A stretch of DNA of 64,000 bases from Sporosarcina pasteurii (GTDB lineage: Bacteria; Bacillota; Bacilli; Bacillales_A; Planococcaceae), in the NCBI RefSeq assembly GCF_041295575.1, contig NZ_CP160452.1:2294001-2358000 (forward strand), read 5' to 3'. Position 1 is the stretch's first letter. Every line of letters begins with the position of its first letter. The notes beneath the pieces are model-generated. The model did no database searches and was not told the DNA's origin. It saw only the letters and a program-made list of their open reading frames with translations. Both the position numbers and the translations under genes were made by a program. Positions 1 to 64,000 of the stretch are shown in pieces.

Positions 1-373
1 TATGGTAAGAACGATAACCACTTGCTTTTCGATTTGATATATAATCCCGCTCTTCAATAATTTCAAGGTCATTGCGTTTACGTAAAATTTCAACAACAGC
101 ACTAATATCATCAACAAATTGACACATAATTCTTAACCCTGCAATATCGGGTAGTTCTGCTGCTAATTCTTTAGAGGGGACAAATGGAATATTCTTTTCC
201 AAAGTTTTATCATAAATACTGGCAAGCGGCTTGACACGACCTGTTACAAATTCAACCGGTGTGTGTACATCTTCTAAATTATATTGCGAACGAATGCCTT
301 TTAACTTTACTTTTAATTCATCCACCGCTTGTTTATACGGCTCAAGAAATAGACTCCACTGGGACAAGTTCAT
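1..373 (-). CDS. relQ: Small alarmone synthetase RelQ/YjbM (N-terminal 124 residues, cut by window edge)
   Basis: This is a single-domain GTP pyrophosphokinase that makes (p)ppGpp from GTP/GDP and ATP in the cytoplasm. The visible N-terminal part reads MNLSQWSLFLEPYKQAVDEL at the start and then carries the family signatures GRVKPLASIYDKTL, PDIAGLRIMC and NRKASGYRSYH, all typical of the RelA/SpoT synthetase fold without a hydrolase domain. The ATG at 371-373 follows a GAGGAGGG ribosome binding site. The gene runs off the left edge, so the rest of the catalytic site is not visible. It lies 11 bp downstream of the UPF0738 gene, as yjbL-yjbM in B. subtilis, so the two are probably cotranscribed. 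The family call is firm. Confidence 0.9.
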   Translation of the reverse strand, partial: MNLSQWSLFLEPYKQAVDELKVKLKGIRSQYNLEDVHTPVEFVTGRVKPLASIYDKTLEKNIPFVPSKELAAELPDIAGLRIMCQFVDDISAVVEILRKRNDLEIIEERDYISNRKASGYRSYH

Positions 374-384
374 CCCTCCTCACG

Positions 385-774
385 TTACTTAACTTCTTGT
401 AAAACTTCTTCAAATGCCTGTTCAACTGCTGTGGAAAAAGCTTCTCCGTAATTGTTATTCCCTTCTATGTTGAAAATAAGCATCGTTAACTCTTCAATGA
501 AACCTGTTAATACGACAGATTTTTCGCCTTGCACTACTTGCGGATCTGTTCCAGACTTTAAAACCTCAACCATTAACGGCCAGACCACTTGCGGAAAATG
601 AACTTGACCATATGAATCTTCTCCGTCAATTAAATAAACAAAGCTTAATTTATCTGAATCAGTTATCATTTTTCCGGCTGGTACAATTTCCAATACATCA
701 ATAGTTTCCGGTACTAAAAATCGAATTTGTTCACCTTTATGTATACCACTATCAATCTGAATTTGAATGCTCAT
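385..774 (-). CDS. yjbL: UPF0738 family protein (YjbL-like)
   Basis: A soluble acidic protein of 129 residues with no signal peptide, membrane segment or recognisable catalytic motif. I assign it to the UPF0738/YjbL family from its size, its sequence character and its place next to the RelQ gene; its function is unknown. An upstream in-frame GTG (793-795) would add seven residues. The ATG at 772-774 is preferred because AAGGGATG sits about 9 nt before it. In B. subtilis a CYTH-domain gene (yjbK) lies between the lytic transglycosylase gene and yjbL. Here only 160 bp of non-coding DNA separate the two divergent genes. Confidence 0.7.
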   Translation of the reverse strand: MSIQIQIDSGIHKGEQIRFLVPETIDVLEIVPAGKMITDSDKLSFVYLIDGEDSYGQVHFPQVVWPLMVEVLKSGTDPQVVQGEKSVVLTGFIEELTMLIFNIEGNNNYGEAFSTAVEQAFEEVLQEVK

Positions 775-934
775 TATTCTACATCCCTTCATCACTCGAT
801 ACGTTTAGTTTACCACAAGGCATCGTGTCTTTGCAGTTTGAAAAATGCGTTTTTCGTTTTAAATTGGTATACTGAACCTAGAGCCTAAGTTACATTATTT
901 ATTTACTTGATTTTTATGAGAGGAATGAATCCAG

Positions 935-1600
935 TTGAATGTTCAAAAGATGAAAATTTTAATGGAGATTAATTCACTGCAAGCATTAGGTGCAGTACAA
1001 TCCTATACAAAGCAACAATCTACACCAACTTTTTTTACAAATATGCTTGGACAGATTCTAAACCAGTCAGCAAGTTCAAATTCAACTATGAAGAACACTG
1101 AAAGTTTGAATCCATTAACCTATACAGGAACAAATCATGTGTTTTATCCTTCGACATTATCAAATCTTCTTACGACGTCAACTCAAGTTCCTATTTCTAC
1201 CACTAAGAATCGTACTCATGATTTAAAGGGATACGCGCATATTATTAAAAAGGCAGCTGATCAATTTAATTTACCTGAACGACTCATTACGTCAATCATT
1301 CAACACGAATCTAATTTCAACAGCCAGGCAGTGAGTGCTGCGGGTGCGCAAGGACTGATGCAACTTATGCCTGGTACTGCAAGGTTTTTAGGCGTTAAAG
1401 ACAGCTTTAATCCAGAACAAAACATTATTGGTGGCGCAAAATATTTAAGACAAATGCTCAACCAATTTAACGGCAATATAGAACTGGCACTTGCTGCCTA
1501 TAATGCGGGGCCGGGAAATGTCAAAAAGTATGGTGGGATACCTCCATTTAAAGAAACGCAAGGCTATGTTAAGAAAGTTTTAAATACATTTTATAAGTAA
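935..1600 (+). CDS. yjbJ: Lytic transglycosylase, SLT domain (YjbJ-like)
   Basis: A 221-residue protein whose last ~120 residues form a soluble-lytic-transglycosylase (lysozyme-like) domain. The catalytic glutamate lies in IIQHESNFN, followed by AAGAQGLMQLMPGTA, the conserved ALAAYNAGPGNV and the terminal GYVKKVL helix. Such enzymes cleave the MurNAc-GlcNAc bond and leave a 1,6-anhydro end. The first ~95 residues are low-complexity, rich in Ser, Thr and Asn, and have no clear cleavable signal peptide, so the export route is unclear. The start is TTG (935) with AGAGG about 11 nt upstream. A weak extended -10 (TGGTATACT) lies near 868-876. It is divergent from the yjbL-relQ pair and probably acts in wall turnover. 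Confidence 0.85.
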   Translation: MNVQKMKILMEINSLQALGAVQSYTKQQSTPTFFTNMLGQILNQSASSNSTMKNTESLNPLTYTGTNHVFYPSTLSNLLTTSTQVPISTTKNRTHDLKGYAHIIKKAADQFNLPERLITSIIQHESNFNSQAVSAAGAQGLMQLMPGTARFLGVKDSFNPEQNIIGGAKYLRQMLNQFNGNIELALAAYNAGPGNVKKYGGIPPFKETQGYVKKVLNTFYK

Positions 1601-1986
1601 TTTATGATAGTTTTACATCCACTCTCAAATGCAGTTTGTTTGAGAATATAAGTTGTAGTTGGTAGAATAGTTTTACAGTCAGAATAAAAGATATGATTGC
1701 TTAAATACGATTAGCATAAGGTTGCATACAAGCATCCTGCAATATAAATCAGTGAACGATGTCCTAAAATGGATGAATATACACCTATTTTATGGGACCG
1801 GCATTAGCCATATATATTTAAAATGTATGCGTGACAACAGCCAGACAATTGCCCTGTTTGTAGAGGTACTTTTTTACTTCAGGAGGAAGACAATCGAAAA
1901 CGACTTGGCAACGTCTACACGAACTTCATGCAGACCTGCGAAAACTAGGTGTGCAGCTTAATAGGCACAAAGGAGGCTAAAAAATC
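1601..1986 (+). other. 386-bp leader/intergenic stretch before yjbI, no supported gene
   Basis: No convincing coding region is present. A 79-codon frame (1722-1961) starts at a TTG with no spaced ribosome binding site. A strong AGGAGG at 1881-1886 has no ATG, GTG or TTG at usable spacing in the frame that reads through it. That frame encodes an amphipathic stretch (TWQRLHELHADLRKLG) and stops at the TAA (1978-1980) just after yjbI's own AAGGAGG. It may be a decayed small gene or an untranslated leader of the yjbI-yjbH operon; I cannot decide. Confidence 0.3.
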
Positions 1987-2370
1987 ATGCGAAAACCTTT
2001 GATTCCATATGAGGAGATTGGTGCAGAAAAATTGTCGGAACTGATCGATTTATTTTATTCTAAAGTAGCCGTCCATCCAGACTTGTACCCGATTTTTCCT
2101 GATGACCTGACAGAAACTGCTCGTAAACAAAAACAATTTATGACTCAATATTTAGGTGGCCCCAATTTATTTAGCGAGGAACACGGGCACCCGATGATGA
2201 AGGCTCGACATATGCCGTTTCCAATTACACCTACACGTGCTGAAGCTTGGTTATCATGTATGGCAGAAGCCATGGATGAAGTCGAATTAGATGAAAATAT
2301 CCGAGATTTCTTCTTTAGACGACTTGTTTTAACAGCGAAGCATATGGTAAACAAGGAGGATGACCAGTGA
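1987..2370 (+). CDS. yjbI: Group II truncated haemoglobin YjbI
   Basis: A 127-residue truncated (2-over-2) globin. It has the group II pattern: PYEEIGAEKLSELIDLFYSKV at the N-terminus, YPIFPDD, the helix E region QFMTQYLGGP, the proximal haem-ligand histidine in KARHMPFPI, and AEAWLSCM in helix G. In B. subtilis YjbI is coexpressed with YjbH, and in Staphylococcus it is linked to YjbH in the disulfide stress response. The strong AAGGAGG at 1970-1976 sets the ATG. The stop overlaps the next start (GTGA), so translation is coupled to yjbH. Confidence 0.92.
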   Translation: MRKPLIPYEEIGAEKLSELIDLFYSKVAVHPDLYPIFPDDLTETARKQKQFMTQYLGGPNLFSEEHGHPMMKARHMPFPITPTRAEAWLSCMAEAMDEVELDENIRDFFFRRLVLTAKHMVNKEDDQ

Positions 2371-3176
2371 TACCACGTCCTTCATTGGAAAGTTCGACAA
2401 GTTCATTTTTGGAAACTAGACCACTAGAGTTATATGTTTTTATCGACCCAGCATGTAATGATTGTTGGCTCCTTCAACCCATACTTCGGAGACTACAAAT
2501 AGAATATGAACGTTATTTTACGCTCCGTGTCGTACTAAGAACATCCTTACCAACACTGAATTTAACTAGTGTACGTTCTTTTCAAGATGATGAGGCTTAT
2601 GATCAAGCAGCTCACACAGCCTTTCCATCCATTGCCATTAAAGCAGCGGAATTTCAAGGAAAGCGTGCAGGGTTAAGATTTATATCGAAATTATTGGAAT
2701 ATTATTATTTAAAGAACAGAAATGTAAACTCATTTTCCGTACTTGTAGAAATTGCAGAGGTCGTTTATTTAGATGTCGATGAGTTTATTCGTGACTTCGC
2801 TTCTAAAAATGTTCATCGTGCCCTCCAAATAGATTTTTATATGGCTAAAGAAATGGAGGTAGACAGTGCACCAACTTTTGTATTCTTCAATGAAAATATT
2901 GAAGATGAAGGATTAAAAGTGAGCGGCCTATATTCTTACGAGATTTATGAACAAATCATTGAAGAATTAATTGGTCAGACGATTTATCCCGAAACTCCCC
3001 CTCCACTTGAGGAGTTATTCAAACGGTTTGATACACTGGCTACAAAAGAAATAGCCGAAATTTATAGAATGACTGAGAAGTCTGCAGAACGCGAGTTAAA
3101 AAAACGACTTCTTCAACAACACATCGAACGTTTACCAGTTCAAGACATTACATTATGGCGTAAGAAAGTACAATAA
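2367..3176 (+). CDS. yjbH: ClpXP adaptor protein YjbH (Spx degradation)
   Basis: A 269-residue DsbA/thioredoxin-like cytosolic protein. In Bacillales YjbH binds Spx and delivers it to ClpXP; aggregation under disulfide stress releases Spx. A CxxC-like motif, FIDPACNDCWLLQP, lies at about residues 27-40 where thioredoxin folds carry the active site. The cis-Pro region is SAPTFVFFN, and the last ~60 residues are a helical tail (EIAEIYRMTEKSAERELKK). Translation starts at a GTG overlapping the yjbI stop. A strong terminator follows. The target gene spx lies in the same window at 8.3-8.7 kb. Confidence 0.92.
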   Translation: MIPRPSLESSTSSFLETRPLELYVFIDPACNDCWLLQPILRRLQIEYERYFTLRVVLRTSLPTLNLTSVRSFQDDEAYDQAAHTAFPSIAIKAAEFQGKRAGLRFISKLLEYYYLKNRNVNSFSVLVEIAEVVYLDVDEFIRDFASKNVHRALQIDFYMAKEMEVDSAPTFVFFNENIEDEGLKVSGLYSYEIYEQIIEELIGQTIYPETPPPLEELFKRFDTLATKEIAEIYRMTEKSAERELKKRLLQQHIERLPVQDITLWRKKVQ

Positions 3177-3182
3177 ATCATT

Positions 3183-3228
3183 AAAAAGCTATCTGAGTCG
3201 TAAAAAATACGATTCAGATAGCTTTTTT
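3183..3228 (+). terminator. Rho-independent terminator of yjbI-yjbH
   Basis: Stem AAAAAGCTATCTGA.TCGTA with a five-A loop and its complement TACGA.TCAGATAGCTTTTTT, ending in six T. It begins 7 bp after the yjbH stop. Confidence 0.9.
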
Positions 3229-3261
3229 CATTCTATAATTTAAAGGGATATTACTTTCATA

Positions 3262-3378
3262 CAAGAGAAAAGAGCATCCAATCCTGGGGGGGATATGGAT
3301 GCTCTTATTCAAAGGGAATGGGAGAAATGTTCACGTTCAAACAAAAGGGGTGTATGTTTGGTATGTGATTTATTTCAC
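3262..3378 (-). ncRNA. roxS: Small regulatory RNA RoxS (RsaE)
   Basis: A minus-strand RNA of about 117 nt between yjbH and pepF. That is where I recall rsaE in Staphylococcus aureus; RoxS is also next to yjbH in B. subtilis. The 5' part read from 3378 is GTGAAATAAATCACATACC, then AAACATACACCCC, TTTTGTTTGAA and TTTCTCCCATTCCC, which closely resembles the RsaE/RoxS 5' region as I remember it. Three C-rich single-stranded stretches (3347-3350, 3314-3323, 3286-3292) match the known mRNA-pairing regions. The last sits in the loop of the terminal hairpin, whose 11-bp perfect stem is 3270-3280/3296-3306 followed by TTTTCTCTT. RoxS regulates central metabolism, redox balance and respiration mRNAs. 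Its length is close to the ~115 nt reported for B. subtilis. Confidence 0.9.
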
Positions 3379-3379
3379 A
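3364..3379. promoter_or_regulatory. Rex-like operator at the roxS start site
   Basis: The palindrome TGTGATTTATTTCACA (TGTGA-N6-TCACA) matches the NADH-responsive Rex operator pattern. It covers +1 to about +15 of roxS. Rex control of RoxS is established in B. subtilis and S. aureus; control here is inferred. Confidence 0.7.
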
Positions 3380-3384
3380 TCTTT

Positions 3385-3413
3385 ACTTTATCATGGAATA
3401 ACAGATACATCAA
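3385..3413 (-). promoter_or_regulatory. Sigma-A promoter of roxS
   Basis: -35 TTGATG (3408-3413), 17-bp spacer, -10 TAAAGT (3385-3390). It predicts a transcript start near 3378, exactly where similarity to RsaE begins. Confidence 0.75.
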
Positions 3414-3505
3414 CCCTTCACATCACATTTAACATGATTGTCACATTTGTAAATAATAACAACGCTTTTAAATTATACCAAAATAACTCTCATCGACATT
3501 TTTTC

Positions 3506-3553
3506 GGAATAAAAAACCTTATTCCTTCGTTTCACAACTAAGGAATAAGGTTT
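3506..3553 (-). terminator. Terminator of pepF
   Basis: 14-bp perfect stem AAACCTTATTCCTT (3514-3527) with its complement at 3540-3553. On the minus strand it is followed by TTTTTTATT. It lies 12 bp after the pepF stop. Confidence 0.85.
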
Positions 3554-3564
3554 AGCTATTTAAA

Positions 3565-5385
3565 TTATTTGTTCAACAAGAGGGTTTCTAATTCGTTCAA
3601 CTTTTCCTCAAACACGCGACAAGCTTCTTCAATTGGTTCGGCAGTTGTCATATCAACGCCCGCTTTCTTCAACACTTCAATCGGATAATCTGAAGATCCT
3701 GCTTTTAGGAAGTTATTAATATAACGATCCACCGCCGGCTCTCCTTCTGATAGAATTTGGTTACTTAGTGCCACAGCAGCACTATAGCCAGTCGCATATT
3801 GATATACATAATAATTATAGTAGAAATGAGGAATTCGCGCCCACTCTAGCCCAATTTCTTCATCCACAACAATGTCATCACCAAAGTACTTCTTATTAAG
3901 CGCATAGTACTCTTCAGTTAGTTTTTCCGCCGTCAAAGCAACACCTTGCTGGTCCAATTGATGAATTAAATGTTCAAACTCTGCAAACATCGTTTGGCGG
4001 AATACTGTACCACGGAAACCATCCAACCAATAATTCAACAAGTATATTCTTTTTTGCTCATCATCTATTGTCTTTAACAAATGATCGTTTAAAATGGCTT
4101 CGTTCACCGTAGAGGCAACCTCAGCAACAAAAATAGAATAGCCGCTGTAAACGTATGGTTGGTATTTTCTTGAATAATAACTATGCACACTATGCCCAAA
4201 CTCGTGCGCTAATGTAAACAAATTACTAGCATTATCATGCCAGTTCATTAAAATATATGGATTTGTACCATATGTCCCAGAAGAATAAGCACCTGAACGT
4301 TTCCCAACATTTTCACGGACGTCTACCCAGCGATTGTCAAGTCCTTCCTTCACAATCGATACATATTCTTCACCAAGTGGGTGGAAACTCTCCAGCATGG
4401 TTTGTGTAGCTTCTTCATACGTATATTTCATGTTCGCGTCTTGAACAAGTGGTGCGTACATGTCCCACATATGAAGCTCGTCTAGTTCAAATACTTTTTT
4501 ACGCAATGCAACATATCGTTGGAGCAAATGAACATTTTTATTAATTGTTGATACTAAATTTTCATAGACTTGCTCAGGAATATGGTTGTTCGACATTGCC
4601 GCCTCACGTGCGGATGAATAATTACGTATGCGTGCGTTCACGTTATTCCCTTTCACATTTCCAGATAATGTAGAGGCAAACGTATTTTTAAATTCATCAT
4701 ACTTCGAAAACATTGCTTTAAAAGCTTCCTCTCGAACGCTAGGCTTGTGACTCTCTAAAAAGCCGATATAACGGCCATGGGATAATTCAACTTCTTCTCC
4801 ATCTTCATTTTTAATTTTTGGGAAAGTTAAGTCTGCATTATTTAACATACTAAACGTTTCAGATGGATTCCCCGTTACTTCCGATAATTGAGCAAGCAGT
4901 GCTTCCTGCTCCGCCGGTAAGACGTGAGGACGCATTTTATTCAATTCTTCAATCTCTTGCTTATACAATTTAAGTCCGTCATGTTCTTCTACCCAGCTAT
5001 TTAATGTCGCTTCATCAATTGAAAGCAATTCAGGCAAAAAGAAGGACAACGTAGTGGACACTTTCACAACAAGCGTTTTAATACGTCCATCCATCGCTTG
5101 ATAAAAGCTATTCGTTGTATCTTGGTCTGTCTTTAAATGTGCGTAGACATTCAGACGGCGCAATCTTTGCATTAGTGTATCACGATACGTTAACGCCTCT
5201 AATAGTGCCTCTGCACCGTTCTCCAATGTTCCTTTATAAGTCTGTCCTTGTTCTGAATACTTTTCTACTTCGCTATATTCATGTTCCCATTCAGCGTCCG
5301 TTGCAAAAATATCTTCCAAACGCCAAGTCTCTTCTACATTCACTTCATCACGAGTGAGAACCCTGTTTGTTGATTCCGTTGACAT
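3565..5385 (-). CDS. pepF: Oligoendopeptidase F (M3B zinc metallopeptidase)
   Basis: A 606-residue cytosolic zinc endopeptidase that degrades oligopeptides. The catalytic motif is LAHEFGHSVHSYYS, with the third zinc ligand in VAEVASTVNEAILND. The N-terminal PepF helical domain starts with VEETWRLEDIFATD. An ATG at 5398-5400 lies before the ribosome binding site; the true start is the ATG at 5383-5385 behind GAGGAGGAG. The gene follows coiA by 36 bp on the same strand and is probably cotranscribed. pepF next to coiA, mecA and spx is the usual Bacillales order. Peptides imported by the Opp system at 22-26 kb are plausible substrates (inference). Confidence 0.95.
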   Translation of the reverse strand: MSTESTNRVLTRDEVNVEETWRLEDIFATDAEWEHEYSEVEKYSEQGQTYKGTLENGAEALLEALTYRDTLMQRLRRLNVYAHLKTDQDTTNSFYQAMDGRIKTLVVKVSTTLSFFLPELLSIDEATLNSWVEEHDGLKLYKQEIEELNKMRPHVLPAEQEALLAQLSEVTGNPSETFSMLNNADLTFPKIKNEDGEEVELSHGRYIGFLESHKPSVREEAFKAMFSKYDEFKNTFASTLSGNVKGNNVNARIRNYSSAREAAMSNNHIPEQVYENLVSTINKNVHLLQRYVALRKKVFELDELHMWDMYAPLVQDANMKYTYEEATQTMLESFHPLGEEYVSIVKEGLDNRWVDVRENVGKRSGAYSSGTYGTNPYILMNWHDNASNLFTLAHEFGHSVHSYYSRKYQPYVYSGYSIFVAEVASTVNEAILNDHLLKTIDDEQKRIYLLNYWLDGFRGTVFRQTMFAEFEHLIHQLDQQGVALTAEKLTEEYYALNKKYFGDDIVVDEEIGLEWARIPHFYYNYYVYQYATGYSAAVALSNQILSEGEPAVDRYINNFLKAGSSDYPIEVLKKAGVDMTTAEPIEEACRVFEEKLNELETLLLNK

Positions 5386-5421
5386 AAAACTCCTCCTCAT
5401 TTACTTCGAGTAACGAACAAC

Positions 5422-6579
5422 TTATATTTTCTCAATTTTCATTTCCCTTTGCAAGTATTGCGTAAAAAGAACTTCAAAATACTGAACGTCCTTTATCTTT
5501 TCAAAATCATGGACTGATTGCACACCAATTGAAAATAAAAATTTTAAGTACTGTTCACAAGCTTCTACTGCATCCTCTTCCGGTTTCCCATACCGATGCG
5601 CAAATTCATGTATATGTTTTAACGTAACCTGACGGAGATTCAAGTTTTTCATTTCAACAAAATGCAAAAATGCAAGTTGCCATTCAGCAGCATGTTCTGT
5701 AAATATATTTTTAAAAGCGATAGGAACGCCAATCCATGCCGGCAATTCGCTAGGAATTAACTTTAATTCATAGCACATTCGGAGAAATGCGTTATGGATC
5801 CCTTTTCGATTATAAAAAATACGAGATTTCAAATACTTGTTTCTTAATGAGGAATGCAACGTGTAATAATTTTGGATTTCTTCCCTAGTTAGCGGCTTTG
5901 GTCTCACAAAAGGAAAGCATTGCTTATCCAATGAAAGGACACGGTGCTTTCCTATAAACTGTCTACCTGAAACATGAAGAAGTGAACTTAAATAATGGAA
6001 TTTTTTAGTGTAAGGTTCATAGGTGAGGAAAACAAGTCCTTCAGAAGTGTCAGTGAGAAATCTTTCTTCAAATTGAGATAATGAATAAGTCGTTATCCCT
6101 TGGGGAAGTTTTTGAAGTTTGTGTGGTGTGCGTAGAATCCATATAGGATTCATACCTGCACTCATATACCCTTTCGTTCTTTCGGCAATTTGGCGTAGCG
6201 GGATTTGGCTACACTGAAATTCAATAGGAATCACTTCTGACGTTGTGGTAACCAATACATCTGGACGCTGGGCTAATTTTTTGAAATACGGCTCTAGTCG
6301 TACATCTAAATGTTTGATTTGCTGTAAGAATTCATATAACTGTTGCTTACCTAGTAGGTGTTCCGTTGATTCCCCTTCAGAAAACATAGATCGACATACA
6401 CTGTCTTGCTGATGAGCAAAATGAGGAATAACGATATCACCCACTTTCAATAAAACTTTTTCATTACATTGCGGACAGAAAAAAACTTCTCGCTTACGCA
6501 ACGCTCTTAATTCATTTCGCTTCATTGAACCTGTAAGCGTAAAATATTTTCCTTCGGTCATTTTGGCCATTAATATCAC
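5422..6579 (-). CDS. coiA: Competence protein CoiA
   Basis: A protein of about 385 residues of the CoiA family, needed for genetic transformation after DNA uptake. The N-terminus carries FFCPQCNEKVLLKVG and PHFAHQ, a probable zinc-binding CxxC/HxxH module. A nuclease-like region follows with HLLGKQQLYEFL, RPDVLVTT and IPIEFQCSQIPLRQ, matching a PD-(D/E)xK core (Asp, then Glu-x-Gln). The C-terminal ~180 residues are helical and poorly conserved. Start choice is uncertain. GTG at 6577-6579 is 5 nt after GAGGGGG; ATG at 6568-6570 is 14 nt after it. It is upstream of pepF in a likely operon. With mecA and addAB in the same window it supports a competence capability. Confidence 0.88.
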   Translation of the reverse strand: MILMAKMTEGKYFTLTGSMKRNELRALRKREVFFCPQCNEKVLLKVGDIVIPHFAHQQDSVCRSMFSEGESTEHLLGKQQLYEFLQQIKHLDVRLEPYFKKLAQRPDVLVTTTSEVIPIEFQCSQIPLRQIAERTKGYMSAGMNPIWILRTPHKLQKLPQGITTYSLSQFEERFLTDTSEGLVFLTYEPYTKKFHYLSSLLHVSGRQFIGKHRVLSLDKQCFPFVRPKPLTREEIQNYYTLHSSLRNKYLKSRIFYNRKGIHNAFLRMCYELKLIPSELPAWIGVPIAFKNIFTEHAAEWQLAFLHFVEMKNLNLRQVTLKHIHEFAHRYGKPEEDAVEACEQYLKFLFSIGVQSVHDFEKIKDVQYFEVLFTQYLQREMKIEKI

Positions 6580-6738
6580 AACCACCCCCTCTTTTAGAAT
6601 TATACAAAATTTATGAAAATGATACAAATGTTAACAGATAGTTGATCGAGTCAAGTTTTTATGGGTACTATTTTAAGCAGAGATTTTCTCTTCTAGGATA
6701 GTAAAGTATTCCGTTTTTAAAAATGCCAAACAAACTAT

Positions 6739-6868
6739 GTTGATTTCCGTTCCGAGCGGACGCTTTCGGTGGGGCGTGCGGCGAGCCTCCTCGGTCGCTT
6801 CGCTCCACTGCGGGGTCTCACCTGTCACGCTAATCCCACCCGAGTCGCCGCTCTGCACTCCAATCAAC
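6739..6868 (-). repeat. GC-rich intergenic repeat, copy 1
   Basis: About 130 bp, far more GC-rich than its surroundings and bounded by GTTGATT/AATCAAC. On the minus strand it reads GGCGACTCGGGTGGGA, then ACCCCGCAGTGGAGCGAAGC, GGCTCGCCGCACGCCC and GAAAGCGTCCGC. The block is shared with copy 2 (7115-7245), which is in the opposite orientation. I recognise it as a dispersed intergenic repeat common in Bacillales relatives. A 64-codon frame across it is not a gene. Confidence 0.75.
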
Positions 6869-6965
6869 AGAGATTCCTTATATATAAATTTTTATAAACG
6901 CAAATAACTATCAAGATTTTCTTTATAAATAACTTCGTTAACTCAAAATCCTAGGAGGCCTTTTA

Positions 6966-7121
6966 ATGTATTATAAACTGGTTTTCCAGTTGCCTGATGT
7001 AAGAAAGTTGTTTCTTATCGTCTCTCCAGCACTATTTTTAAGCTTTTCTATGTATTTTTTAGGTGGTTTACTTTCAATCTGTATATCAAGTTTATTTTTA
7101 TTCAATGTGCATACCAATTAA
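6966..7121 (+). CDS. Putative 51-residue hydrophobic peptide between inverted repeats
   Basis: ATG at 6966 has an excellent AGGAGG (6953-6958) with 7-nt spacing. The frame encodes 51 residues, MYYKLVFQLPDVRKLFLIVS followed by a long hydrophobic stretch (ALFLSFSMYFLGGLLSICIS), and ends in VHTN. It looks like one or two membrane segments. The stop codon (7119-7121) falls inside the terminal inverted repeat of copy 2, so the repeat may have trimmed an older reading frame. I do not recognise a family. It could be a real small membrane protein, a leader, or a remnant. Confidence 0.45.
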   Translation: MYYKLVFQLPDVRKLFLIVSPALFLSFSMYFLGGLLSICISSLFLFNVHTN

Positions 7122-7245
7122 CCGGAGTGGAAATCGGCGACTCCTGCGGGAACAGCGCGAGCCGAAGACCCTGGACTGAGCGGAGCGAGGGAAGCGGCTG
7201 AGGCCGTGCCCGCGGAAAGCGTCCGATTGGAACGGAGATTAATTG
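7115..7245 (+). repeat. GC-rich intergenic repeat, copy 2 (inverted relative to copy 1)
   Basis: About 131 bp bounded by CAATTAA/TTAATTG. The plus strand reads GGAGTGGAAATCGGCGACTC, then CTGAGCGGAGCGAGGGAAGC, GGCTGAGGCCGTGCCCGC and GGAAAGCGTCCGATTGGAAC. Its ends and the AAAGCGTCCG block match copy 1 read on the opposite strand. Confidence 0.75.
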
Positions 7246-7331
7246 TGTTGCGGAACTTTTATTTATCCTCCGCAAAAGCTTTACTTATAACAGTAAGATA
7301 TCTTTTCGCTTGTACTATTAATTTTTTTCAA

Positions 7332-7368
7332 AATAAAAAACGTAATGCGTGAAAAATCATTACGTTTT
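7332..7368 (-). terminator. Terminator of mecA
   Basis: 11-bp stem AAAACGTAATG (7337-7347) with complement 7358-7368, followed on the minus strand by a T-rich run (TTTTTTATTTT). Confidence 0.85.
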
Positions 7369-7420
7369 AAAGTGTTCTATTTTATTTTAATGTAGCTTAC
7401 CTTTTGACAAGGTTAACTAC

Positions 7421-8074
7421 TTAAAAATATTTTTCAATTTGCGAAAATACATCCGATTCAAAAATCACTTTACCATATTCTTGCAGAATATGAATTGTTA
7501 TTTTATCCGGCTTAGCGAATTCGGAAAGAACGCTAAACATATTTGTTTTTTGTTTATTGTCCATTTCCTCAACGTCATACTTAACATGCAAATAATATTT
7601 AGATTCATATGCATATAATGACGTATGTGCTTCGTAGTCATGCATACGGCTAGTAATACTGATGACATCTTCGAAATCATTGAAGACAAAAGTATTTTCA
7701 AGCCAGTCATTCTCTTTATTTAACCCGTTTTTCAAAATATCTTCAATATCCTCAAAGGTTCCGTCATCTTGCTCTTGAAATAATTGACTGGGATCCTCAT
7801 CGTAAAACGGAGATTCTATCATTTGACCATCGTTTGCCAGTGCACGGGTGACTGTTACTTCTATTCCATCGTTTTTTGCATGAACTTGAATCCAAAGTGG
7901 CCCTTCTACTGCAAATTCAGACTGCTCGTTTATTTCATCCATCATATCCCAAAACAGTTCTTCACTTTTCTCGCGATTATTCCAAACTTCTTCACGAGTA
8001 AATCCGCGTTCTTCTATGTCGACATATGATAGAAAAAACTTCACTGTATCCTCATTAATACGTTCTATTTCCAT
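7421..8074 (-). CDS. mecA: Adaptor protein MecA
   Basis: A 217-residue ClpC adaptor. The N-terminal domain, MEIERINEDTVKFFLSYVDI, binds substrates such as ComK, and the C-terminal ~100 residues bind ClpC and form the conserved domain (FEDVISITSRM, SKYYLHVKYDVEEMD, ILQEYGKVIF). An acidic linker with FYDEDPSQLFQEQDDGTFED joins them, as usual in the family. Length matches B. subtilis MecA (218). The gene lies alone between the repeat-rich gap and spx, with its own terminator and AGGGAGAGATT before the ATG. In B. subtilis it controls competence, and MecA can also act on Spx transcription complexes. Confidence 0.95.
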   Translation of the reverse strand: MEIERINEDTVKFFLSYVDIEERGFTREEVWNNREKSEELFWDMMDEINEQSEFAVEGPLWIQVHAKNDGIEVTVTRALANDGQMIESPFYDEDPSQLFQEQDDGTFEDIEDILKNGLNKENDWLENTFVFNDFEDVISITSRMHDYEAHTSLYAYESKYYLHVKYDVEEMDNKQKTNMFSVLSEFAKPDKITIHILQEYGKVIFESDVFSQIEKYF

Positions 8075-8266
8075 TCTAATCTCTCCCTCCCATTATAATT
8101 AGGATTTGTATCGGTTCCTGTTATATATGAATGTTGTAAACCTACAATGCCTTATTATTACTATATGACTGTTCCTCAAGTTTTGTAAGGGTTTCTATAC
8201 AGATTCATATTTTAAATAGTTTACGTTATTGTAGATAACATTCATCAGTAAAGCAAGGGAAAGAGA

Positions 8267-8316
8267 AAAGCCGATAGGTATATGGCATTTTACAATGTCT
8301 CCCCTATCAGCTTTTT
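8267..8316 (-). terminator. Terminator of spx
   Basis: Stem AAAGCCGATAGG with CCTATCAGCTTT (one wobble), 12 bp after the spx stop. The minus strand continues into CTTTTCTCTTT. The plus-strand side is also T-rich (CAGCTTTTTTATTT). Confidence 0.75.
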
Positions 8317-8328
8317 TATTTCATATCA

Positions 8329-8724
8329 TTAGTTAACCATACGTCGTGCTTCTAGTAACTGGTAAGCCCTTACTTTTCGCGGGAGGAACCGTCGGATTTC
8401 ATCTTCATTATATCCTACTTGAAGTCTCTTTTCATCTAGAATGATTGGTCTTCTTAAGAGACCCGGATGCTCCTGAATTAACTCATAAAGACGTTGTAGC
8501 GGTAAACTTTCAACATCTACGTTTAGTTTTTGGTAAATCTTTGAACGGGTTGAAATAATTTCATCTGTCCCATCCTCAGTCATACGCAGTATTTCTTTTA
8601 TTTCATCGATATTCAAAGGTTCGGAGAAAATATTTCGTTCGGTATACGGAATTTCATGTTCCTCCAGCCATGCTTTTGCTTTTCGGCATGACGTACAGCT
8701 CGGTGATGTAAATAATGTTACCAT
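8329..8724 (-). CDS. spx: Global regulator Spx (thiol/disulfide stress)
   Basis: A 131-residue ArsC-like protein that binds the RNA polymerase alpha C-terminal domain and redirects transcription under disulfide stress. The redox switch CxxC is in [17 protein letters not shown]. The alpha-CTD-binding region and [20 protein letters not shown] follow, and the invariant [20 protein letters not shown] is present. The reading frame extends upstream, but ATG 8722-8724 gives the standard Spx N-terminus and length. An adjacent ATG (8725-8727) is equally close to AAAGGAAGTG. Post-translational control by YjbH-ClpXP is expected, and yjbH lies 5 kb away in this window. Confidence 0.96.
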
Positions 8725-8807
8725 CATACACTGACACTTCCTTTCAAATCGTTTTGTGTATTTTATCTTCAAATTAGAATTATTGTAAACTAAAACTTTC
8801 TATTACT

Positions 8808-8836
8808 AGTATACACAATTTCACCATCGATTAAAA
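8808..8836 (-). promoter_or_regulatory. Likely sigma-A promoter of spx
   Basis: Extended -10 TGTGTATACT with hexamer TATACT (8808-8813), 17-bp spacer, weak -35 TTTTAA (8831-8836). About 80 bp of leader precede the spx start. Confidence 0.55.
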
Positions 8837-8839
8837 CAG

Positions 8840-9101
8840 TTTTTTTGAATAACTTTAAAAATAATATCATATCGACACATTTTCGCAATATAGTCGATTT
8901 CCTGTCACTTTTTCAATCAATTCTTTCTACTCTATCTGTTATACCCGTTCACACCAAAAATAAACATCAGTTTATTTAATTTCTCATATTCTCATTTAGT
9001 CTCCTTATATTGAAAAACAAATCTACTTACTAATAGAACGTTTCAAAAATGAAAAAGTTCCAAATTATATACCTTTACGCATTGGACATCACAATAAAAT
9101 A
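8840..9101. other. AT-rich intergenic stretch, nothing recognised
   Basis: Very AT-rich DNA upstream of spx and downstream of the DUF4015 gene. I see no reading frame with a ribosome binding site, no strong hairpin and no known operator. Confidence 0.5.
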
Positions 9102-9138
9102 TAGCCCCCCACTTAAGTGTCGTTAAGTAAGGGACTAT
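9102..9138 (-). terminator. Terminator-like hairpin after the DUF4015 gene
   Basis: Imperfect stem ATAGCCCCCCACTTAA with TTAAGTAAGGGACTAT, 4 bp after the stop. The minus strand continues with a T-rich tract (ATATTTTATT). Confidence 0.6.
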
Positions 9139-9141
9139 CTA

Positions 9142-10347
9142 TCATGGTTTATAATTAACGCCTGTTGAATACGTATTTCCTGCATTCCAAAGAAGATACT
9201 CGTTAATTCCATTATCTTGGAGCGCTTTAATTTGCGCCTCCACTTCAGCTTTCCCGTATTTCAAGTAATTTCCAGAACCAAGCCAAGAAGCAGTAAAGTC
9301 TTGCAACCAAGGTCGTGATACAGGTTGATTCTCTAACTTTCCTAATACTTCGTTTTCAACCTTTGCATATTCGGCTACTAATTTATAAGGCTCCAAATCA
9401 GGTTTTGCAATTCCAAAATAAGAAGTCCAATGACTTGGATAAATCATCGAAGAAATAACGTCTACATTTTCCGAGATTTTCGAGAAGTTCTGCCCAATTC
9501 CTGGTGCTTCAGTCAACGTCGCTGCGTAGCCAAAAATATCCACAGACACCTCTACCCCATAAGGCTTCAACTGTTCACGCGCATAAGCAACAAAATCCGT
9601 GACAGCTTCAACACGTCTCTGTACAGGATCAAGTTCAGATTCTGCATAATCCCCGTAAGAATATTCTAATGACTCAAAGCGCTTTTCGAAACCTTCCGGG
9701 AATCGAACATAGTCAAACTGAATTTCTTGGAAGCCCATTTTCGCCGCCTCTATTGCAATTTCAACATTATAATCCCATACATCCTTCATAAACGGATTGA
9801 CAAACGCTTCCTTGCGTCCATTTTTCCAAACAGTTTCACCTTCTGTAAATGAAAGATCCGGCCGCTTTTCTGCCAACACTGTATCTTTAAAGACGACGAT
9901 ACGACCAATTGGATAAATTTTCTTTTCTTCTAGTTCTTCTAATAATGCGCGCGGATTCTTAATATAAGATTTACCAATATCCATCGTTGCTAACGAAGAA
10001 TCTCCCTCAGGAATATACGTTAAATTTCCAAAATCATCTTTAATATCAATGACCATTGCATTTAAATCCGTTGAATCAATTAAATCAACAAGATTTTGAA
10101 AACGTGCTCCCCCCGCTGAATGACCAGTTACGTATATGCCACGAACCGCATCAGGGTACTCAAACGTAAGACCCGAGTCATAGCGGAATAAAGTCGACGT
10201 TGCGATAATTCGTTTATCAATCTCTTCAAAACCATATGTACGTTCTGTAAAATCTGCCATCTTTTGATTTTTCTCAGCATATCCTATAGTAGGAATTGCT
10301 AACATACATGCGACTAGTAATATCGCGAACCAACTTTTTCTCTTCAC
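9142..10347 (-). CDS. Exported putative glycoside hydrolase, DUF4015 family
   Basis: A 401-residue protein with a signal peptide (MKRKSWFAILLVACMLAIPT, cleavage likely near YAE). The rest is one TIM-barrel-like domain of the DUF4015 putative glycoside hydrolase family: VRGIYVTGHSAGG, LNAMVIDIKDDFGNLTY, PIGRIVVFKD, IQFDYVRFPEG, VSVDIFGYAAT, DVISSMIYPSHW and a final INEYLLWNAGNTYS. The acidic residues at strand ends (IKDD, QFDYVRFPEG) are candidate catalytic residues. The substrate is unknown; wall or exopolysaccharide is plausible because the protein is exported. It is monocistronic, with its own terminator. Confidence 0.85.
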   Translation of the reverse strand: MKRKSWFAILLVACMLAIPTIGYAEKNQKMADFTERTYGFEEIDKRIIATSTLFRYDSGLTFEYPDAVRGIYVTGHSAGGARFQNLVDLIDSTDLNAMVIDIKDDFGNLTYIPEGDSSLATMDIGKSYIKNPRALLEELEEKKIYPIGRIVVFKDTVLAEKRPDLSFTEGETVWKNGRKEAFVNPFMKDVWDYNVEIAIEAAKMGFQEIQFDYVRFPEGFEKRFESLEYSYGDYAESELDPVQRRVEAVTDFVAYAREQLKPYGVEVSVDIFGYAATLTEAPGIGQNFSKISENVDVISSMIYPSHWTSYFGIAKPDLEPYKLVAEYAKVENEVLGKLENQPVSRPWLQDFTASWLGSGNYLKYGKAEVEAQIKALQDNGINEYLLWNAGNTYSTGVNYKP

Positions 10348-10424
10348 TTCGACAACATCCTTTCTATTTCACCAGTTTAACAGGGAATTCGCACAAGATA
10401 AAGTGACTTTATGAACATTCTTTC

Positions 10425-10453
10425 TTGCATATCCATGAGTTTCGCATTATAAT
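10425..10453 (+). promoter_or_regulatory. Sigma-A promoter of trpS
   Basis: -35 TTGCAT (10425-10430), 17-bp spacer, consensus -10 TATAAT (10448-10453). Transcription should start near 10460, ahead of the T-box leader. Confidence 0.85.
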
Positions 10454-10479
10454 ACAGTCAATTCAACATAAATGTATTT

Positions 10480-12028
<1,549 letters not shown>

Positions 12029-12084
12029 GTATACCTTCCTTTATCTTTTAGTTAACTATATGTATGGACAATGTAAATTTAGAC

Positions 12085-12125
12085 GAAAAAGGTGAACCAC
12101 TACACATTGTAATGGTTCACCTTTT
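12085..12125 (-). terminator. Terminator of fabHF
   Basis: 12-bp stem AAAGGTGAACCA (12088-12099) with complement 12113-12124. On the minus strand it is followed by TTTTTCGTC. It lies 11 bp after the fabF stop. Confidence 0.85.
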
Positions 12126-12135
12126 ATTAGATTCA

Positions 12136-13374
12136 TTAGATTTTCTTAAATACTAGTGATGCGTTATGACCGCCAAAACCTAGTGAATTACTCATTGCAT
12201 ATTCAATATCCATTTCGCGTGCCTCATTTGGTACATAGTCGAGGTCGCAATCTGGGTCTGGTGTGTTGTAGTTAATCGTCGGTGGCACAATTCCTTCTTT
12301 AAGTGCTTTTACAGTAAAGATTGCTTCGAGTCCACCTGCTGCACCTAATAAGTGTCCAGTCATCGATTTTGTTGAGCTGATTGCTAAGTTTTTAGCATGG
12401 TCGCCAAATACCGTTTTTGCCGCCTTCGTTTCAAACTCATCGTTATACGGCGTACTCGTTCCGTGTGCGTTAATATACCCTACTTGAGTAAGTTCCGCAC
12501 CACTTTGCTCAAGCGCTTGTTTCATCGCTCTCGCAGCGCCTTCACCTTCAGGAGCTGGTGCAGTAATGTGATGCGCATCCCCTGTTGAGCCATACCCTAC
12601 GATTTCCGCATAAATTTTCGCGCCTCGCTTCACAGCATGGTCATACTCTTCTAGGATAAGAATACCTGCTCCTTCACCAATAATGAAGCCATCACGGTCT
12701 GCATCGAATGGGCGTGATGCCGTTGATGGATTTGGATTTAATGATAGTGCTTTATTCGCACAAAAACCTGCGACAGCCATCGTTGTAATCGGTGCTTCAG
12801 CGCCGCCTGTTATCATGACATCCGCATCACCACGACGAATCACTTCAAATGCGTCTCCGATTGAATTTGTTCCTGATGCACACGCAGTTACCGAACAAGA
12901 GTTGATGCCTTTCGCGCCAAAATGGATAGATACTTGACCAGATGCCATATCTGGAATCATCATCGGAACGAAAAATGGACTTACTCTGCGATATCCTCTC
13001 TTTTGGAACATCTCAAATTGTTGTTCATGCGTTTCCATGCCGCCAATCCCGGAACCAATCCAGACACCGGTTTTTAAAGCAAGTTCTTCATCTAAATTTT
13101 CTAGACCTGCATCTTCCATTGCCATAATCGAAGCAGCAAGTGCATAATGCGTAAAGCGGTCCATTTTACGTGCTTCTTTTCTTTCAATATATTGTTCAAT
13201 ATCAAAGTTTTTAACTTCTGCAGCAACTTTCACTGGGAATTGTTCGCTATCAAGCCTTGTTAATAAACCAATCCCAGACTCTCCGCTAATGACGGATTTC
13301 CAAGATTCTTCTGCAGTATTTCCTACTGGTGATACTGCGCCAACTCCTGTTACAACTACACGTCGTACATTCAT
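12136..13374 (-). CDS. fabF: 3-oxoacyl-[acyl-carrier-protein] synthase II (FabF)
   Basis: A 412-residue condensing enzyme that elongates acyl-ACP with malonyl-ACP. The catalytic triad is visible: Cys in [17 protein letters not shown], His in [13 protein letters not shown] and His in [29 protein letters not shown] ends the protein. The frame opens further upstream, but ATG 13372-13374 after GAAAGGAAG gives the standard start [18 protein letters not shown]. It follows fabH by about 55 bp on the same strand and forms the FapR-controlled fabHF operon. Confidence 0.97.
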
Positions 13375-13429
13375 TTTTATACTTCCTTTCAATAAATATT
13401 GGACCATTTATTAGTATAGTCGATTTGCT

Positions 13430-14362
13430 TTATTTTCCCCATCTCATACACACAGCGCCCCAAGTTAAGCCTCCGCCAAACCCGACGAAAACTAAGACAT
13501 CATCGTCTTTTATTTTTCCCTCGGCTAAATCATCGACAAGAGAAATAGGGATAGATGCTGCTGAAGTATTACCGTATTTCTGGATTGTTTTCGACATTTT
13601 TTCAATCGGTAATTCCAATCTCTCACGCGAAGCTTCCATAATTCGAATGTTTGCCTGATGAGGAATTAAATAATCTACATCTTCTTTTGAAAGTCCCGCT
13701 TTTTCAATTACATTTACAGCTGATTCTCCCATTTGACGAACAGCAAATTTAAATACCTCACGGCCATTCATGACAAGCTTATCATCTTGGTATAAATGCT
13801 TTCCACCCGAACCATCTGCGCCAAGTTCGAATGATAAGATTCCGCGGCCCTCACTGACTGCACCAACAATTGCTGCACCAGCTCCATCACCGAATAGGAC
13901 GGCAGTATTACGGTCTTCCCAGTCTGTGATTTTCGATAGTTTTTCAACCCCAACAACAAGCACGTTTTGATACGTATTTGTCTCAATAAACTGTTTTGCT
14001 GTTACAAGACCATACATAAATCCGGCACATGCTGCCGAAAGATCCATTGCTGCTGCATTTTTCGCTCCGAGCTGTTCTTGTAACATCGTCGCAACGGATG
14101 GAAATGGACGATCTGGCGTAACAGTCGCAACTAGAATTAAATCAATCTCTTCCGCTGTAATACCAGCATCCTCAATCGCATTAACCGCTGCTTGATAGGC
14201 CATATGAGATGTATCCATGTCATCGTCAGCGATATGCCTTTCTTCAATTCCTGTCATCGTACGAATCCATTCATCCGAAGTATCCATACGCTTTTCTAAA
14301 TCTTCATTTGTTAAAATATGTGGCGGCACAAATTTACCGACGCCTATTAGACCAGCGTTCAT
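13430..14362 (-). CDS. fabH: 3-oxoacyl-[acyl-carrier-protein] synthase III (FabH)
   Basis: A 310-residue initiation condensing enzyme joining acyl-CoA to malonyl-ACP. In this lineage it is expected to prefer branched primers. The active Cys is in [13 protein letters not shown], the His in [11 protein letters not shown] and the Asn in [27 protein letters not shown] and [18 protein letters not shown] are also conserved. The start ATG follows CGGAGGAAATTGA. A perfect-spacing promoter and a FapR operator lie just upstream. Confidence 0.97.
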
Positions 14363-14391
14363 TCAATTTCCTCCGTTCATTATTATCTAAT

Positions 14392-14410
14392 ATTAGTACC
14401 TGGTAGTAAT
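14392..14410. promoter_or_regulatory. FapR operator
   Basis: ATTAGTACCTGGTAGTAAT closely matches the FapR inverted repeat (TTAGTACCTgrTAcTAA type). It overlaps the -10 of the fabH promoter, so FapR should repress fabHF until malonyl-CoA rises. Confidence 0.85.
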
Positions 14411-14437
14411 TATAAAAGATTTTAAGCAGATTTACAA
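14409..14437 (-). promoter_or_regulatory. Sigma-A promoter of fabHF
   Basis: -35 TTGTAA (14432-14437), 17-bp spacer and consensus TATAAT (14409-14414) on the minus strand. Confidence 0.85.
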
Positions 14438-14551
14438 CAGACCGACACGATTTCGCCAAAATAATCGTATGTTTTATTGGATAATATGTTTCAGAAATGT
14501 ACATGCTGTGATACAATCGTAAAGGAAATAGTTATGTAGGGGTGAAATCCG

Positions 14552-14734
14552 TTGAGATTTATTATGGCATTTGTGTGGTCATTTGTATTGGTCGCTTTAT
14601 TGAACTATGTAGTTGGAGCGATTGCAAACGTTCCATTCGATTTTCAAGCTGGAGTGATGATTTCTCTAGTTATGGCAGTATTGGTTATTCTATTAGGTGA
14701 AGCAATTCCAAATCAGGAAGTTTCTGATAACTAA
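14552..14734 (+). CDS. yjzB: Small DUF2929 membrane protein (YjzB-like)
   Basis: A 60-residue protein with two membrane helices: MRFIMAFVWSFVLVALLNYV, and a second in VMISLVMAVLVILLGEAI. TTG start (14552) behind AGGGGTGA. Size, topology and position directly divergent from fabH match YjzB/DUF2929 of Bacillus. The function is unknown. It has its own terminator 13 bp downstream. Confidence 0.75.
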   Translation: MRFIMAFVWSFVLVALLNYVVGAIANVPFDFQAGVMISLVMAVLVILLGEAIPNQEVSDN

Positions 14735-14746
14735 TCGTGTTATTTT

Positions 14747-14788
14747 AAAGGCTATTCAAAAGTGAATACTTTTGGATAGCTTTTTTGC
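14747..14788 (+). terminator. Terminator of yjzB
   Basis: Stem AAAGGCTATTCAAAAG with CTTTTGGATAGCTTTTTT, ending in six T. Confidence 0.85.
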
Positions 14789-14836
14789 ATTAAATAGAAC
14801 GAATCGGTCATATTAAGTCGCTCTAATTAAACCAAT

Positions 14837-14872
14837 ACCAAAAAGACTTCTTAACATAGAAGTCTTTTTGGT
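14837..14872 (-). terminator. Terminator of clpB
   Basis: 15-bp perfect stem ACCAAAAAGACTTCT (14837-14851) with complement 14858-14872, 12 bp after the clpB stop. The U-tract is inside the stem, as is common. Confidence 0.75.
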
Positions 14873-14883
14873 AGATTAATGAT

Positions 14884-17025
14884 TTATTTTGCCTTTTCAA
14901 CTTGAAGTTGATTCTCCATCATAGAAAGCGTAAGTTCATCGCCAGGTCCTACTTCTCCTTTAATGATTTCCTTTGCTACAGTGGTTTCTACATGTCGCTG
15001 GATAAATCTTGCTAATGGGCGGGCACCGAATTCAGCATCTGTCCCTCGTTCAACAATCGAATTTAGCACGTCTTCCCCGTAAGTAATCGTCACTTCTTGC
15101 TCTGCTAACCTATTCGCAAGTTCGTTGAGCATTTTTTGAGCAATTCGTTTAAAGGAATCACCTGTTAAAGAATGGAAAATGATAATGTCATCCATTCTAT
15201 TGAGTAACTCGGGTTTAAAATGCTTTCTTAATTCAAACATGACAAGGTCTTCAACTGCATGCTCTTCGGTATCCCCTACCCCATCCAATAAATAAGATGA
15301 ACCGATATTAGACGTCATAATGATGACGGTATTCGTGAAATTAACGAGTCTGCCTTGACTATCCGTAATCCGACCATCGTCCAAGGCTTGCAAAAGAATA
15401 TTTGCCACGTCGGGATGTGCTTTTTCAATCTCATCTAATAATACAACGGCGTATGGATTTCTCCTGACTGCTTCCGTCAACTGACCGCCTTCTTCAAAAC
15501 CAATATATCCAGGAGGTGCACCGACGAGCCTCGAAACACTATGTTTTTCCATATACTCGGACATATCAATTCGAATAAAATGCTCTTCCGAGTCAAACAA
15601 AGTAGCAGCAAGCGTCTTCGCAAGTTCCGTTTTTCCAACGCCTGTTGGTCCTAGGAACAAAAACGAACCGATGGGCTTGTTAGGATCTTGAATTCCCGCA
15701 CGAGCACGCCAAACAGCTTCAGTAACCAACTGGACCGCATCTTCTTGACCAATGACCCGTTCTTCTAGCGTTTCTTTAAGGCGCAACAACTTTTCCCTCT
15801 CACCTTCTACAAGCTTGGTCACTGGAATTCCCGTCCACCTCGCAACAATCATCGCAATTTCTTCTTCCGTCACTTCTTCACGTAATAAACGCGATTCTTT
15901 GCCGTCCAATAAAGGAGCTTCTACCTCTTTTAGTTCAGCTTCAACCGCCGGAATTTTTCCGTGACGAAGTTCAGCTGCTTTATTTAAATCATAACGATTT
16001 TCCGCGTCTTCTAATTCGCGACGCAAGCGGTCTAATTCACTGCGTTTTTCTTGAATTTCATTTAACGTACTCTTTTCCGCTTCCCATTGTTCACGCATAT
16101 CTGCTGATGAATCTTTTAATTGTTGCAACTCTTCCCGGAGCGATGCTAGACGGTTTTGACTTGCTGCATCTTTCTCTTTGGTGAGCGCCTGCTCTTCAAT
16201 TTCCAGTTGCATGATTCTTCTAGTGATCGCGTCTAATTCTTGAGGCATCGAGTCTATTTCCGTCCGGATCATCGCACTTGCTTCATCGATTAAGTCGATG
16301 GCTTTATCCGGCAAAAATCTTTCGGTTAAATAGCGATTTGATAAGGCGGAAGCCGCTACAATGGCACGATCATGAATTCGCACGCCATGATGCAATTCGA
16401 ACATTTCTTTTAGTCCCCGTAAAATAGAAACTGTGTCTTCAACAGATGGTTCACGGACCATGACTTGTTGAAAGCGGCGTTCAAGCGCTGGGTCTTTTTC
16501 AATATACATACGATACTCATCAAGTGTCGTTGCACCGATGCAATAAAGCTCTCCACGTGCCAACATCGGCTTTAGCATATTACCCGCATCCATCGCCCCG
16601 TCCAATTTTCCAGCACCGACAATCGTATGGATTTCATCGATAAACATGATAATTTGCCCTTCGCTATCTTTCACTTGTTTCAAGACAGCCTTTAATCTTT
16701 CTTCAAACTCGCCCCGATACTTGGCACCCGCGATCAGCGCACTCATATCCAACTCAAAAATTTCTTTACCCTTTAATCCTTCAGGTACGTCCCCTTTTAC
16801 AATTCTTTGGGCTAATCCTTCTACAATCGCTGTTTTTCCAACACCAGGTTCACCTATTAGCACTGGATTATTTTTTGTTTTTCTAGATAAAATACGAATC
16901 GCATTGCGAATTTCTTCATCTCGACCGATAACAGGGTCAAGCTTTGCATTTTTTACATCTTCAACAAGATTTCGCCCATATTGTTCTAACGGAGTTCGTT
17001 CATCTTGTTCCCCTTGCATTCTCAT
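14884..17025 (-). CDS. clpB: ClpB-type disaggregase lacking the N-terminal domain
   Basis: A 713-residue hexameric AAA+ chaperone with the ClpB layout minus its first ~145 residues. NBD1 starts almost at once ([20 protein letters not shown]) with Walker A GEPGVGKT and Walker [11 protein letters not shown]. The coiled M-domain (about residues 240-370, [20 protein letters not shown] to [20 protein letters not shown]) identifies ClpB rather than ClpC or ClpE. NBD2 carries GPTGVGKT and [13 protein letters not shown]; no IGF/IGL ClpP-binding loop follows. The ATG at 17023-17025 is set by AAAGGGTG 6 nt upstream. An in-frame ATG at 17041-17043 lies before that site. A CtsR operator and -10 box end only ~24 bp upstream, so there is no room for an N-domain. 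Confidence 0.92.
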
Positions 17026-17048
17026 TGATATCACCCTTTCCATTAATA

Positions 17049-17065
17049 TTTGACCTTTCTTGACT
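17049..17065. promoter_or_regulatory. CtsR operator of clpB
   Basis: The minus strand reads AGTCAAGAAAGGTCAAA, the CtsR tandem heptad (RGTCAAA-NAN-RGTCAAA) with one mismatch. It lies at the expected transcription start, so CtsR should repress clpB outside heat or protein stress. Confidence 0.85.
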
Positions 17066-17071
17066 AATTGG

Positions 17072-17100
17072 ATTATAAATTGAAATAGACGTTTAGGTAA
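17072..17100 (-). promoter_or_regulatory. Promoter of clpB
   Basis: Consensus -10 TATAAT (17072-17077) on the minus strand with a weak -35 TTACCT (17095-17100) at 17-bp spacing, directly upstream of the CtsR operator. Confidence 0.7.
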
Positions 17101-17167
17101 AGAATATTGCTTTAATAGCTTATATTTTATTATCCCTTTTTATCATATGACTTAAACTTACGTAGTT

Positions 17168-17275
17168 TGGATAATTCGTGGCGAATCCGGTCAGGCACGC
17201 GGAGTACACTGGACCTGGGAGGAATTCAATTGGACGCGGGCGGAATTCGTGACTGAGCGGGGAGTTCATCACATT
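17168..17275. repeat. GC-rich intergenic repeat of a second type
   Basis: About 108 bp between clpB and the SufT-like gene, much richer in GC than the neighbours. It contains internally repeated pieces: ATTCGTGGCGAATCCGG, GGAGGAATTCAATTGGACGC, GGCGGAATTCGTGACTGAGC. It is unlike the repeats near mecA. No reading frame with a ribosome binding site crosses it. It is probably a dispersed genomic repeat; only one copy is in this window. Confidence 0.45.
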
Positions 17276-17324
17276 AGGAATTAGGGTAACGCCCCTTTTC
17301 TGGTATTACATTTTTATTAGTAAA

Positions 17325-17364
17325 CATAAAAAAACTGTACAACTTAGAAAAAATTGTACAGTTT
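17325..17364 (-). terminator. Terminator of yitW
   Basis: 11-bp stem AAACTGTACAA (17332-17342) with complement 17354-17364. On the minus strand it is followed by a T-run (TTTTTTTATG). Confidence 0.85.
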
Positions 17365-17402
17365 CATAAAATGTTAACTATATGGTTAACAACTTATTTT
17401 AT

Positions 17403-17711
17403 TTATCTAACGCCTAGTGCCATTTTTGCATAGCGTGACATTTTATCTTTTGACCACGGAGGATTCCAGACGATATTTACGTCAACGTCTTTTACTTCTG
17501 GAAGCTCCATAAGTTCTTGTTTAATATTCGCCACAATTTGCGGCCCCATCGGACATCCCATTGATGTAAGTGTCATCGTTACGATTGCCTTACCTTCATC
17601 GTCTAATTCTACATCATAAATAAGTCCTAGGTTTACAATATCTATACCAAGTTCTGGGTCAATTACGTTTTCAATTGCACCCATCATACTATCTTTCATT
17701 TCTTGACTCAT
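17403..17711 (-). CDS. yitW: MIP18/SufT-type iron-sulfur assembly protein (YitW-like)
   Basis: A 102-residue MIP18 family (DUF59) protein, the type that helps deliver iron-sulfur clusters to target proteins. The N-terminal signature is NVIDPELGIDIVNLGLIYDV, and the conserved cysteine is in TLTSMGCPMGPQI. It ends with VWNPPWSKDKMSRYAKMALG. The frame opens upstream, but ATG 17709-17711 is correctly spaced from GGAAAGGAAG and gives the family length of 102. It is downstream of the hydrolase yitV on the same strand with a ~50 bp gap, as in B. subtilis. Confidence 0.88.
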   Translation of the reverse strand: MSQEMKDSMMGAIENVIDPELGIDIVNLGLIYDVELDDEGKAIVTMTLTSMGCPMGPQIVANIKQELMELPEVKDVDVNIVWNPPWSKDKMSRYAKMALGVR

Positions 17712-17761
17712 GCTCATCTTCCTTTCCATTCTAGACTTAACTCCATCATAACAATGTTTCC

Positions 17762-18532
17762 TTATTCATTCAAATGACTTGCAAGCCAACTGACCGCATC
17801 TAGCATGCCTGTACGTGTCACCGCATGTGCTGCGTTGTTATCAGTGACAAAAACAAAATCATTCGGTCTATCAGAATATGTTTCTTTTACTTCCTTATAA
17901 AATTTAAAAGTCGGTCCGTACGGGACAACTTGGTCATTTTTACCATGCCAAAAATAAACTGGCCTTCCCTTTAAAGAGAAGGGGTCTCTTGTAATATCAA
18001 ATAGAGAAATATTCTCTAGTAATTGATTTTTCTCTTCTGCTGTTACAGGTAATGTAAATCCTTTTTGTTCAAACTCATGTATTTGCGCTTTTGCTAAATC
18101 AACAAAACCGGGCGCCCCCATCATAATAATAGATGCATCGATCCAATCGTAAATTTTAAGGGAACCAAGCGTAGAAATACCTCCCATAGAAGTCCCACCT
18201 ACACCTATTTTTGCCGAGGTGGAAAGCCCACGTTCCTTTATCTCATTGTGCAAAACCTTAAGTTCTTCAATATTTGTCATGACGATTTCCCAAAATCGCA
18301 AAGCAAGTTCTACTTCATCAAGGTTTTCCGACCGAACGCCATGTAAGTGAGCATCAGGTAATAGCACTCGAATCCCTTCTTTAGCAAGATTATAAGCATA
18401 ATGTAAGTTATGCTCTTTTGCGCTCGTAAATCCATGTAAAAAAATAGCAACTGGCACATCTATATTTTCAAATTCACTTTCGACAATATGTAAAAGTGGG
18501 ATGTTGCGCCACATTTCTTCTTTAATAATCAT
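17762..18532 (-). CDS. yitV: Alpha/beta hydrolase (YitV-like)
   Basis: A 256-residue cytosolic alpha/beta hydrolase. Oxyanion region IFLHGFTSAKE, nucleophile elbow GVGGTSMGGIST (Ser), acid in WHGKNDQVVPYGP (Asp) and base in NNAAHAVTRTG (His) are all present. The substrate is unknown; esterase activity is the generic expectation. It shares strand and probable transcript with yitW. It is divergent from the HAD phosphatase yitU, and the intervening 280 bp carry an unusual nested inverted repeat. Confidence 0.85.
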   Translation of the reverse strand: MIIKEEMWRNIPLLHIVESEFENIDVPVAIFLHGFTSAKEHNLHYAYNLAKEGIRVLLPDAHLHGVRSENLDEVELALRFWEIVMTNIEELKVLHNEIKERGLSTSAKIGVGGTSMGGISTLGSLKIYDWIDASIIMMGAPGFVDLAKAQIHEFEQKGFTLPVTAEEKNQLLENISLFDITRDPFSLKGRPVYFWHGKNDQVVPYGPTFKFYKEVKETYSDRPNDFVFVTDNNAAHAVTRTGMLDAVSWLASHLNE

Positions 18533-18561
18533 GCATTCACAACCTTTTTCTTTTCATTTTT

Positions 18562-18703
18562 AGTCAATTTCATAATCCAATCTTTTCGCTGCGCCGATGC
18601 AATATATAGTTTGGGCAATTATGAAATTGCCTCTGTTGAGTTAAACCGTTCTCAACTATATATTGTATCAACTTAGCGGTTTTAAGTAATTATGAAATTG
18701 ACT
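18562..18703. repeat. Nested long inverted repeat between yitV and yitU
   Basis: A 142-bp imperfect palindrome. Outer arms AGTCAATTTCATAAT (18562-18576)/ATTATGAAATTGACT (18689-18703) are perfect over 15 bp. Inner arms CAATATATAGTT (18600-18611)/AACTATATATTG (18654-18665) are perfect over 12 bp, and the DNA between them is also partly complementary. The centre holds a near-palindrome, GGCAATTATGAAATTGCC (18614-18631). The motif AATTATGAAATTG thus occurs three times, once inverted. It could be a miniature element or an operator/leader array between the divergent genes. Confidence 0.7.
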
Positions 18704-18812
18704 CAGTTAGCTTAACAAAGTTTTTCTAAAAAAACAAAACATGCTGTTAATGTTTTCAATTTTTGACTTGGCTATTCATTTAACTGTAGACTACGTAAAA
18801 GGGGGAATTGGA

Positions 18813-19628
18813 TTGAAACCACATTTAATCGTTCTCGACTTGGACGGAACGTTACTGACAGATGATAAAGTGATTACAGAAAAGACTGTACACTCGATAC
18901 AAAAAGCAAAACAACAAGGTCATCATGTGATGTTTGCGACTGGAAGACCTTACCGTGCGACGGAGTCTTATTATCACCAGCTGGGATTAAATACACCTGT
19001 TGTTAATTTTAACGGCGCCTTTGTGCATCATCCACTTGATTCTTCTTGGAAAACGATTCATGAAACGTTATCCTTATCTCTTGTGAAAGAAGTAATGGAT
19101 GCGATGCAACAATTCCCTTGGCATAATGTCGTCGCGGAGGTTTTGGATGATGTTTATGTCCATTATCACGACGAAAAAGTGTTAAATAATTTCAAAAAAA
19201 TGGGGCAATCGAATGTGACGACTGGGGACCTTCAACAATACTTACAAGACGACCCTACTTCAATACTGATTCAGGCGGACGAATCTGATATCACAGCGAT
19301 ACAATCACATTTAAGTCAAGTACATGCCGAAGTCGTGGGTCATCGATTTTGGAACGCACCTTGGGGCCATGTCGTTGAAGTATTTCGCAGTGGACTCAGT
19401 AAAGCTGCTGGCCTAGCACATGTCTCCAAATGGATGGATATTCCAAAAGAACGTATCATTGCTTTTGGCGATGAAAACAATGATCTTGAAATGATTGACT
19501 ATGTAGGTCATGGTGTCGCAATGGCAAATGGAATTGATGAACTTAAATCAATCGCTGACGAAGTAACGAAAGCTACAAATAATGAAGACGGTATTGCAGA
19601 AGTCTTGAACAATCGTTTAAAATTATAG
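18813..19628 (+). CDS. yitU: HAD-superfamily phosphatase, Cof type (YitU-like)
   Basis: A 271-residue Cof-type HAD phosphatase. Motif I is IVLDLDGTLLTDD, motif II is MFATGRPY, and motifs III/IV are the Lys in GLSKAAGL and IIAFGDENNDLEMI. B. subtilis YitU dephosphorylates the riboflavin intermediate 5-amino-6-(5-phospho-D-ribitylamino)uracil; that role is inferred here from synteny (yitS, yitU, yitV, yitW are all present). The frame opens at 18741, but the TTG at 18813 is set by AAAGGGGGAATTGGA and gives the family length. Confidence 0.88.
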   Translation: MKPHLIVLDLDGTLLTDDKVITEKTVHSIQKAKQQGHHVMFATGRPYRATESYYHQLGLNTPVVNFNGAFVHHPLDSSWKTIHETLSLSLVKEVMDAMQQFPWHNVVAEVLDDVYVHYHDEKVLNNFKKMGQSNVTTGDLQQYLQDDPTSILIQADESDITAIQSHLSQVHAEVVGHRFWNAPWGHVVEVFRSGLSKAAGLAHVSKWMDIPKERIIAFGDENNDLEMIDYVGHGVAMANGIDELKSIADEVTKATNNEDGIAEVLNNRLKL

Positions 19629-19808
19629 TACGTTTTATTATTTTATAATAAGGATTTTTATAATGACAGATAGGCGGATAGAGCTGTATCATTATGAACC
19701 GAAATTATCATTTAATACTTTATAGATGCCGAGTCCGCCCCCAAAAATAAAGTCATCATTATTCCGAATTTTTTATCATTATAACATCTACCTTAGGGGG
19801 TTAACATT

Positions 19809-20660
19809 TTGAAAATATTTGCAGACAGTGCATCTGATTTACCTAAATCTTTTTTTGATGAGCAACAAGTAGATTTAATTTCATTGCATGTCATCATTGA
19901 TGAAGATGAATATAGAGATATCATCGAAATTAATTCAAAAGAAGTTTATGATGCCATACGTAGTGGAAAACAACCTAAAACATCACAAGCATCACCAGAG
20001 TTTTTTATGGAAGAATGGACAAAACTAGCAAAATCTGGCGAAGAAGGAATTTATATTGCTTTCTCATCAGAATTATCGGGAACATATAATACAGCCGTCA
20101 TGATTCGTGACCAAGTGAAAGAAGTATATCCCGATTTGAATTTAGTAATTATCGATTCAAAATGCGCCTCTCTAGGCTATGGGCTCCTCGTAAAAGAAGC
20201 TGCTCGATTACGTAATGAAGGCGATGATTTATTGTCAGTCGAACAAAAAATTCGCTTTATGGCCCAACATATGGAACACCTTTTCACCGTTGAAGATTTA
20301 GATTATATGGCAAAAGGCGGCCGTGTATCAAAGGCGAGCGCATTTATCGGTGGACTGTTAAATATTAAACCACTTTTACACGTAGAAGACGGTAAACTGG
20401 TACCCATCGAAAAACACCGTGGTCGAAAGAAAGTCGTGCGTAGAATGCTAGATTTAATGGAAGAACGCGGCGATCGTTTATCAGAACAACACATCGGCAT
20501 TAACCACGCGGATGATGAAGCCATCGCTTTAGAATTAAAATCAGCCATTCAAGAAAGGTTTAATCCCAAGAGCATAGACGTTCAAATGATTGGGTCAGTT
20601 ATTGGTGCTCACGTTGGTCCAGGAACATTTTCTGTTTATTTCCTTAACAAGCTTCAATAA
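19809..20660 (+). CDS. yitS: DegV family fatty-acid-binding protein (YitS/FakB-like)
   Basis: A 283-residue DegV protein. Such proteins bind one fatty acid and, as FakB, present it to the FakA kinase for phospholipid synthesis. The N-terminal phosphate/lipid loop is FADSASDLP; SSELSGTYNTA and DSKCASLGYGLLVKEA follow, then the conserved ARLR, YMAKGGRVSKASAFIGGLLN and the final GAHVGPGTFSVYF. TTG start at 19809 behind TTAGGGGGTT. It is 15 bp upstream of the next gene, with probable cotranscription. Confidence 0.88.
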   Translation: MKIFADSASDLPKSFFDEQQVDLISLHVIIDEDEYRDIIEINSKEVYDAIRSGKQPKTSQASPEFFMEEWTKLAKSGEEGIYIAFSSELSGTYNTAVMIRDQVKEVYPDLNLVIIDSKCASLGYGLLVKEAARLRNEGDDLLSVEQKIRFMAQHMEHLFTVEDLDYMAKGGRVSKASAFIGGLLNIKPLLHVEDGKLVPIEKHRGRKKVVRRMLDLMEERGDRLSEQHIGINHADDEAIALELKSAIQERFNPKSIDVQMIGSVIGAHVGPGTFSVYFLNKLQ

Positions 20661-20675
20661 GCATAAAGGCGGGAT

Positions 20676-22010
20676 ATGACATTGAAAATAATTATTGTCG
20701 GTGCAATTGCTGGTGGATCTACTGTTGCCTCTCAAATCAGAAGAACTTTGCCAAATGCTTCGATTACACTAATCGGTTCTGACTCAAGGATTGGGTATGG
20801 ATCTTGTGGTATGCCTTTTGTCATTGGTGGGCTGATAGAGGACAAAGAGAAAATCGGAGGTCCAAATCCTAAACGATTTAGCGAAACTCGAAATATTCGT
20901 ACATTGGTCAAACACCAAGTCACTTCAATTAATCGCAAGTCTAAGACTGTTGAAGTATGTAACTTAGAAACAAATGAAACTTTTCAAGTATCCTATGACA
21001 AACTCATTCTATCCACAGGTTGTCATTCTCGTGTTCCTTCATTAAAAGGGTTAGGTGATTTACCATTTTTCACACTGAAAAGCTACGCTGATATGGAAGA
21101 AATCGTCCGTTATCTCGATACTGAAAAACCTCAATCTTGTGCCGTGATGGGCGGTGGTTTCATCGGTATCGAACTCGTTGAAAACTTTATTCGCCGTGGC
21201 ATTCAAACTGCGCTCATTTTACGTGGCAATCGCGTCATGAGTTCAATGGATAAAGAAATAACAGACGTTCTATATGAAGAAATGAAAGCAAATGATGTAG
21301 ATTTTTATTTTAACGATGAAATAGAACGGATTGAGGGTAATCGACTGATTATGAAAAACGGCGTTGCGATCAAAACCGACTTTCTCGTTGCAAGTATTGG
21401 CGTAATCCCTAATACATCGTTAGCGATTGAAAGTGGCCTTACAATTGGCGTCACTGATGGCGTTGTTGTGAATGAATACATGCAAACAGACGACCCAGAT
21501 ATTTATGCCATTGGAGATATTGCTGAATGTATAGACTGGGTAACTGGGAAACCAAAACGAGTGCAACTCGCATGGCATGCACATAGACAAGCATTTATCG
21601 TTTCAAGTCATCTTGCAGATCGTCCTGTGAAATTGAATCCTTTTTTAGGGACTACGATCACGAAACTTTTCTCTTTGACGGCTGGAATGGTTGGTTTATC
21701 AGAGCAAGATCTTCGTGCGGAAGGATTCGATTTTGACACAGTTTCACACGAGGGACGAACGAATGCAGGTTATTACCCTGACCATGGCACAATCTTAATA
21801 CGGGTCCATTTTGACCGAAATACGAGACAAATCCTAGGAGCCCAAGCAGTTGGGAATAAAGGGGTAGACAAACGATTGGATATTCTCGTAACCGCAATGA
21901 TGGGCAATATGACTGTTGATGACTTAGCCGCACTTGAATTAAGCTATTCCCCACCCTATTCATCACCGAAAGATCCGATTAATTTGGTTGGTTATAAAGC
22001 GAACCTTTGA
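20676..22010 (+). CDS. CoA-disulfide reductase-like FAD oxidoreductase
   Basis: A 444-residue pyridine-nucleotide-disulfide oxidoreductase of the CoADR/NADH-oxidase branch. It has an N-terminal FAD-binding IIIVGAIAGGSTVASQIRR and a single active cysteine in GYGSCGMPFVIGG instead of a CxxxxC pair. An NAD(P)H-binding CAVMGGGFIGIELVENF and the second FAD motif IYAIGDIAEC follow. The C-terminal dimerisation domain ends in ELSYSPPYSSPKDPIN, the Tyr-containing motif of CoA-disulfide reductases. A role in thiol redox balance is likely; peroxide, polysulfide or oxygen reduction are alternatives in this family. TTG at 20682 has better spacing from AAAGGCGGG than the ATG at 20676; the start is uncertain by two codons. 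Confidence 0.82.
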   Translation: MTLKIIIVGAIAGGSTVASQIRRTLPNASITLIGSDSRIGYGSCGMPFVIGGLIEDKEKIGGPNPKRFSETRNIRTLVKHQVTSINRKSKTVEVCNLETNETFQVSYDKLILSTGCHSRVPSLKGLGDLPFFTLKSYADMEEIVRYLDTEKPQSCAVMGGGFIGIELVENFIRRGIQTALILRGNRVMSSMDKEITDVLYEEMKANDVDFYFNDEIERIEGNRLIMKNGVAIKTDFLVASIGVIPNTSLAIESGLTIGVTDGVVVNEYMQTDDPDIYAIGDIAECIDWVTGKPKRVQLAWHAHRQAFIVSSHLADRPVKLNPFLGTTITKLFSLTAGMVGLSEQDLRAEGFDFDTVSHEGRTNAGYYPDHGTILIRVHFDRNTRQILGAQAVGNKGVDKRLDILVTAMMGNMTVDDLAALELSYSPPYSSPKDPINLVGYKANL

Positions 22011-22023
22011 AAAAAATTATACA

Positions 22024-22070
22024 AAAAAATCCCTTCCATCCACTCAATTGGATTGGAAAGGGATTTTTTA
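22024..22070. terminator. Bidirectional terminator between the CoADR-like gene and oppF
   Basis: Stem AAATCCCTTCCATCC with GGATTGGAAAGGGATTTTTT, with A and T runs on both sides. It serves the convergent CoADR-like gene and oppF. Confidence 0.85.
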
Positions 22071-23108
22071 TTAGGCATGCACAGGTTTAATTGAATAATC
22101 TCTTGCTTTTAATTCGCCTGCTTCAATTTCCTCTACAAAGTGGCAAGCCGCTTGATGTGTCACTTCCATTGACTCGTGCGTGTGTAACACTGGTTCAATT
22201 TCTTTACATTTATCTTGAGCAAATGGACAACGCGTATGGAAACGGCATCCCGTCGGTGGATCGATTGGTGACGGTACATCTCCTTTTAGCGGAATATGTT
22301 GCTTTTCATGCGTTGGATCTGGTACCGGGATTGCTGACAACAACGCTTTTGTATAAGGATGTTTAGGATGATCGAAAATTTCGTTTCGCTCACCGATTTC
22401 AACAATTTTACCTAAATACATGACAATTACGCGATCTGATATATGACGAACGACCCCTAAATCATGAGAAATAAATAAATAAGTCAATTTAAATTTCTCT
22501 TGTAATTCTTCCAACAAGTTTAGCACTTGTGCTTGAATGGAAACATCCAATGCCGAAACGGCTTCGTCACAAATAATCAGCTTTGGATCGACCGCGAGCG
22601 CTCTTGCAATTCCGATTCTTTGACGTTGCCCCCCTGAAAATTCATGTGGATAACGATCAGCTTGCTGTTCGTTCAACCCAACAATTTTTAGTAATTCCAA
22701 TACACGTTCTCGTCTCTTATTTGCTGGCACTGAATTTTGAATGGCCATCGCTTCTGTTAAAATACCAGAAACCGTTTGTCTTGGGTTAATGGACGCGTAC
22801 GGATCTTGGAAAATAATTTGTAAATCTTTTCTTTTCTGTCTCATTTGTCTATTAGACAATGCTGTAATATCAACACCATCAAACTGAACTGTTCCTTCGG
22901 TAGGATCTTCTAATCGCAGAATCGCACGACCCGTCGTTGATTTCCCACAACCCGATTCTCCAACGATACTTACCGTTTCACCTTCATATACTTCAAATGT
23001 AATCCCATCAACTGCTTTTACATGGTTGACAGTTCTGCCTAACATGCCGCCTTTAATGGGAAAATGTTGTTTTAGCCCCTCAACTTTGAGCAACTCTTTT
23101 TTTGCCAT
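22071..23108 (-). CDS. oppF: Oligopeptide ABC transporter ATP-binding protein OppF
   Basis: A 345-residue ATPase of the peptide/nickel transporter family. Walker [14 protein letters not shown]-loop [15 protein letters not shown], signature [16 protein letters not shown], Walker [13 protein letters not shown] and the H-loop in FISHDLGV are intact. The C-terminal oligopeptide-transporter extension carries [16 protein letters not shown] and [15 protein letters not shown], a cysteine cluster typical of the family. Its start (GGAGGTAAACGTTT-ATG) lies inside oppD, overlapping by 29 bp, so the two are translationally coupled. It is the last gene of oppC-oppB-oppD-oppF. Confidence 0.92.
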
Positions 23109-24105
23109 AAACGTTTACCTCCGCTTCTCCGTCCCATTCATCAGTATAAATCCAACAACGAACGTCGTTCCCGTTGTCGTCTTTGATTAGTTCAGGTAAT
23201 CTCTCCCTGCATAAGTCTGTTGCAGCTGGACATCTCGGAGCAAATCTGCACCCTTTGGGCATATCGCGCGGACTTGGAACGTTTCCGCGAATCGGCTCTA
23301 ACTTTCCTTGTTCTAAATCATGTCGCGGCAACGAGTTTAACAGACCAATTGTATAAGGATGCTTTGGATCTGCAAATAACGTATGTACATCCGAATATTC
23401 AACAACTTGGCCGGCATACATAACTGCAACGAAATCACATGTTTCAGCTACAACTCCAAGGTCGTGTGTAATAAAGATTACTGACATCCCTAAACGATGC
23501 TGTAATTCTTTTATCAAATCGAGTATTTGTGCCTGAATTGTTACATCGAGCGCAGTTGTCGGCTCATCCGCAATTAACATTTCTGGATCACATGCTAATG
23601 CCATTGCAATCATCACACGTTGACGCATTCCACCAGAAAGTTCGTACGGGTAATTTTTCACACGCGCTTCTGGAGATGGAATTCCTACAAGTTTTAGTAA
23701 TTCAACAGAACGATTCATCGCTTGTTTTTTAGATAATTTTTGGTGTTTAATCAGTGATTCACTAATTTGTTGACCTACTGTAAAGACTGGATTTAATGAT
23801 GTCATTGGTTCTTGAAATATCATTGAAATCGAGTTACCACGAATATTACGCATTTGTTCACTTGTATAATCTACTAAGTTCTTACCCTTAAAGAGAATTT
23901 CACCGTCTTGAATTCTCCCGTTAGAGGCAAGTAATTGTAAGATTGAAAGTGCTGTGATACTTTTTCCAGAGCCTGATTCTCCAACAATCCCTAAAGTCTT
24001 TCCTTTTGGCAGTGTAAAACTTACCCCGTCGACAGCTTTCACTTCGCCCTCGTCTGTTTGGAAAGACGTTCGGAGATTATTAACTTTTAATAAATCAGTT
24101 TCCAT
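23080..24105 (-). CDS. oppD: Oligopeptide ABC transporter ATP-binding protein OppD
   Basis: A 341-residue ATPase pairing with OppF. Walker [15 protein letters not shown]-loop [15 protein letters not shown], signature [17 protein letters not shown], Walker [12 protein letters not shown] and H-loop FITHDLGV are present. The C-terminal extension contains [31 protein letters not shown] and the later Cys residues. It is about 70 bp downstream of oppB on the same strand. Confidence 0.92.
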
Positions 24106-24174
24106 TTTACAATCCCTCTCTTCATGAAACCTACCACATTTATCGATATGCGATCTAGTTTAGTTATAGTTAGA

Positions 24175-25116
24175 TTAGTTCAAATCAATTCTCTTATTTA
24201 ACATGCGATAAGAAATATCTACGAGCATATTCACTAAGACGAATAGCAAGGAAATAATTAAAATTGTACCTTGTACGATTGGGAAATCACGTTCTCTAAT
24301 TGCATCAATTGTTAAACGTCCCATTCCATTAATCGCAAAGATGGTTTCTGTAATGACTGCTCCACCAAGAAATGCTCCAAATTCAAGTCCAACAACTGTA
24401 ATGACTGGAATTAATGCATTTTTCAAAGCGTGGCGATAAGTTACAATTCTTTCACTTAAACCTTTGGCTCTAGCAGTTCGAATATAGTCTTGTCCAATAA
24501 CTTCTAACATGGAAGCCCTCGTCATTCTAGCAATAATGGCAGCACCACTCGTACCTAAACAAATAACAGGTAGTAAGATTTGACGCCAACTATCTCCCCA
24601 TCCAGAAGGTCTCATTTTCATGAATTCAGGCAACCAGTCTGCACCGATTGCAAACCACTGAATGAGTACAAGTCCCAACCAAAAGTTCGGCATCGATAAA
24701 CCGAATAGCGCGACAATCATAATTGAGACATCCGCCCATGTCGAATGACGCACCGCCGATATAATCCCTGCAATTAATCCGAGAAATACCGCTAGTATCG
24801 TAGCGTATATAGCTAGCTCAGCAGTCACCCAAAATCGACCTTTAATTTCTTCTAATACTGGTCTACCACTCCTAATAGAATTCCCTAAGTCTCCTTGGAT
24901 AGCACCCGATACATAATTATAATATTGAACTGGTTTTGGATCATTTAAGCCTAATTTTTCACGTATATTTTCAACGGTAGTTTCAGATGCTCCTTCACCT
25001 GCCATTATTTGTGCAGCATCTCCAGGAATTAAATGCATGAGTGAGAATACTAATATTGATACGCCTAATAAAACTGGAATTGTTTGTAAAAGTCTTCTTA
25101 TGATATATTTACCCAT
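24175..25116 (-). CDS. oppB: Oligopeptide ABC transporter permease OppB
   Basis: A 313-residue inner-membrane permease with six predicted helices. The N-terminal signature is MGKYIIRRLLQTIPVLLGVS, and HLIPGD follows. The EAA-type coupling loop, EVIGQDYIRTARAKGLSERI, leads into the conserved HALKNALIPVITVVGL, and FLGGAVITETIF and GMGRLTIDAI are conserved. It forms a heterodimer with OppC for peptide import. It lies 18 bp downstream of oppC. Confidence 0.92.
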   Translation of the reverse strand: MGKYIIRRLLQTIPVLLGVSILVFSLMHLIPGDAAQIMAGEGASETTVENIREKLGLNDPKPVQYYNYVSGAIQGDLGNSIRSGRPVLEEIKGRFWVTAELAIYATILAVFLGLIAGIISAVRHSTWADVSIMIVALFGLSMPNFWLGLVLIQWFAIGADWLPEFMKMRPSGWGDSWRQILLPVICLGTSGAAIIARMTRASMLEVIGQDYIRTARAKGLSERIVTYRHALKNALIPVITVVGLEFGAFLGGAVITETIFAINGMGRLTIDAIRERDFPIVQGTILIISLLFVLVNMLVDISYRMLNKRIDLN

Positions 25117-25134
25117 TCATACTCACCCTCATCA

Positions 25135-26040
25135 TTATTTCTTCATTTTCGGATCTAGTGCATCTCTTAATCCGTCTCCAAAAATATTAAATGCTAGTAC
25201 GACAATCACAATCATCATTCCTGGAAATAGAATGAGATGTGGAGCACTCTTCATATAAGTACGTCCATCGTTTAACATTGCACCCCATTCAGGTTCCGGT
25301 GGTTGAGCACCAAGCCCTAGGAATGATAACCCGCTCGCAGTCAGAACTGCAGTTGCAATCCGTAAAGTAGCCTGTACAATTATCGGCGACATTACGTTTG
25401 GTAAAATATGCTTGAAAATGATTCGCAAATCTGATGCACCAAGTGCTCTCACTGCATCAATATATTCGAGCTTTCTGACAGACAAAGTGGAACCCCTTAC
25501 AATTCTGGCAAATGCCGGTACTGAGAAAATACTGACAGCAATAATTACGTTTGTTAAGCTTCCACCTAATACACTAACAATCGCAAGTGCAAGTAAGATT
25601 CCCGGGAAAGCTAATAAAACGTCCATAATTCTCATAATAATCGTGTCTATTTTACCACCATAGTAACCTGACACAATCCCTAAGATCACGCCAACAATAC
25701 CGCCCATCCCTACAGATAGAAAACCTACTTTTAAAGTAAGCGGCATGCCATACAATATCCTCGTGAAAATGTCCCTCCCGAAATTATCAGTTCCAAACCA
25801 ATGCTCCTTGGAAGGCGGCTGTAACTTGTTTAATACATCTACTTTAGTAGGATCATACGAAATGATATGTGGACCAAATAATGAAACAATTATCGATGCA
25901 ATAACAAATAGTAGAATAAGAAAACCGCCTACTACTGCTGCTTTATTTTTGATTAGTCTTTTCCAAAAAGCTTTATATGCCTCTATTCTAGGACTCGTTC
26001 TTTTGGTTTGGTCTATCATCGTAGCTGTTTTTCCTGTCAT
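25135..26040 (-). CDS. oppC: Oligopeptide ABC transporter permease OppC
   Basis: A 301-residue permease. After a cytosolic tail rich in Lys/Arg comes the first helix (VVGGFLILLFVIASIIVSLF), then the periplasmic-type FGTDNFGRDIFTRILYG signature of OppC/DppC proteins. The coupling loop is LEYIDAVRALGASDLRII, followed by FKHILPNVMSPIIV. The frame opens at a GTG (26050-26052) with no spaced ribosome binding site; ATG 26038-26040 behind AAAGGGTG is preferred. It is the first gene of the oppCBDF operon, divergent from the two binding-protein genes. Confidence 0.9.
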   Translation of the reverse strand: MTGKTATMIDQTKRTSPRIEAYKAFWKRLIKNKAAVVGGFLILLFVIASIIVSLFGPHIISYDPTKVDVLNKLQPPSKEHWFGTDNFGRDIFTRILYGMPLTLKVGFLSVGMGGIVGVILGIVSGYYGGKIDTIIMRIMDVLLAFPGILLALAIVSVLGGSLTNVIIAVSIFSVPAFARIVRGSTLSVRKLEYIDAVRALGASDLRIIFKHILPNVMSPIIVQATLRIATAVLTASGLSFLGLGAQPPEPEWGAMLNDGRTYMKSAPHLILFPGMMIVIVVLAFNIFGDGLRDALDPKMKK

Positions 26041-26304
26041 CTTTTTTAACACCCTTTCTCACTTTAAGTCATAATGACTTACTATAGATTCTACGAATAA
26101 CAAGTATCATAACATGAAAGTACAATTATCGTAATAGTATTTCAAAAAATTTACTTACTAATTGTGCTTTTTGTTATTTTCCCTTTATAAAAATACACAT
26201 TTTTGTCGTATTAACACGAATTATACGATAAGTTATCGAATGATTATCCCTTACGTCATTTAATTCACCAATTAAGAATAATTGAAATAAATCTAACAAT
26301 TAAC

Positions 26305-26333
26305 TTGCTTAAAAATCTGAATAATGCTAATAT
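26305..26333 (+). promoter_or_regulatory. Promoter of binding-protein gene 1
   Basis: -35 TTGCTT (26305-26310), 17-bp spacer, extended -10 TGCTAATAT (hexamer TAATAT 26328-26333). Predicted start near 26340, inside or at the foot of the hairpin at 26337-26366. The rest of the 26041-26388 gap is AT-rich with no other feature recognised. Confidence 0.7.
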
Positions 26334-26336
26334 CTT

Positions 26337-26371
26337 GTTCATGTTGCTTCTTGTCGCAACATGAACATTTT
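26337..26371 (+). promoter_or_regulatory. Hairpin at the 5' end of binding-protein mRNA 1
   Basis: Perfect 11-bp inverted repeat GTTCATGTTGC (26337-26347)/GCAACATGAAC (26356-26366), followed by ATTTTTA and then the AGGGGG ribosome binding site. It sits right at the predicted transcript start. It may protect the mRNA 5' end, act as an operator, or terminate weakly; the T-run makes attenuation possible. Confidence 0.65.
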
Positions 26372-26388
26372 TAGGGGGAATATATATA

Positions 26389-27999
26389 ATGCAAAGAAAA
26401 CGTAATTGGAGCTTGTTGCTAATTATGACAGTAGTCTTATCTATGTTTTTAGCAGCATGTGCAGGTGGAAGTAGTGATTCTGAGGAAGATAACAACTCAA
26501 ATGAATCCGATAGCACCACAAATGAAAAGGCATTAGACTTTGTTATCGCAACTATTTCCGATGCCGCAAAACTCGATCCACATCTTTCAACGGACGTCCC
26601 GTCATATAACGTCCAAAACAACTTATTTGATGGACTCGTCAAGAAAGACAAAGACGACCAAATCGTTGAAAATCTTGCAACTAATTGGGAAGTTATTGAC
26701 GATACAACTTGGGTTTTTGAACTTCGTGACGACGTAACATTCCATGACGGAGAAGCGTTTAATGCAGAAGTTGTCAAGAAAAACTTTGAACGTATTTTAG
26801 ATGAAAATATCGCTGCTCCACGTGCTTTTATTTTCGAGATGATTACCGACATCGAAGTACTTGATGAATACAAAGTACAATTAACAACTGAATTTCCATT
26901 TGCACCATTACTAGCGCATTTAACTCACCCAGTTGGTGCTATGGTTAGTCCAAAATCAATTGATGAAGACTATGCTGCAATGGAAGAAGGGAAAGAGCCA
27001 GGCAGTGTTATTAATGAGCACCCTGTCGGAACTGGTTTTTTCAAATTTGACAACTGGAATCACGGAACAGAAGTTAAATTAGTGAAAAACGATAACTACT
27101 GGGGTCAAGAAGTTCAACTTAATTCTGTTACTTTCAAAGCAATCCCTGAAGGTGGTACTAGATTAGCAGAACTAGAGACAGGTTATGCACATTTAATCGA
27201 GCCAGTCCAGCCGAGCGAAGTTGCTTTAGTCGAAGACTCTGATAATGCATTTGTTGATGAAAGACTTTCTTCTTCACTTGCATATGTTGGGTTTAACCTT
27301 GAGAAGGAACCTTTCGACAATAAATTAGTGCGTCAAGCTGTCACAATGCTAATTAGCCAAAATGATATTCTGGAAGGAATTTACGAAGGACATGGTTTGG
27401 CAGCAACTGGGCCACTTGCACCAGGTGTGTTCGGACATGCTGAAAATCTTAAACCACTTCCTCATGATCCAGATAAAGCATTAGAATTACTTAAAGAAGC
27501 TGGTTATGAAGATGGATTTAAAACAACGCTTTGGACGAATGACAATCAACAACGTATGGATATGGCAATCTTAATTCAAGAGGCATTAAAGCAAGCGAAT
27601 ATCGAAGTTGATATTGAAATTGTTGAGTGGGGTGCTTATTTAGATAAGACTGCTAACGGTGAACATGATATGTTCATCCTAGGATTAACAAATCCAGTTG
27701 GAGATGCAGATTATTTCCTTTCACAATTATTCCATTCAGAAAATAAAGGCTTATCTGGAAACCGTACTTTCTATGAAAATCCTGAAGTGGATAAATTATT
27801 AGTAGAAGCAAGACAAGAAATTGATGAAAACAAGCGTCTAGAACTATATACTACAATTCAAGAAATTCTAATTGAAGATGCCCCAATGATGTATGTTCAC
27901 CACCAATCATACTTATCGGGTCTTAGCAATTCAGTTGAGAATTATTGGATTGATCCATCAGGATACTACAAATTACAAGACATCACTATTAAAGAATAA
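26389..27999 (+). CDS. Oligopeptide/dipeptide-binding lipoprotein 1 (SBP family 5)
   Basis: A 536-residue extracellular solute-binding protein anchored by lipid. The lipoprotein signal is MQRKRNWSLLLIMTVVLSMF, and the lipobox LAAC follows. An acidic Ser/Asn-rich linker comes next. The family 5 fold then starts with FVIATISDAAKLDPH and includes WEVIDDTTWVFELRDDVTFH, PVGTGFFKFDNW, AYVGFNLEKEPFDN and NPVGDADYFLSQLFHSENKG. It is 156 bp upstream of a close paralogue and divergent from oppCBDF, the obvious transport partner. Ligand is unknown; peptides are most likely. Confidence 0.9.
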   Translation: MQRKRNWSLLLIMTVVLSMFLAACAGGSSDSEEDNNSNESDSTTNEKALDFVIATISDAAKLDPHLSTDVPSYNVQNNLFDGLVKKDKDDQIVENLATNWEVIDDTTWVFELRDDVTFHDGEAFNAEVVKKNFERILDENIAAPRAFIFEMITDIEVLDEYKVQLTTEFPFAPLLAHLTHPVGAMVSPKSIDEDYAAMEEGKEPGSVINEHPVGTGFFKFDNWNHGTEVKLVKNDNYWGQEVQLNSVTFKAIPEGGTRLAELETGYAHLIEPVQPSEVALVEDSDNAFVDERLSSSLAYVGFNLEKEPFDNKLVRQAVTMLISQNDILEGIYEGHGLAATGPLAPGVFGHAENLKPLPHDPDKALELLKEAGYEDGFKTTLWTNDNQQRMDMAILIQEALKQANIEVDIEIVEWGAYLDKTANGEHDMFILGLTNPVGDADYFLSQLFHSENKGLSGNRTFYENPEVDKLLVEARQEIDENKRLELYTTIQEILIEDAPMMYVHHQSYLSGLSNSVENYWIDPSGYYKLQDITIKE

Positions 28000-28012
28000 T
28001 ATTATTTCTTAA

Positions 28013-28053
28013 AAACTCGTAATATATCAAAGTATTACGAGTTTTTTATTTTT
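28013..28053 (+). terminator. Terminator of binding-protein gene 1
   Basis: 12-bp stem AAACTCGTAATA (28013-28024) with complement 28033-28044, followed by TTTATTTTT. It separates the two paralogues transcriptionally. Confidence 0.85.
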
Positions 28054-28057
28054 CTAA

Positions 28058-28086
28058 TTGTACAAATCATTTTTTTGTGCTATATT
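28058..28086 (+). promoter_or_regulatory. Promoter of binding-protein gene 2
   Basis: -35 TTGTAC (28058-28063), 17-bp spacer, extended -10 TGCTATATT (hexamer TATATT 28081-28086), the same design as the promoter of paralogue 1. It starts only 5 bp after the upstream terminator's T-run. Confidence 0.75.
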
Positions 28087-28089
28087 TCT

Positions 28090-28131
28090 GTTAACTGTTA
28101 TAAAACTCTTTCTATTTTTACAACAGTTAAC
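28090..28131 (+). promoter_or_regulatory. Hairpin at the 5' end of binding-protein mRNA 2
   Basis: 10-bp perfect inverted repeat GTTAACTGTT (28090-28099)/AACAGTTAAC (28122-28131), starting at the predicted transcript start and ending just before the AGGGGG ribosome binding site. Placement matches the hairpin of paralogue 1 although the arm sequence differs. Confidence 0.65.
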
Positions 28132-28155
28132 AAAAAGATAGGGGGAAATTACATA

Positions 28156-29772
28156 ATGAAAGAGAAAAGTAGATTAAAATGGCTTTTCGTTATGGTATTT
28201 GCGTTGTCTTTCGTCCTTGCAGCATGTGCTGGCGGATCTGATTCTGGCGACAAAGACAAAACAGATGGCGATAACGGAGAAGCAACAGAAAGCACTGTGG
28301 AGGGCGGCGATTTAGTCCTTGCTGTTCTATCAGATGCATCCTCATTAGACCCAGCTGGTTCTAACGATGTACCTTCATCAGTTGTACAGGCAAATATTTA
28401 TGAGACACTTGTTAACCGTGACGATGAGAATAATATCGTTGAAGGATTGGCAGTTGAGTGGGAAACAATTGATGAAACAACATATGAATTCAAACTTCGC
28501 GAAGGGGTTAAATTCCATGATGGAGAACCTTTCAATGCTGAAGCAGTAAAGGCAAACTTAGAGCGTATCCTTGATAAAGAAGTTGCTTCACCACGTTACT
28601 TCCTATTCGAAATGATTGAGAGCGTTGAAGTAGTAGATGAGTATACAGTACGTATTACGACTGAATACCCGTTTGCACCGTTATACGCACACCTTTCACA
28701 CAATGGTGGCGGAATGGTCAGCCCTAAATCTATTGAAGCAGACTATGCTGCAATGGAAGAAGGAAAAGACCCAGGTACTATTATTTCTGAAAATCCAGTG
28801 GGAACTGGTTACTTTAAATTTGAAAGTTGGAACCCTGGTAATGAAATTAAACTAGTTAGAAACGATGACTATTGGGGCGACAAAGTCCACATTGATACTG
28901 TAACATTTAAAGTTATTCCTGAAAGTACAACACGTAATGCTGACCTTGAGCGTGGATTCGTACACGTGACAGATCCAGTGCAACCAATTGAAGTTGATGA
29001 AATTAATGCAGGAGATTATGCAAAGGTTTTACAAAAACCATCTTCAAGTTTATCTTACATCGGATTTAATGCTGAAAAAGAACCTTTCAACGATCCGAAA
29101 GTACGTCAAGCAATCTCAATGATGGTTAACAAAGAGGAAATCATTAAAGGTGTTTACGAAGGCATTGGAATTCCGGCTGTCGGACCTTTAGCGCCAAGCG
29201 TGTTCGGCTACAACGAAGATGTAAAACCACTTGATTACAATGTAGAAGAAGCAAAGAAGTTAATGGAAGAAGCAGGCTATGCTGATGGCTTTTCAACAAC
29301 AATTTGGACGAATGACAGCCCGCAACGTATTGACATGGCAATCATTCTTCAAAACAGCCTAAAAGAGCTTAATATCGATGCAAAAGTTGAGCAAATGGAA
29401 TTCGGAACGTACTTAGACAAAACTGCTCAAGGTGAACATGATATGTTTGTCCTTGGCTGGTCTAACCCTACAGGAGATGCAGACTACGGAATGTACGCAC
29501 TATTCCATTCATCTCAAAAAGGAAATCCAGGAAACCGTACATTCTACGAAAACCCAGAAGTAGACAAGCTACTTGATGAAGGTCGTCGTGAATCTGACCC
29601 TGAAAAACGTATTGAAATTTACAATAAAATTCAAGAACACCTAATTGAAGATGCTCCAATGGTTTACATCCATCACCAGGAGTACCTAGTAGGGGTTAGC
29701 AACAAAATCACAGGATTCGACATTGACGAATCAGGTATCTACCAACTACAAAACGTAAAATTTGTAGAATAA
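28156..29772 (+). CDS. Oligopeptide/dipeptide-binding lipoprotein 2 (SBP family 5)
   Basis: A 538-residue lipoprotein: MKEKSRLKWLFVMVFALSFV, then lipobox LAAC and an acidic linker with GDKDKTDGDNGEA. It is colinear with paralogue 1, with matching blocks LDPAGSNDVPSSVVQANIYE, PVGTGYFKFESWNPGNEIKL, SYIGFNAEKEPFNDPKVRQA and HSSQKGNPGNRTFYENPEVD. ATG 28156 follows AGGGGG; the frame is open upstream across the promoter but that is not coding. The ligand is probably a different peptide range from paralogue 1, both feeding OppBCDF (inference). Confidence 0.9.
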   Translation: MKEKSRLKWLFVMVFALSFVLAACAGGSDSGDKDKTDGDNGEATESTVEGGDLVLAVLSDASSLDPAGSNDVPSSVVQANIYETLVNRDDENNIVEGLAVEWETIDETTYEFKLREGVKFHDGEPFNAEAVKANLERILDKEVASPRYFLFEMIESVEVVDEYTVRITTEYPFAPLYAHLSHNGGGMVSPKSIEADYAAMEEGKDPGTIISENPVGTGYFKFESWNPGNEIKLVRNDDYWGDKVHIDTVTFKVIPESTTRNADLERGFVHVTDPVQPIEVDEINAGDYAKVLQKPSSSLSYIGFNAEKEPFNDPKVRQAISMMVNKEEIIKGVYEGIGIPAVGPLAPSVFGYNEDVKPLDYNVEEAKKLMEEAGYADGFSTTIWTNDSPQRIDMAIILQNSLKELNIDAKVEQMEFGTYLDKTAQGEHDMFVLGWSNPTGDADYGMYALFHSSQKGNPGNRTFYENPEVDKLLDEGRRESDPEKRIEIYNKIQEHLIEDAPMVYIHHQEYLVGVSNKITGFDIDESGIYQLQNVKFVE

Positions 29773-29832
29773 GAATTGAAATGCTGAAACCGCCGGCTAA
29801 AGGCGCTCAGTTAGATCCAACAAGTATAATAA

Positions 29833-29878
29833 AACCCGACTACGTGGCTAAAACACCACACAGTCGGGTTATTTTTTG
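29833..29878 (+). terminator. Terminator of binding-protein gene 2
   Basis: Stem AACCCGACT (29833-29841) with AGTCGGGTT (29862-29870), an inner GTGG/CCAC pairing, and ATTTTTT. Confidence 0.85.
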
Positions 29879-29908
29879 ACTTGAGAGATGGGACGCTAAA
29901 ATTGACTA

Positions 29909-29948
29909 TAAAAAATCACCTAACCGTTTAAGGAACAGCTAGGTGATT
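29909..29948 (-). terminator. Terminator of the GH13-like gene
   Basis: 9-bp stem AATCACCTA (29914-29922) with TAGGTGATT (29940-29948), followed on the minus strand by TTTTATAG. Confidence 0.75.
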
Positions 29949-29954
29949 GATTTA

Positions 29955-31394
29955 CTATGAGGTCTTTTTATTCTTCTTTCCCCTACGAAAGATTGTAAAT
30001 AGTAAAGCAAAAAACGATACGTAGACAAGAATTGAAACGATTAAATACGGGGTATTATACCCTTTGTCTTCATCAGCTATATAAATTTCCGCTAATTCTC
30101 TTTCCAACACGACACGGTACTTCCCGTCTTTTGACTGTCGAACCATATCAGCTTCGATTAAGCCACGTAACCTTTTATTTTCCCCAATTTTTTCTTCGTC
30201 AATTTCTATGTTAGCAACTTCAGAGGTATTATTTATGACAATTAGCCAAGTTTCTTTGTCTGATGTTCTTGTAAATACTGTAAAACCACTTTCATTATGT
30301 AGCATTTCGAATTCGCCATTTCTAAGCGTCTCTGACTGATTGCGTAATTTATTTAAATCAGCGATATGATCATACAACTCCATATCTGTTTTAAAATTCA
30401 CGATAGGATGCGTTTCCGGTGCCTCTTTACCAGTTATCGCGATTTCACTTTCATAAGGCATCATCGGTACACCTGGTAACGTAAACAAAGCCGTTGCTGC
30501 AATCTTCCATCTTGTAGGCGGAAACATTCGCAGTTGTGTCATTTCATATGTAAATCGTGGACCAATTAACTCATCCAGTTGGATTAGATCAGTTGGATTT
30601 TTATCTTCAAATAAATTTAATTGCGCAGAATCTGGGTCAACTTGTGCATACGCTTGTTTTAACGCATTCATTTTTTCAATGTTTGGTGCCAGATCAAACT
30701 GTGCGGTTGAAGGCTCATTTGATAACATATAAAGTCCTGGTTTGATTGCTTTCGCCTCAGTAATGATTTCATTTAAATACGATTCGTCAAAGTCGCTAAT
30801 ATGCGTTAATCGAATCCCTGCTACATCGTACTTTTTAACGAATGAAAGAATCGCTTCTTTTAAGGTTTCTTTCACTTTATCATCTGTTGCGACCCAATTA
30901 GCAGTCCCTTCCCCTGTTGGGATAGATGCAAGTGTACCGTCTTGTATCCAGACATGCGCATCACTTATGCCATTCATAGGAAAATCAACAATAGTGCCAA
31001 TGTTTTTCTCATGCAAGACTTTAATCATGTCGATAAATTCTTCTTCAGTACCAAAATGAGGTTCGAATTCCTCGTAATTCAGCACTTGATTGCCGTCATA
31101 TGTAGCTGTTTTAAAAACCGGCCCGATTGAAGCGAGTGTGAATCCCATATTCACTATATAATCGACCTTTTCACTAATGCCAGCGAAGTCTCCCCCACTA
31201 AATGCATCCATGTCCTTTACGTCTACTTCTTCATCATTATGTAAATTCCCATCATAAAATCGATCGACTAGTACATCGTAAATGCTTTCATCTTGTAGTG
31301 ATCGGTGATTATCTGCTAACGCAGATGTAGGATGTCCGATAGAAAACACTAATAGAATCGACATCAAAATAGTTAGCCATCTAGTTCTTTCCAC
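29955..31394 (-). CDS. Membrane-anchored GH13-like protein with lost catalytic residues
   Basis: A 479-residue protein with a signal peptide (WLTILMSILLVFSIG, cleavage near ALA-DN) and a C-terminal membrane helix (YLIVSILVYVSFFALLFTIF) followed by RRGKKNKK, so the body faces outward. The body has the alpha-amylase (GH13) plan: YDVLVDRFYDGN, GFTLASIGPVFKTATYDGNQ, FGTEEEFIDMIKVLHEKNIG and TLPGVPMMPYESEI. Conserved region I should read DxVxNH but is VDFPMNGISD. The nucleophile Asp of region II is Thr (GIRLTHISDF). The region IV NHD motif is absent. A glutamate near region III (LSNEPS) remains. This suggests a sugar-binding or structural role rather than hydrolysis. GTG start behind GAGGAGG. Confidence 0.8.
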   Translation of the reverse strand: MERTRWLTILMSILLVFSIGHPTSALADNHRSLQDESIYDVLVDRFYDGNLHNDEEVDVKDMDAFSGGDFAGISEKVDYIVNMGFTLASIGPVFKTATYDGNQVLNYEEFEPHFGTEEEFIDMIKVLHEKNIGTIVDFPMNGISDAHVWIQDGTLASIPTGEGTANWVATDDKVKETLKEAILSFVKKYDVAGIRLTHISDFDESYLNEIITEAKAIKPGLYMLSNEPSTAQFDLAPNIEKMNALKQAYAQVDPDSAQLNLFEDKNPTDLIQLDELIGPRFTYEMTQLRMFPPTRWKIAATALFTLPGVPMMPYESEIAITGKEAPETHPIVNFKTDMELYDHIADLNKLRNQSETLRNGEFEMLHNESGFTVFTRTSDKETWLIVINNTSEVANIEIDEEKIGENKRLRGLIEADMVRQSKDGKYRVVLERELAEIYIADEDKGYNTPYLIVSILVYVSFFALLFTIFRRGKKNKKTS

Positions 31395-31707
31395 AAAAAA
31401 GCCTCCTCAAAGAGCTATTCTTCCGTCATTTTACCAAATAGGCCAAGATGCCGCCATGTATTGCGCGACAATAATGGAATACATTCATGAATTTGGGGCA
31501 ATTGTGTGACTAGATTCAAAGGGGTACATTCACTTAGATACTACCTCTACATTTATTCTTACAAAAAAACTACCTATTCAAACTTTGCGAATAGGTAGTT
31601 TCTCATTTTCATAATCCTTTATGTTACTGTTTTTTTAACAGTTAGGTAAACTGGTTGGACAATATGTATAATCAAGCGATTAACACATCCAAAAACCTCA
31701 CTTACCT
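31395..31707. other. 313-bp gap: only a terminator and a weak hairpin
   Basis: The GH13 gene's upstream region and the yisL terminator (31562-31601) lie here. A short ACTGTT/AACAGT hairpin around 31624-31641 is the only other structure seen; no gene is supported. Confidence 0.5.
31562..31601 (-). terminator. Terminator downstream of yisL
   Basis: 13-bp perfect stem AAACTACCTATTC (31567-31579) with complement 31589-31601, followed on the minus strand by TTTTTTTGT. Confidence 0.8.
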
Positions 31708-32082
31708 TTACGCTAAGAAATTAAGGCCAACTGGTAAATTAAAGCCTAAGTATAACGTGACAAATAAAACGATAGCGAAAATCATCCATAATTTCGATAC
31801 ATTTCTTCCTTTATTTGCACGCACGATAATCATTTCCATCAAAACAATGACAATTAATCCAACCAAAAACTTCACGCCGTACAATGCACTGTCAAGACTT
31901 GAATAGCGCATAAATAAGAAGAAACCTGATAATAAAATAAGCACATAAAATAACCGAGCAATCATATGCGTAATTTTACGACCTTTAGATCCTTTTGCCA
32001 TTACAGCTGTGATGACAAATAAAGCAACGCCCACGATCCATGAAAATAAATGTAAATGCGTTGTATTCGATAATACGTCCAA
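31708..32082 (-). CDS. yisL: UPF0344 membrane protein YisL
   Basis: A protein of about 124 residues with four predicted helices. It resembles B. subtilis YisL: THLHLFSWIVGVALFVI, KITHMIARLFYVLILLSGF and the final LGFNLPVGLNF align well from memory. The function is unknown. The longest frame starts at GTG 32089-32091, but TTG 32080-32082 sits 5 nt after GAGGTGA and is preferred. It lies downstream of yisK on the same strand, the same neighbours as in B. subtilis. Confidence 0.85.
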   Translation of the reverse strand: MDVLSNTTHLHLFSWIVGVALFVITAVMAKGSKGRKITHMIARLFYVLILLSGFFLFMRYSSLDSALYGVKFLVGLIVIVLMEMIIVRANKGRNVSKLWMIFAIVLFVTLYLGFNLPVGLNFLA

Positions 32083-32150
32083 AACATTCACCTCATCAAG
32101 TATTTAATCCTACATAAGTGTATCATAAATATGGTAATTAACGTAAGATT

Positions 32151-33053
32151 TTACACTTTGACAAAGCGGTTAGAAAGTGTTCCAATTCCTTCTATCGAAA
32201 TTTTCACCGTGTCGCCTTCCTTCAAAAAGGCTGGCGGATTCATCCCTTTACCGACTCCCGCTGGCGTTCCAGTTAATATGACATCCCCTGGTTCTAATGT
32301 GACAAAGCGGGAAACTTCCGCAAGAATATCTTCTATTTTATAAATCATCAAATCTGTTTGGCTACTTTGACGAACTTCATCATTTACCTTTGTCACAATC
32401 GCTAAATCATTTGGATTCGGAATTTCATCTTTGGTAACTAGATAAGGCCCCATCGGACAAGATTCATCTAGACTTTTACCTAGGAAAAATTGACCGTGTG
32501 CCGTTTGAATATCACGTGCTGTTATATCATTTGCTATTGTATAGCCAAAAATGTGGTCATATGCTAATTGAGTTGGAATATTTCTTCCTTCTTTACCTAT
32601 GACGACAGCCAATTCTCCTTCATAATCGAGATTTTCTGTCACATCATTATGGATTGGCAAGTCTTGTTCATCTGCTGCAATCGTCGTTGGCGATTTTGTA
32701 AAAATCATCAATTTCTCCGGCGGTGCCTCGTCTCCCATTTCAGTTGCATGGTCCAAGTAGTTCTTTCCAACACAAAGAATGTTTTTCGGCGTGCGCGGAA
32801 TCGGTGACAGCCATTCAATCTCTGTAAAAGCATATTTATATTGGACATTATCTTCTTGTTCTGCTCGTTCAACCATTTTGCGGATTTTCTCTACAAAATC
32901 TAAACCAGAAGCAATGCCTTCCACGATTGTTTTTGGAAATTGAGTTTGCTCATATTGATCGGCGAGGGCCAACACATCCCATACCGCATCTTCTCTTTTT
33001 ACTTTTGGTCCAAACAGCGTTTCCCCATTGTATTTGAACGACAATAACTTCAT
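32151..33053 (-). CDS. yisK: Fumarylacetoacetate hydrolase family protein YisK
   Basis: A 300-residue FAH-superfamily enzyme. The metal-binding catalytic domain has ILCVGKNYLDHATEMG, ENLDYEGELAVVIGKEGRNI, YTIANDITARDIQ and GDVILTGTPAGVGKGMNPP; the acidic ligands are in DYEGELAVV. B. subtilis YisK is an oxaloacetate decarboxylase that also associates with the cytoskeletal protein Mbl; that function is carried over by homology only. The N-terminal ~90 residues form the usual FAH cap. ATG 33051-33053 is chosen over a TTG (33063-33065) that directly abuts AAGGGAG. Confidence 0.85.
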   Translation of the reverse strand: MKLLSFKYNGETLFGPKVKREDAVWDVLALADQYEQTQFPKTIVEGIASGLDFVEKIRKMVERAEQEDNVQYKYAFTEIEWLSPIPRTPKNILCVGKNYLDHATEMGDEAPPEKLMIFTKSPTTIAADEQDLPIHNDVTENLDYEGELAVVIGKEGRNIPTQLAYDHIFGYTIANDITARDIQTAHGQFFLGKSLDESCPMGPYLVTKDEIPNPNDLAIVTKVNDEVRQSSQTDLMIYKIEDILAEVSRFVTLEPGDVILTGTPAGVGKGMNPPAFLKEGDTVKISIEGIGTLSNRFVKV

Positions 33054-33125
33054 TTTCTGTTCCAACTCCCTTATCTAGTATTCTCTCTACTCTTTCTAAT
33101 ACGACAAGCAATGACCAAAATCCTT

Positions 33126-34295
33126 TTATTTTGACGAATTCTTTCCATACGTTCCAAATCGCCATAGCGCTTCTACAGGGCCCATGCGGAATTTTGACAG
33201 CCAAAGCTTCGCAAAAATCAGTTGAATGACAAATACACCAATCGCAATGAACGTACCTGTCAATACGCTAATTTTTCCATATAAGCCCAGACCATAGGAA
33301 TAAAATATAAACGTTGCAATGACTGACTGGGAAAGATACGTCGTTAAGGACATCCTCCCTGCTATTCCGACAGGTCTACTAATCTTCCGAAATCCAGGTA
33401 CATTACAAAGCAATAATAATATCGCCAAATAGCCAGCCGCCAACAAAACACCGCCAAATGTATCTTGTAATTGAACTAAATCATAGGTCGGTTGTCCGGT
33501 ATGCGGGAGTGCTTTTATCCAGACACCTATTACAGTTGCAAGGATTGCCACGATGATAAGCCTGCCTTTTATTTCATGTGCACGTTCTATGATTTTCCAC
33601 TTAGACATCGCAGCACCGAACATAATAATTGGTAGAACGATAAAGAATCCAAGGAATGTGCTACCAAGTCCATAAAAAAGCCATTCAATCGCACGAAATG
33701 AAAAGATTTCCCCCAATGAACCATTCGCAAAAACTTCTATAGACCTTTCAATTTTCTCAGTATCTGCAAACCCTTCAACAAAAGTATCCGGATTTGTTTT
33801 CACAATGAATTTTGTAATGAGATATAGAATTCCAGCTGGTATTGTATAGAGTACAATCGCAAAAGGCGTTAACCACTTTGCTGGGATTCGAACAAAAATG
33901 ATGAGTAAGAATCCCATCGTTGCATAGGAAAATAGCACATCTCCTGACCAAATGACTAGTGCATGGACAAGGCCAAATACTAATAATAGCCCAAGCCGCT
34001 TTGACATCATACGAGTAAATGGTTGATTTCTAGCAATGGCTTTCTCATATTGCATATTCAATCCATAACCGAAAAGAAAGGCAAATATTGGATAAAAACT
34101 TCCTTGCACCAAAATATCTACCCATCGAAAAGCCACAGCATCATTCCCTGCGTTAAAATAAGTATACGGGTCTAGATAGAGATAAGGCGTATGAAACATT
34201 AACATATTCGCGATAAAAATCCCTAGTAAAGCAAACCCTCTCGTAATATCAATGGCTTCTATCCGGTTATCTGGCGTTGTCGGCTTAAGATTCAC
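33126..34295 (-). CDS. DUF418 family membrane protein
   Basis: A 389-residue polytopic membrane protein (about nine to ten helices) of the YeiB/DUF418 type. It shows the N-terminal NRIEAIDITRGFALLGIFIA, the SFYPIFAFLFGYGLNMQ block and the C-terminal AGRMSLTTYLSQSVIATFIF followed by FRMGPVEALWRFGTYGK. The family function is unknown; transport of a small molecule or acyl group has been proposed for relatives. The GTG start overlaps the addA stop (GTGA), an unexpected translational coupling to a DNA-repair gene. Confidence 0.87.
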   Translation of the reverse strand: MNLKPTTPDNRIEAIDITRGFALLGIFIANMLMFHTPYLYLDPYTYFNAGNDAVAFRWVDILVQGSFYPIFAFLFGYGLNMQYEKAIARNQPFTRMMSKRLGLLLVFGLVHALVIWSGDVLFSYATMGFLLIIFVRIPAKWLTPFAIVLYTIPAGILYLITKFIVKTNPDTFVEGFADTEKIERSIEVFANGSLGEIFSFRAIEWLFYGLGSTFLGFFIVLPIIMFGAAMSKWKIIERAHEIKGRLIIVAILATVIGVWIKALPHTGQPTYDLVQLQDTFGGVLLAAGYLAILLLLCNVPGFRKISRPVGIAGRMSLTTYLSQSVIATFIFYSYGLGLYGKISVLTGTFIAIGVFVIQLIFAKLWLSKFRMGPVEALWRFGTYGKNSSK

Positions 34296-37200
34296 TTATT
34301 CTCGTCCCCCTGAATTGGTATCACTCTACCCCCATCAAATAGATAAAGACCCATCTCTTTAATCGTTATCCCTAAGATTGATTCAATCGCACGCTTATAT
34401 AAATTGAGTTGAATCCCATAACGATGTTGCATTTCATTAATAATTGCTTCTTCGGATTTGAAGAGTCCATGAACACGGTCTGTTTTATAATCGAGCAACA
34501 CCCAACCATCTTCTTCTCGGAATAAACAGTCTGCGATTCCTTGCAAGATTTGGTGATCACCGTCACTATCATACGCATACGTAAACGGCAATTCGCGATA
34601 TATTTTAGAAGCATTCATAAGTCTTGCAGCAATATCTGTCTCATAAAACTGTACAACCGCTTCCCTATCGGCTGCTGCCCCTTCTTCATTTGTTAACAAT
34701 TGCTTTTGTACCAATGTTTCGACTAGCTCCTCTACCTCTTCTAGCGTTTGCGACTTATCAAGGCTCACTTGTTGCATCATCGTATGCATCGCTGTTCCGA
34801 TTTCCGCTGGAGATAGCGTACGAGACTGCATAAATGCTGGTCGGTTATGCAAATATGCTGTGCTCACTTCACTTGCCGCTTCTAATCGTGCTGTGTCGTC
34901 TTGTTGTTGCTCTAAAATCGCTAATCTTTTCAGTTCACTGACTGTTTGTTTGGAACGCTTTAACGTGGAAGTCATATATGGATATTCCCACTCAAAACGG
35001 CGCTTTACTTCTTTTAACTCATCACCGACTGTTTGAGGAGTCGCCTGTTCCATTGACTCTTCTATTTGTAGTAAATCATCATTATTTTCATCAGCCGCAA
35101 TATCGGCAACTTCCATAACCTGGGACGATATCATGTCAATTTGCCACTCCGACGAATCCGTCATAAATCGTCCACCTGGCAATAAATCAAATTTTTCAAA
35201 AGCCGGATGTCTCGCAATCGCTGGCCCAATCCAATCTAAATAACGATTTGCCCGAGAACGTGTATATTCGGGAAGCATCAGCATTGGGTCCGTTAATTGG
35301 GCGTCTTGCCATTTTCCCATTTCTTTTTCAATATCTTTCACGGAGGCAATTAACGATAAATACTCTTTTGCTCTCGTCATCGCAACATATAAAATACGCA
35401 TCTCTTCTGCTCGCATTTCGAGTTCTTTCTTTTCCTTAATTGCCAAAAACGGAAGGGATGTATACGTAATTCGATTATCTGGATCCACAGCTTTTACTGC
35501 CAACCCAAAATGCTGGTCGAATAAATACGCTTCTCTTAAATCCATTTTATTAAATTGGCGACCGATACCAGCAATAAAGACGTACGGAAACTCTAATCCT
35601 TTCGATGAATGAATTGTCATTAACCGTACAACGTCCTCCTGTTCAGTAAGCGCACGCGCTTCGCCAAAATCATCCCCACGTTTTTTCATTCGATCGATAA
35701 AACGAAGAAAACGAAATAACCCTCGGAATGATGTTTTCTCATAGTCAATTGCACGGTCATGCAGTGCTCGAAGATTCGCTTGTCGCTGTCTTCCATTCGG
35801 CATTGCGCCGACCATTTCATAATAATACGTATCTGTATACACTTGCCAAATTAGATCAGACAGGGAACCACGCCGTGCTAAATTTCGCCAATCATTAAAT
35901 TGTGTGAAAAAGCGTTGTAACTTTTCCTGTGTTGCCGGTTCAATCCCAGAACCACCCGTTGCGACAAACCGTTTTAACGCTTCAAAAAACTGTTCGTTTG
36001 GCGCTGCTAACCGCACTTTGGCCAGTTCATTTTCCGTCAACCCAATAAATGGTGAACGAAGTACAGAGGCTAACGGAATATCTTGGTATGGATTATCAAT
36101 GACACGTAAAGTATTTAACATAATCATCACTTCAAGTGCATCAAAATAGCCCTTCGATAACTCCGCGTAGATTGGGATCCCAGCAAGCTTAAACTCTTCT
36201 ACAATCTCACTCGACCACGTCATCGAACGCATTAATATTACTATGTCGCGATATTCAAGCGGTCTTCGTTCATTCGAAAATGCATCCGTTACTTCGGCGC
36301 CAGACTCCATTAACTTCTTAATTTCTTGAATGATCATTCGGGCTTCTACTTGTGAACTTTTTAAACTTTGCCCCGTTAATTCTGCTTCGAATTCACTTTG
36401 TTCATCTTCCATGTCTTCGTAAAGTACCTTCAAGTGAACTGGCATTTCTTTTTCCGGATACTGGGCGCCATATTTAAGTGCAGCCGCATCGTCGTATTCA
36501 ATTCCGCCAACACGCATCCCCATCACTTGTGAAAATATATAGTTCGTCGCATCAAGTACTTCTTTCCGACTTCTAAAGTTCGCATTTAAATCTATTTTAA
36601 GGCCCGCATCACTTACTTCATTCGTAAAGCGGCTATATTTCTCCAAAAAGAGATTGGGTTCTGCTAATCGAAAACCGTAAATGGATTGTTTAACATCCCC
36701 AACCATAAATAAGTTTCCATCCGCTTCCCCGCCACTTTTTACGAGACCAATAATTGTTTCTTGTAATGTATTCGTATCCTGATATTCATCGACTAATACT
36801 TCAGCAAATTTTTGACGGTACCCTAATGCAATTTCTGACGGCAATAATTGTCCTTCTTGCTCAACCGATAAAATGCGTAACGCATAATGTTCTAAATCTG
36901 AAAAATCGACAATGCCGCGTTCTATTTTCAATTGTTCATACCGCTTGCCAAATTCAATGACAAGCGAGACTAACTTATGCATCGACGGCGCCATCAATGT
37001 AATTTCATCTAGTAACCTATGTGGTGAACGTAAAAAATAAGCTTCCTTTACATCTGTTACAATTTTTTTCACATCGTCACGAATTGACCTTGCACGTGCT
37101 GCTAATGCTTCATCACAAGAACCTTTTCGAATCGCGCCCGCACGTACCCATTTTAATGTACCAAAAAATTCATAGGTTTCTTCCCACGTGCCCGTTCTAA

Positions 37201-38017
37201 TTCGGCGAATCGCTTCATCAATCCACTGTAAATCGGCTTCTGCAGTTTTGATTAACGGCTCCGGGCCATCCGGCATCTCAGAAATGCGCCTCATTTCGCC
37301 GATAAGTGCGGCGGCTTCTTCTAGCGAATAACGAATCGTCTTTTTCAGCGGATCGATAAAAGATAAATCATCAACAGCATGAATCCCCTCAATTTCATAT
37401 TGAGCAGGTACGCGATACAACCACTCTTCTGGCTGTGGATGGACACGAGAATAGTCATATAATCGACTCATTAATGTCTCGATTAATTGATCATCACGAT
37501 CGGTCGTAAAACTATCTGCCAACCGGTACATCGCTTCCGGTTCTACCGCGCTGTATGCTTGTTCCAACACATCACTTAACGCATCGTCGCGCAGTAAAGC
37601 AGCTTCTGAACTATCTGCCACTCTGAAACCCGGATCGATATCTAGTAAATAAGCATATTGACGTACAACATTTTGACAAAATGAATGAAGCGTAGAAATT
37701 TGCGCTTTGTTTAACAAGTTTAACTGTCTTCTTAAATGGACCGCTTCAGGATTTTTTGCAATCTCTTCTTCTAACGCTTCCCCCATGCGCTGCCTCATCT
37801 CCGCAGCTGCCGCATTCGTAAACGTAACGACGAGTAATTGGTCCACGTCAATCGGATTTTCTTCATCGATTACTTTCTCGATCATCCGTGTAATGAGTAC
37901 TTTTGTTTTCCCCGACCCTGCCGCAGCGGAGACGAGAATATCTTGCCCTTTTGCCCATATTGCCTTCCATTGATCATCTGTAAACGTAACATTTTCTGGC
38001 TTAATCGGTATGTTCAT
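34292..38017 (-). CDS. addA: ATP-dependent helicase/nuclease subunit A (AddA)
   Basis: A 1241-residue UvrD-like helicase and nuclease of the AddAB complex, which processes double-strand DNA ends to Chi for RecA recombination. Walker A is LVSAAAGSGKT, motif II VLVDEYQDTNTLQETI, motif III MVGDVKQSIYGFRLAEP, motif IV FRSRKEV, motif V VVRLMTIHSSKGLEFPYVFI and motif VI LYVAMTRAKEYL. The C-terminal RecB-type nuclease has GTAMHTMMQQ and the catalytic VLLDYKTDRV. ATG 38015-38017 follows GAGGAGGTGG. It overlaps the end of addB by 17 bp. Confidence 0.96.
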   Translation of the reverse strand: MNIPIKPENVTFTDDQWKAIWAKGQDILVSAAAGSGKTKVLITRMIEKVIDEENPIDVDQLLVVTFTNAAAAEMRQRMGEALEEEIAKNPEAVHLRRQLNLLNKAQISTLHSFCQNVVRQYAYLLDIDPGFRVADSSEAALLRDDALSDVLEQAYSAVEPEAMYRLADSFTTDRDDQLIETLMSRLYDYSRVHPQPEEWLYRVPAQYEIEGIHAVDDLSFIDPLKKTIRYSLEEAAALIGEMRRISEMPDGPEPLIKTAEADLQWIDEAIRRIRTGTWEETYEFFGTLKWVRAGAIRKGSCDEALAARARSIRDDVKKIVTDVKEAYFLRSPHRLLDEITLMAPSMHKLVSLVIEFGKRYEQLKIERGIVDFSDLEHYALRILSVEQEGQLLPSEIALGYRQKFAEVLVDEYQDTNTLQETIIGLVKSGGEADGNLFMVGDVKQSIYGFRLAEPNLFLEKYSRFTNEVSDAGLKIDLNANFRSRKEVLDATNYIFSQVMGMRVGGIEYDDAAALKYGAQYPEKEMPVHLKVLYEDMEDEQSEFEAELTGQSLKSSQVEARMIIQEIKKLMESGAEVTDAFSNERRPLEYRDIVILMRSMTWSSEIVEEFKLAGIPIYAELSKGYFDALEVMIMLNTLRVIDNPYQDIPLASVLRSPFIGLTENELAKVRLAAPNEQFFEALKRFVATGGSGIEPATQEKLQRFFTQFNDWRNLARRGSLSDLIWQVYTDTYYYEMVGAMPNGRQRQANLRALHDRAIDYEKTSFRGLFRFLRFIDRMKKRGDDFGEARALTEQEDVVRLMTIHSSKGLEFPYVFIAGIGRQFNKMDLREAYLFDQHFGLAVKAVDPDNRITYTSLPFLAIKEKKELEMRAEEMRILYVAMTRAKEYLSLIASVKDIEKEMGKWQDAQLTDPMLMLPEYTRSRANRYLDWIGPAIARHPAFEKFDLLPGGRFMTDSSEWQIDMISSQVMEVADIAADENNDDLLQIEESMEQATPQTVGDELKEVKRRFEWEYPYMTSTLKRSKQTVSELKRLAILEQQQDDTARLEAASEVSTAYLHNRPAFMQSRTLSPAEIGTAMHTMMQQVSLDKSQTLEEVEELVETLVQKQLLTNEEGAAADREAVVQFYETDIAARLMNASKIYRELPFTYAYDSDGDHQILQGIADCLFREEDGWVLLDYKTDRVHGLFKSEEAIINEMQHRYGIQLNLYKRAIESILGITIKEMGLYLFDGGRVIPIQGDENK

Positions 38018-41000
38018 CGGCCGCCACCTCCTCACGCATTTTTTCTAACGACGTTTCAGCATCGAGTAGCTCATATTGTCGATATGTCTGGTTCGGATCA
38101 GTCGGATCGAACTGACAAACCGAACGATAGGCACAAAATTGACAAGGCATACGATCTTTTAATTTATATGGATACACACGTGTATCGCCAAGTAACATTG
38201 CGTTTCCAGCTTTTTGATGTCTCGATTTCACATACGTGCGCATTATTTGTAAATCCTCAGGCGCCAAGACTTTCGATCGTTTCGTAAATGAACCATCTTT
38301 TCGAAAAGCAGCAGGCACAATCGCGGACGAATTTCCTATATTGATGTCCATCCCTTCGACAACTTCTGGATGTTCCAATAAATACCCACGCATTTTATAA
38401 GACTTGGCAATTTCCGCCTCTAACAGTTCACGCGACAATTCTTCTCCCGGTCGAATCATCGGATTATGGACGTGCATATATAAAATCCCGGCCGGGTCTG
38501 CATCGAACCCTAGTAGTTCATCTGCATATTCCAGTGCAACGTCTAAATAGGTCAACATTTGTAAGGATAGTCCATAATATACTTCAGCAAGTTCTAGATC
38601 CCTTGCCGACGATTTATAATCCACCACACGTAAATAATTTCTACCTTTAATTTCAGTCGTATCGATGCGATCAATTCGGCCACGTAACTTCATTGATTGC
38701 CCGCTTCGAAGTGGGATTTCCAGTGATGGTAATTGTTCACCTGGTCCAAACCCGGCTTCAATGGCGACTGGTTTAAATACCGTCGATTTTGATTGTGTAC
38801 TTAATGAATAAATCGTACGTTGAATAATTTGAACGAGCTTCCGCTTAATGTACATATACCGACTTGTTGACAATAAAATACGATTGAAGAAATACGGGGT
38901 GATTTCCTCGACTGCCTGTCTGGCTACTTGCCAACATTCTTCTTTCGTTAAAGAATCCCATGATTTCCCAAGACGCATAATTTCATCAGACACCCATTTC
39001 AAGGCCGCGTGAAATAAATCGCCAATCGCCGGGGCTTCTAACGTATATTCGGACCGTTCTTCGAGCTTCAGCCCAAACGAAGCATAATGTTGAAACGGAC
39101 AACTATAATAAGATTCAATACGTGAAACGCTTGTCACAAATGACTCTCCGTATAAACCAGCTGTCATTTCTGGTTGTAATCGGTCTGTTTGGTTGCCTTT
39201 AATCATTGGGCGACTAATTCGACCGAGTACTGGTTTCCATAACATATCTTGCCTATAGTAAGCGAGTACTGCTTGCCACTCTTTCGTAATCTCTATATGA
39301 CGTGCTGCTTCTTTTAGCTTAATGGCAGCGAAAGGTAATGTTGCACGCGGATGACTAATATATTGGAAATTGTCTCCATCCGCTGATACGTCAAATGGAT
39401 CCAATGTTGCCTGTATGACCGTGCAATTCGTCAATATTTGTTCGATTCTTGCAATATATAACGACGGTATGAGTGCTTTACCTTCCTCGTCAGCAATCGG
39501 ATAAGACACATATAATTTTTCACGTGCTGAAGTAAATGCACGGTAAGCCATATAGGATTCATCCATCAATTTCATTTTCGACGTCGGTGCTAATTCGAAA
39601 CCAATTCCGGCAAACCATTCGCGGTCCGCATCTGATAAGATTCCTTCATTATCCACCCTTTGAGGCAGGACGCCTTCATTCACACCTAACACAAACACTG
39701 CATCTGTATTCATTAAATTAGAGAGTTCAATCGTTGAAACGGTCACTTGATCAAGCGACGGTGGAATACGCGTAAATTCTAACGAATCAAATCCCTCATC
39801 TAATATCTTAGTCGCTTCAGTAAGTCGCATTTCCTTATCACCGAACATGAGCACAAACTGGTCTAATACTTGAATCCATTCATTCCATGCCTGTTCGTGT
39901 TCTGTTGCACCTAAGAGTCGGCCAGCGCGTTCTTCTTCTGCTCGTAAATCGATAATTTTATCATAGACACGAAGTTCTTCCACTAGAGCAAACAACGCTT
40001 CCGCAACTGCTTGACCATGTTTCGCATGTCGCAGTCGTTTCTCAAACTTTTCGAGTGGCGTCCGAATGACATCACGAATGAGATGTATTTCTTTTTCTAA
40101 AGCTAACTCTTTATCGGTCTGAACGTCAGTATGTAATTCAAGCCCGCGATATCGTTTCACACGCCAACGTTTTTCATCAAACCACCTTGACCCCATGATT
40201 CCATGCGCTAACACATAGTTTTCAAGTCGATCCGCTCGTTCTCTCCAAAGTTCTACATTTTCACCATGCGGGAAAAATAAATCTGTTTTCACAGCTCGAA
40301 AAATCGATTCGAATGACCAACCCGAAGTCATTGCTTCCAATACCGAACGAGAAAATTCGATTAACGGATGATGCAACATCGGCTTTTTCCGGCTAATAAA
40401 TACGGGGATATCATAGTGTGGAAAAATCGTTTCTAATAAAACATCATACTTTTCCGGTTCACGATACAAGATCGCGATATTTTTATATCGTTTGCCTTCC
40501 ATCGTTAATTGACGGATCGTTCTCGCTACTGCATGGATTTCAGCACGTGGATCTGATGCTTCAATAATTGAAACATCTCCCTCTGCCTCCATTCCAATTG
40601 CCGGGTATTGTTCAAATGTAGCTTCTAAATGTAAAAGGTCCTTTGTTTTAAATCGCTTTGCCTCTGTAAAATGAACGGTTTCCTCTTCTTCTACTGATTC
40701 TGCTCGTGCTAAGCTTCGAATTTGTTCATACGTTCGAACTGAATTGAAAAACAAATCATGATCCGCGTGCCCCAACAAATCCGCTTCCATTGGCAAGACA
40801 ACCGTAACCCGACCGCCGTATTTCATAAGTTCCGTAATAATCTCATATTCACGTGTCGTGAAATTTTCAAAACCGTCAATATATATATGCGCCCCTTTAA
40901 CGATGTCCGCATGTTTAATTTGAGAAGCAAGCAATGCTAAATGCCCTTCACTATCCACATAAGAAGTACCAAGTTTTTCTTCGATTTTAGTAAGCAATAA

Positions 41001-41492
41001 CGATAAATCACTTGCTTTATCCAGCAAGATTTGCGGTGAACCTGCCGATTGTAATTCATTGACTAGCTCGTTCATCGTCTCAAAATCGAGACAATACCGA
41101 CTAAATTCTTTCATCAAGTCGCCTATTTGTTCCGTAAACCCTCTTTTACTAGCAGCTTGCTTAAAAACTTTAAATTCATTTTGATTTTCTTCTAACACAC
41201 TTCGGACAAGCATCCGGTAGCCAAATCCATCGACCTCTTTACGCGTAATGCCCCCGGTTTCTTGTAAGATTCGCCACGCAAGTCGTTTAAACGTCACAAC
41301 TTGAGCACGAATAATGCCAGCCAAACCATAGTTTACTGATAAACTATGTTCCATAGAAAAAGACATTTGATCAGGCACAATAACAAAAACAGGTGTGCCT
41401 AAAGGATCTTGCTTCAGCATTTCCGCAATTTCAGATTGAATAAACTGCGTCTTCCCTGAACCCGACCTACCTGTAATCAAACGTAACGACAT
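38001..41492 (-). CDS. addB: ATP-dependent helicase/nuclease subunit B (AddB)
   Basis: A 1163-residue partner of AddA. The N-terminal Walker A is LITGRSGSGKTQFI. The C-terminal nuclease domain has GDLFHAALKWV and the catalytic LRVVDYKSSARDL. The four cysteines of the structural 4Fe-4S cluster are present: one in YYSCPFQHYASFG and three in MPCQFCAYRSVCQF. ATG follows AAGGGGGTATTCTC. First gene of addB-addA-DUF418. Length is essentially that of B. subtilis AddB. Confidence 0.96.
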   Translation of the reverse strand: MSLRLITGRSGSGKTQFIQSEIAEMLKQDPLGTPVFVIVPDQMSFSMEHSLSVNYGLAGIIRAQVVTFKRLAWRILQETGGITRKEVDGFGYRMLVRSVLEENQNEFKVFKQAASKRGFTEQIGDLMKEFSRYCLDFETMNELVNELQSAGSPQILLDKASDLSLLLTKIEEKLGTSYVDSEGHLALLASQIKHADIVKGAHIYIDGFENFTTREYEIITELMKYGGRVTVVLPMEADLLGHADHDLFFNSVRTYEQIRSLARAESVEEEETVHFTEAKRFKTKDLLHLEATFEQYPAIGMEAEGDVSIIEASDPRAEIHAVARTIRQLTMEGKRYKNIAILYREPEKYDVLLETIFPHYDIPVFISRKKPMLHHPLIEFSRSVLEAMTSGWSFESIFRAVKTDLFFPHGENVELWRERADRLENYVLAHGIMGSRWFDEKRWRVKRYRGLELHTDVQTDKELALEKEIHLIRDVIRTPLEKFEKRLRHAKHGQAVAEALFALVEELRVYDKIIDLRAEEERAGRLLGATEHEQAWNEWIQVLDQFVLMFGDKEMRLTEATKILDEGFDSLEFTRIPPSLDQVTVSTIELSNLMNTDAVFVLGVNEGVLPQRVDNEGILSDADREWFAGIGFELAPTSKMKLMDESYMAYRAFTSAREKLYVSYPIADEEGKALIPSLYIARIEQILTNCTVIQATLDPFDVSADGDNFQYISHPRATLPFAAIKLKEAARHIEITKEWQAVLAYYRQDMLWKPVLGRISRPMIKGNQTDRLQPEMTAGLYGESFVTSVSRIESYYSCPFQHYASFGLKLEERSEYTLEAPAIGDLFHAALKWVSDEIMRLGKSWDSLTKEECWQVARQAVEEITPYFFNRILLSTSRYMYIKRKLVQIIQRTIYSLSTQSKSTVFKPVAIEAGFGPGEQLPSLEIPLRSGQSMKLRGRIDRIDTTEIKGRNYLRVVDYKSSARDLELAEVYYGLSLQMLTYLDVALEYADELLGFDADPAGILYMHVHNPMIRPGEELSRELLEAEIAKSYKMRGYLLEHPEVVEGMDINIGNSSAIVPAAFRKDGSFTKRSKVLAPEDLQIMRTYVKSRHQKAGNAMLLGDTRVYPYKLKDRMPCQFCAYRSVCQFDPTDPNQTYRQYELLDAETSLEKMREEVAADEHTD

Positions 41493-41676
41493 GAGAATAC
41501 CCCCTTTTGTAAAAATTATTTAAGTCTATTTTATAATAGAAAATATAGCGTTAAATTACACATGATGTTGATTCCAACTATAAACGTAAAATAGATTTTC
41601 TCATATTAACTCCAAACTAACCTGGACAGTGAACTTCCTTCAGTATACCAATCTTTCGAACCCGTTAACAAACAGA

Positions 41677-41724
41677 ACAAAAGGCTGTCATGAAGGTTGT
41701 TTTTACCAACTCTCTATGACAGCC
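41677..41724 (-). terminator. Terminator of the TVP38-type gene
   Basis: 9-bp stem GGCTGTCAT (41683-41691) with ATGACAGCC (41716-41724) plus inner pairing, followed on the minus strand by TTTTGTTCT. Confidence 0.75.
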
Positions 41725-41742
41725 CTATATTTTTACAGTAAT

Positions 41743-42375
41743 TTATTCATGATGATTTTCTTTTTTTTGATCCGCAATATCTCTAAATTCAGCTTCTACT
41801 TTCTTTGCCAGGCGATGTTCCAATCGCTTCCCTATGAGCCAAAGTAAAAAGATGATAATAATGACAATTGCTGTTCGAATCGGTTGTGTTAACAATGCTT
41901 TTAAATCCGACCCGATAAAACTGACTGTAAATATCATAACAAATTTCCCAGCCAATAAAGTTAAAAAGTAATGTTTTTTCTTAATATCCGATAATCCCGC
42001 AACTAAATTCACGAGTGCAGAAGGTGTAAATGGAAAACAAATAAATAAAAACAAAGGGCCAAAGCCATTCCGCTCCACCCATTCAATCAACTTTTGAACG
42101 CGAGCTCTTTTCGTTAAAAAGCGAAACACTCGGGCTTTTCCGTATTTCCGAATGAGCAAAAAGACTGCATAAGAACCGACTGATGTTCCAACCCACGATA
42201 ATAGAAATCCATACCACAATCCATACGCACTAGCATTTGCAAAGACGAAAACAAATAATGGTAAAAAAGGAAGAAATGATTCAATAAATGGGAAGAATAA
42301 GCCGATAAAAGGACCCAATGCCCGATAATGTTCGGATAGTTCAATTACTTTATCAACATCTAACCACTCATTCAT
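41743..42375 (-). CDS. TVP38/TMEM64 family membrane protein (YhjE-like)
   Basis: A 210-residue DedA/VTT-superfamily membrane protein. The VTT core is visible: ALGPFIGLFFPFIESFLPFL, FANASAYGLWYGFLLSWVGT, VERNGFGPLFLFICFPFTPS and VNLVAGLSDIKKKHYFLTLL. Relatives act as phospholipid scramblases/flippases or affect membrane potential. B. subtilis has the homologue yhjE near addBA, as here. ATG 42373-42375 follows GGAGGGAAAAGGG; the longer frame is not used. The charged C-terminal tail ends in KKENHHE. Confidence 0.85.
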   Translation of the reverse strand: MNEWLDVDKVIELSEHYRALGPFIGLFFPFIESFLPFLPLFVFVFANASAYGLWYGFLLSWVGTSVGSYAVFLLIRKYGKARVFRFLTKRARVQKLIEWVERNGFGPLFLFICFPFTPSALVNLVAGLSDIKKKHYFLTLLAGKFVMIFTVSFIGSDLKALLTQPIRTAIVIIIIFLLWLIGKRLEHRLAKKVEAEFRDIADQKKENHHE

Positions 42376-42515
42376 CCCTTTTCCCTCCAAAAATTTTAAT
42401 CTATATGGCAAGTATACCCAATTCATACACTTTTCCGCTATTTTTTTAATTATTTCACGAAACTTTAAGAAAGTATAGTATAATCAAATCAATTATATAG
42501 GAAAGTTGTGACAAT

Positions 42516-43241
42516 ATGGAGAATAAAGATTTTTATGCTGGCTTAAAAGCTGGGCTGAGTATCGCAATTGGGTATTTCCCTGTTGCACTCACATTTGGTC
42601 TACTTGCGAAAACAGCGGGACTCTCAATTATTGAAGCGACTGCAATGAGCATGTTTGTATATGCAGGTGCCTCACAATACATAGCACTTAGTTTAATCGC
42701 CGCATCTGTACATCCTTTATTAATTGTGATGAACACATTTATCGTCAATATTCGGCACTTTCTTATGACGGCATCTTTAAGTGAAAAAATGGTCCCGGAA
42801 AAACGATGGGTGAAAGCCGTTTATTCTTTTGGCATCACAGACGAAACATTTTCAGTCCTTGCGACGAGTAAGAAAGAAAAGATTTCGACGGCTTATGCAT
42901 TTGGTGTCGCACTGATCGCCTACGGGAGTTGGGTAATCTTCACCACTGTTGGACATATTATCGGCGCAAATTTACCACTTTTCTTACAAGCCGCCATGTC
43001 TATTGCGCTCTATGCCATGTTTGTTGGACTTCTCGTTCCTTCAATGAAAGGAAATCGGAAAGTGATCATGCTTGCAGGACTAGCCGCGACAATTCAATGT
43101 TTCTTTTATTTCACAGAACTCTTATCTACTGGCTGGGCAATCCTCGTTTCGACACTTGTCGCGTCGATTGCCATTGAAATGGTCTATGTCAATCACGAGA
43201 AGAGAGCGAAATCAACCTATGTCGGGGAGGAGGGTGTTTAA
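42516..43241 (+). CDS. azlC: Branched-chain amino acid exporter, large subunit AzlC
   Basis: A 241-residue membrane protein of the AzlC family that, with AzlD, exports branched-chain amino acids and analogues such as azaleucine. The family block AIGYFPVALTFGLLAKTAGL is followed by MFVYAGASQYIALSLI and the NIRHFLMTASLSEK motif; PSMKGNRKV is also conserved. Preceded by GAAAGTTGTGAC and an upstream TATAAT near 42476. Its stop shares one base with the azlD start. Confidence 0.92.
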   Translation: MENKDFYAGLKAGLSIAIGYFPVALTFGLLAKTAGLSIIEATAMSMFVYAGASQYIALSLIAASVHPLLIVMNTFIVNIRHFLMTASLSEKMVPEKRWVKAVYSFGITDETFSVLATSKKEKISTAYAFGVALIAYGSWVIFTTVGHIIGANLPLFLQAAMSIALYAMFVGLLVPSMKGNRKVIMLAGLAATIQCFFYFTELLSTGWAILVSTLVASIAIEMVYVNHEKRAKSTYVGEEGV

Positions 43242-43549
43242 TGGGTGCAATTTATTGGTGGATGCTATTTGGAATGGCGCTTGCCACTTATATTCCCAGA
43301 ATGATCCCCCTCACATTTTTGGAGGGGAAAGAATTACCTCCAATTGTTTCTGGCGTACTACGAAATATTCCATATGCTGTACTTGGTGCACTTATATTTC
43401 CAGCAATTTTATTCGTCCAAGAAGGCAATTTATTATTTGGTATCATTGGTTTAGCTGTTTCATTCTTAATCGCATTTTTGGGCGGCAGCGTCATGTCAGT
43501 CGTCCTTGGTACAATTGGCGTACTTGCCATTTATAGTTTATTTACATGA
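43241..43549 (+). CDS. azlD: Branched-chain amino acid exporter, small subunit AzlD
   Basis: A 102-residue membrane protein with four short helices. The family signature, MALATYIPRMIPLTFLEGKE, is followed by LPPIVSGVLRNIPYAVLGAL. It forms the AzlCD exporter with the upstream gene and starts at an ATG overlapping the azlC stop by one base, behind GGGGAGGAGGG. Its stop lies within the following terminator hairpin. Confidence 0.92.
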   Translation: MGAIYWWMLFGMALATYIPRMIPLTFLEGKELPPIVSGVLRNIPYAVLGALIFPAILFVQEGNLLFGIIGLAVSFLIAFLGGSVMSVVLGTIGVLAIYSLFT

Positions 43550-43630
43550 AACAGACCGCTTCTTGAGCACTGTACTTTCCATTGTAGAATCCTCTACAAT
43601 TGACAAGCAGTTCCCAAAAGCGGTCTGTTT
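43549..43630. terminator. Bidirectional terminator between azlD and csbA
   Basis: 13-bp perfect outer stem AAACAGACCGCTT (43549-43561)/AAGCGGTCTGTTT (43618-43630) enclosing a second hairpin ATTGTAGA/TCTACAAT (43581-43600). The two convergent genes meet here. Confidence 0.75.
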
Positions 43631-43649
43631 ATTTAGGATAGAAAATGGA

Positions 43650-43916
43650 CTAGTTTATTCCATTTTCTTCTTCCATATGTTCACGCGTTTGTTCAACCAT
43701 TCGTTTCGCATACCAAAACCCTATTGTTAAAGATAATGCATCCGCTGCGTAAAGTACCCAATTATGTGTATACCCCGCATAAACAGATGCCGCAATGAGA
43801 CTTAGCGTTAATACTAATCCAACGATATGATGAAAGGTGACGCGTGTGAAAAATACGACGAGAAGTGCAGGCGCAAAGATTGCCAATAGTAATTTAGTTA
43901 TAAATAAATCTATCAA
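43650..43916 (-). CDS. csbA: CsbA-like membrane protein (DUF2198)
   Basis: An 88-residue protein with three hydrophobic helices. It resembles B. subtilis CsbA, a sigma-B-controlled membrane protein of unknown function: LLLAIFAPALLVVFFTRVTF and the YAKRMVEQTREHMEEE tail match from memory. TTG start (43914-43916) behind GGAGAAGGG. It lies 28 bp downstream of minJ. In B. subtilis csbA is followed by uvrBA; here the strand changes to azlDC instead. Confidence 0.8.
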   Translation of the reverse strand: MIDLFITKLLLAIFAPALLVVFFTRVTFHHIVGLVLTLSLIAASVYAGYTHNWVLYAADALSLTIGFWYAKRMVEQTREHMEEENGIN

Positions 43917-43944
43917 TTAACCCTTCTCCTCATTCATCCATTAT

Positions 43945-45114
43945 TTACTGAACGACTAATATTCCGAGTCGATGATGATCATGTCGATAGACTACTTGTT
44001 GCATAAGCCTCACTTCTCCATCCCTATCTACAACTTGTAATCGACAATGCGCCGCATTTACTTGAATCGCATCGTAAAGTTCTTTTTCATTATGGACAGC
44101 TTGGCCATTTACCGACTGAATACGTTCCCCTGCCAGGAGTCCCATTTTCTCGCCGGGTGAATTGGGAATCACACCAGCAATCACGACACCTTTTGACTGA
44201 GGCGCTAAAACATATCCCCCTCTTCGCTCTTGAATGGATACAACAACGGATACAATCACTCTTCCTGCAAAGCCTGATAACAATGCAGCCCAACCTAATA
44301 CAGGCATCCAAATCGCTGCGATTCCAGCTGCAATTACGACGACACCAATAAAAGCAATCGCTCGTCCAATTTGAGGAAATAAATCCTTAGGAAAGTTAGC
44401 ACGTGCAATTTGAGAAAATCCAATCACAAGCGGTACCGGTACGAATGTAAAAGCACTTTCTCCAACTGGAAACTGCGGCCAATATGGAAGATATGTGCCA
44501 ATCATCTCGCCAGGCACGAGAAATAAAACAGGAAGCAACCAAAGCTTCTTCGCTTTAAACACACCAGCTTGAAGTCCTCGCTTTGTTTGTATTAAATGAG
44601 ATGAACTGTCCCTATCCCCATACTTATAAATAAGCAATCCTTCAGCAACAAGCAACATCCCTGTAATCACAGGAATCGTAATCGTCAATTCTCCAAAGAA
44701 GTCAATCGCTCCCACTTCCCAACCGCGGAATACGAAATCCTCGGCGAAATAGTTTGTCGCATATAAACTAAAAAATGCGATCGTAGCTAAATAAACAGGG
44801 GAAGTTAATTTATAATTAAAAGTTAGGAGTACAAGGATTGACAATGTACAAAAAACGACTAACCAACCGGCATCTACCACAAGTCCAATTCCTGAAATCA
44901 GAATGGAAAGGACAATGGCATGAAGCCAAGACTCAGAGATAATACGGCGCAATTCAGTAAAACCTGGCAACATGCGTACTCTGAAACTACGTCTCTCTCT
45001 TTTCACCCGAAAGTATCCTAGCAATATCGCGACAATTAACGCGACAATCAAAAGTGGATTCAGTAAAAATAGTGAAACTGATAATAATACTTCACTGAAT
45101 ACTTCTTTCCCCAT
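43945..45114 (-). CDS. minJ: Cell-division topology protein MinJ (membrane PDZ protein)
   Basis: A 389-residue polytopic membrane protein (about eight helices over residues 15-310) followed by a cytosolic/peripheral PDZ domain (VVIAGVIPNSPGEKMGLLAG, then IQSVNGQAVHNEKELYDAIQ). This architecture, and the location between csbA and ctpB, match MinJ of B. subtilis, which links DivIVA to MinD at poles and septa. The call is from architecture and synteny rather than strong sequence memory. In B. subtilis swrA lies between minJ and ctpB; here only a terminator does. Confidence 0.8.
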   Translation of the reverse strand: MGKEVFSEVLLSVSLFLLNPLLIVALIVAILLGYFRVKRERRSFRVRMLPGFTELRRIISESWLHAIVLSILISGIGLVVDAGWLVVFCTLSILVLLTFNYKLTSPVYLATIAFFSLYATNYFAEDFVFRGWEVGAIDFFGELTITIPVITGMLLVAEGLLIYKYGDRDSSSHLIQTKRGLQAGVFKAKKLWLLPVLFLVPGEMIGTYLPYWPQFPVGESAFTFVPVPLVIGFSQIARANFPKDLFPQIGRAIAFIGVVVIAAGIAAIWMPVLGWAALLSGFAGRVIVSVVVSIQERRGGYVLAPQSKGVVIAGVIPNSPGEKMGLLAGERIQSVNGQAVHNEKELYDAIQVNAAHCRLQVVDRDGEVRLMQQVVYRHDHHRLGILVVQ

Positions 45115-45233
45115 TACCCATCACCGTCCTATACCTAAAAACACAAGTTTACTCTATTGTAACAAATAATAGCATCACTTGACGAGTGGAGACCTAGTTT
45201 ACTTAATTCATTTACTTCAAATCTTGTAATCTC

Positions 45234-45297
45234 AAGAAAAAAAAGCCTTTCGATTAGCCAAATCACTTTGTATGGCTTGTGCGAAAGACTTTTTCAA
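45234..45297 (-). terminator. Terminator of ctpB
   Basis: Stem AAAGCCTTTCG (45242-45252) with CGAAAGACTTT (45282-45292) and inner AGCCA/TGGCT pairing, followed on the minus strand by TTTTTTTTCTTG. Confidence 0.8.
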
Positions 45298-45310
45298 ATA
45301 ATACCTTAGA

Positions 45311-46756
45311 TTACTTCTCTTTTAATTCATGCATCAAATAATCAAGTGCCATTTGCAATTGCTTATCATTTTCCTTATCCGCCCGAAAAACTTCCACTTC
45401 TTCTTTCAACGCCATATAAAATTCCCGGTTCATTTTTCCGTTCACTTCTAATTCCTTATCTTTTTTAAATGCCAATACTGCACTTACAGTTTCTTTATCA
45501 AAATAACCATCTGCTTTCTTAACTTTATACCCTAACCCTGCTAGTAAACGTTGTGCGTAGGCAATATCATCGTGATAATCGCCTTCTTTATAATCAACTG
45601 CGACTAAACGAATATGCTCATTATATAATCCATCTTGTTTCACTTCCAAATGGACAGGAATTCCTTTTCCATGAATCCACTTTTCTTTTGGCGTTAGCCA
45701 TTTATGCGTAGAAAGTTTAACTTCTCCACCATTAGATAAATCAAATGTGTCTTGAACGGTTCCTTTTCCGAAACTTTCCGTCCCGATAATCATAGACCTT
45801 TTAGAATCTCTTAGCGCACCACTTAACACTTCGCTTGCTGAGGCACTTCCTTTATCTTGCAGTAAAACGACAGGTATTTTTTTGAGTTTATCACTGTACT
45901 GAATTTCCTCAGAATTCTCTGCCAACAATGGCGTTAATGCACCTCTTGGATCTTCCATATAAGCAAACACTGTGTCTTCTTCCAATAAACTACTTACAAT
46001 TTGTGACACACTGTGTAAATACCCACCTGGATTACCACGCACATCAATAATCAACGCTTCTGCTCTACCACCTAACACAGCGTCTGTCGCTACCTTCCAT
46101 TCGCCTGCCGTTTCCTCTCCAAACGTTGTAATCGATATGTAACCGACTTTGCGTTTTTTCTCCTCAAGCACTTCATTGGAAACGGTCGCTACAGGAATCG
46201 CATCGCGTACAATAGAAACTTCTAGATGTTTGTTCATCTCAGGCCTATAAATTGTCATATTCAAAGTCGTTCCTTGTTTTCCACGAATTTTCTTGACAAC
46301 TTCTTGTAAAGAACTGCCTGCTATGTTTTCCCCGTCAATCCGAATGATTTCATCATAGGGACGTAAACCTGCTTTGTCTGCCGGTGATGACTTTAACGGT
46401 GCAACGATAAGAAATTTACCATTGGCCCTTGTAATTTCCGCACCAATACCGATTCGCTCGCTTGCTAGCGATTCACGATGAGCAGCAGCCTCTTCCTCGG
46501 ATAAATAGGTACTATAAGGGTCTTCAATCACATCTGCCATTCCTCTAAGTGCCCCTTCAATTAACGCTCTTCCTTCTACTGGATGAATTCCTTCATTTTG
46601 AATAATCGTATACGCTTCATCAATCACTTCAAAAGTATCTGGCGGAATAACTTCTACCTCTTCCTTCTGTCCTTGCGTATTTTTTAATAGAAAAAAGGAA
46701 CTTCCAGCAATGACAATGACAAATAAAATGACTAACAAAAACCGGCTTTTCCGCAT
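45311..46756 (-). CDS. ctpB: Carboxy-terminal processing protease CtpB (S41)
   Basis: A 481-residue membrane-anchored serine protease. The N-terminal anchor is FLLVILFVIVIAGSSFFLLK. A PDZ domain follows (GIGAEITRANGKFLIVAPLK, then GLRPYDEIIRIDG). The S41 domain has the catalytic Ser in DKGSASASEVLSGALRD and Lys in GTESFGKGTVQ. The C-terminus is a peptidoglycan-binding type 1 domain (AQRLLAGLGYKVKKADGYFD). In B. subtilis CtpB cleaves SpoIVFA during sporulation; other envelope substrates are possible. ATG behind GGAGGAGGG. Confidence 0.92.
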   Translation of the reverse strand: MRKSRFLLVILFVIVIAGSSFFLLKNTQGQKEEVEVIPPDTFEVIDEAYTIIQNEGIHPVEGRALIEGALRGMADVIEDPYSTYLSEEEAAAHRESLASERIGIGAEITRANGKFLIVAPLKSSPADKAGLRPYDEIIRIDGENIAGSSLQEVVKKIRGKQGTTLNMTIYRPEMNKHLEVSIVRDAIPVATVSNEVLEEKKRKVGYISITTFGEETAGEWKVATDAVLGGRAEALIIDVRGNPGGYLHSVSQIVSSLLEEDTVFAYMEDPRGALTPLLAENSEEIQYSDKLKKIPVVLLQDKGSASASEVLSGALRDSKRSMIIGTESFGKGTVQDTFDLSNGGEVKLSTHKWLTPKEKWIHGKGIPVHLEVKQDGLYNEHIRLVAVDYKEGDYHDDIAYAQRLLAGLGYKVKKADGYFDKETVSAVLAFKKDKELEVNGKMNREFYMALKEEVEVFRADKENDKQLQMALDYLMHELKEK

Positions 46757-46822
46757 CTTAACCCTCCTCCGTTCACTATATGAACTGCAAGAAGAGAATA
46801 CGACACGATAAGCCGGAAACTC

Positions 46823-47431
46823 TTAATCTAACTGATCCACTAAGTTTTGCATTGTTTTTTCATCCATTGGACCAATCATTCTATTTGCGATTGTTCCATC
46901 TGTTCCAATCATATAGGTTGTTGGGATGGTCATCACACGATAGGCATCAATGACTTCCCCACTCTCATCCAATGGAATCGGAAATGTAAGTCCATACTCC
47001 TCGACAAACTGTTCAATTCCTTCGATTCCTCTTCTCTCCTGGGTTGTCATATTAACCGCCACAATTTCTACATTCGCTTCATCTTTATACTTTTCATAGT
47101 AATTTTGCATATGTGGCATTTCAGCTTTACATGGTCCACACCAAGATGCCCAAAAATTCAATATGACTTTTTTTCCTTTTAATTCGGATAATGTTAGGAT
47201 TTCCCCAGTTAACGTTGTTAGCTCAAAATCTGGAGGTGTATCTCCTTGTTCTAACCCTTCTGCTATATCCTGTGAAAGATCATCTCTACCATCTAAACTT
47301 TTTCTATGTTCCTCTACTTCTTCAAATGACTCGAGCGGTTTATTCTCATTCATATTCGATTTAACCATCAGTACAACCATCGTTCCAACTAATAAAATTG
47401 CTACAATTAAACCGATACTATTTTTCTTCAA
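46823..47431 (-). CDS. Membrane-anchored TlpA/ResA-type thioredoxin
   Basis: A 202-residue extracytoplasmic thiol-disulfide oxidoreductase. A single N-terminal anchor (SIGLIVAILLVGTMVVLMV) is followed by a charged linker and a TlpA-like domain: PPDFELTTLTGEILTLSELK, then the active site NFWASWCGPCKAEMPHM (CGPC) and the cis-Pro region MTIPTTYMIGTDG. ResA relatives reduce apocytochrome c haem-binding cysteines; a cytochrome c-551 gene lies 4 kb away. TTG start overlaps the stop of the upstream membrane gene (TTGA), so the two proteins are made together. Confidence 0.87.
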   Translation of the reverse strand: MKKNSIGLIVAILLVGTMVVLMVKSNMNENKPLESFEEVEEHRKSLDGRDDLSQDIAEGLEQGDTPPDFELTTLTGEILTLSELKGKKVILNFWASWCGPCKAEMPHMQNYYEKYKDEANVEIVAVNMTTQERRGIEGIEQFVEEYGLTFPIPLDESGEVIDAYRVMTIPTTYMIGTDGTIANRMIGPMDEKTMQNLVDQLD

Positions 47432-48084
47432 TGGCTAACCCCCTCAACTTTTATAGGTTTTACATAAAACTTCAACATTACACTTAAAAATATCCCCGTG
47501 TAGACAGTAGCTATCACAGGTGTTTGGAATAGCCCTCCTGGTTGAAGGACACCTACGAATAGATGAACACTGATAAACAAGAATATGATTTGGTTAAGCA
47601 AATCTTTAAACCTATCCATGAAAAACAAAATAAACAGTACAAATGCCCCAATGATACTCACCGTTAACAGCCACGTGAATATCGGTCCATCATTTAAAAC
47701 AGCCATAAGAATTTGATAGCTTGATTGAATAAGGATACTTCCAAATAACAAGCCCATTATAGTCTCTCGCTTTAATTGTCCTTTTTTCATTTCTACAACT
47801 ACCGTGATACTGGCTGCAAGTAATCCAAGAAAAACGCCAATTTTCCCACCGTTAAAATAAAGAATCGATAATGGAAACTGGATGACCGTTTTCCAATCGG
47901 TTACAATGACTGACAACTTCCATACAATAACAAAATTAAAAATCGCGTCCGCCAATAACAAGGAAGGTTGTTTGCCATATTTTAATCTTACAGCGCCATA
48001 TGCAATAAAAAAGGCCAGTACAGTGGCAATCCATGTAGAAGGGACAGACATATTCCCAATTAGGAAATACTTTGTAACAATCAT
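47428..48084 (-). CDS. Polytopic membrane protein resembling a degenerate Lgt
   Basis: A 218-residue protein with about seven helices. The N-terminal half follows the prolipoprotein diacylglyceryl transferase (Lgt) plan: a helix ending FFIAYGAVRLKYG, LLLADAIFNFVIVWKLSVIV, then PLSILYFNGGKIGVFLGLLA where Lgt has its HGG motif. The histidine is replaced by Asn and the later conserved Arg-containing region is not recognisable, so transferase activity is doubtful. ATG 48082-48084 follows GGAGGTG. It overlaps the TlpA-type thioredoxin gene by 4 bp, suggesting an electron-transfer or assembly partner. Lgt resemblance is my inference from pattern only. Confidence 0.55.
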   Translation of the reverse strand: MIVTKYFLIGNMSVPSTWIATVLAFFIAYGAVRLKYGKQPSLLLADAIFNFVIVWKLSVIVTDWKTVIQFPLSILYFNGGKIGVFLGLLAASITVVVEMKKGQLKRETIMGLLFGSILIQSSYQILMAVLNDGPIFTWLLTVSIIGAFVLFILFFMDRFKDLLNQIIFLFISVHLFVGVLQPGGLFQTPVIATVYTGIFLSVMLKFYVKPIKVEGVSH

Positions 48085-48243
48085 CTCATAAAGCACCTCC
48101 AAGTTTGGGCTCAATATGTATTGTAATGAATTCGATGAGCGGCTTCTAGATTTCTGCTTGTATCTATATATGACAGATACATTTTTTAAGCTTTCTTGGA
48201 AACACTAAAAACGGAAGGGATTGAACTACTCATTTTTCGTCAA

Positions 48244-48276
48244 ATATAAAAGCCCGCCATAAGGCGAGCTTTTATA
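48244..48276 (-). terminator. Terminator of the M23 hydrolase gene
   Basis: Stem AAAAGCCCGCC (48249-48259) with GGCGAGCTTTT (48264-48274), one mismatch, 5-7 bp after the stop, followed on the minus strand by ATATTTG. Confidence 0.75.
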
Positions 48277-48280
48277 TTTA

Positions 48281-49621
48281 TTAGAATGGCACGATGCCCA
48301 CTGGGTTTATTGAGTTAGTTGGGCTATGTCGATAAGTTCCTTTATGCAATTCAAAATGTAAATGTGGTCCTGTTGATGCACCTGTACTACCCATCTTTCC
48401 AATTAATTGGCCTTTATTTACAGCTTGTCCAACACTGACATTCATACTAGACAAATGTGCATATACTGTCGTATAAGTTTGCCCATTAATATGATGAGTA
48501 ATCATAATGTGATTCCCATAAGAAGGATGCGAAGCTGCACGGAAAACGACTCCGTCCGCTGCTGCTACAATATTTGTTCCAACACTATTAGCAATGTCTA
48601 CCCCTTGGTGTAACCTTTTCGTTTTATGAATCGGATGTATTCGGTAACCATAAGGAGATGTGAATCGACCCTGTGCTGGTTTTGTCCAAGTCCCTGCTGA
48701 TATCGCTGGGGCAGATGTCGCCGCTGATGATGATGATGATGACGAGCTTGCAGATTTAGAACTGGAACTACTTTGGTTTGCTTTAGCTTTAGCAGCTTCT
48801 TGACGTTTCTTTTCCTCTGCTGCCTTTCTTGCGGCTTCTAGTTGACGTTTTTGTTCCGCTTCAATTTCTAATTCTAGTTCTTTACTTAGCTCAATAATTT
48901 CTTCATACTCTGATTCTAAATCCACTTTTTCTGCATTTAACTTATCTTGCTCTTTCTCCAGCTCGGCAGCCAATCTATCTTGTTCTGCTTTTTGAGACTG
49001 AAGGGATGCTTTCAACTCTTCTAGTTCACTTTTATTAGACTGTAATTCTTCAAGCTTTTGTTCAACAAGCTTTTTCTCTTCTTCTAATTGTTTCTGATCC
49101 TCAGCTTGTTCTTTCATAATTGTGCGATCAGCATCCATTAATGTAGCAACAGTAGAGACACGGTCAATAAAATCTGTGAAGCTATTCGCGCCAAGTAATA
49201 CGTCCAAATAGTTTACAGAACCACCATTCACTTGCATCGCACGGACACGTTCGCGCAATACTTCATCACGCTCTTCTATTTTCTTTTCTAAATCCTCAAT
49301 AGAAGCTTTTAACGCTTCAATTTCTTCAGTAGTTTGTGTAATTTCATTTTCAAGTTTTGTAATTTTTTCATTTGTTTCTTTTACTTCTGCATCTAATTTT
49401 GCAATTTTCGCTAGAATTGATTCGATTTTTGATTGGTTCGTATTAATTTCACTTTTTTTCGTTTGAATATCTTGATTAATCGAATTCTTTTTTAACTCAA
49501 TGGCATTTTTTTCATCTTTCATCTCTTTCAATGAATCCGCTAAAACTTGTGGATTTCCTATCCCTGAAGACAGCACAAGAATCGCTATCAGGATAGATAG
49601 CATCCATTTTTGCATTCTCAA
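48281..49621 (-). CDS. Coiled-coil M23 murein hydrolase/activator (EnvC/PcsB-like), FtsEX-linked
   Basis: A 446-residue exported protein. Signal peptide MRMQKWMLSILIAILVLSSG with cleavage near VLA-DS, then a long coiled coil (about residues 30-270) and a Ser-rich linker (SSSSSKSASSSSSSSS). It ends in a LytM/M23 domain with zinc ligands in LHQGVDIANSVG and PHLHFELH, plus THHINGQTYTTVYAHL. The zinc motif looks intact, so it may be an active endopeptidase. Coiled coil plus hydrolase beside ftsEX is the layout of FtsEX-controlled hydrolases (PcsB, CwlO, EnvC). TTG start behind AGAGGGGA, 37 bp after ftsX. Confidence 0.87.
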   Translation of the reverse strand: MRMQKWMLSILIAILVLSSGIGNPQVLADSLKEMKDEKNAIELKKNSINQDIQTKKSEINTNQSKIESILAKIAKLDAEVKETNEKITKLENEITQTTEEIEALKASIEDLEKKIEERDEVLRERVRAMQVNGGSVNYLDVLLGANSFTDFIDRVSTVATLMDADRTIMKEQAEDQKQLEEEKKLVEQKLEELQSNKSELEELKASLQSQKAEQDRLAAELEKEQDKLNAEKVDLESEYEEIIELSKELELEIEAEQKRQLEAARKAAEEKKRQEAAKAKANQSSSSSKSASSSSSSSSAATSAPAISAGTWTKPAQGRFTSPYGYRIHPIHKTKRLHQGVDIANSVGTNIVAAADGVVFRAASHPSYGNHIMITHHINGQTYTTVYAHLSSMNVSVGQAVNKGQLIGKMGSTGASTGPHLHFELHKGTYRHSPTNSINPVGIVPF

Positions 49622-49658
49622 TGTAGATTTTCCCCTCTCAGCTATCTCTTTTTATCTA

Positions 49659-50543
49659 TTAGACTTTCAAAAACTTTCTGACTGACATAAAACTACCCCA
49701 AACACCGATAAAAATCCCGGTGAAAAGAAGTAACCCGTTTAATTGATAGATAAACGGTGTTTTAGAAAGCGGTTGGAATAATTCACCTTCTAATTTTGGT
49801 TGGATATAATCATAAAGGTTAAAGTAGGCGACAGTAAGTAGAATCATCGGTAACAAAGCCCCGAGTATTCCGAGCCATATCCCTTCTAATACAAACGGGA
49901 TACGAACAAAATTATTTGTTGCGCCTACAAGTTTCATTATCTCAATTTCATTTCTACGTGCTACGATTGTCACGCGAATTGTGTTGGAAATTAAGAACAT
50001 CGCCGTAAACAATAAAGCAACAATCAGTACAATACCAATATTTCGGCCTGTATTTAAGATGTTAAATAGTTTTTCAACTTTACCTTCACCATAAATCACT
50101 TCAAATGCGTACTCATATGTACCAATCTCTTTTGCAACTTTTACAGTTTCTTGCGGGTCTATCGCTCTAACATAAAAAACATGTCGAAGCGGGTTACTTT
50201 GTTTATATAAACCCAGTTCTTCACCGTAACCTTTAATCATGATTTCAAGTTCTTCTTCGTTGGAAGAAAACCTAATATCGGTGAGACTTGGATTTGCTTT
50301 CAATTTTTCTTCAAGTTTTGCGATTGCTTCCTCATCTGCCGCTAAATCGACAATGATTTTGATTTCGACATCTTCTTCTAAGTTATTCGCAATTTTATTT
50401 AAATTCATCATTAAAACAAGGAATACACCAACTAGTAGTAATGTAACGGTTACAGCACTAATCGATGCAAATGTCATCCATCGATTACGACCAACACTTT
50501 TAAAACTTTCCCGTAAATGTCTTTTAATTGTTCTACCTTTCAT
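49659..50543 (-). CDS. ftsX: Cell-division ABC transporter permease FtsX
   Basis: A 294-residue membrane protein with the FtsX topology: a cytosolic N-terminus (KGRTIKRHLRESFKSVGRNR), helix 1 (VTVTLLLVGVFLVLMMNL), an extracellular loop of about 130 residues, and three C-terminal helices. FtsX permeases transmit ATPase motion to a peptidoglycan hydrolase outside. The longer frame is not used; ATG 50541-50543 follows GGAGGTGAT inside ftsE, overlapping its end by 11 bp. Confidence 0.93.
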   Translation of the reverse strand: MKGRTIKRHLRESFKSVGRNRWMTFASISAVTVTLLLVGVFLVLMMNLNKIANNLEEDVEIKIIVDLAADEEAIAKLEEKLKANPSLTDIRFSSNEEELEIMIKGYGEELGLYKQSNPLRHVFYVRAIDPQETVKVAKEIGTYEYAFEVIYGEGKVEKLFNILNTGRNIGIVLIVALLFTAMFLISNTIRVTIVARRNEIEIMKLVGATNNFVRIPFVLEGIWLGILGALLPMILLTVAYFNLYDYIQPKLEGELFQPLSKTPFIYQLNGLLLFTGIFIGVWGSFMSVRKFLKV

Positions 50544-51219
50544 AGCCGTAATCACCTCCAATTTCATCTCTGGTGATTATACCGCCTTCAATTGCAACAA
50601 CCCGATGTCTCATCGTATTGACAATTTCTTTATTATGGGTTGCCATAATTATGGTCGTTCCACGGGCATTAATTTTCTCTAGTACGTCCATGATTTCCCA
50701 AGACGTCTCTGGATCTAAGTTTCCGGTCGGTTCATCAGCAATTACAATTTCCGGCTGGTTGACAATAGACCTAGCAATGGAAACCCGTTGTTGTTCTCCA
50801 CCTGATAACTCGTTTGGAAACATTCTTGCTTTTTGGGTTAGCCCAACAAGTGCTAAAACCTCGTTCACTTTTTTTCGAATATTTGTAGGTGATTCTTCAA
50901 TCACTTCTAGTGCAAACGCAATATTTTCATAGACATTCAACATGGGCAACAGTTTAAAGTCTTGAAAGACCACGCCCATACGACGTCGTAATTGAGGAAT
51001 TTGCTTTTGTTTTAACGTTGCAATATTTATATCACTAAAAAGAATTTCACCACTTGTTGGCGTTTCTTCTCTATACATCATTTTAATGAATGTTGATTTT
51101 CCAGCTCCACTTGGCCCAACTACATAAACGAATTCGCCTCGACCAATTTCGATATTAATTCCGTTTGAGGCAACGACACCATTCGCGTATTTTTTATATA
51201 CATTTTTCATTTTTATCAA
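50533..51219 (-). CDS. ftsE: Cell-division ABC transporter ATPase FtsE
   Basis: A 228-residue ABC ATPase. Walker A VGPSGAGKSTFIKMM, Q-loop VVFQDFKLLPMLNVYEN, signature NELSGGEQQRVSIARS, Walker B EIVIADEPTGNLDPET and H-loop MATHNKEIV. The MKNVYKKYANGVVASNGINI start is FtsE-like. TTG start (51217-51219) behind AGGTGG. First gene of ftsE-ftsX-M23 hydrolase. In B. subtilis FtsEX drives CwlO in cell elongation; the neighbouring M23 protein is the likely client here. Confidence 0.94.
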   Translation of the reverse strand: MIKMKNVYKKYANGVVASNGINIEIGRGEFVYVVGPSGAGKSTFIKMMYREETPTSGEILFSDINIATLKQKQIPQLRRRMGVVFQDFKLLPMLNVYENIAFALEVIEESPTNIRKKVNEVLALVGLTQKARMFPNELSGGEQQRVSIARSIVNQPEIVIADEPTGNLDPETSWEIMDVLEKINARGTTIIMATHNKEIVNTMRHRVVAIEGGIITRDEIGGDYGYER

Positions 51220-51442
51220 AATAAAACCACCTGAATCTATTTTTTGCCTCTATTTTTATAGCATATCGAGTATAACATGTTTTCTTGTCAAAAATTATTA
51301 CAGTTATATTTCATTTATATCAAACTTCGTTGTATTATTTGACGGAATTTGTATACTTTGTATGGTTTTCCATTACTTTACTAAAACTAATTTTCTCTCG
51401 ATTTTAAGGATGGAAAAAATTCCACATATTTCACGTTAATTC

Positions 51443-51485
51443 TCACAAAAAAACCGTTAACAGAAAAATGTCTGTTAACGGTTTT
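51443..51485 (-). terminator. Terminator of cccB
   Basis: 14-bp perfect stem AAAACCGTTAACAG (51450-51463) with complement 51472-51485, followed on the minus strand by TTTGTGAG. Confidence 0.88.
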
Positions 51486-51495
51486 GTTCTAAGTA

Positions 51496-51831
51496 TTATT
51501 TCTTTTCTGCTAGCCAAGCTGCAACTGCTTCAGCTTCTGCGCCTTTAGCAATTCCACCTGGCATACCGCCTTGACCATTTAGAATAATGTCAAGAATTTC
51601 TTCTTCACTATAATTTGCTCCAGCTTTATCGATTGCTGGTGCACTCGCGCCTGTTAGGTCGCCACCATGACATGAGATACATTTTTGTTGTACGACCGCT
51701 TCTGCATCAACTGCTGCAGTTTCGCCACCTGACGTTCCTGTATCCGTCTCGTTGCTCGTGTCATTTCCTCCGCCACACGCCCCGAGAACAAGTGTTGCTC
51801 CGAAAATAGCTGCTAATAACTTTTTCTTCAC
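51496..51831 (-). CDS. cccB: Cytochrome c-551, lipoprotein
   Basis: A 111-residue membrane-tethered mono-haem cytochrome c. The lipoprotein signal [20 protein letters not shown] has lipobox LGAC. After a flexible Gly/Ser/Thr linker comes the haem site [14 protein letters not shown] (CxxCH) and the methionine ligand region [10 protein letters not shown]. It carries electrons on the outer face of the membrane, probably to a terminal oxidase. It lies upstream of ftsE, as cccB does in B. subtilis. ATG behind GGAGGGAACAGTGTG. Confidence 0.93.
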
Positions 51832-52084
51832 ACTGTTCCCTCCTTCAATGAAATGTTTTAGGAATACATAGTTCCTTATAGATTAGTATACCAATAATGC
51901 ATTTAATTGAACCTTTCTACGCATCGTTCAACTTTACGTAAAGCGCCGAAAATACGATACCTATAGCTTTTACAGTAATTGTTAAATCTTTTCGAACGTT
52001 TTTTATTAACTGTATTCTGTCGGACGATAGAAAATATGATTGTCATAATTGATATATACACCTTTTAATCCATTTCAAAACATG

Positions 52085-53188
52085 TTAATTGATTTGCGAA
52101 CGTAAATAAGCATTGATGAACATATCCAATTCGCCATCCATCACAGCACCAACATTCCCTGTTTCTGCGTCCGTTCTATGGTCTTTTACCATTGAATACG
52201 GGTGGAATACGTAGGAACGAATTTGACTTCCCCACCCAATTTCTTTTTGTTCCCCACGAATTTCTCTCAAACGTGCCTCTTCTTCTTCAACTTTCAACTG
52301 ATATAACTTCGATTTCAATAGATTCATCGCACGCTCACGGTTTTTAATCTGAGAACGCTCAGTTTGACACGTTACAACAGTTCCTGTCGGCTCATGGGTA
52401 ATTCGAACAGCTGAATCTGTTACGTTAACGTGCTGACCACCTGCACCACTTGAACGATATGTGTCAATTTTTAGATCTTCTGTACGGATTTCAATATCGA
52501 TATCGCCATCAAATTCAGGCATGACTTCACACGATACGAAAGATGTGTGACGACGACCTGATGAATCGAACGGTGAAATACGTACCAGTCGATGGACACC
52601 TTTTTCTGCCTTCAAATAACCGAATGCATTATGTCCTTTAATTGATAATGTAACTGATTTGACGCCAGCCTCATCGCCCGCTTGATAATCGATTGTTTCA
52701 ACTGAAAACTTATGTTGTTCCGCCCAACGCGTGTACATACGAAGGAGCATGGACGCCCAATCTTGTGACTCTGTACCGCCTGCCCCAGAATGTAGTTCGA
52801 GTACGGCATTATGTTTGTCGAACTCCCCACTGAGCAATAAATGAAGTTCGAAGTCTTCTAACTTTTGCATAAACGCTTTAAGCTCTGCAGCAAGTTCTTC
52901 TTGTAACTCCTCATCAGATTCTTCACGTAATAACTCGAGTGTCATTTCAAGGTTTTCTTGCGTATCCGTTAATTCCGTAAAATCTCCAACAACATCTTTC
53001 AAGGAATTAGACTCGTTAATCACTTTCTGTGCCGCTTCTTGATCATCCCAAAACCCTGGTTCGGTCATGACCTCATCTAACTCTTGGATGCGCGCCTCTT
53101 TATTTTCTAAGTCAAAGAGACCCCCTAAAGTCCACTAATTTCTTAGCTGTAGTGTCAAGCTCGTTCCGTACATCTGATAATTCCATCA
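52085..53188 (-). CDS. prfB: Peptide chain release factor 2, with programmed +1 frameshift
   Basis: RF2 ends translation at UGA and UAA. The gene starts at ATG 53186-53188 behind GGGAGG and reads 24 codons plus CTT (53115-53117). There an in-frame TGA (53112-53114) must be bypassed by a +1 shift, continuing as [20 protein letters not shown]. The slippery CTT-TGA is preceded by the internal Shine-Dalgarno AGGGGG (53121-53126). The GGQ motif is in [20 protein letters not shown], and the RF2 stop-codon region lies in [20 protein letters not shown]. The coding sequence is join(53115-53188, 52085-53113) on the minus strand. About 30 bp separate it from secA. The 250 bp downstream show no clear terminator. 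Confidence 0.96.
53112..53126 (-). promoter_or_regulatory. prfB programmed frameshift signal
   Basis: The minus strand reads AGGGGGTCTCTTTGA: an internal Shine-Dalgarno, spacer, slippery CTT and the RF2-recognised TGA. Low RF2 slows termination and promotes the shift (autoregulation known for this family). Confidence 0.93.
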
Positions 53189-53221
53189 TAAAAATTCCTC
53201 CCAAAATCGATTGCCTTCTTA

Positions 53222-55729
53222 TTAGTTTCTGCCATGGCAATGTTTAAACTTTTTACCGCTGCCGCAAGTACATGGATCGTTTCGTCCGATATTCACTGAG
53301 CGACGAACTGGCTGACGCTTCTTTTGTTCGTTGCCTTCATCAGGATTCACTGCCTGACCTTTTGCAACTTCTTCACGTTCAAGGTTATCGCGGATTTCCG
53401 CTTTCATCGCAAAACGGGCCGCATCATTTTCAATGGCCAATACCATATCTTCGAACATTGTAAATCCTTCACTTTGATATTCACGAAGCGGATCCGTTTG
53501 ACCGTATGCACGTAAATGAATCCCATGACGTAGCTGATCCATCGCATCGATATGGTCCGTCCATTTCATATCGATCGCACGAAGTACTATGACCTTTTCG
53601 AATTCGCGCATGCGTTCTTCTGTCATTTCTACTTCTTTTTCCTGATAACGTTCCGTTACGTTATCTTGAATTAATTCTTTAATTTGCTCAGGGGATTTTC
53701 CTTCAAAATCAGCTGCTGTTACTCGACCTTCAGGAAGAAGGTTTGCAGCGATGAAATCTTCAAGCCCTTTTAAGTTCCAATCAGAAGGACTTTCATTTGC
53801 CGTATGGGCTGAAACCGTTCGGTCAATGACTCCCAAAATCATCTTTTCGACAATTTCTTTTATGTTTTCGGATTCAAGTACTTCATTTCGTTCTTCATAA
53901 ATGACTTCACGTTGTTGGCGTAAAACGTCATCATATTGTAGTAGACGTTTACGTGCATCAAAGTTATTCCCCTCAACGCGGCGCTGTGCCGATTCAACTG
54001 AACGAGAAACCATTTTTGACTGAATTGGCGTAGAATCATCCATCCCAAGCCTTGTCATCATAGACTTCATTTGGTCAGAACCAAATCTACGCATTAAATC
54101 ATCTTCTAAGGATAAATAAAACTGTGTAACACCTGGGTCTCCTTGACGACCTGAACGACCACGTAATTGGTTGTCGATACGGCGCGATTCGTGTCTTTCT
54201 GTACCAATGACCGCTAAACCGCCAGCTTCAATAACCCCTTCGCCAAGTTTAATATCAGTACCACGACCTGCCATGTTTGTCGCAATTGTTACCGCGCCTT
54301 GTTGACCGGCATTTAAAATAATTTCGGCTTCGCGTTCATGTTGCTTAGCGTTCAAAACTTCATGCTTAACGCCAAATTTTTTCAAGTAATCCGAAATAAT
54401 TTCAGACGTTTCAATTGCTACAGTACCTACAAGAACAGGCTGACCTTTTTCATGTCGTTCTTTAATGTCTTCAGCAACCGCCTTAAACTTCCCATCCATC
54501 GTCGAATAAATTAGATCCGCACGGTCATCACGGATAATTGGACGATTTGTAGGAATTTCGATAACTTGCATATTATAAATATTACGGAATTCTTCTTCCT
54601 CTGTTTTCGCTGTACCTGTCATCCCTGATAACTTTTCATACATACGGAAATAGTTCTGGAAAGTGATTGTTGCGAGTGTCATCGACTCATTCTGGACTTC
54701 TAATCCTTCCTTTGCCTCGATCGCCTGGTGCAATCCATCACTATAACGACGTCCTTTCATGAGACGTCCTGTGAAGGAGTCAACAATCACCACATCGCCG
54801 TCCTCAACAACATAATCAATGTCGATATGCATGCTTACATGTGCCTTCAATGCCTGGTTAATGCCATGTAAAAGCACCACATGGTCTAAATCGAATAAAT
54901 TGTCGATTTTAAACGCTTTTTCAGCTTTCTCAACACCTTTTTCTGTTAACACAACACCTTTTGTTGATTCGTCATACGAGTAGTCTTCTTCCGCTTTTAA
55001 TGTCGTCACAAACGTATTGGCCAGTCGATACAGATTTGCCGCTTTAGCCGCTTGACCAGAAATAATTAGCGGTGTTCTCGCCTCGTCAATTAAAATGGAG
55101 TCGACTTCGTCAATGACTGCAAAATACAGCGGACGTTGTACTTTATCATGGCTATACAGGACCATATTATCTCTTAAATAGTCAAAACCAAGTTCATTAT
55201 TTGTACTATATGTGATGTCCGCTGCGTATGCTTCACGTTTTTCTTCTTTTGTCATACTATTCAAGTTTAAACCAACTGTTAGTCCTAGGAATTCATAAAG
55301 AACCCCCATTTCCTCAGCATCACGACTTGCTAAATATTCGTTTACAGTAATGACGTGCACACCTTTACCTGTCAACGCATTTAAATAAACTGCAAGTGTA
55401 GAAGTTAAAGTTTTACCTTCACCGGTCTTCATCTCGGCAATATTTCCTTCATGTAATGCTGCTGCACCAATCAGTTGCACACGGAATGGATACATATTTA
55501 ATACACGTTGGGAAGCTTCACGAACGACCGCAAATGCTTCTACTTGAAGGTCTTCTAACGTTTCACCATTTAGGAGACGCTCTTTAAACTCTTCTGTTTT
55601 ACTAGTGAGCGCTTCATCTGATAGTTGCTTCATTTCTTCAGCAAGTGCTTCTACTTGATTTGCCACTCGTTCTAATCGTTTTAACTCTCTTTTATTTGAA
55701 TCGAATATTCTACTTAATACATTCAGCAT
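53222..55729 (-). CDS. secA: Preprotein translocase ATPase SecA
   Basis: An 835-residue DEAD-like motor that drives proteins through SecYEG. Walker A is [20 protein letters not shown], motif [22 protein letters not shown], and helicase motifs [20 protein letters not shown] and [17 protein letters not shown] follow. The C-terminal zinc finger [13 protein letters not shown] (CxCx8CH) binds SecB-like partners and lipids. Upstream of prfB and downstream of hpf, the standard Bacillales order. Confidence 0.97.
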
Positions 55730-55958
55730 TTAAGTCACATCCTATTTTAATTCACCCTTCATTTTAACACTGCAAAATGCGAGGTGCAAATGTCTCAACT
55801 GTGTAGTTTTGTGTAAATTAACATCTTTATTTTATTATCTTGTTAAATGAACTTCTTATTGCATGGTTACAATCTAATATGTAATTTGTTGATTAATGCA
55901 GCAATAAACATTATCTCGTCCCATAATACTGATTCGGTTTATATATATTTTGTCCTTA

Positions 55959-56003
55959 AACAAAAAAAGATTCTCCGTGTAGTCTCACACACGGAGAATC
56001 TCT
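55959..56003 (-). terminator. Terminator of hpf
   Basis: 12-bp stem GATTCTCCGTGT (55969-55980) with ACACGGAGAATC (55989-56000), followed on the minus strand by TTTTTTTG. Confidence 0.87.
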
Positions 56004-56020
56004 TTATACAATTTATACAA

Positions 56021-56581
56021 TTAACTCGTTTCGATTAAACCGTACTTACCATCTCTTCGTTTATAAACAATGTTTGTTTCTTCAGAGTCAGCATCCGTAT
56101 ATACGAAGAAATTATGACCTAGCATATTCATTTGAAGGATTGCTTCTTCTTCATCCATTGGCTTTAAATCAAAGCGCTTCGTTCGAACTACTGAGAATTC
56201 CTCATCGTTTTCTTGCTCCTGTGCTGGTTCAGTATTTTTACTGACAGATTCAAGAAATGCTGCGACGCCTTCACGTTCACGGAATTTACGATTCACTCTC
56301 GTTTTGTATTTACGGATTTGACGTTCTAGTTTATCTACAATTAGATCAACTGCCGCATACATATCGTCATGACGTTCTTCCGCTCGAAGCGTTAAGTTCT
56401 TCATAGGTATTGTAATTTCAACTTTCGTCTGTCTATCGTTATATACTTTTAAGTTTACATTAGCTGTTGCATTCGAACCATCATTAAAGTACCTCTCAAG
56501 TTTACTTACTTTGTTCTCCACATGGTCACGAATCGCTGGAGTCACCTCTATGTTCTCGCCACGGATGTTAAAGTTTAGCAT
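56021..56581 (-). CDS. hpf: Long ribosome hibernation promoting factor HPF
   Basis: A 186-residue long-form HPF that dimerises 70S ribosomes into inactive 100S particles in stationary phase or stress. The N-terminal S30AE domain starts MLNFNIRGENIEVTPAIRDH and contains RAEERHDDMYAAVDLIVDKL. A linker of about 40 residues leads to the dimerisation domain with VVRTKRFDLKPMDEEEAILQ and the NFFVYTDADS block. The longer frame (to 56710) is leader; ATG 56579-56581 follows AAAGGAGGAG. Confidence 0.95.
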   Translation of the reverse strand: MLNFNIRGENIEVTPAIRDHVENKVSKLERYFNDGSNATANVNLKVYNDRQTKVEITIPMKNLTLRAEERHDDMYAAVDLIVDKLERQIRKYKTRVNRKFREREGVAAFLESVSKNTEPAQEQENDEEFSVVRTKRFDLKPMDEEEAILQMNMLGHNFFVYTDADSEETNIVYKRRDGKYGLIETS

Positions 56582-57105
56582 ATAAACTCCTCCTTTAAAA
56601 TAACTCTCAATGTATACTTCTATATGTTCCCCAAAAAGTCCTTCTAAAACCTTTAAAAAATTTTTACCATTTTGTCGAAATTTAAAGAAGTATTCTTGAG
56701 ATCTTTTCAAAATGAATTGGATTCACCTAGAATAAGACGTCTGATGAAAGTGAAGGACATCCTTTCATTACCTATATTATACCATAGTTTCCAATCATTT
56801 AGTGTGAAGTTTCGACAAATTTCGTGTTTTAATATTTATCCTTGTTAAAGTTGTCACAACTTTTCTATTGTATTCAAAGGTTCAATAAATCATGTTCTTT
56901 TTAGTATGCAAAAACTCACTAGAATTATGAATTCCAGCATTTTCATTTTCTACTTAGTGTGTAGGGAATTTAATTAATTTTGTTCACTTGCTGTAACAAG
57001 TCCAGGATCATCAAACTATGCATGGTTATGTATAATGCGCTTAAACATAATATAAATCCAAATGCCATAATTTTCATTTGACCATGGATTGCACCAAGAA
57101 CTAAA
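56582..57105. other. Leader of hpf and AT-rich intergenic DNA
   Basis: An extended -10 (TGGTATAAT on the minus strand, near 56776-56784) could start the hpf transcript about 190 bp upstream of the gene. No clear sigma-B or sigma-H promoter was found. From 56800 to 57105 I see no gene or strong structure. Confidence 0.4.
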
Positions 57106-57137
57106 CAAAAACCCAAAGAGTCTCGTTCTCTTTGGGT
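57106..57137 (-). terminator. Terminator of the flaG-fliDST operon
   Basis: 10-bp stem ACCCAAAGAG (57111-57120) with CTCTTTGGGT (57128-57137), followed on the minus strand by TTTTTGTTTAG. Confidence 0.87.
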
Positions 57138-57143
57138 AAGTAG

Positions 57144-57497
57144 TTATTGTTTTGTATCATAATAAGCGCCGTCACGGGCCATATTTCCATAGGGATTCAC
57201 GTAATTTTTCATATTTGTCTTCTTCGATTGGGCAACTGAAATATCTTGGCGAATTCCTTTTATAAAAATGGCTAATTGCGCTTGTAAGGTAACTTCTAAC
57301 TGAGTTAGTTCCTTGCCTAGCGCTTCTTCCTCTTTAGTAAAGGGAGCTTTTATTTCAGGCTGAAGCTGGTCACGAACGTCTAAAAGCTTCTCAATTTTTT
57401 TGATGGCTTCATCACGCTTCTCGTCACTCACATTTCCTGAAATACTTAAAAGACTTTCTGTCGCTCTATGCCAATTAACAAGTGCTTGTCTAATCAT
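57144..57497 (-). CDS. fliT: FliT-like flagellar chaperone
   Basis: A 117-residue, mostly helical cytosolic protein. Position directly after fliS, overlapping its stop by 4 bp (ATGA), and size match FliT of Bacillus, an export chaperone for the filament cap FliD. Sequence conservation in this family is low and the call rests largely on context. The tail KNYVNPYGNMARDGAYYDTK is polar and probably disordered. Confidence 0.75.
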   Translation of the reverse strand: MIRQALVNWHRATESLLSISGNVSDEKRDEAIKKIEKLLDVRDQLQPEIKAPFTKEEEALGKELTQLEVTLQAQLAIFIKGIRQDISVAQSKKTNMKNYVNPYGNMARDGAYYDTKQ

Positions 57498-57895
57498 ATT
57501 TCATCTACGTTCGCATACTGTTTTTGACGATTAATTTGGATAACTTCCTTCCAAGTATCACGGAATTCTCTAATAATCCCTGCCGCCTCGTCGAATAAAG
57601 CCGCATCATTTGTAATATTTCCGTCAACCAGTCTGCTATTTGCAAATTCATAAAGAATCATCATATTTTCAGCGACTGGCACGGATGTATCTAACGTCAC
57701 CATTAATTCTGAAATAATGGCTTGTGCCTTCTGAATTGCCGTATTTTTCTCTTCAATATTCCCATTTTCCAGGGCTCGTTTTGCTTGTTCAATAAATTTC
57801 AAACAGCCATTATAAAGCATTAACGTCAATTCTCCAGGCGTTGAAGTGTTTACCGAGTTATTCTGATATGCTGCATATGGGTTGTGAATAGCCAT
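57494..57895 (-). CDS. fliS: Flagellin export chaperone FliS
   Basis: A 133-residue four-helix chaperone that binds the flagellin C-terminus in the cytosol until export. Conserved features: NPYAAYQNNSVNTSTPGELT, MLYNGCLKFIEQAKRALENG and the NMMILYEFANSRLVDGN helix. Its client region is exactly the flagellin segment that the two introns at 62.6-63.5 kb interrupt. ATG 57893-57895 follows AAAAGGAGAAATTTA; the longer frame is not used. Confidence 0.95.
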   Translation of the reverse strand: MAIHNPYAAYQNNSVNTSTPGELTLMLYNGCLKFIEQAKRALENGNIEEKNTAIQKAQAIISELMVTLDTSVPVAENMMILYEFANSRLVDGNITNDAALFDEAAGIIREFRDTWKEVIQINRQKQYANVDEI

Positions 57896-57934
57896 TAAAT
57901 TTCTCCTTTTCATCATTCTATTTTATATCGATTC

Positions 57935-59386
57935 TTACATCATTCCACCAAATGCACTCATCAGTTGGGCGGATTGTGCGTTGGCACGTTGGATTGCCAT
58001 TTCCATTCGAGTGAACTGTTTCCAATAACGGTCTTCAACTTGTTGCATTCTTGTTTGGAAGCGTTCAATTTGGCTGTCCATTTGTTTTAATGTTCGACCA
58101 AGCGTAAATGTATCATTGACGGCGCCGGCATTCCCTGCTCGAGCCGTAATGACTTTTCTCGTGTCATCGATAGCTGTACGAAGACGGCCAACAAGACCTC
58201 TATCTTCCTCGTTCTCACCAGATTTCCCTAACACTTCGTATACTTTATTTGGGTTCTCTGAAATGACTTGACGCAATTTATCTTCATCAATGACAAGTTT
58301 ACCGTTGTCTAAATAGTTTTTAGAAGGTGTAATCCCAATATCACTTAATCGGAGCTTAGGATCCGTCGTACCAACTGCACCATTTAAAGCCGTACGCATT
58401 CTTTGTAGCAAGCTTTGTATCGTAGAATCATTACGAAGCGTTCCACTCATCGCTTTTTCTTCCCACAATTCGATTTCCTTTTCCTTCATTTCTGCTTTTT
58501 GTTCGTCTGAAAGCGGCTGGAAATCACGATATCTTGGCTCTTTTATTTTTGCGTTTAATTCTTCAATTAATTTATTGTAATCGTCAACGAATTTAACGAC
58601 TGACTCTAAAACTTTATCAGTGTCCGGTGATGAACTGAACGTAATCGGTGCTTCGCTTACTTCTTTTAATGTAATTTCGAATCCATTAATTTGGAATGTA
58701 TTTGAAGTACGTTCTGTTTCAAGACCATTGAATGTAAACTGTGCATTTTGACCTTCAGTTTTTGTTCCATTCGTTAACTTTAATGCAGTCCCAAGATCAC
58801 CTGATACTCCAATCTCACCAGTACCGCTGTTTTTTGAAGTCATCGCAATCTTTCCCGTAAAAGAGTCATAAAAAGCAGTCACATTGGCTTCTTTATTAAT
58901 ACGACTTAACACTGTTGTCAATGTATCCTTTGCTGGATCGAAAGTGAGTGTTACTGTCTCAGCGCCAGGAGCTTGGATTGTGATTTCAGATCCAACTATT
59001 CCTAGTTCCTGTAATGTAGAGTTTACTGTATGCTCTCCTTCTAATGTAATTCCTTCAGCACTATGTAATGTTGCTGCAGTTGCCAGTTTCTCGATAGATA
59101 GCGTTCCAGCAAACTCCGAAGTTGCGCTCAAACTGCGAATGTTTACCGCGTTTTCATTAGAAATATTTACTTGCTTCGCTAAATACGTGCCTTGTCTCAT
59201 CACCGTATCAAATAAGTTATCACTCATAGATTTTAAATCCCGATTGATACTACGATAATCGTCTAATTGCCATTCTAAATATTGTTTTCGTTGTGTAATT
59301 TTATCGAGTGGTAATCGGTGTGCCGTCATCATATCTCGAATAATTGATTCTGTATCCATTCCTGTTGCTAATCCGCTAATTCTCAA
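57935..59386 (-). CDS. fliD: Flagellar hook-associated protein 2 (filament cap) FliD
   Basis: A 483-residue filament cap protein that guides flagellin polymerisation. The N-terminus MRISGLATGMDTESIIRDMM is the FliD_N signature, and the C-terminal FliD_C region ends with RMEMAIQRANAQSAQLMSAF. It carries heptad-like coiled-coil ends that plug into the filament. TTG start (59384-59386) behind AAGGAAGGTG. It lies between flaG and fliS in one operon. Confidence 0.95.
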   Translation of the reverse strand: MRISGLATGMDTESIIRDMMTAHRLPLDKITQRKQYLEWQLDDYRSINRDLKSMSDNLFDTVMRQGTYLAKQVNISNENAVNIRSLSATSEFAGTLSIEKLATAATLHSAEGITLEGEHTVNSTLQELGIVGSEITIQAPGAETVTLTFDPAKDTLTTVLSRINKEANVTAFYDSFTGKIAMTSKNSGTGEIGVSGDLGTALKLTNGTKTEGQNAQFTFNGLETERTSNTFQINGFEITLKEVSEAPITFSSSPDTDKVLESVVKFVDDYNKLIEELNAKIKEPRYRDFQPLSDEQKAEMKEKEIELWEEKAMSGTLRNDSTIQSLLQRMRTALNGAVGTTDPKLRLSDIGITPSKNYLDNGKLVIDEDKLRQVISENPNKVYEVLGKSGENEEDRGLVGRLRTAIDDTRKVITARAGNAGAVNDTFTLGRTLKQMDSQIERFQTRMQQVEDRYWKQFTRMEMAIQRANAQSAQLMSAFGGMM

Positions 59387-59403
59387 GATTGTTCACACCT
59401 TCC

Positions 59404-59742
59404 TTAAATTTTTTGGTCTACTAATAATCCAACAAACTCTTTCAACGCCGCATGCACATCCATTAGTTTTTTTGATGGAATTTCACGGATCACTTCGTCT
59501 GTTTTCGTATTTACAATTTTTACGTAGTACTCGTTTAATTCCTCATGAAGCTCAAACTTCAAATGAGAATCTGTACTTGTTAAGAACTGATTTATACTTT
59601 CGGTCATTGTTTTTGCATTCGTTATAGATAATCCTACATTGTTCGTTTTACTATCATTTATGTCTATTTTTTCGGATTGTTCTTTCATTAGGTTTTCAAT
59701 TTGTATTGCAGACTGAGTACCTTCTATTCGATTCACCAACAT
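59404..59742 (-). CDS. flaG: Flagellar protein FlaG
   Basis: A 112-residue FlaG protein, associated with filament length control. The conserved C-terminal half is LKFELHEELNEYYVKIVNTK, continuing TDEVIREIPSKKLMD; the N-terminal half is polar and variable. ATG 59740-59742 is set by GGGGAGG 6 nt upstream. First gene of the flaG-fliD-fliS-fliT operon, 17 bp before fliD. Confidence 0.92.
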   Translation of the reverse strand: MLVNRIEGTQSAIQIENLMKEQSEKIDINDSKTNNVGLSITNAKTMTESINQFLTSTDSHLKFELHEELNEYYVKIVNTKTDEVIREIPSKKLMDVHAALKEFVGLLVDQKI

Positions 59743-59776
59743 ACCCAACCTCCCCATATTTAGAACACTATGTTAT

Positions 59777-59803
59777 ATATCGACAAACCTGTCTAAATGT
59801 TTA
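59777..59803 (-). promoter_or_regulatory. Sigma-D promoter of flaG-fliDST
   Basis: TAAA (59800-59803), 15-bp spacer, GTCGATAT (59777-59784), seven of eight matches to the sigma-D -10 (GCCGATAT). The transcript would start about 30 bp before flaG. Confidence 0.87.
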
Positions 59804-59837
59804 ATGGAATTATTGAAGAAATAATTGTGAACTTTAT

Positions 59838-59864
59838 TAAACAATTGATGAGATGGACCGAAGT
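59838..59864 (+). promoter_or_regulatory. Sigma-D-like promoter of the chemoreceptor gene
   Basis: TAAA (59838-59841), 15-bp spacer, ACCGAAGT (59857-59864), a weaker match to GCCGATAT. It is divergent from, and 34 bp away from, the flaG promoter. Confidence 0.6.
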
Positions 59865-59909
59865 ACTACATATGTAGTTATTTTATAGGAAGTAAGGTGG
59901 GGGCAAGTA

Positions 59910-61910
59910 ATGTTTAAATCAATTAAAACGAGAATTATCTTTACGGTCATTGCACTTTTTCTCTTAGGGGTAGGCGTGATGACCTTCGTGAGCGGATTAC
60001 AAGTGAAAACCAAGACAGAGGAAAGTGTCCTAGCACAAAGTTCTGTTCTTATAGAAGAAATGAGTCACTCAACCTCAAATTTTCTTGAGCAATTTGATAA
60101 AGGAATTTACCAACTGTCTAATACATCAATTGTGCTTGATTACGAAGGTGATAGCGGCGATGACAAGCAGGAAGCTGCACGACGACTCGTTACGTTAGAA
60201 AATGAGTTTACGGCATTCATTGATTTATTTAAAGATGCTTCATCTGTCTATCACTCCGAGATGAATGGAAAAGTCATTATCAGGCCGTATGTTGATCTTG
60301 GGGATTTCGATGCAAGTGAGCGGGATTGGTTTAAAAATGCGGAGAACTCTCCCGACATCGTACAATGGTCCGTCCCGTATATGGATGCGGCTACGGGAGA
60401 AATGGTCGTGACTGCTTCAAAAGCGGTACGAGAAAGCAGCCAAACGAAAGGTGTACTCGGGCTTGATATTCAACTGACAGCATTAACAGATGAATTTGAG
60501 AAGAGACAACTCGGCCACGGCGGATATGCGGTCATGTTAGACCAAGATGGTGTCGCGATTGTGCATCCAGAAATGCGCGGCGAATCATTAATCAATCGAC
60601 CTTATGTTGAAGAAATGTACAATTCGGCAGAAGATCATGGTGTGATATATTTCACTGAAGACCAAGTCGAACGTGTTTTTGTTTATACAACAATCCCGAA
60701 TTACAATTGGAAAATAGCTGCGGTTTATGATATTAAAAACTTAAATCAAGTAGCGACTGAAACACAAACCACGATGATTTTTATAGCAATCATCACATTA
60801 GTGCTCTTTTGTATCGCTTTATATTTCTTAATTAGTCATTCCATTCGTCCACTTGCTCAACTCAATACTTTAATGGACGATGTTTCAAACGGGGATTTAA
60901 CGGTTCGGTCAGACATTCAAGCGAAAGATGAAATTGGACAATTATCCACGAATTTTAATCAAATGATTGAAAATATGAATGATATTATTCGAGTAGTGAA
61001 TGATTCAGCACTTAACGTACGAACTAGTTCTGAAAGTTTAAGCGCAGTTTCCGAGGAAACGAGTGCTTCCAGTGAAGAAGTAGCTTATGCTGTGAATGAG
61101 ATTGCTCACGGGGCTTCACGATCAGCGGAAGATGCTGAAACTGCATCTGAACATTCCGATTCACTTAGTACACAAATTAATGATATTACTGAAAAAGCGG
61201 CAGCGATGACTGAAATTGCCATTAAGGCCGATACGATGAACGTGAACGGACGGGCACAAATGAACGAACTCAATTCGTCATTTTCCGAATTTGAAACAAC
61301 GCTTCAGGCGATGGCAGAAGTGATTGGCGGATTGGAAGATAAAGTGGGCGCCATAGGAAATGTCATGAACACGATTACCCAGATTTCATCTCAGACAAAT
61401 CTACTTGCACTTAACGCAAGCATCGAGGCGGCTCGTGCCGGCGAACACGGAAAAGGCTTTGCAGTCGTTGCCGAAGAAGTACGTAAACTTGCTGAACAAT
61501 CTGCAAGAGCAACCGATGAGGTACAGGTAACAGTGCGAGAACTTCAAGAAGAATCTCAACTCGTCTCCGCACAACTGGAAAACACACGCGAAAACTTCCA
61601 AAGTCAAGGAGCAGTCGTCAACGAAACAGAAATGACATTCAGCGAAATCTCTGCGTTAATGACAGACATGCAAAGTGCAATCGATTCAGTTGCGAATGAA
61701 ATTACACATATCGACGCTTTAAAAGACGATGTAGCCCAAACAATCCAAACAATGGCGGCAACATCTCAGGAAACAGCAGCGGCATGTGAAGAAGTAAGTG
61801 CTTCAACTGACGAGCAGTTGCGTGCGATTCAGTCTGTGACTGATGCTGCAGAACAACTTACCAAGTTAAGTGAAGAACTAACGAATGCCGTAAATCGATT
61901 TACAGTTTAA
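59910..61910 (+). CDS. Methyl-accepting chemotaxis protein (Cache-type sensor)
   Basis: A 666-residue transmembrane chemoreceptor. Helix 1 is [19 protein letters not shown]. The extracellular region (about residues 30-285) is a dCache-like sensor with [31 protein letters not shown] and [12 protein letters not shown]. Helix 2 is [18 protein letters not shown], then a HAMP domain ([20 protein letters not shown]). The cytoplasmic hairpin tip carries [20 protein letters not shown] and [13 protein letters not shown]. Ligand unknown; amino acids are common for this sensor class. ATG behind AAGGTGGGGGCAAGTA. Monocistronic, with a terminator 12 bp downstream. Confidence 0.95.
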
Positions 61911-61921
61911 TAATAAATTAT

Positions 61922-61956
61922 ATACCCTGCCTCAAATTGTAGGCAGGGTATTTTTG
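61922..61956 (+). terminator. Terminator of the chemoreceptor gene
   Basis: 11-bp perfect stem ATACCCTGCCT (61922-61932) with AGGCAGGGTAT (61941-61951), followed by TTTTG. Confidence 0.9.
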
Positions 61957-62025
61957 CGTTTATTCACCGTTTTAGAAGTCGTTTAAAATGGAATACTATC
62001 GTTACAAGATAAGGAGTTGATTGGC

Positions 62026-62238
62026 GTGAAGGAATTTAAAGTCACTTACTTTTTTGATGAAGAACATTATATTCGAAGGTTTATTCATATGGAGTCTCAA
62101 GAAAAAGCGGAGGGACTTATCCAAAGTGAACGTGACAGATATATTTCCTTTACTGACAGCCGTGGTATTTATCATGAATTGAATACGCGGAATGTTAGGG
62201 TTGTGCAGGTTTCGGAGTATTTTAGGGAGCCTAGGTAA
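62026..62238 (+). CDS. Small protein of unknown function between chemoreceptor and flagellin
   Basis: A 70-residue charged soluble protein (VKEFKVTYFFDEEHYIRRFI to VRVVQVSEYFREPR). GTG 62026 is 9 nt after AAGGAG; a TTG at 62017 in frame abuts that site and is less likely. It has an alternating pattern compatible with a small alpha/beta fold. I do not recognise the family and it lacks CsrA, FliW or FlgM motifs. Its position among late flagellar genes may be coincidental. Confidence 0.6.
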   Translation: MKEFKVTYFFDEEHYIRRFIHMESQEKAEGLIQSERDRYISFTDSRGIYHELNTRNVRVVQVSEYFREPR

Positions 62239-62540
62239 TGAAATCTATTCGAAATCCGAGTAGATTAAATGCTTGGGCTCTTCTATCCATTACAATAATA
62301 ATTTCCCGGAAAATAAACAACAAGCGACCTTCTCCGTGAGTAAATTAAACTTTGGCCATTCTTGATTATTATCAAATAGTATTTGACTGAGGCATAGCTA
62401 ACACTTCCTCAATCTTCTATTTATTAAATCCCTATCAAATTCTATTTACTACTTTGCCTCATTGAATAGATACGATTTCCAAAGTAAACCTCGAACTTTC
62501 CTCTGCAAAATATATAAAAGCATCACTTTGAATTCATACT
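62239..62540. other. 302-bp intergenic stretch, one weak inverted repeat
   Basis: AT-rich DNA between the small protein gene and the flagellin terminator. A spaced inverted repeat TGACTGAGGCA (62385-62395)/TGCCTCATTGA (62457-62467) is present. No gene is supported and no promoter is clear. Confidence 0.4.
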
Positions 62541-62570
62541 AAAAAACACGGTCGCTTTCGCGGACCGTGT
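62541..62570 (-). terminator. Terminator of the flagellin gene
   Basis: Stem ACACGGTC.GC (from 62546) with GC.GACCGTGT (to 62570), GC-rich with a TTTC loop, followed on the minus strand by TTTTTTAG. It lies downstream of exon 3; no terminator lies between the exon-2 stop and exon 3. Confidence 0.88.
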
Positions 62571-62584
62571 CTTGATTATTAAAA

Positions 62585-64000
62585 TTAACGTAGAAGTTGT
62601 AGTACTCCTTGTGGTTGTTGGTTGGCTTGCTTTGCCACTATGTCTTTCGAGCATAGAATAGACTATATCTTCATCCTTACGTTCAATTGTCTTTAAAATG
62701 ATCGATTATAAGGATGCTGGGCACTTCGAATGTTACGACTCGTAACACCCTACGGATTTCATCGTCATAGCATTTACCTTAGACGGTATACCCTAGTCGT
62801 TGAACGTTCCCCACGGTTTCCCGACAGGGGCTTCGCTGCTGATTGTCCAATCTCTTCGTTTTTCAAACCGTCACGTTTACCGTTTCCAGTTCCGCTGTGG
62901 TAGAAGAGCTCTCAGGATGTTCCAGCAATCCACCCAGTAATCATCTATATCATTACTGATATAGACGCCCATGCAATCAAATTATCGCAGAAGTTGAAGT
63001 ACTCCATTCGGAATTTGATTTGATTGAGCCAGCATTGCTTGTGCTGCTTGAGTTAAGATGTTGTTTTTAGTAAACTCCATCATTTCTTTCGCCATCGTGC
63101 GAACATTAGCTTTCACTAATGACTAGACTATATCTTCACCCTTATATACCTTCTGGGTATTGATTAGGGGTCGGGCGCTTCGGATTCATAAGGTACTCAA
63201 TCTTATGTTTCCTACAGGTTTCATCATCATGAGCATTAGCTTTTAGATGGTATACCCTAGTCGTTGGACGTTCTCCACTCTTTCAAGACAGGAGCTTCGC
63301 TGCTGATTGCCCAATCTTTTCTTTTTTGAAACCGTCACGCTTACCGTTTCCAGTTACGTTGTGGCAAGAAAAGTTCTAAGGGGTTTCCAGCAATTCACCC
63401 GATCGTACTCACTAACCGTTACCAGTTAGGACGACTGTGTCTGTTACTACTTATGCAGCAGTTAAGACATAATCAACGTCGCGGATACGTGATTCCGCAG
63501 CTGTTAAGTTTTCTGCAGATGCACCTAGGTTGTTAATTGTGTGTTCAAGACGGTTTTGAACTGCACCAAGGTTTGAACGGTTTTCAGATACAGTGTTAAT
63601 TGCTGCTTGAACAGCCGTTAAGTTCGCTTTTGCCGTAGCGTTTGTCCCATCTAATGTAGTAAGAGCATTTACGCCTAGTGTAGCAGCAGTGTTGTCGCTT
63701 AGTGTAAGCGTAATTGTTTCATCTTCATTTGCACCTACCTGGAAGACTACGTCAGTAGCAGCGTTTAATAAATTCTTTGTATTAAACTGTGTTTGGTTTG
63801 CAATGTCGTCGATTTGTGAAACTAGTTCATCAATCTCAGCTTGGATTTTAGCATTGTCATCGGCTGTAAGTGTTTCGTTACCCGCTTTAGTATAAAGCTC
63901 AGCCATACGTTGTAGCATTGCATGTGTTTCGTTCAATGCACCTTCAGCTGTTTGGATGAGTGAAATACCATCTTGTGCGTTTGTAGAAGCTTGTTCCATA
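62585..64000 (-). CDS. hag: Flagellin (3' part), interrupted by two group I introns
   Basis: The coding sequence is join(63472-64000, 63027-63095, 62585-62629) on the minus strand and runs off the right window edge. Exon 1 encodes the middle and the start of the C-terminal flagellin helix ([20 protein letters not shown], then [20 protein letters not shown] and [10 protein letters not shown]). Exon 2 encodes [23 protein letters not shown]. Exon 3 encodes [14 protein letters not shown] and the stop. Joined, this is a canonical flagellin D0 C-terminus, with correct phase at both junctions. Unspliced at intron 1, translation ends after DVDYVLTAA (stop 63451-63453) and the protein lacks the segment needed for polymerisation and FliS binding. 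Splice sites are placed by protein alignment. Confidence 0.9.
62630..63026 (-). other. Group I self-splicing intron 2, carrying an alternative flagellin C-terminus
   Basis: A 397-nt minus-strand intron closely related to intron 1: CAATCAGCAGCGAAGC (62830-62845), AACGACTAGGGTATACC (62785-62801) and AGATATAGTCTA (62659-62670). P2 is a perfect TCTATATC/GATATAGA hairpin; P9 is CTATG/CATAG. The 3' end (8 nt after P9, terminal G) matches intron 1 in spacing. The first 45 nt encode [14 protein letters not shown] plus TAA (62982-62984), a near copy of the exon-3 peptide. The 5' site after GCT is inferred from protein alignment; I could not find a convincing P1 pairing for it. Confidence 0.82.
63096..63471 (-). 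other. Group I self-splicing intron 1 in flagellin gene
   Basis: A 376-nt intron on the minus strand with no endonuclease ORF. Group I core elements: ATTGCTGGAAACCCC (P3/P4 side), CAATCAGCAGCGAAGC (Q/P4-P6; 63294-63309), AACGACTAGGGTATACC (P7 5' strand; 63249-63265) and AGATATAGTCTA (P7 3' strand; 63124-63135), so GACTA pairs with TAGTC. A P2 hairpin CTAAC/GTTAG and a P9 hairpin CATTAG/CTAATG are visible. The 5' exon ends in U (GUUGAU), which can pair with GUCGUC, with a U-G at the splice site and one mismatch. The intron ends in G. A stop codon lies 21 nt inside. Confidence 0.9.

Follow-up and report, generated by a model that had tools for sequence, protein, structure and literature searches.

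Bacterial protein genes seldom contain group I introns, and the flagellin gene (hag) at the edge of the window, that is, the whole 64,000-nt stretch of Sporosarcina pasteurii DNA analyzed here, raises the question of why an intron that cuts off the last codons of its host gene should itself begin with a second version of those codons. The gene lies on the minus strand, as do all of its parts described below, and the Rfam search shows it to be interrupted by two group I introns. Exon 1 (63472..64000, continuing past the window edge to a start at window coordinate 64173, as located in the whole genome; 702 nt in all, ending in SRIRDVD) is followed by intron 1 (63096..63471; 376 nt; RF00028, 86.6 bits), exon 2 (63027..63095; 69 nt, ending in AMLA), intron 2 (62630..63026; 397 nt, phase 0, last base G), and exon 3 (62585..62629; 45 nt, consisting of 14 codons and TAA). 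The match of intron 2 to RF00028 (92.8 bits, E = 1.5e-22, with a Rfam gathering score of 50) points to a conserved group I core. Its first 45 nt (62982..63026), again 14 codons and TAA, encode a spare flagellin C-terminus. A terminator-like hairpin with a T run (62543..62573; fold −18.4 kcal/mol, z −5.1), absent from the output of a simple terminator scan, lies 3′ of exon 3, so that the transcript should hold both intron 2 and exon 3. On the 5′ side of hag are frames whose translations we read as CsrA-, FliW-, FlgL-, and FlgK-like.

The boundaries of intron 1 (GAT|TATGTC ... CACG|ATGGCG) were placed by comparison and by the reading frame, and those of intron 2 rest on the splice-site helix P1, the last G, and the frame across 89 distinct loci (40 + 43 + 6, the last group including G313). 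The last intron base is G in all 89 related introns at this site, and exon 2 ends in T in 88 of the 89 loci, the exception being a copy with a 1-nt deletion, which is read one base off. With the 3′ splice site at 62630/62629 (G|CAAGCC), the predicted junction after removal of intron 2 is ATGCTGGCT joined to CAAGCCAAC, and RNA keeping intron 2 would run on into CAATCAAAT. The Rfam matches end at 62638 and 63104, each 8 nt short of the 3′ ends that yield an in-frame canonical flagellin. An end of intron 2 at 62638, which would extend the tail without swapping it, was rejected on three grounds: the base preceding CAA is G in 89 of 89 loci, some relatives (e.g., G565) have an in-frame TAG right before CAA, and intron 1 has the identical 8-nt offset. 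Placement of intron 1 at GATTATGT|CTTAAC ... AATG|TTCGC was likewise rejected; it sets the gene out of frame and implies four extra residues, and it is countered both by relatives with an extra T at that point (G028, G058, G035, and G037) and by the intron-1-less form of the gene (DVDMAKE), which leads to GAT|TATG ... CACG|ATGGCG.

As the sequence-only reading of this DNA had claimed, intron 2 begins with a near copy of exon 3: 33 of 45 bases are identical between the two tails, as are 11 of 14 residues, which leaves three residues exchanged. When the exon-3 peptide is compared with every position on both strands of the whole window, the next-best 14-codon match reaches only 6 of 14 residues, and the likeness of the spare is thus not due to chance. 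A flagellin of 271 residues is predicted with both introns removed, and one of 271 residues also with intron 2 kept, which bears out the accompanying claim that a full flagellin is encoded whether the RNA keeps intron 2 or not. The more general statement that splicing is optional for coding stands for intron 2 only, since intron 1 has no spare and, when kept, brings an in-frame stop after YVLTAA, at which the predicted flagellin ends at 240 residues; the gene as a whole is therefore not protected. The exchanged part of the protein is small and would belong to the filament core and the FliS-binding tail.

The distribution of this arrangement was followed with covariance models. A model of the 5′ part of the intron (R1; 118 positions, 40 loci), searched in 261 genomes of the family, finds the spare-bearing intron at 57 places in 55 genomes, all scoring at least 107 bits; 33 of the 68 genomes of the own genus, Sporosarcina, are carriers (35 places), and the other 22 carriers belong to four other genera. 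The next place, at 66 bits, is a second flagellin copy of G022 with intron 1 and without intron 2. Among 398 genomes drawn across the class, 39 carry the spare-bearing intron, representing 13 of 146 genera and nine families by table tally, and all 39 spares read from these class-wide genomes are open. Over all loci the spare is open in 88 of 89 (the first copy in G016 has the 1-nt deletion, and the second copy in the same genome is intact), but most of these loci were gathered with R1, itself a model of spare-bearing introns, so that the fraction should not be taken as an unbiased rate. A less biased count is given by a model of the 3′ part alone (R2; 27 loci), run on the same 398 genomes, which finds 45 places in 43 genomes, 39 of them with a spare; the remainder are two complete introns without a spare (G282 and G292) and four relics that lack the 5′ end (G058, the second place in G292, G343, and the second place in G261). 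A third complete spare-less intron is found in the second flagellin gene of Oceanobacillus luteolus. In the three spare-less introns, all at the same site (L282, L283, and the second copy in L074), the frame ends after QFEQVA, QLLVA, and QFEQIAA, respectively. Named carriers include Sporosarcina psychrophila (L008), whose spare region has the same sequence as that of G020, and, beyond the genus, Oceanobacillus polygoni, O. luteolus, Rossellomorea aquimaris, a Bacillus sp., and a Bacillales metagenome assembly. Decayed flagellin-intron relics were also seen in G059, G050, G054, G047, G037, and G058 (L148, L155, L158, L159, L160, and L147); the tails of several, e.g., G059, G050, and G037, have lost their reading frame or some residues.

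Comparison of the locus across related genomes, a check proposed when the spare was first described, reveals that the arrangement is conserved and that both tails evolve as protein. In 42 phylogenetically independent pairs, from which the copy with the 1-nt deletion is excluded, the spare shows 159.5 synonymous and 84.5 nonsynonymous changes, corresponding to a dN/dS of 0.128 (0.223 in codons 1–5 and 0.049 in codons 9–14), and exon 3 has a dN/dS of 0.047. Differences at the first, second, and third codon positions number 66, 22, and 156 in the spare, and 30, 6, and 120 in exon 3. The pN/pS of the spare is 0.168 in frame versus 1.1 and 4.2 in the other two frames, and the intron core, read as codons for control, has a median pN/pS of 0.88 and a minimum of 0.58 over the 40 overlapping core windows that pass the gap and change filters. 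Judged by these substitution patterns, both tails are under protein-level purifying selection, and the simplest reading is that ribosomes read each tail often enough for selection to act.

It appears probable that intron 2 is a self-splicing group I intron from a mobile family, rendered harmless to its host gene because it brings along a recoded version of that gene's 3′ end. The introns of this family occupy one flagellin site, AMLA|QANQQ, and the P1 arm holds, in recoded form, the 14 codons and the stop found downstream of the insertion site. In the predicted mechanism, a ribosome arriving before splicing would pass the junction, translate the spare, stop within the P1 arm, and release a complete flagellin; its footprint at the spare stop may cover the guide sequence and so delay splicing until the protein is finished. 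The spliced RNA would give the exon-3 tail in an equally complete flagellin. Splicing, the formation of both proteins, the mobility of the family, and harmlessness as the reason for keeping the spare are all features that we infer. As translation across intron 2 would never truncate flagellin, the insertion would be almost free of cost and could persist in a very highly expressed gene, and such a near-zero cost would account for the spread of the intron. The genes with the three spare-less introns persist nonetheless, indicating that harmlessness is not essential and that a spare is not needed at the site.

The relation of the two tails to each other is counted in support of this explanation. 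No sign of gene conversion between the tails is seen, the fraction of same codons, counted over codons for the same residue, being 0.350 within a locus versus 0.339 between loci. The tails differ mainly at residues 2–8. At residue 8 the spare/exon 3 pairs in 89 rows are G/G in 66, S/Q in 13, A/A in 8, Q/Q in 1, and S/S in 1, so that G is never paired with a non-G residue across the tails, and at residue 14 they are R/R in 82, Q/Q in 3, G/G in 2, Q/N in 1, and K/R in 1 of the 89 rows. On the tree (67 rows), host matching draws on only a few independent changes and is not significant, either for residue 8 (3 of 3 supported independent pairs, p = 0.25), for residue 14 (3–4 of 4 pairs, p = 0.125–0.25), or for the two together (4–5 of 5 pairs, p = 0.0625–0.125). 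A second explanation is a regulated switch between isoforms, in which the extent of splicing would depend on conditions and each tail would serve its own role in the filament, in export, or in chaperone binding. Such a switch would agree with the strong purifying selection on two tails that differ mainly at residues 2–8, and a surface-layer gene of Clostridium tetani is reported to yield isoforms by intron splicing (PMC3919590). We nevertheless regard the switch as unlikely and as having less support, given that the tails do not differ by a constant set of residues: residue 5 of the spare can be M, T, S, A, L, I, N, Q, or Y, depending on the species. In addition, one tail alone is viable, as the three spare-less introns demonstrate, and the isoform ratio in C. 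tetani is reported to have varied only modestly under the conditions tried (PMC3919590). Of the two inferences originally drawn from the spare, a harmless intron fits these data better than two purposeful filament proteins, since the differences between the tails are inconsistent between species.

The same nucleotides also belong to the splice-site helix. The 5′ strand of P1 consists of the exon bases GCU and the first intron base C (63026..63029), with a U·G pair at the splice junction, and its 3′ strand is the internal guide GGGC (62967..62970), which sits after the stop of the spare; the spare is thus an arm of P1. The U·G junction pair is present in 88 of the 88 introns read (84 with GCU/GGGC and 4, by compensatory change, with UCU/GGGA), the 89th, outside this count, being the 1-nt-deletion copy that is read one base off. 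In an extension of P1, bases within the early codons of the spare (63012..63020) pair with 62975..62983, where the spare stop codon ends and the following bases lie, and this pairing is matched locus by locus in the family: the mean length of the longest helix is 6.17, versus 5.09 (s.d. 0.12) with partners shuffled and none of 2000 shuffles as high, over 71 distinct combinations and with relatedness ignored. The P1 arm of the window folds at −17.3 kcal/mol (z −2.95). In P2, just behind the P1 arm, 7 of 8 pairs have changes on both sides (0 of 500 shuffles as high; 39 distinct sequences), and 99.4% of its cells are paired versus 30–50% when slid, although the paired share is favored by the choice of the helix from this alignment's own consensus. 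P2 is thus a clear covarying helix, and the ribozyme has accordingly been maintained; selection on both exon 3 and the ribozyme would speak for splicing back to the native end.

These observations bear on two further explanations. In one, the gene truly ends with the spare, intron 2 has ceased to splice, and what is left of exon 3 lies dead in the 3′ untranslated region; the spare alone completes the gene, so that loss of splicing would go unpunished. This alternative, which the sequence-only reading had set against its own proposal, is contradicted by the protein-like evolution of exon 3 (dN/dS 0.047, with the codon-position differences given above) and by the compensatory changes in P2, as well as by the last G kept in 89 of 89 introns and the P1 pairs kept in 88 of 88 read; moreover, it is in decayed relics such as G059, G050, and G037 that the exon-3 tail has lost its frame or residues. 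We consider it very unlikely. In the other, the spare would be conserved only as an RNA arm of P1, without useful translation, as suggested by its folding with the P1 strand (z −2.95) and by the locus-specific complementarity that none of the 2000 shuffles attained. Selection is strongest in codons 9–14 (0.049), however, where synonymous differences are frequent, the other frames lack the pattern, and the three spare-less introns have a much shorter P1 arm, all of which makes a purely structural role highly improbable.

The history of the intron family is consistent with the preferred reading of a mobile intron made harmless by its spare. The intron 2 of G313 encodes a LAGLIDADG endonuclease (L247:1504-2232; PF03161, E = 1.4e-19), the only homing endonuclease found in the 89 introns; none is present in the 397-nt intron 2 of the window, and the remaining 88 introns, of 359–398 nt, are too short for an endonuclease gene. 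In G313, the peptide common to both tails, LPQSVLQLLG, is encoded with 9 of 10 codons different. In the supported tree (77 of 108 rows, large near-identical groups having been thinned; rooted by intron 1 and containing several long branches), the site-2 introns group together in a single clade from which intron 1 is separate (support 100/99). A single clade of the spare-bearing introns was rejected (p-AU 0.0005), the spare-less introns being nested inside. At least three changes of state are thus needed, and the spare has likely been lost in the spare-less introns, repeated gain being a possible alternative. In a larger tree, which carries no support values, the own-genus introns fall into at least three groups mixed with other genera, which suits horizontal movement. 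Phage and plasmid records gave only partial matches to intron 2 (2 plasmids and 80 phage records); coverage of the query stayed below 80% in every case and was about 35% among the matches listed. Tentatively, these features may be combined into a "recoded rescue", in which a homing group I intron would have taken up the end of the gene that it invades, recoded it, and kept this end in agreement with the flagellin of every new host. The same nucleotides would act both as coding sequence and as splice-site helix, so that insertion would be neutral either way and two flagellins with different tails would arise from one gene. An accident of recombination, in which an intron-2-less hag copy was fused to the intron and terminal part of another copy in tandem with it, could be the origin of the first spare; multiple hag copies are present in several own-genus genomes, and decayed relics of hag introns do occur, but as the whole explanation it is scarcely credible, leaving the upkeep across nine families with recoded codons unexplained and sitting poorly with site-2 introns that form one clade (100/99) apart from intron 1. 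Group I matches were also observed elsewhere: a third group I intron (G000:C1:1580720-1581120, minus strand; L007) lies between two frames resembling one ribonucleotide reductase gene, and in several relatives such matches cluster away from hag, e.g., at G067 C1:2026787-2029831 and G040 C1:257156-260522.

The arrangement is worth comparing with known systems. In Geobacillus and thermophilic Bacillus, flagellin genes with group I introns have been reported (Hayakawa and Ishizuka 2009, 2012, cited in PMC3984707), and the cited titles mention no spare end. The single introns of Anoxybacillus calidus and Paucisalibacillus globulus (L060, L048, and L054) end approximately 130 nt before the VLQLL codons, like intron 1 of the window, and no spare is seen in these three introns. 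No paper among the matches listed in the open-licence literature describes a flagellin intron with a spare end. The intron C.te.I1 of C. tetani is likewise located in a surface-protein gene (PMC3919590); it is reported that a complete protein is encoded both by the unspliced RNA and, in a distinct form, by the spliced RNA, as is predicted here from the sequence, and that the unspliced RNA makes up approximately 75–95% of the mRNAs. It is, however, a group II intron with four alternative downstream exons giving distinct isoforms in one organism, whereas intron 2 of hag is a group I intron with one downstream exon, nearly the same tail, and a presence in many genera. Mobile ORF elements of Allomyces and Glomus mitochondria are reported to bring replacement C-termini to their host genes (PMC3630166). 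Like the intron of G313, they combine a homing endonuclease with a duplicated gene end in which synonymous differences are numerous; as in those elements, the duplicate C-terminus here is recoded and in frame with the upstream hag. In Glomus atp6 and cox2, according to that paper, the native end is no longer expressed or translated. In hag, both ends are under selection and the ribozyme is kept. The combination of a group I intron, a P1 arm that is a recoded spare, its matching to the true end, and its occurrence in many genera is absent from the open-licence literature matches listed.

An intron that substitutes for the exon that it cuts off would be one answer to the problem of survival in highly translated genes, readable here in many species. 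As the two tails differ in mass, optional splicing in bacteria could be tested by ordinary proteomics. The arrangement also suggests a route by which such introns may escape annotation: without intron 1, the gene would look complete when unspliced. Elsewhere in the window, a T-box leader is found at 10498-10728 on the plus strand (121 bits), and a release-factor-2-like frame at 52085-53068 on the minus strand begins at an ATG. The latter may, as we presume, have the usual programmed frameshift upstream.
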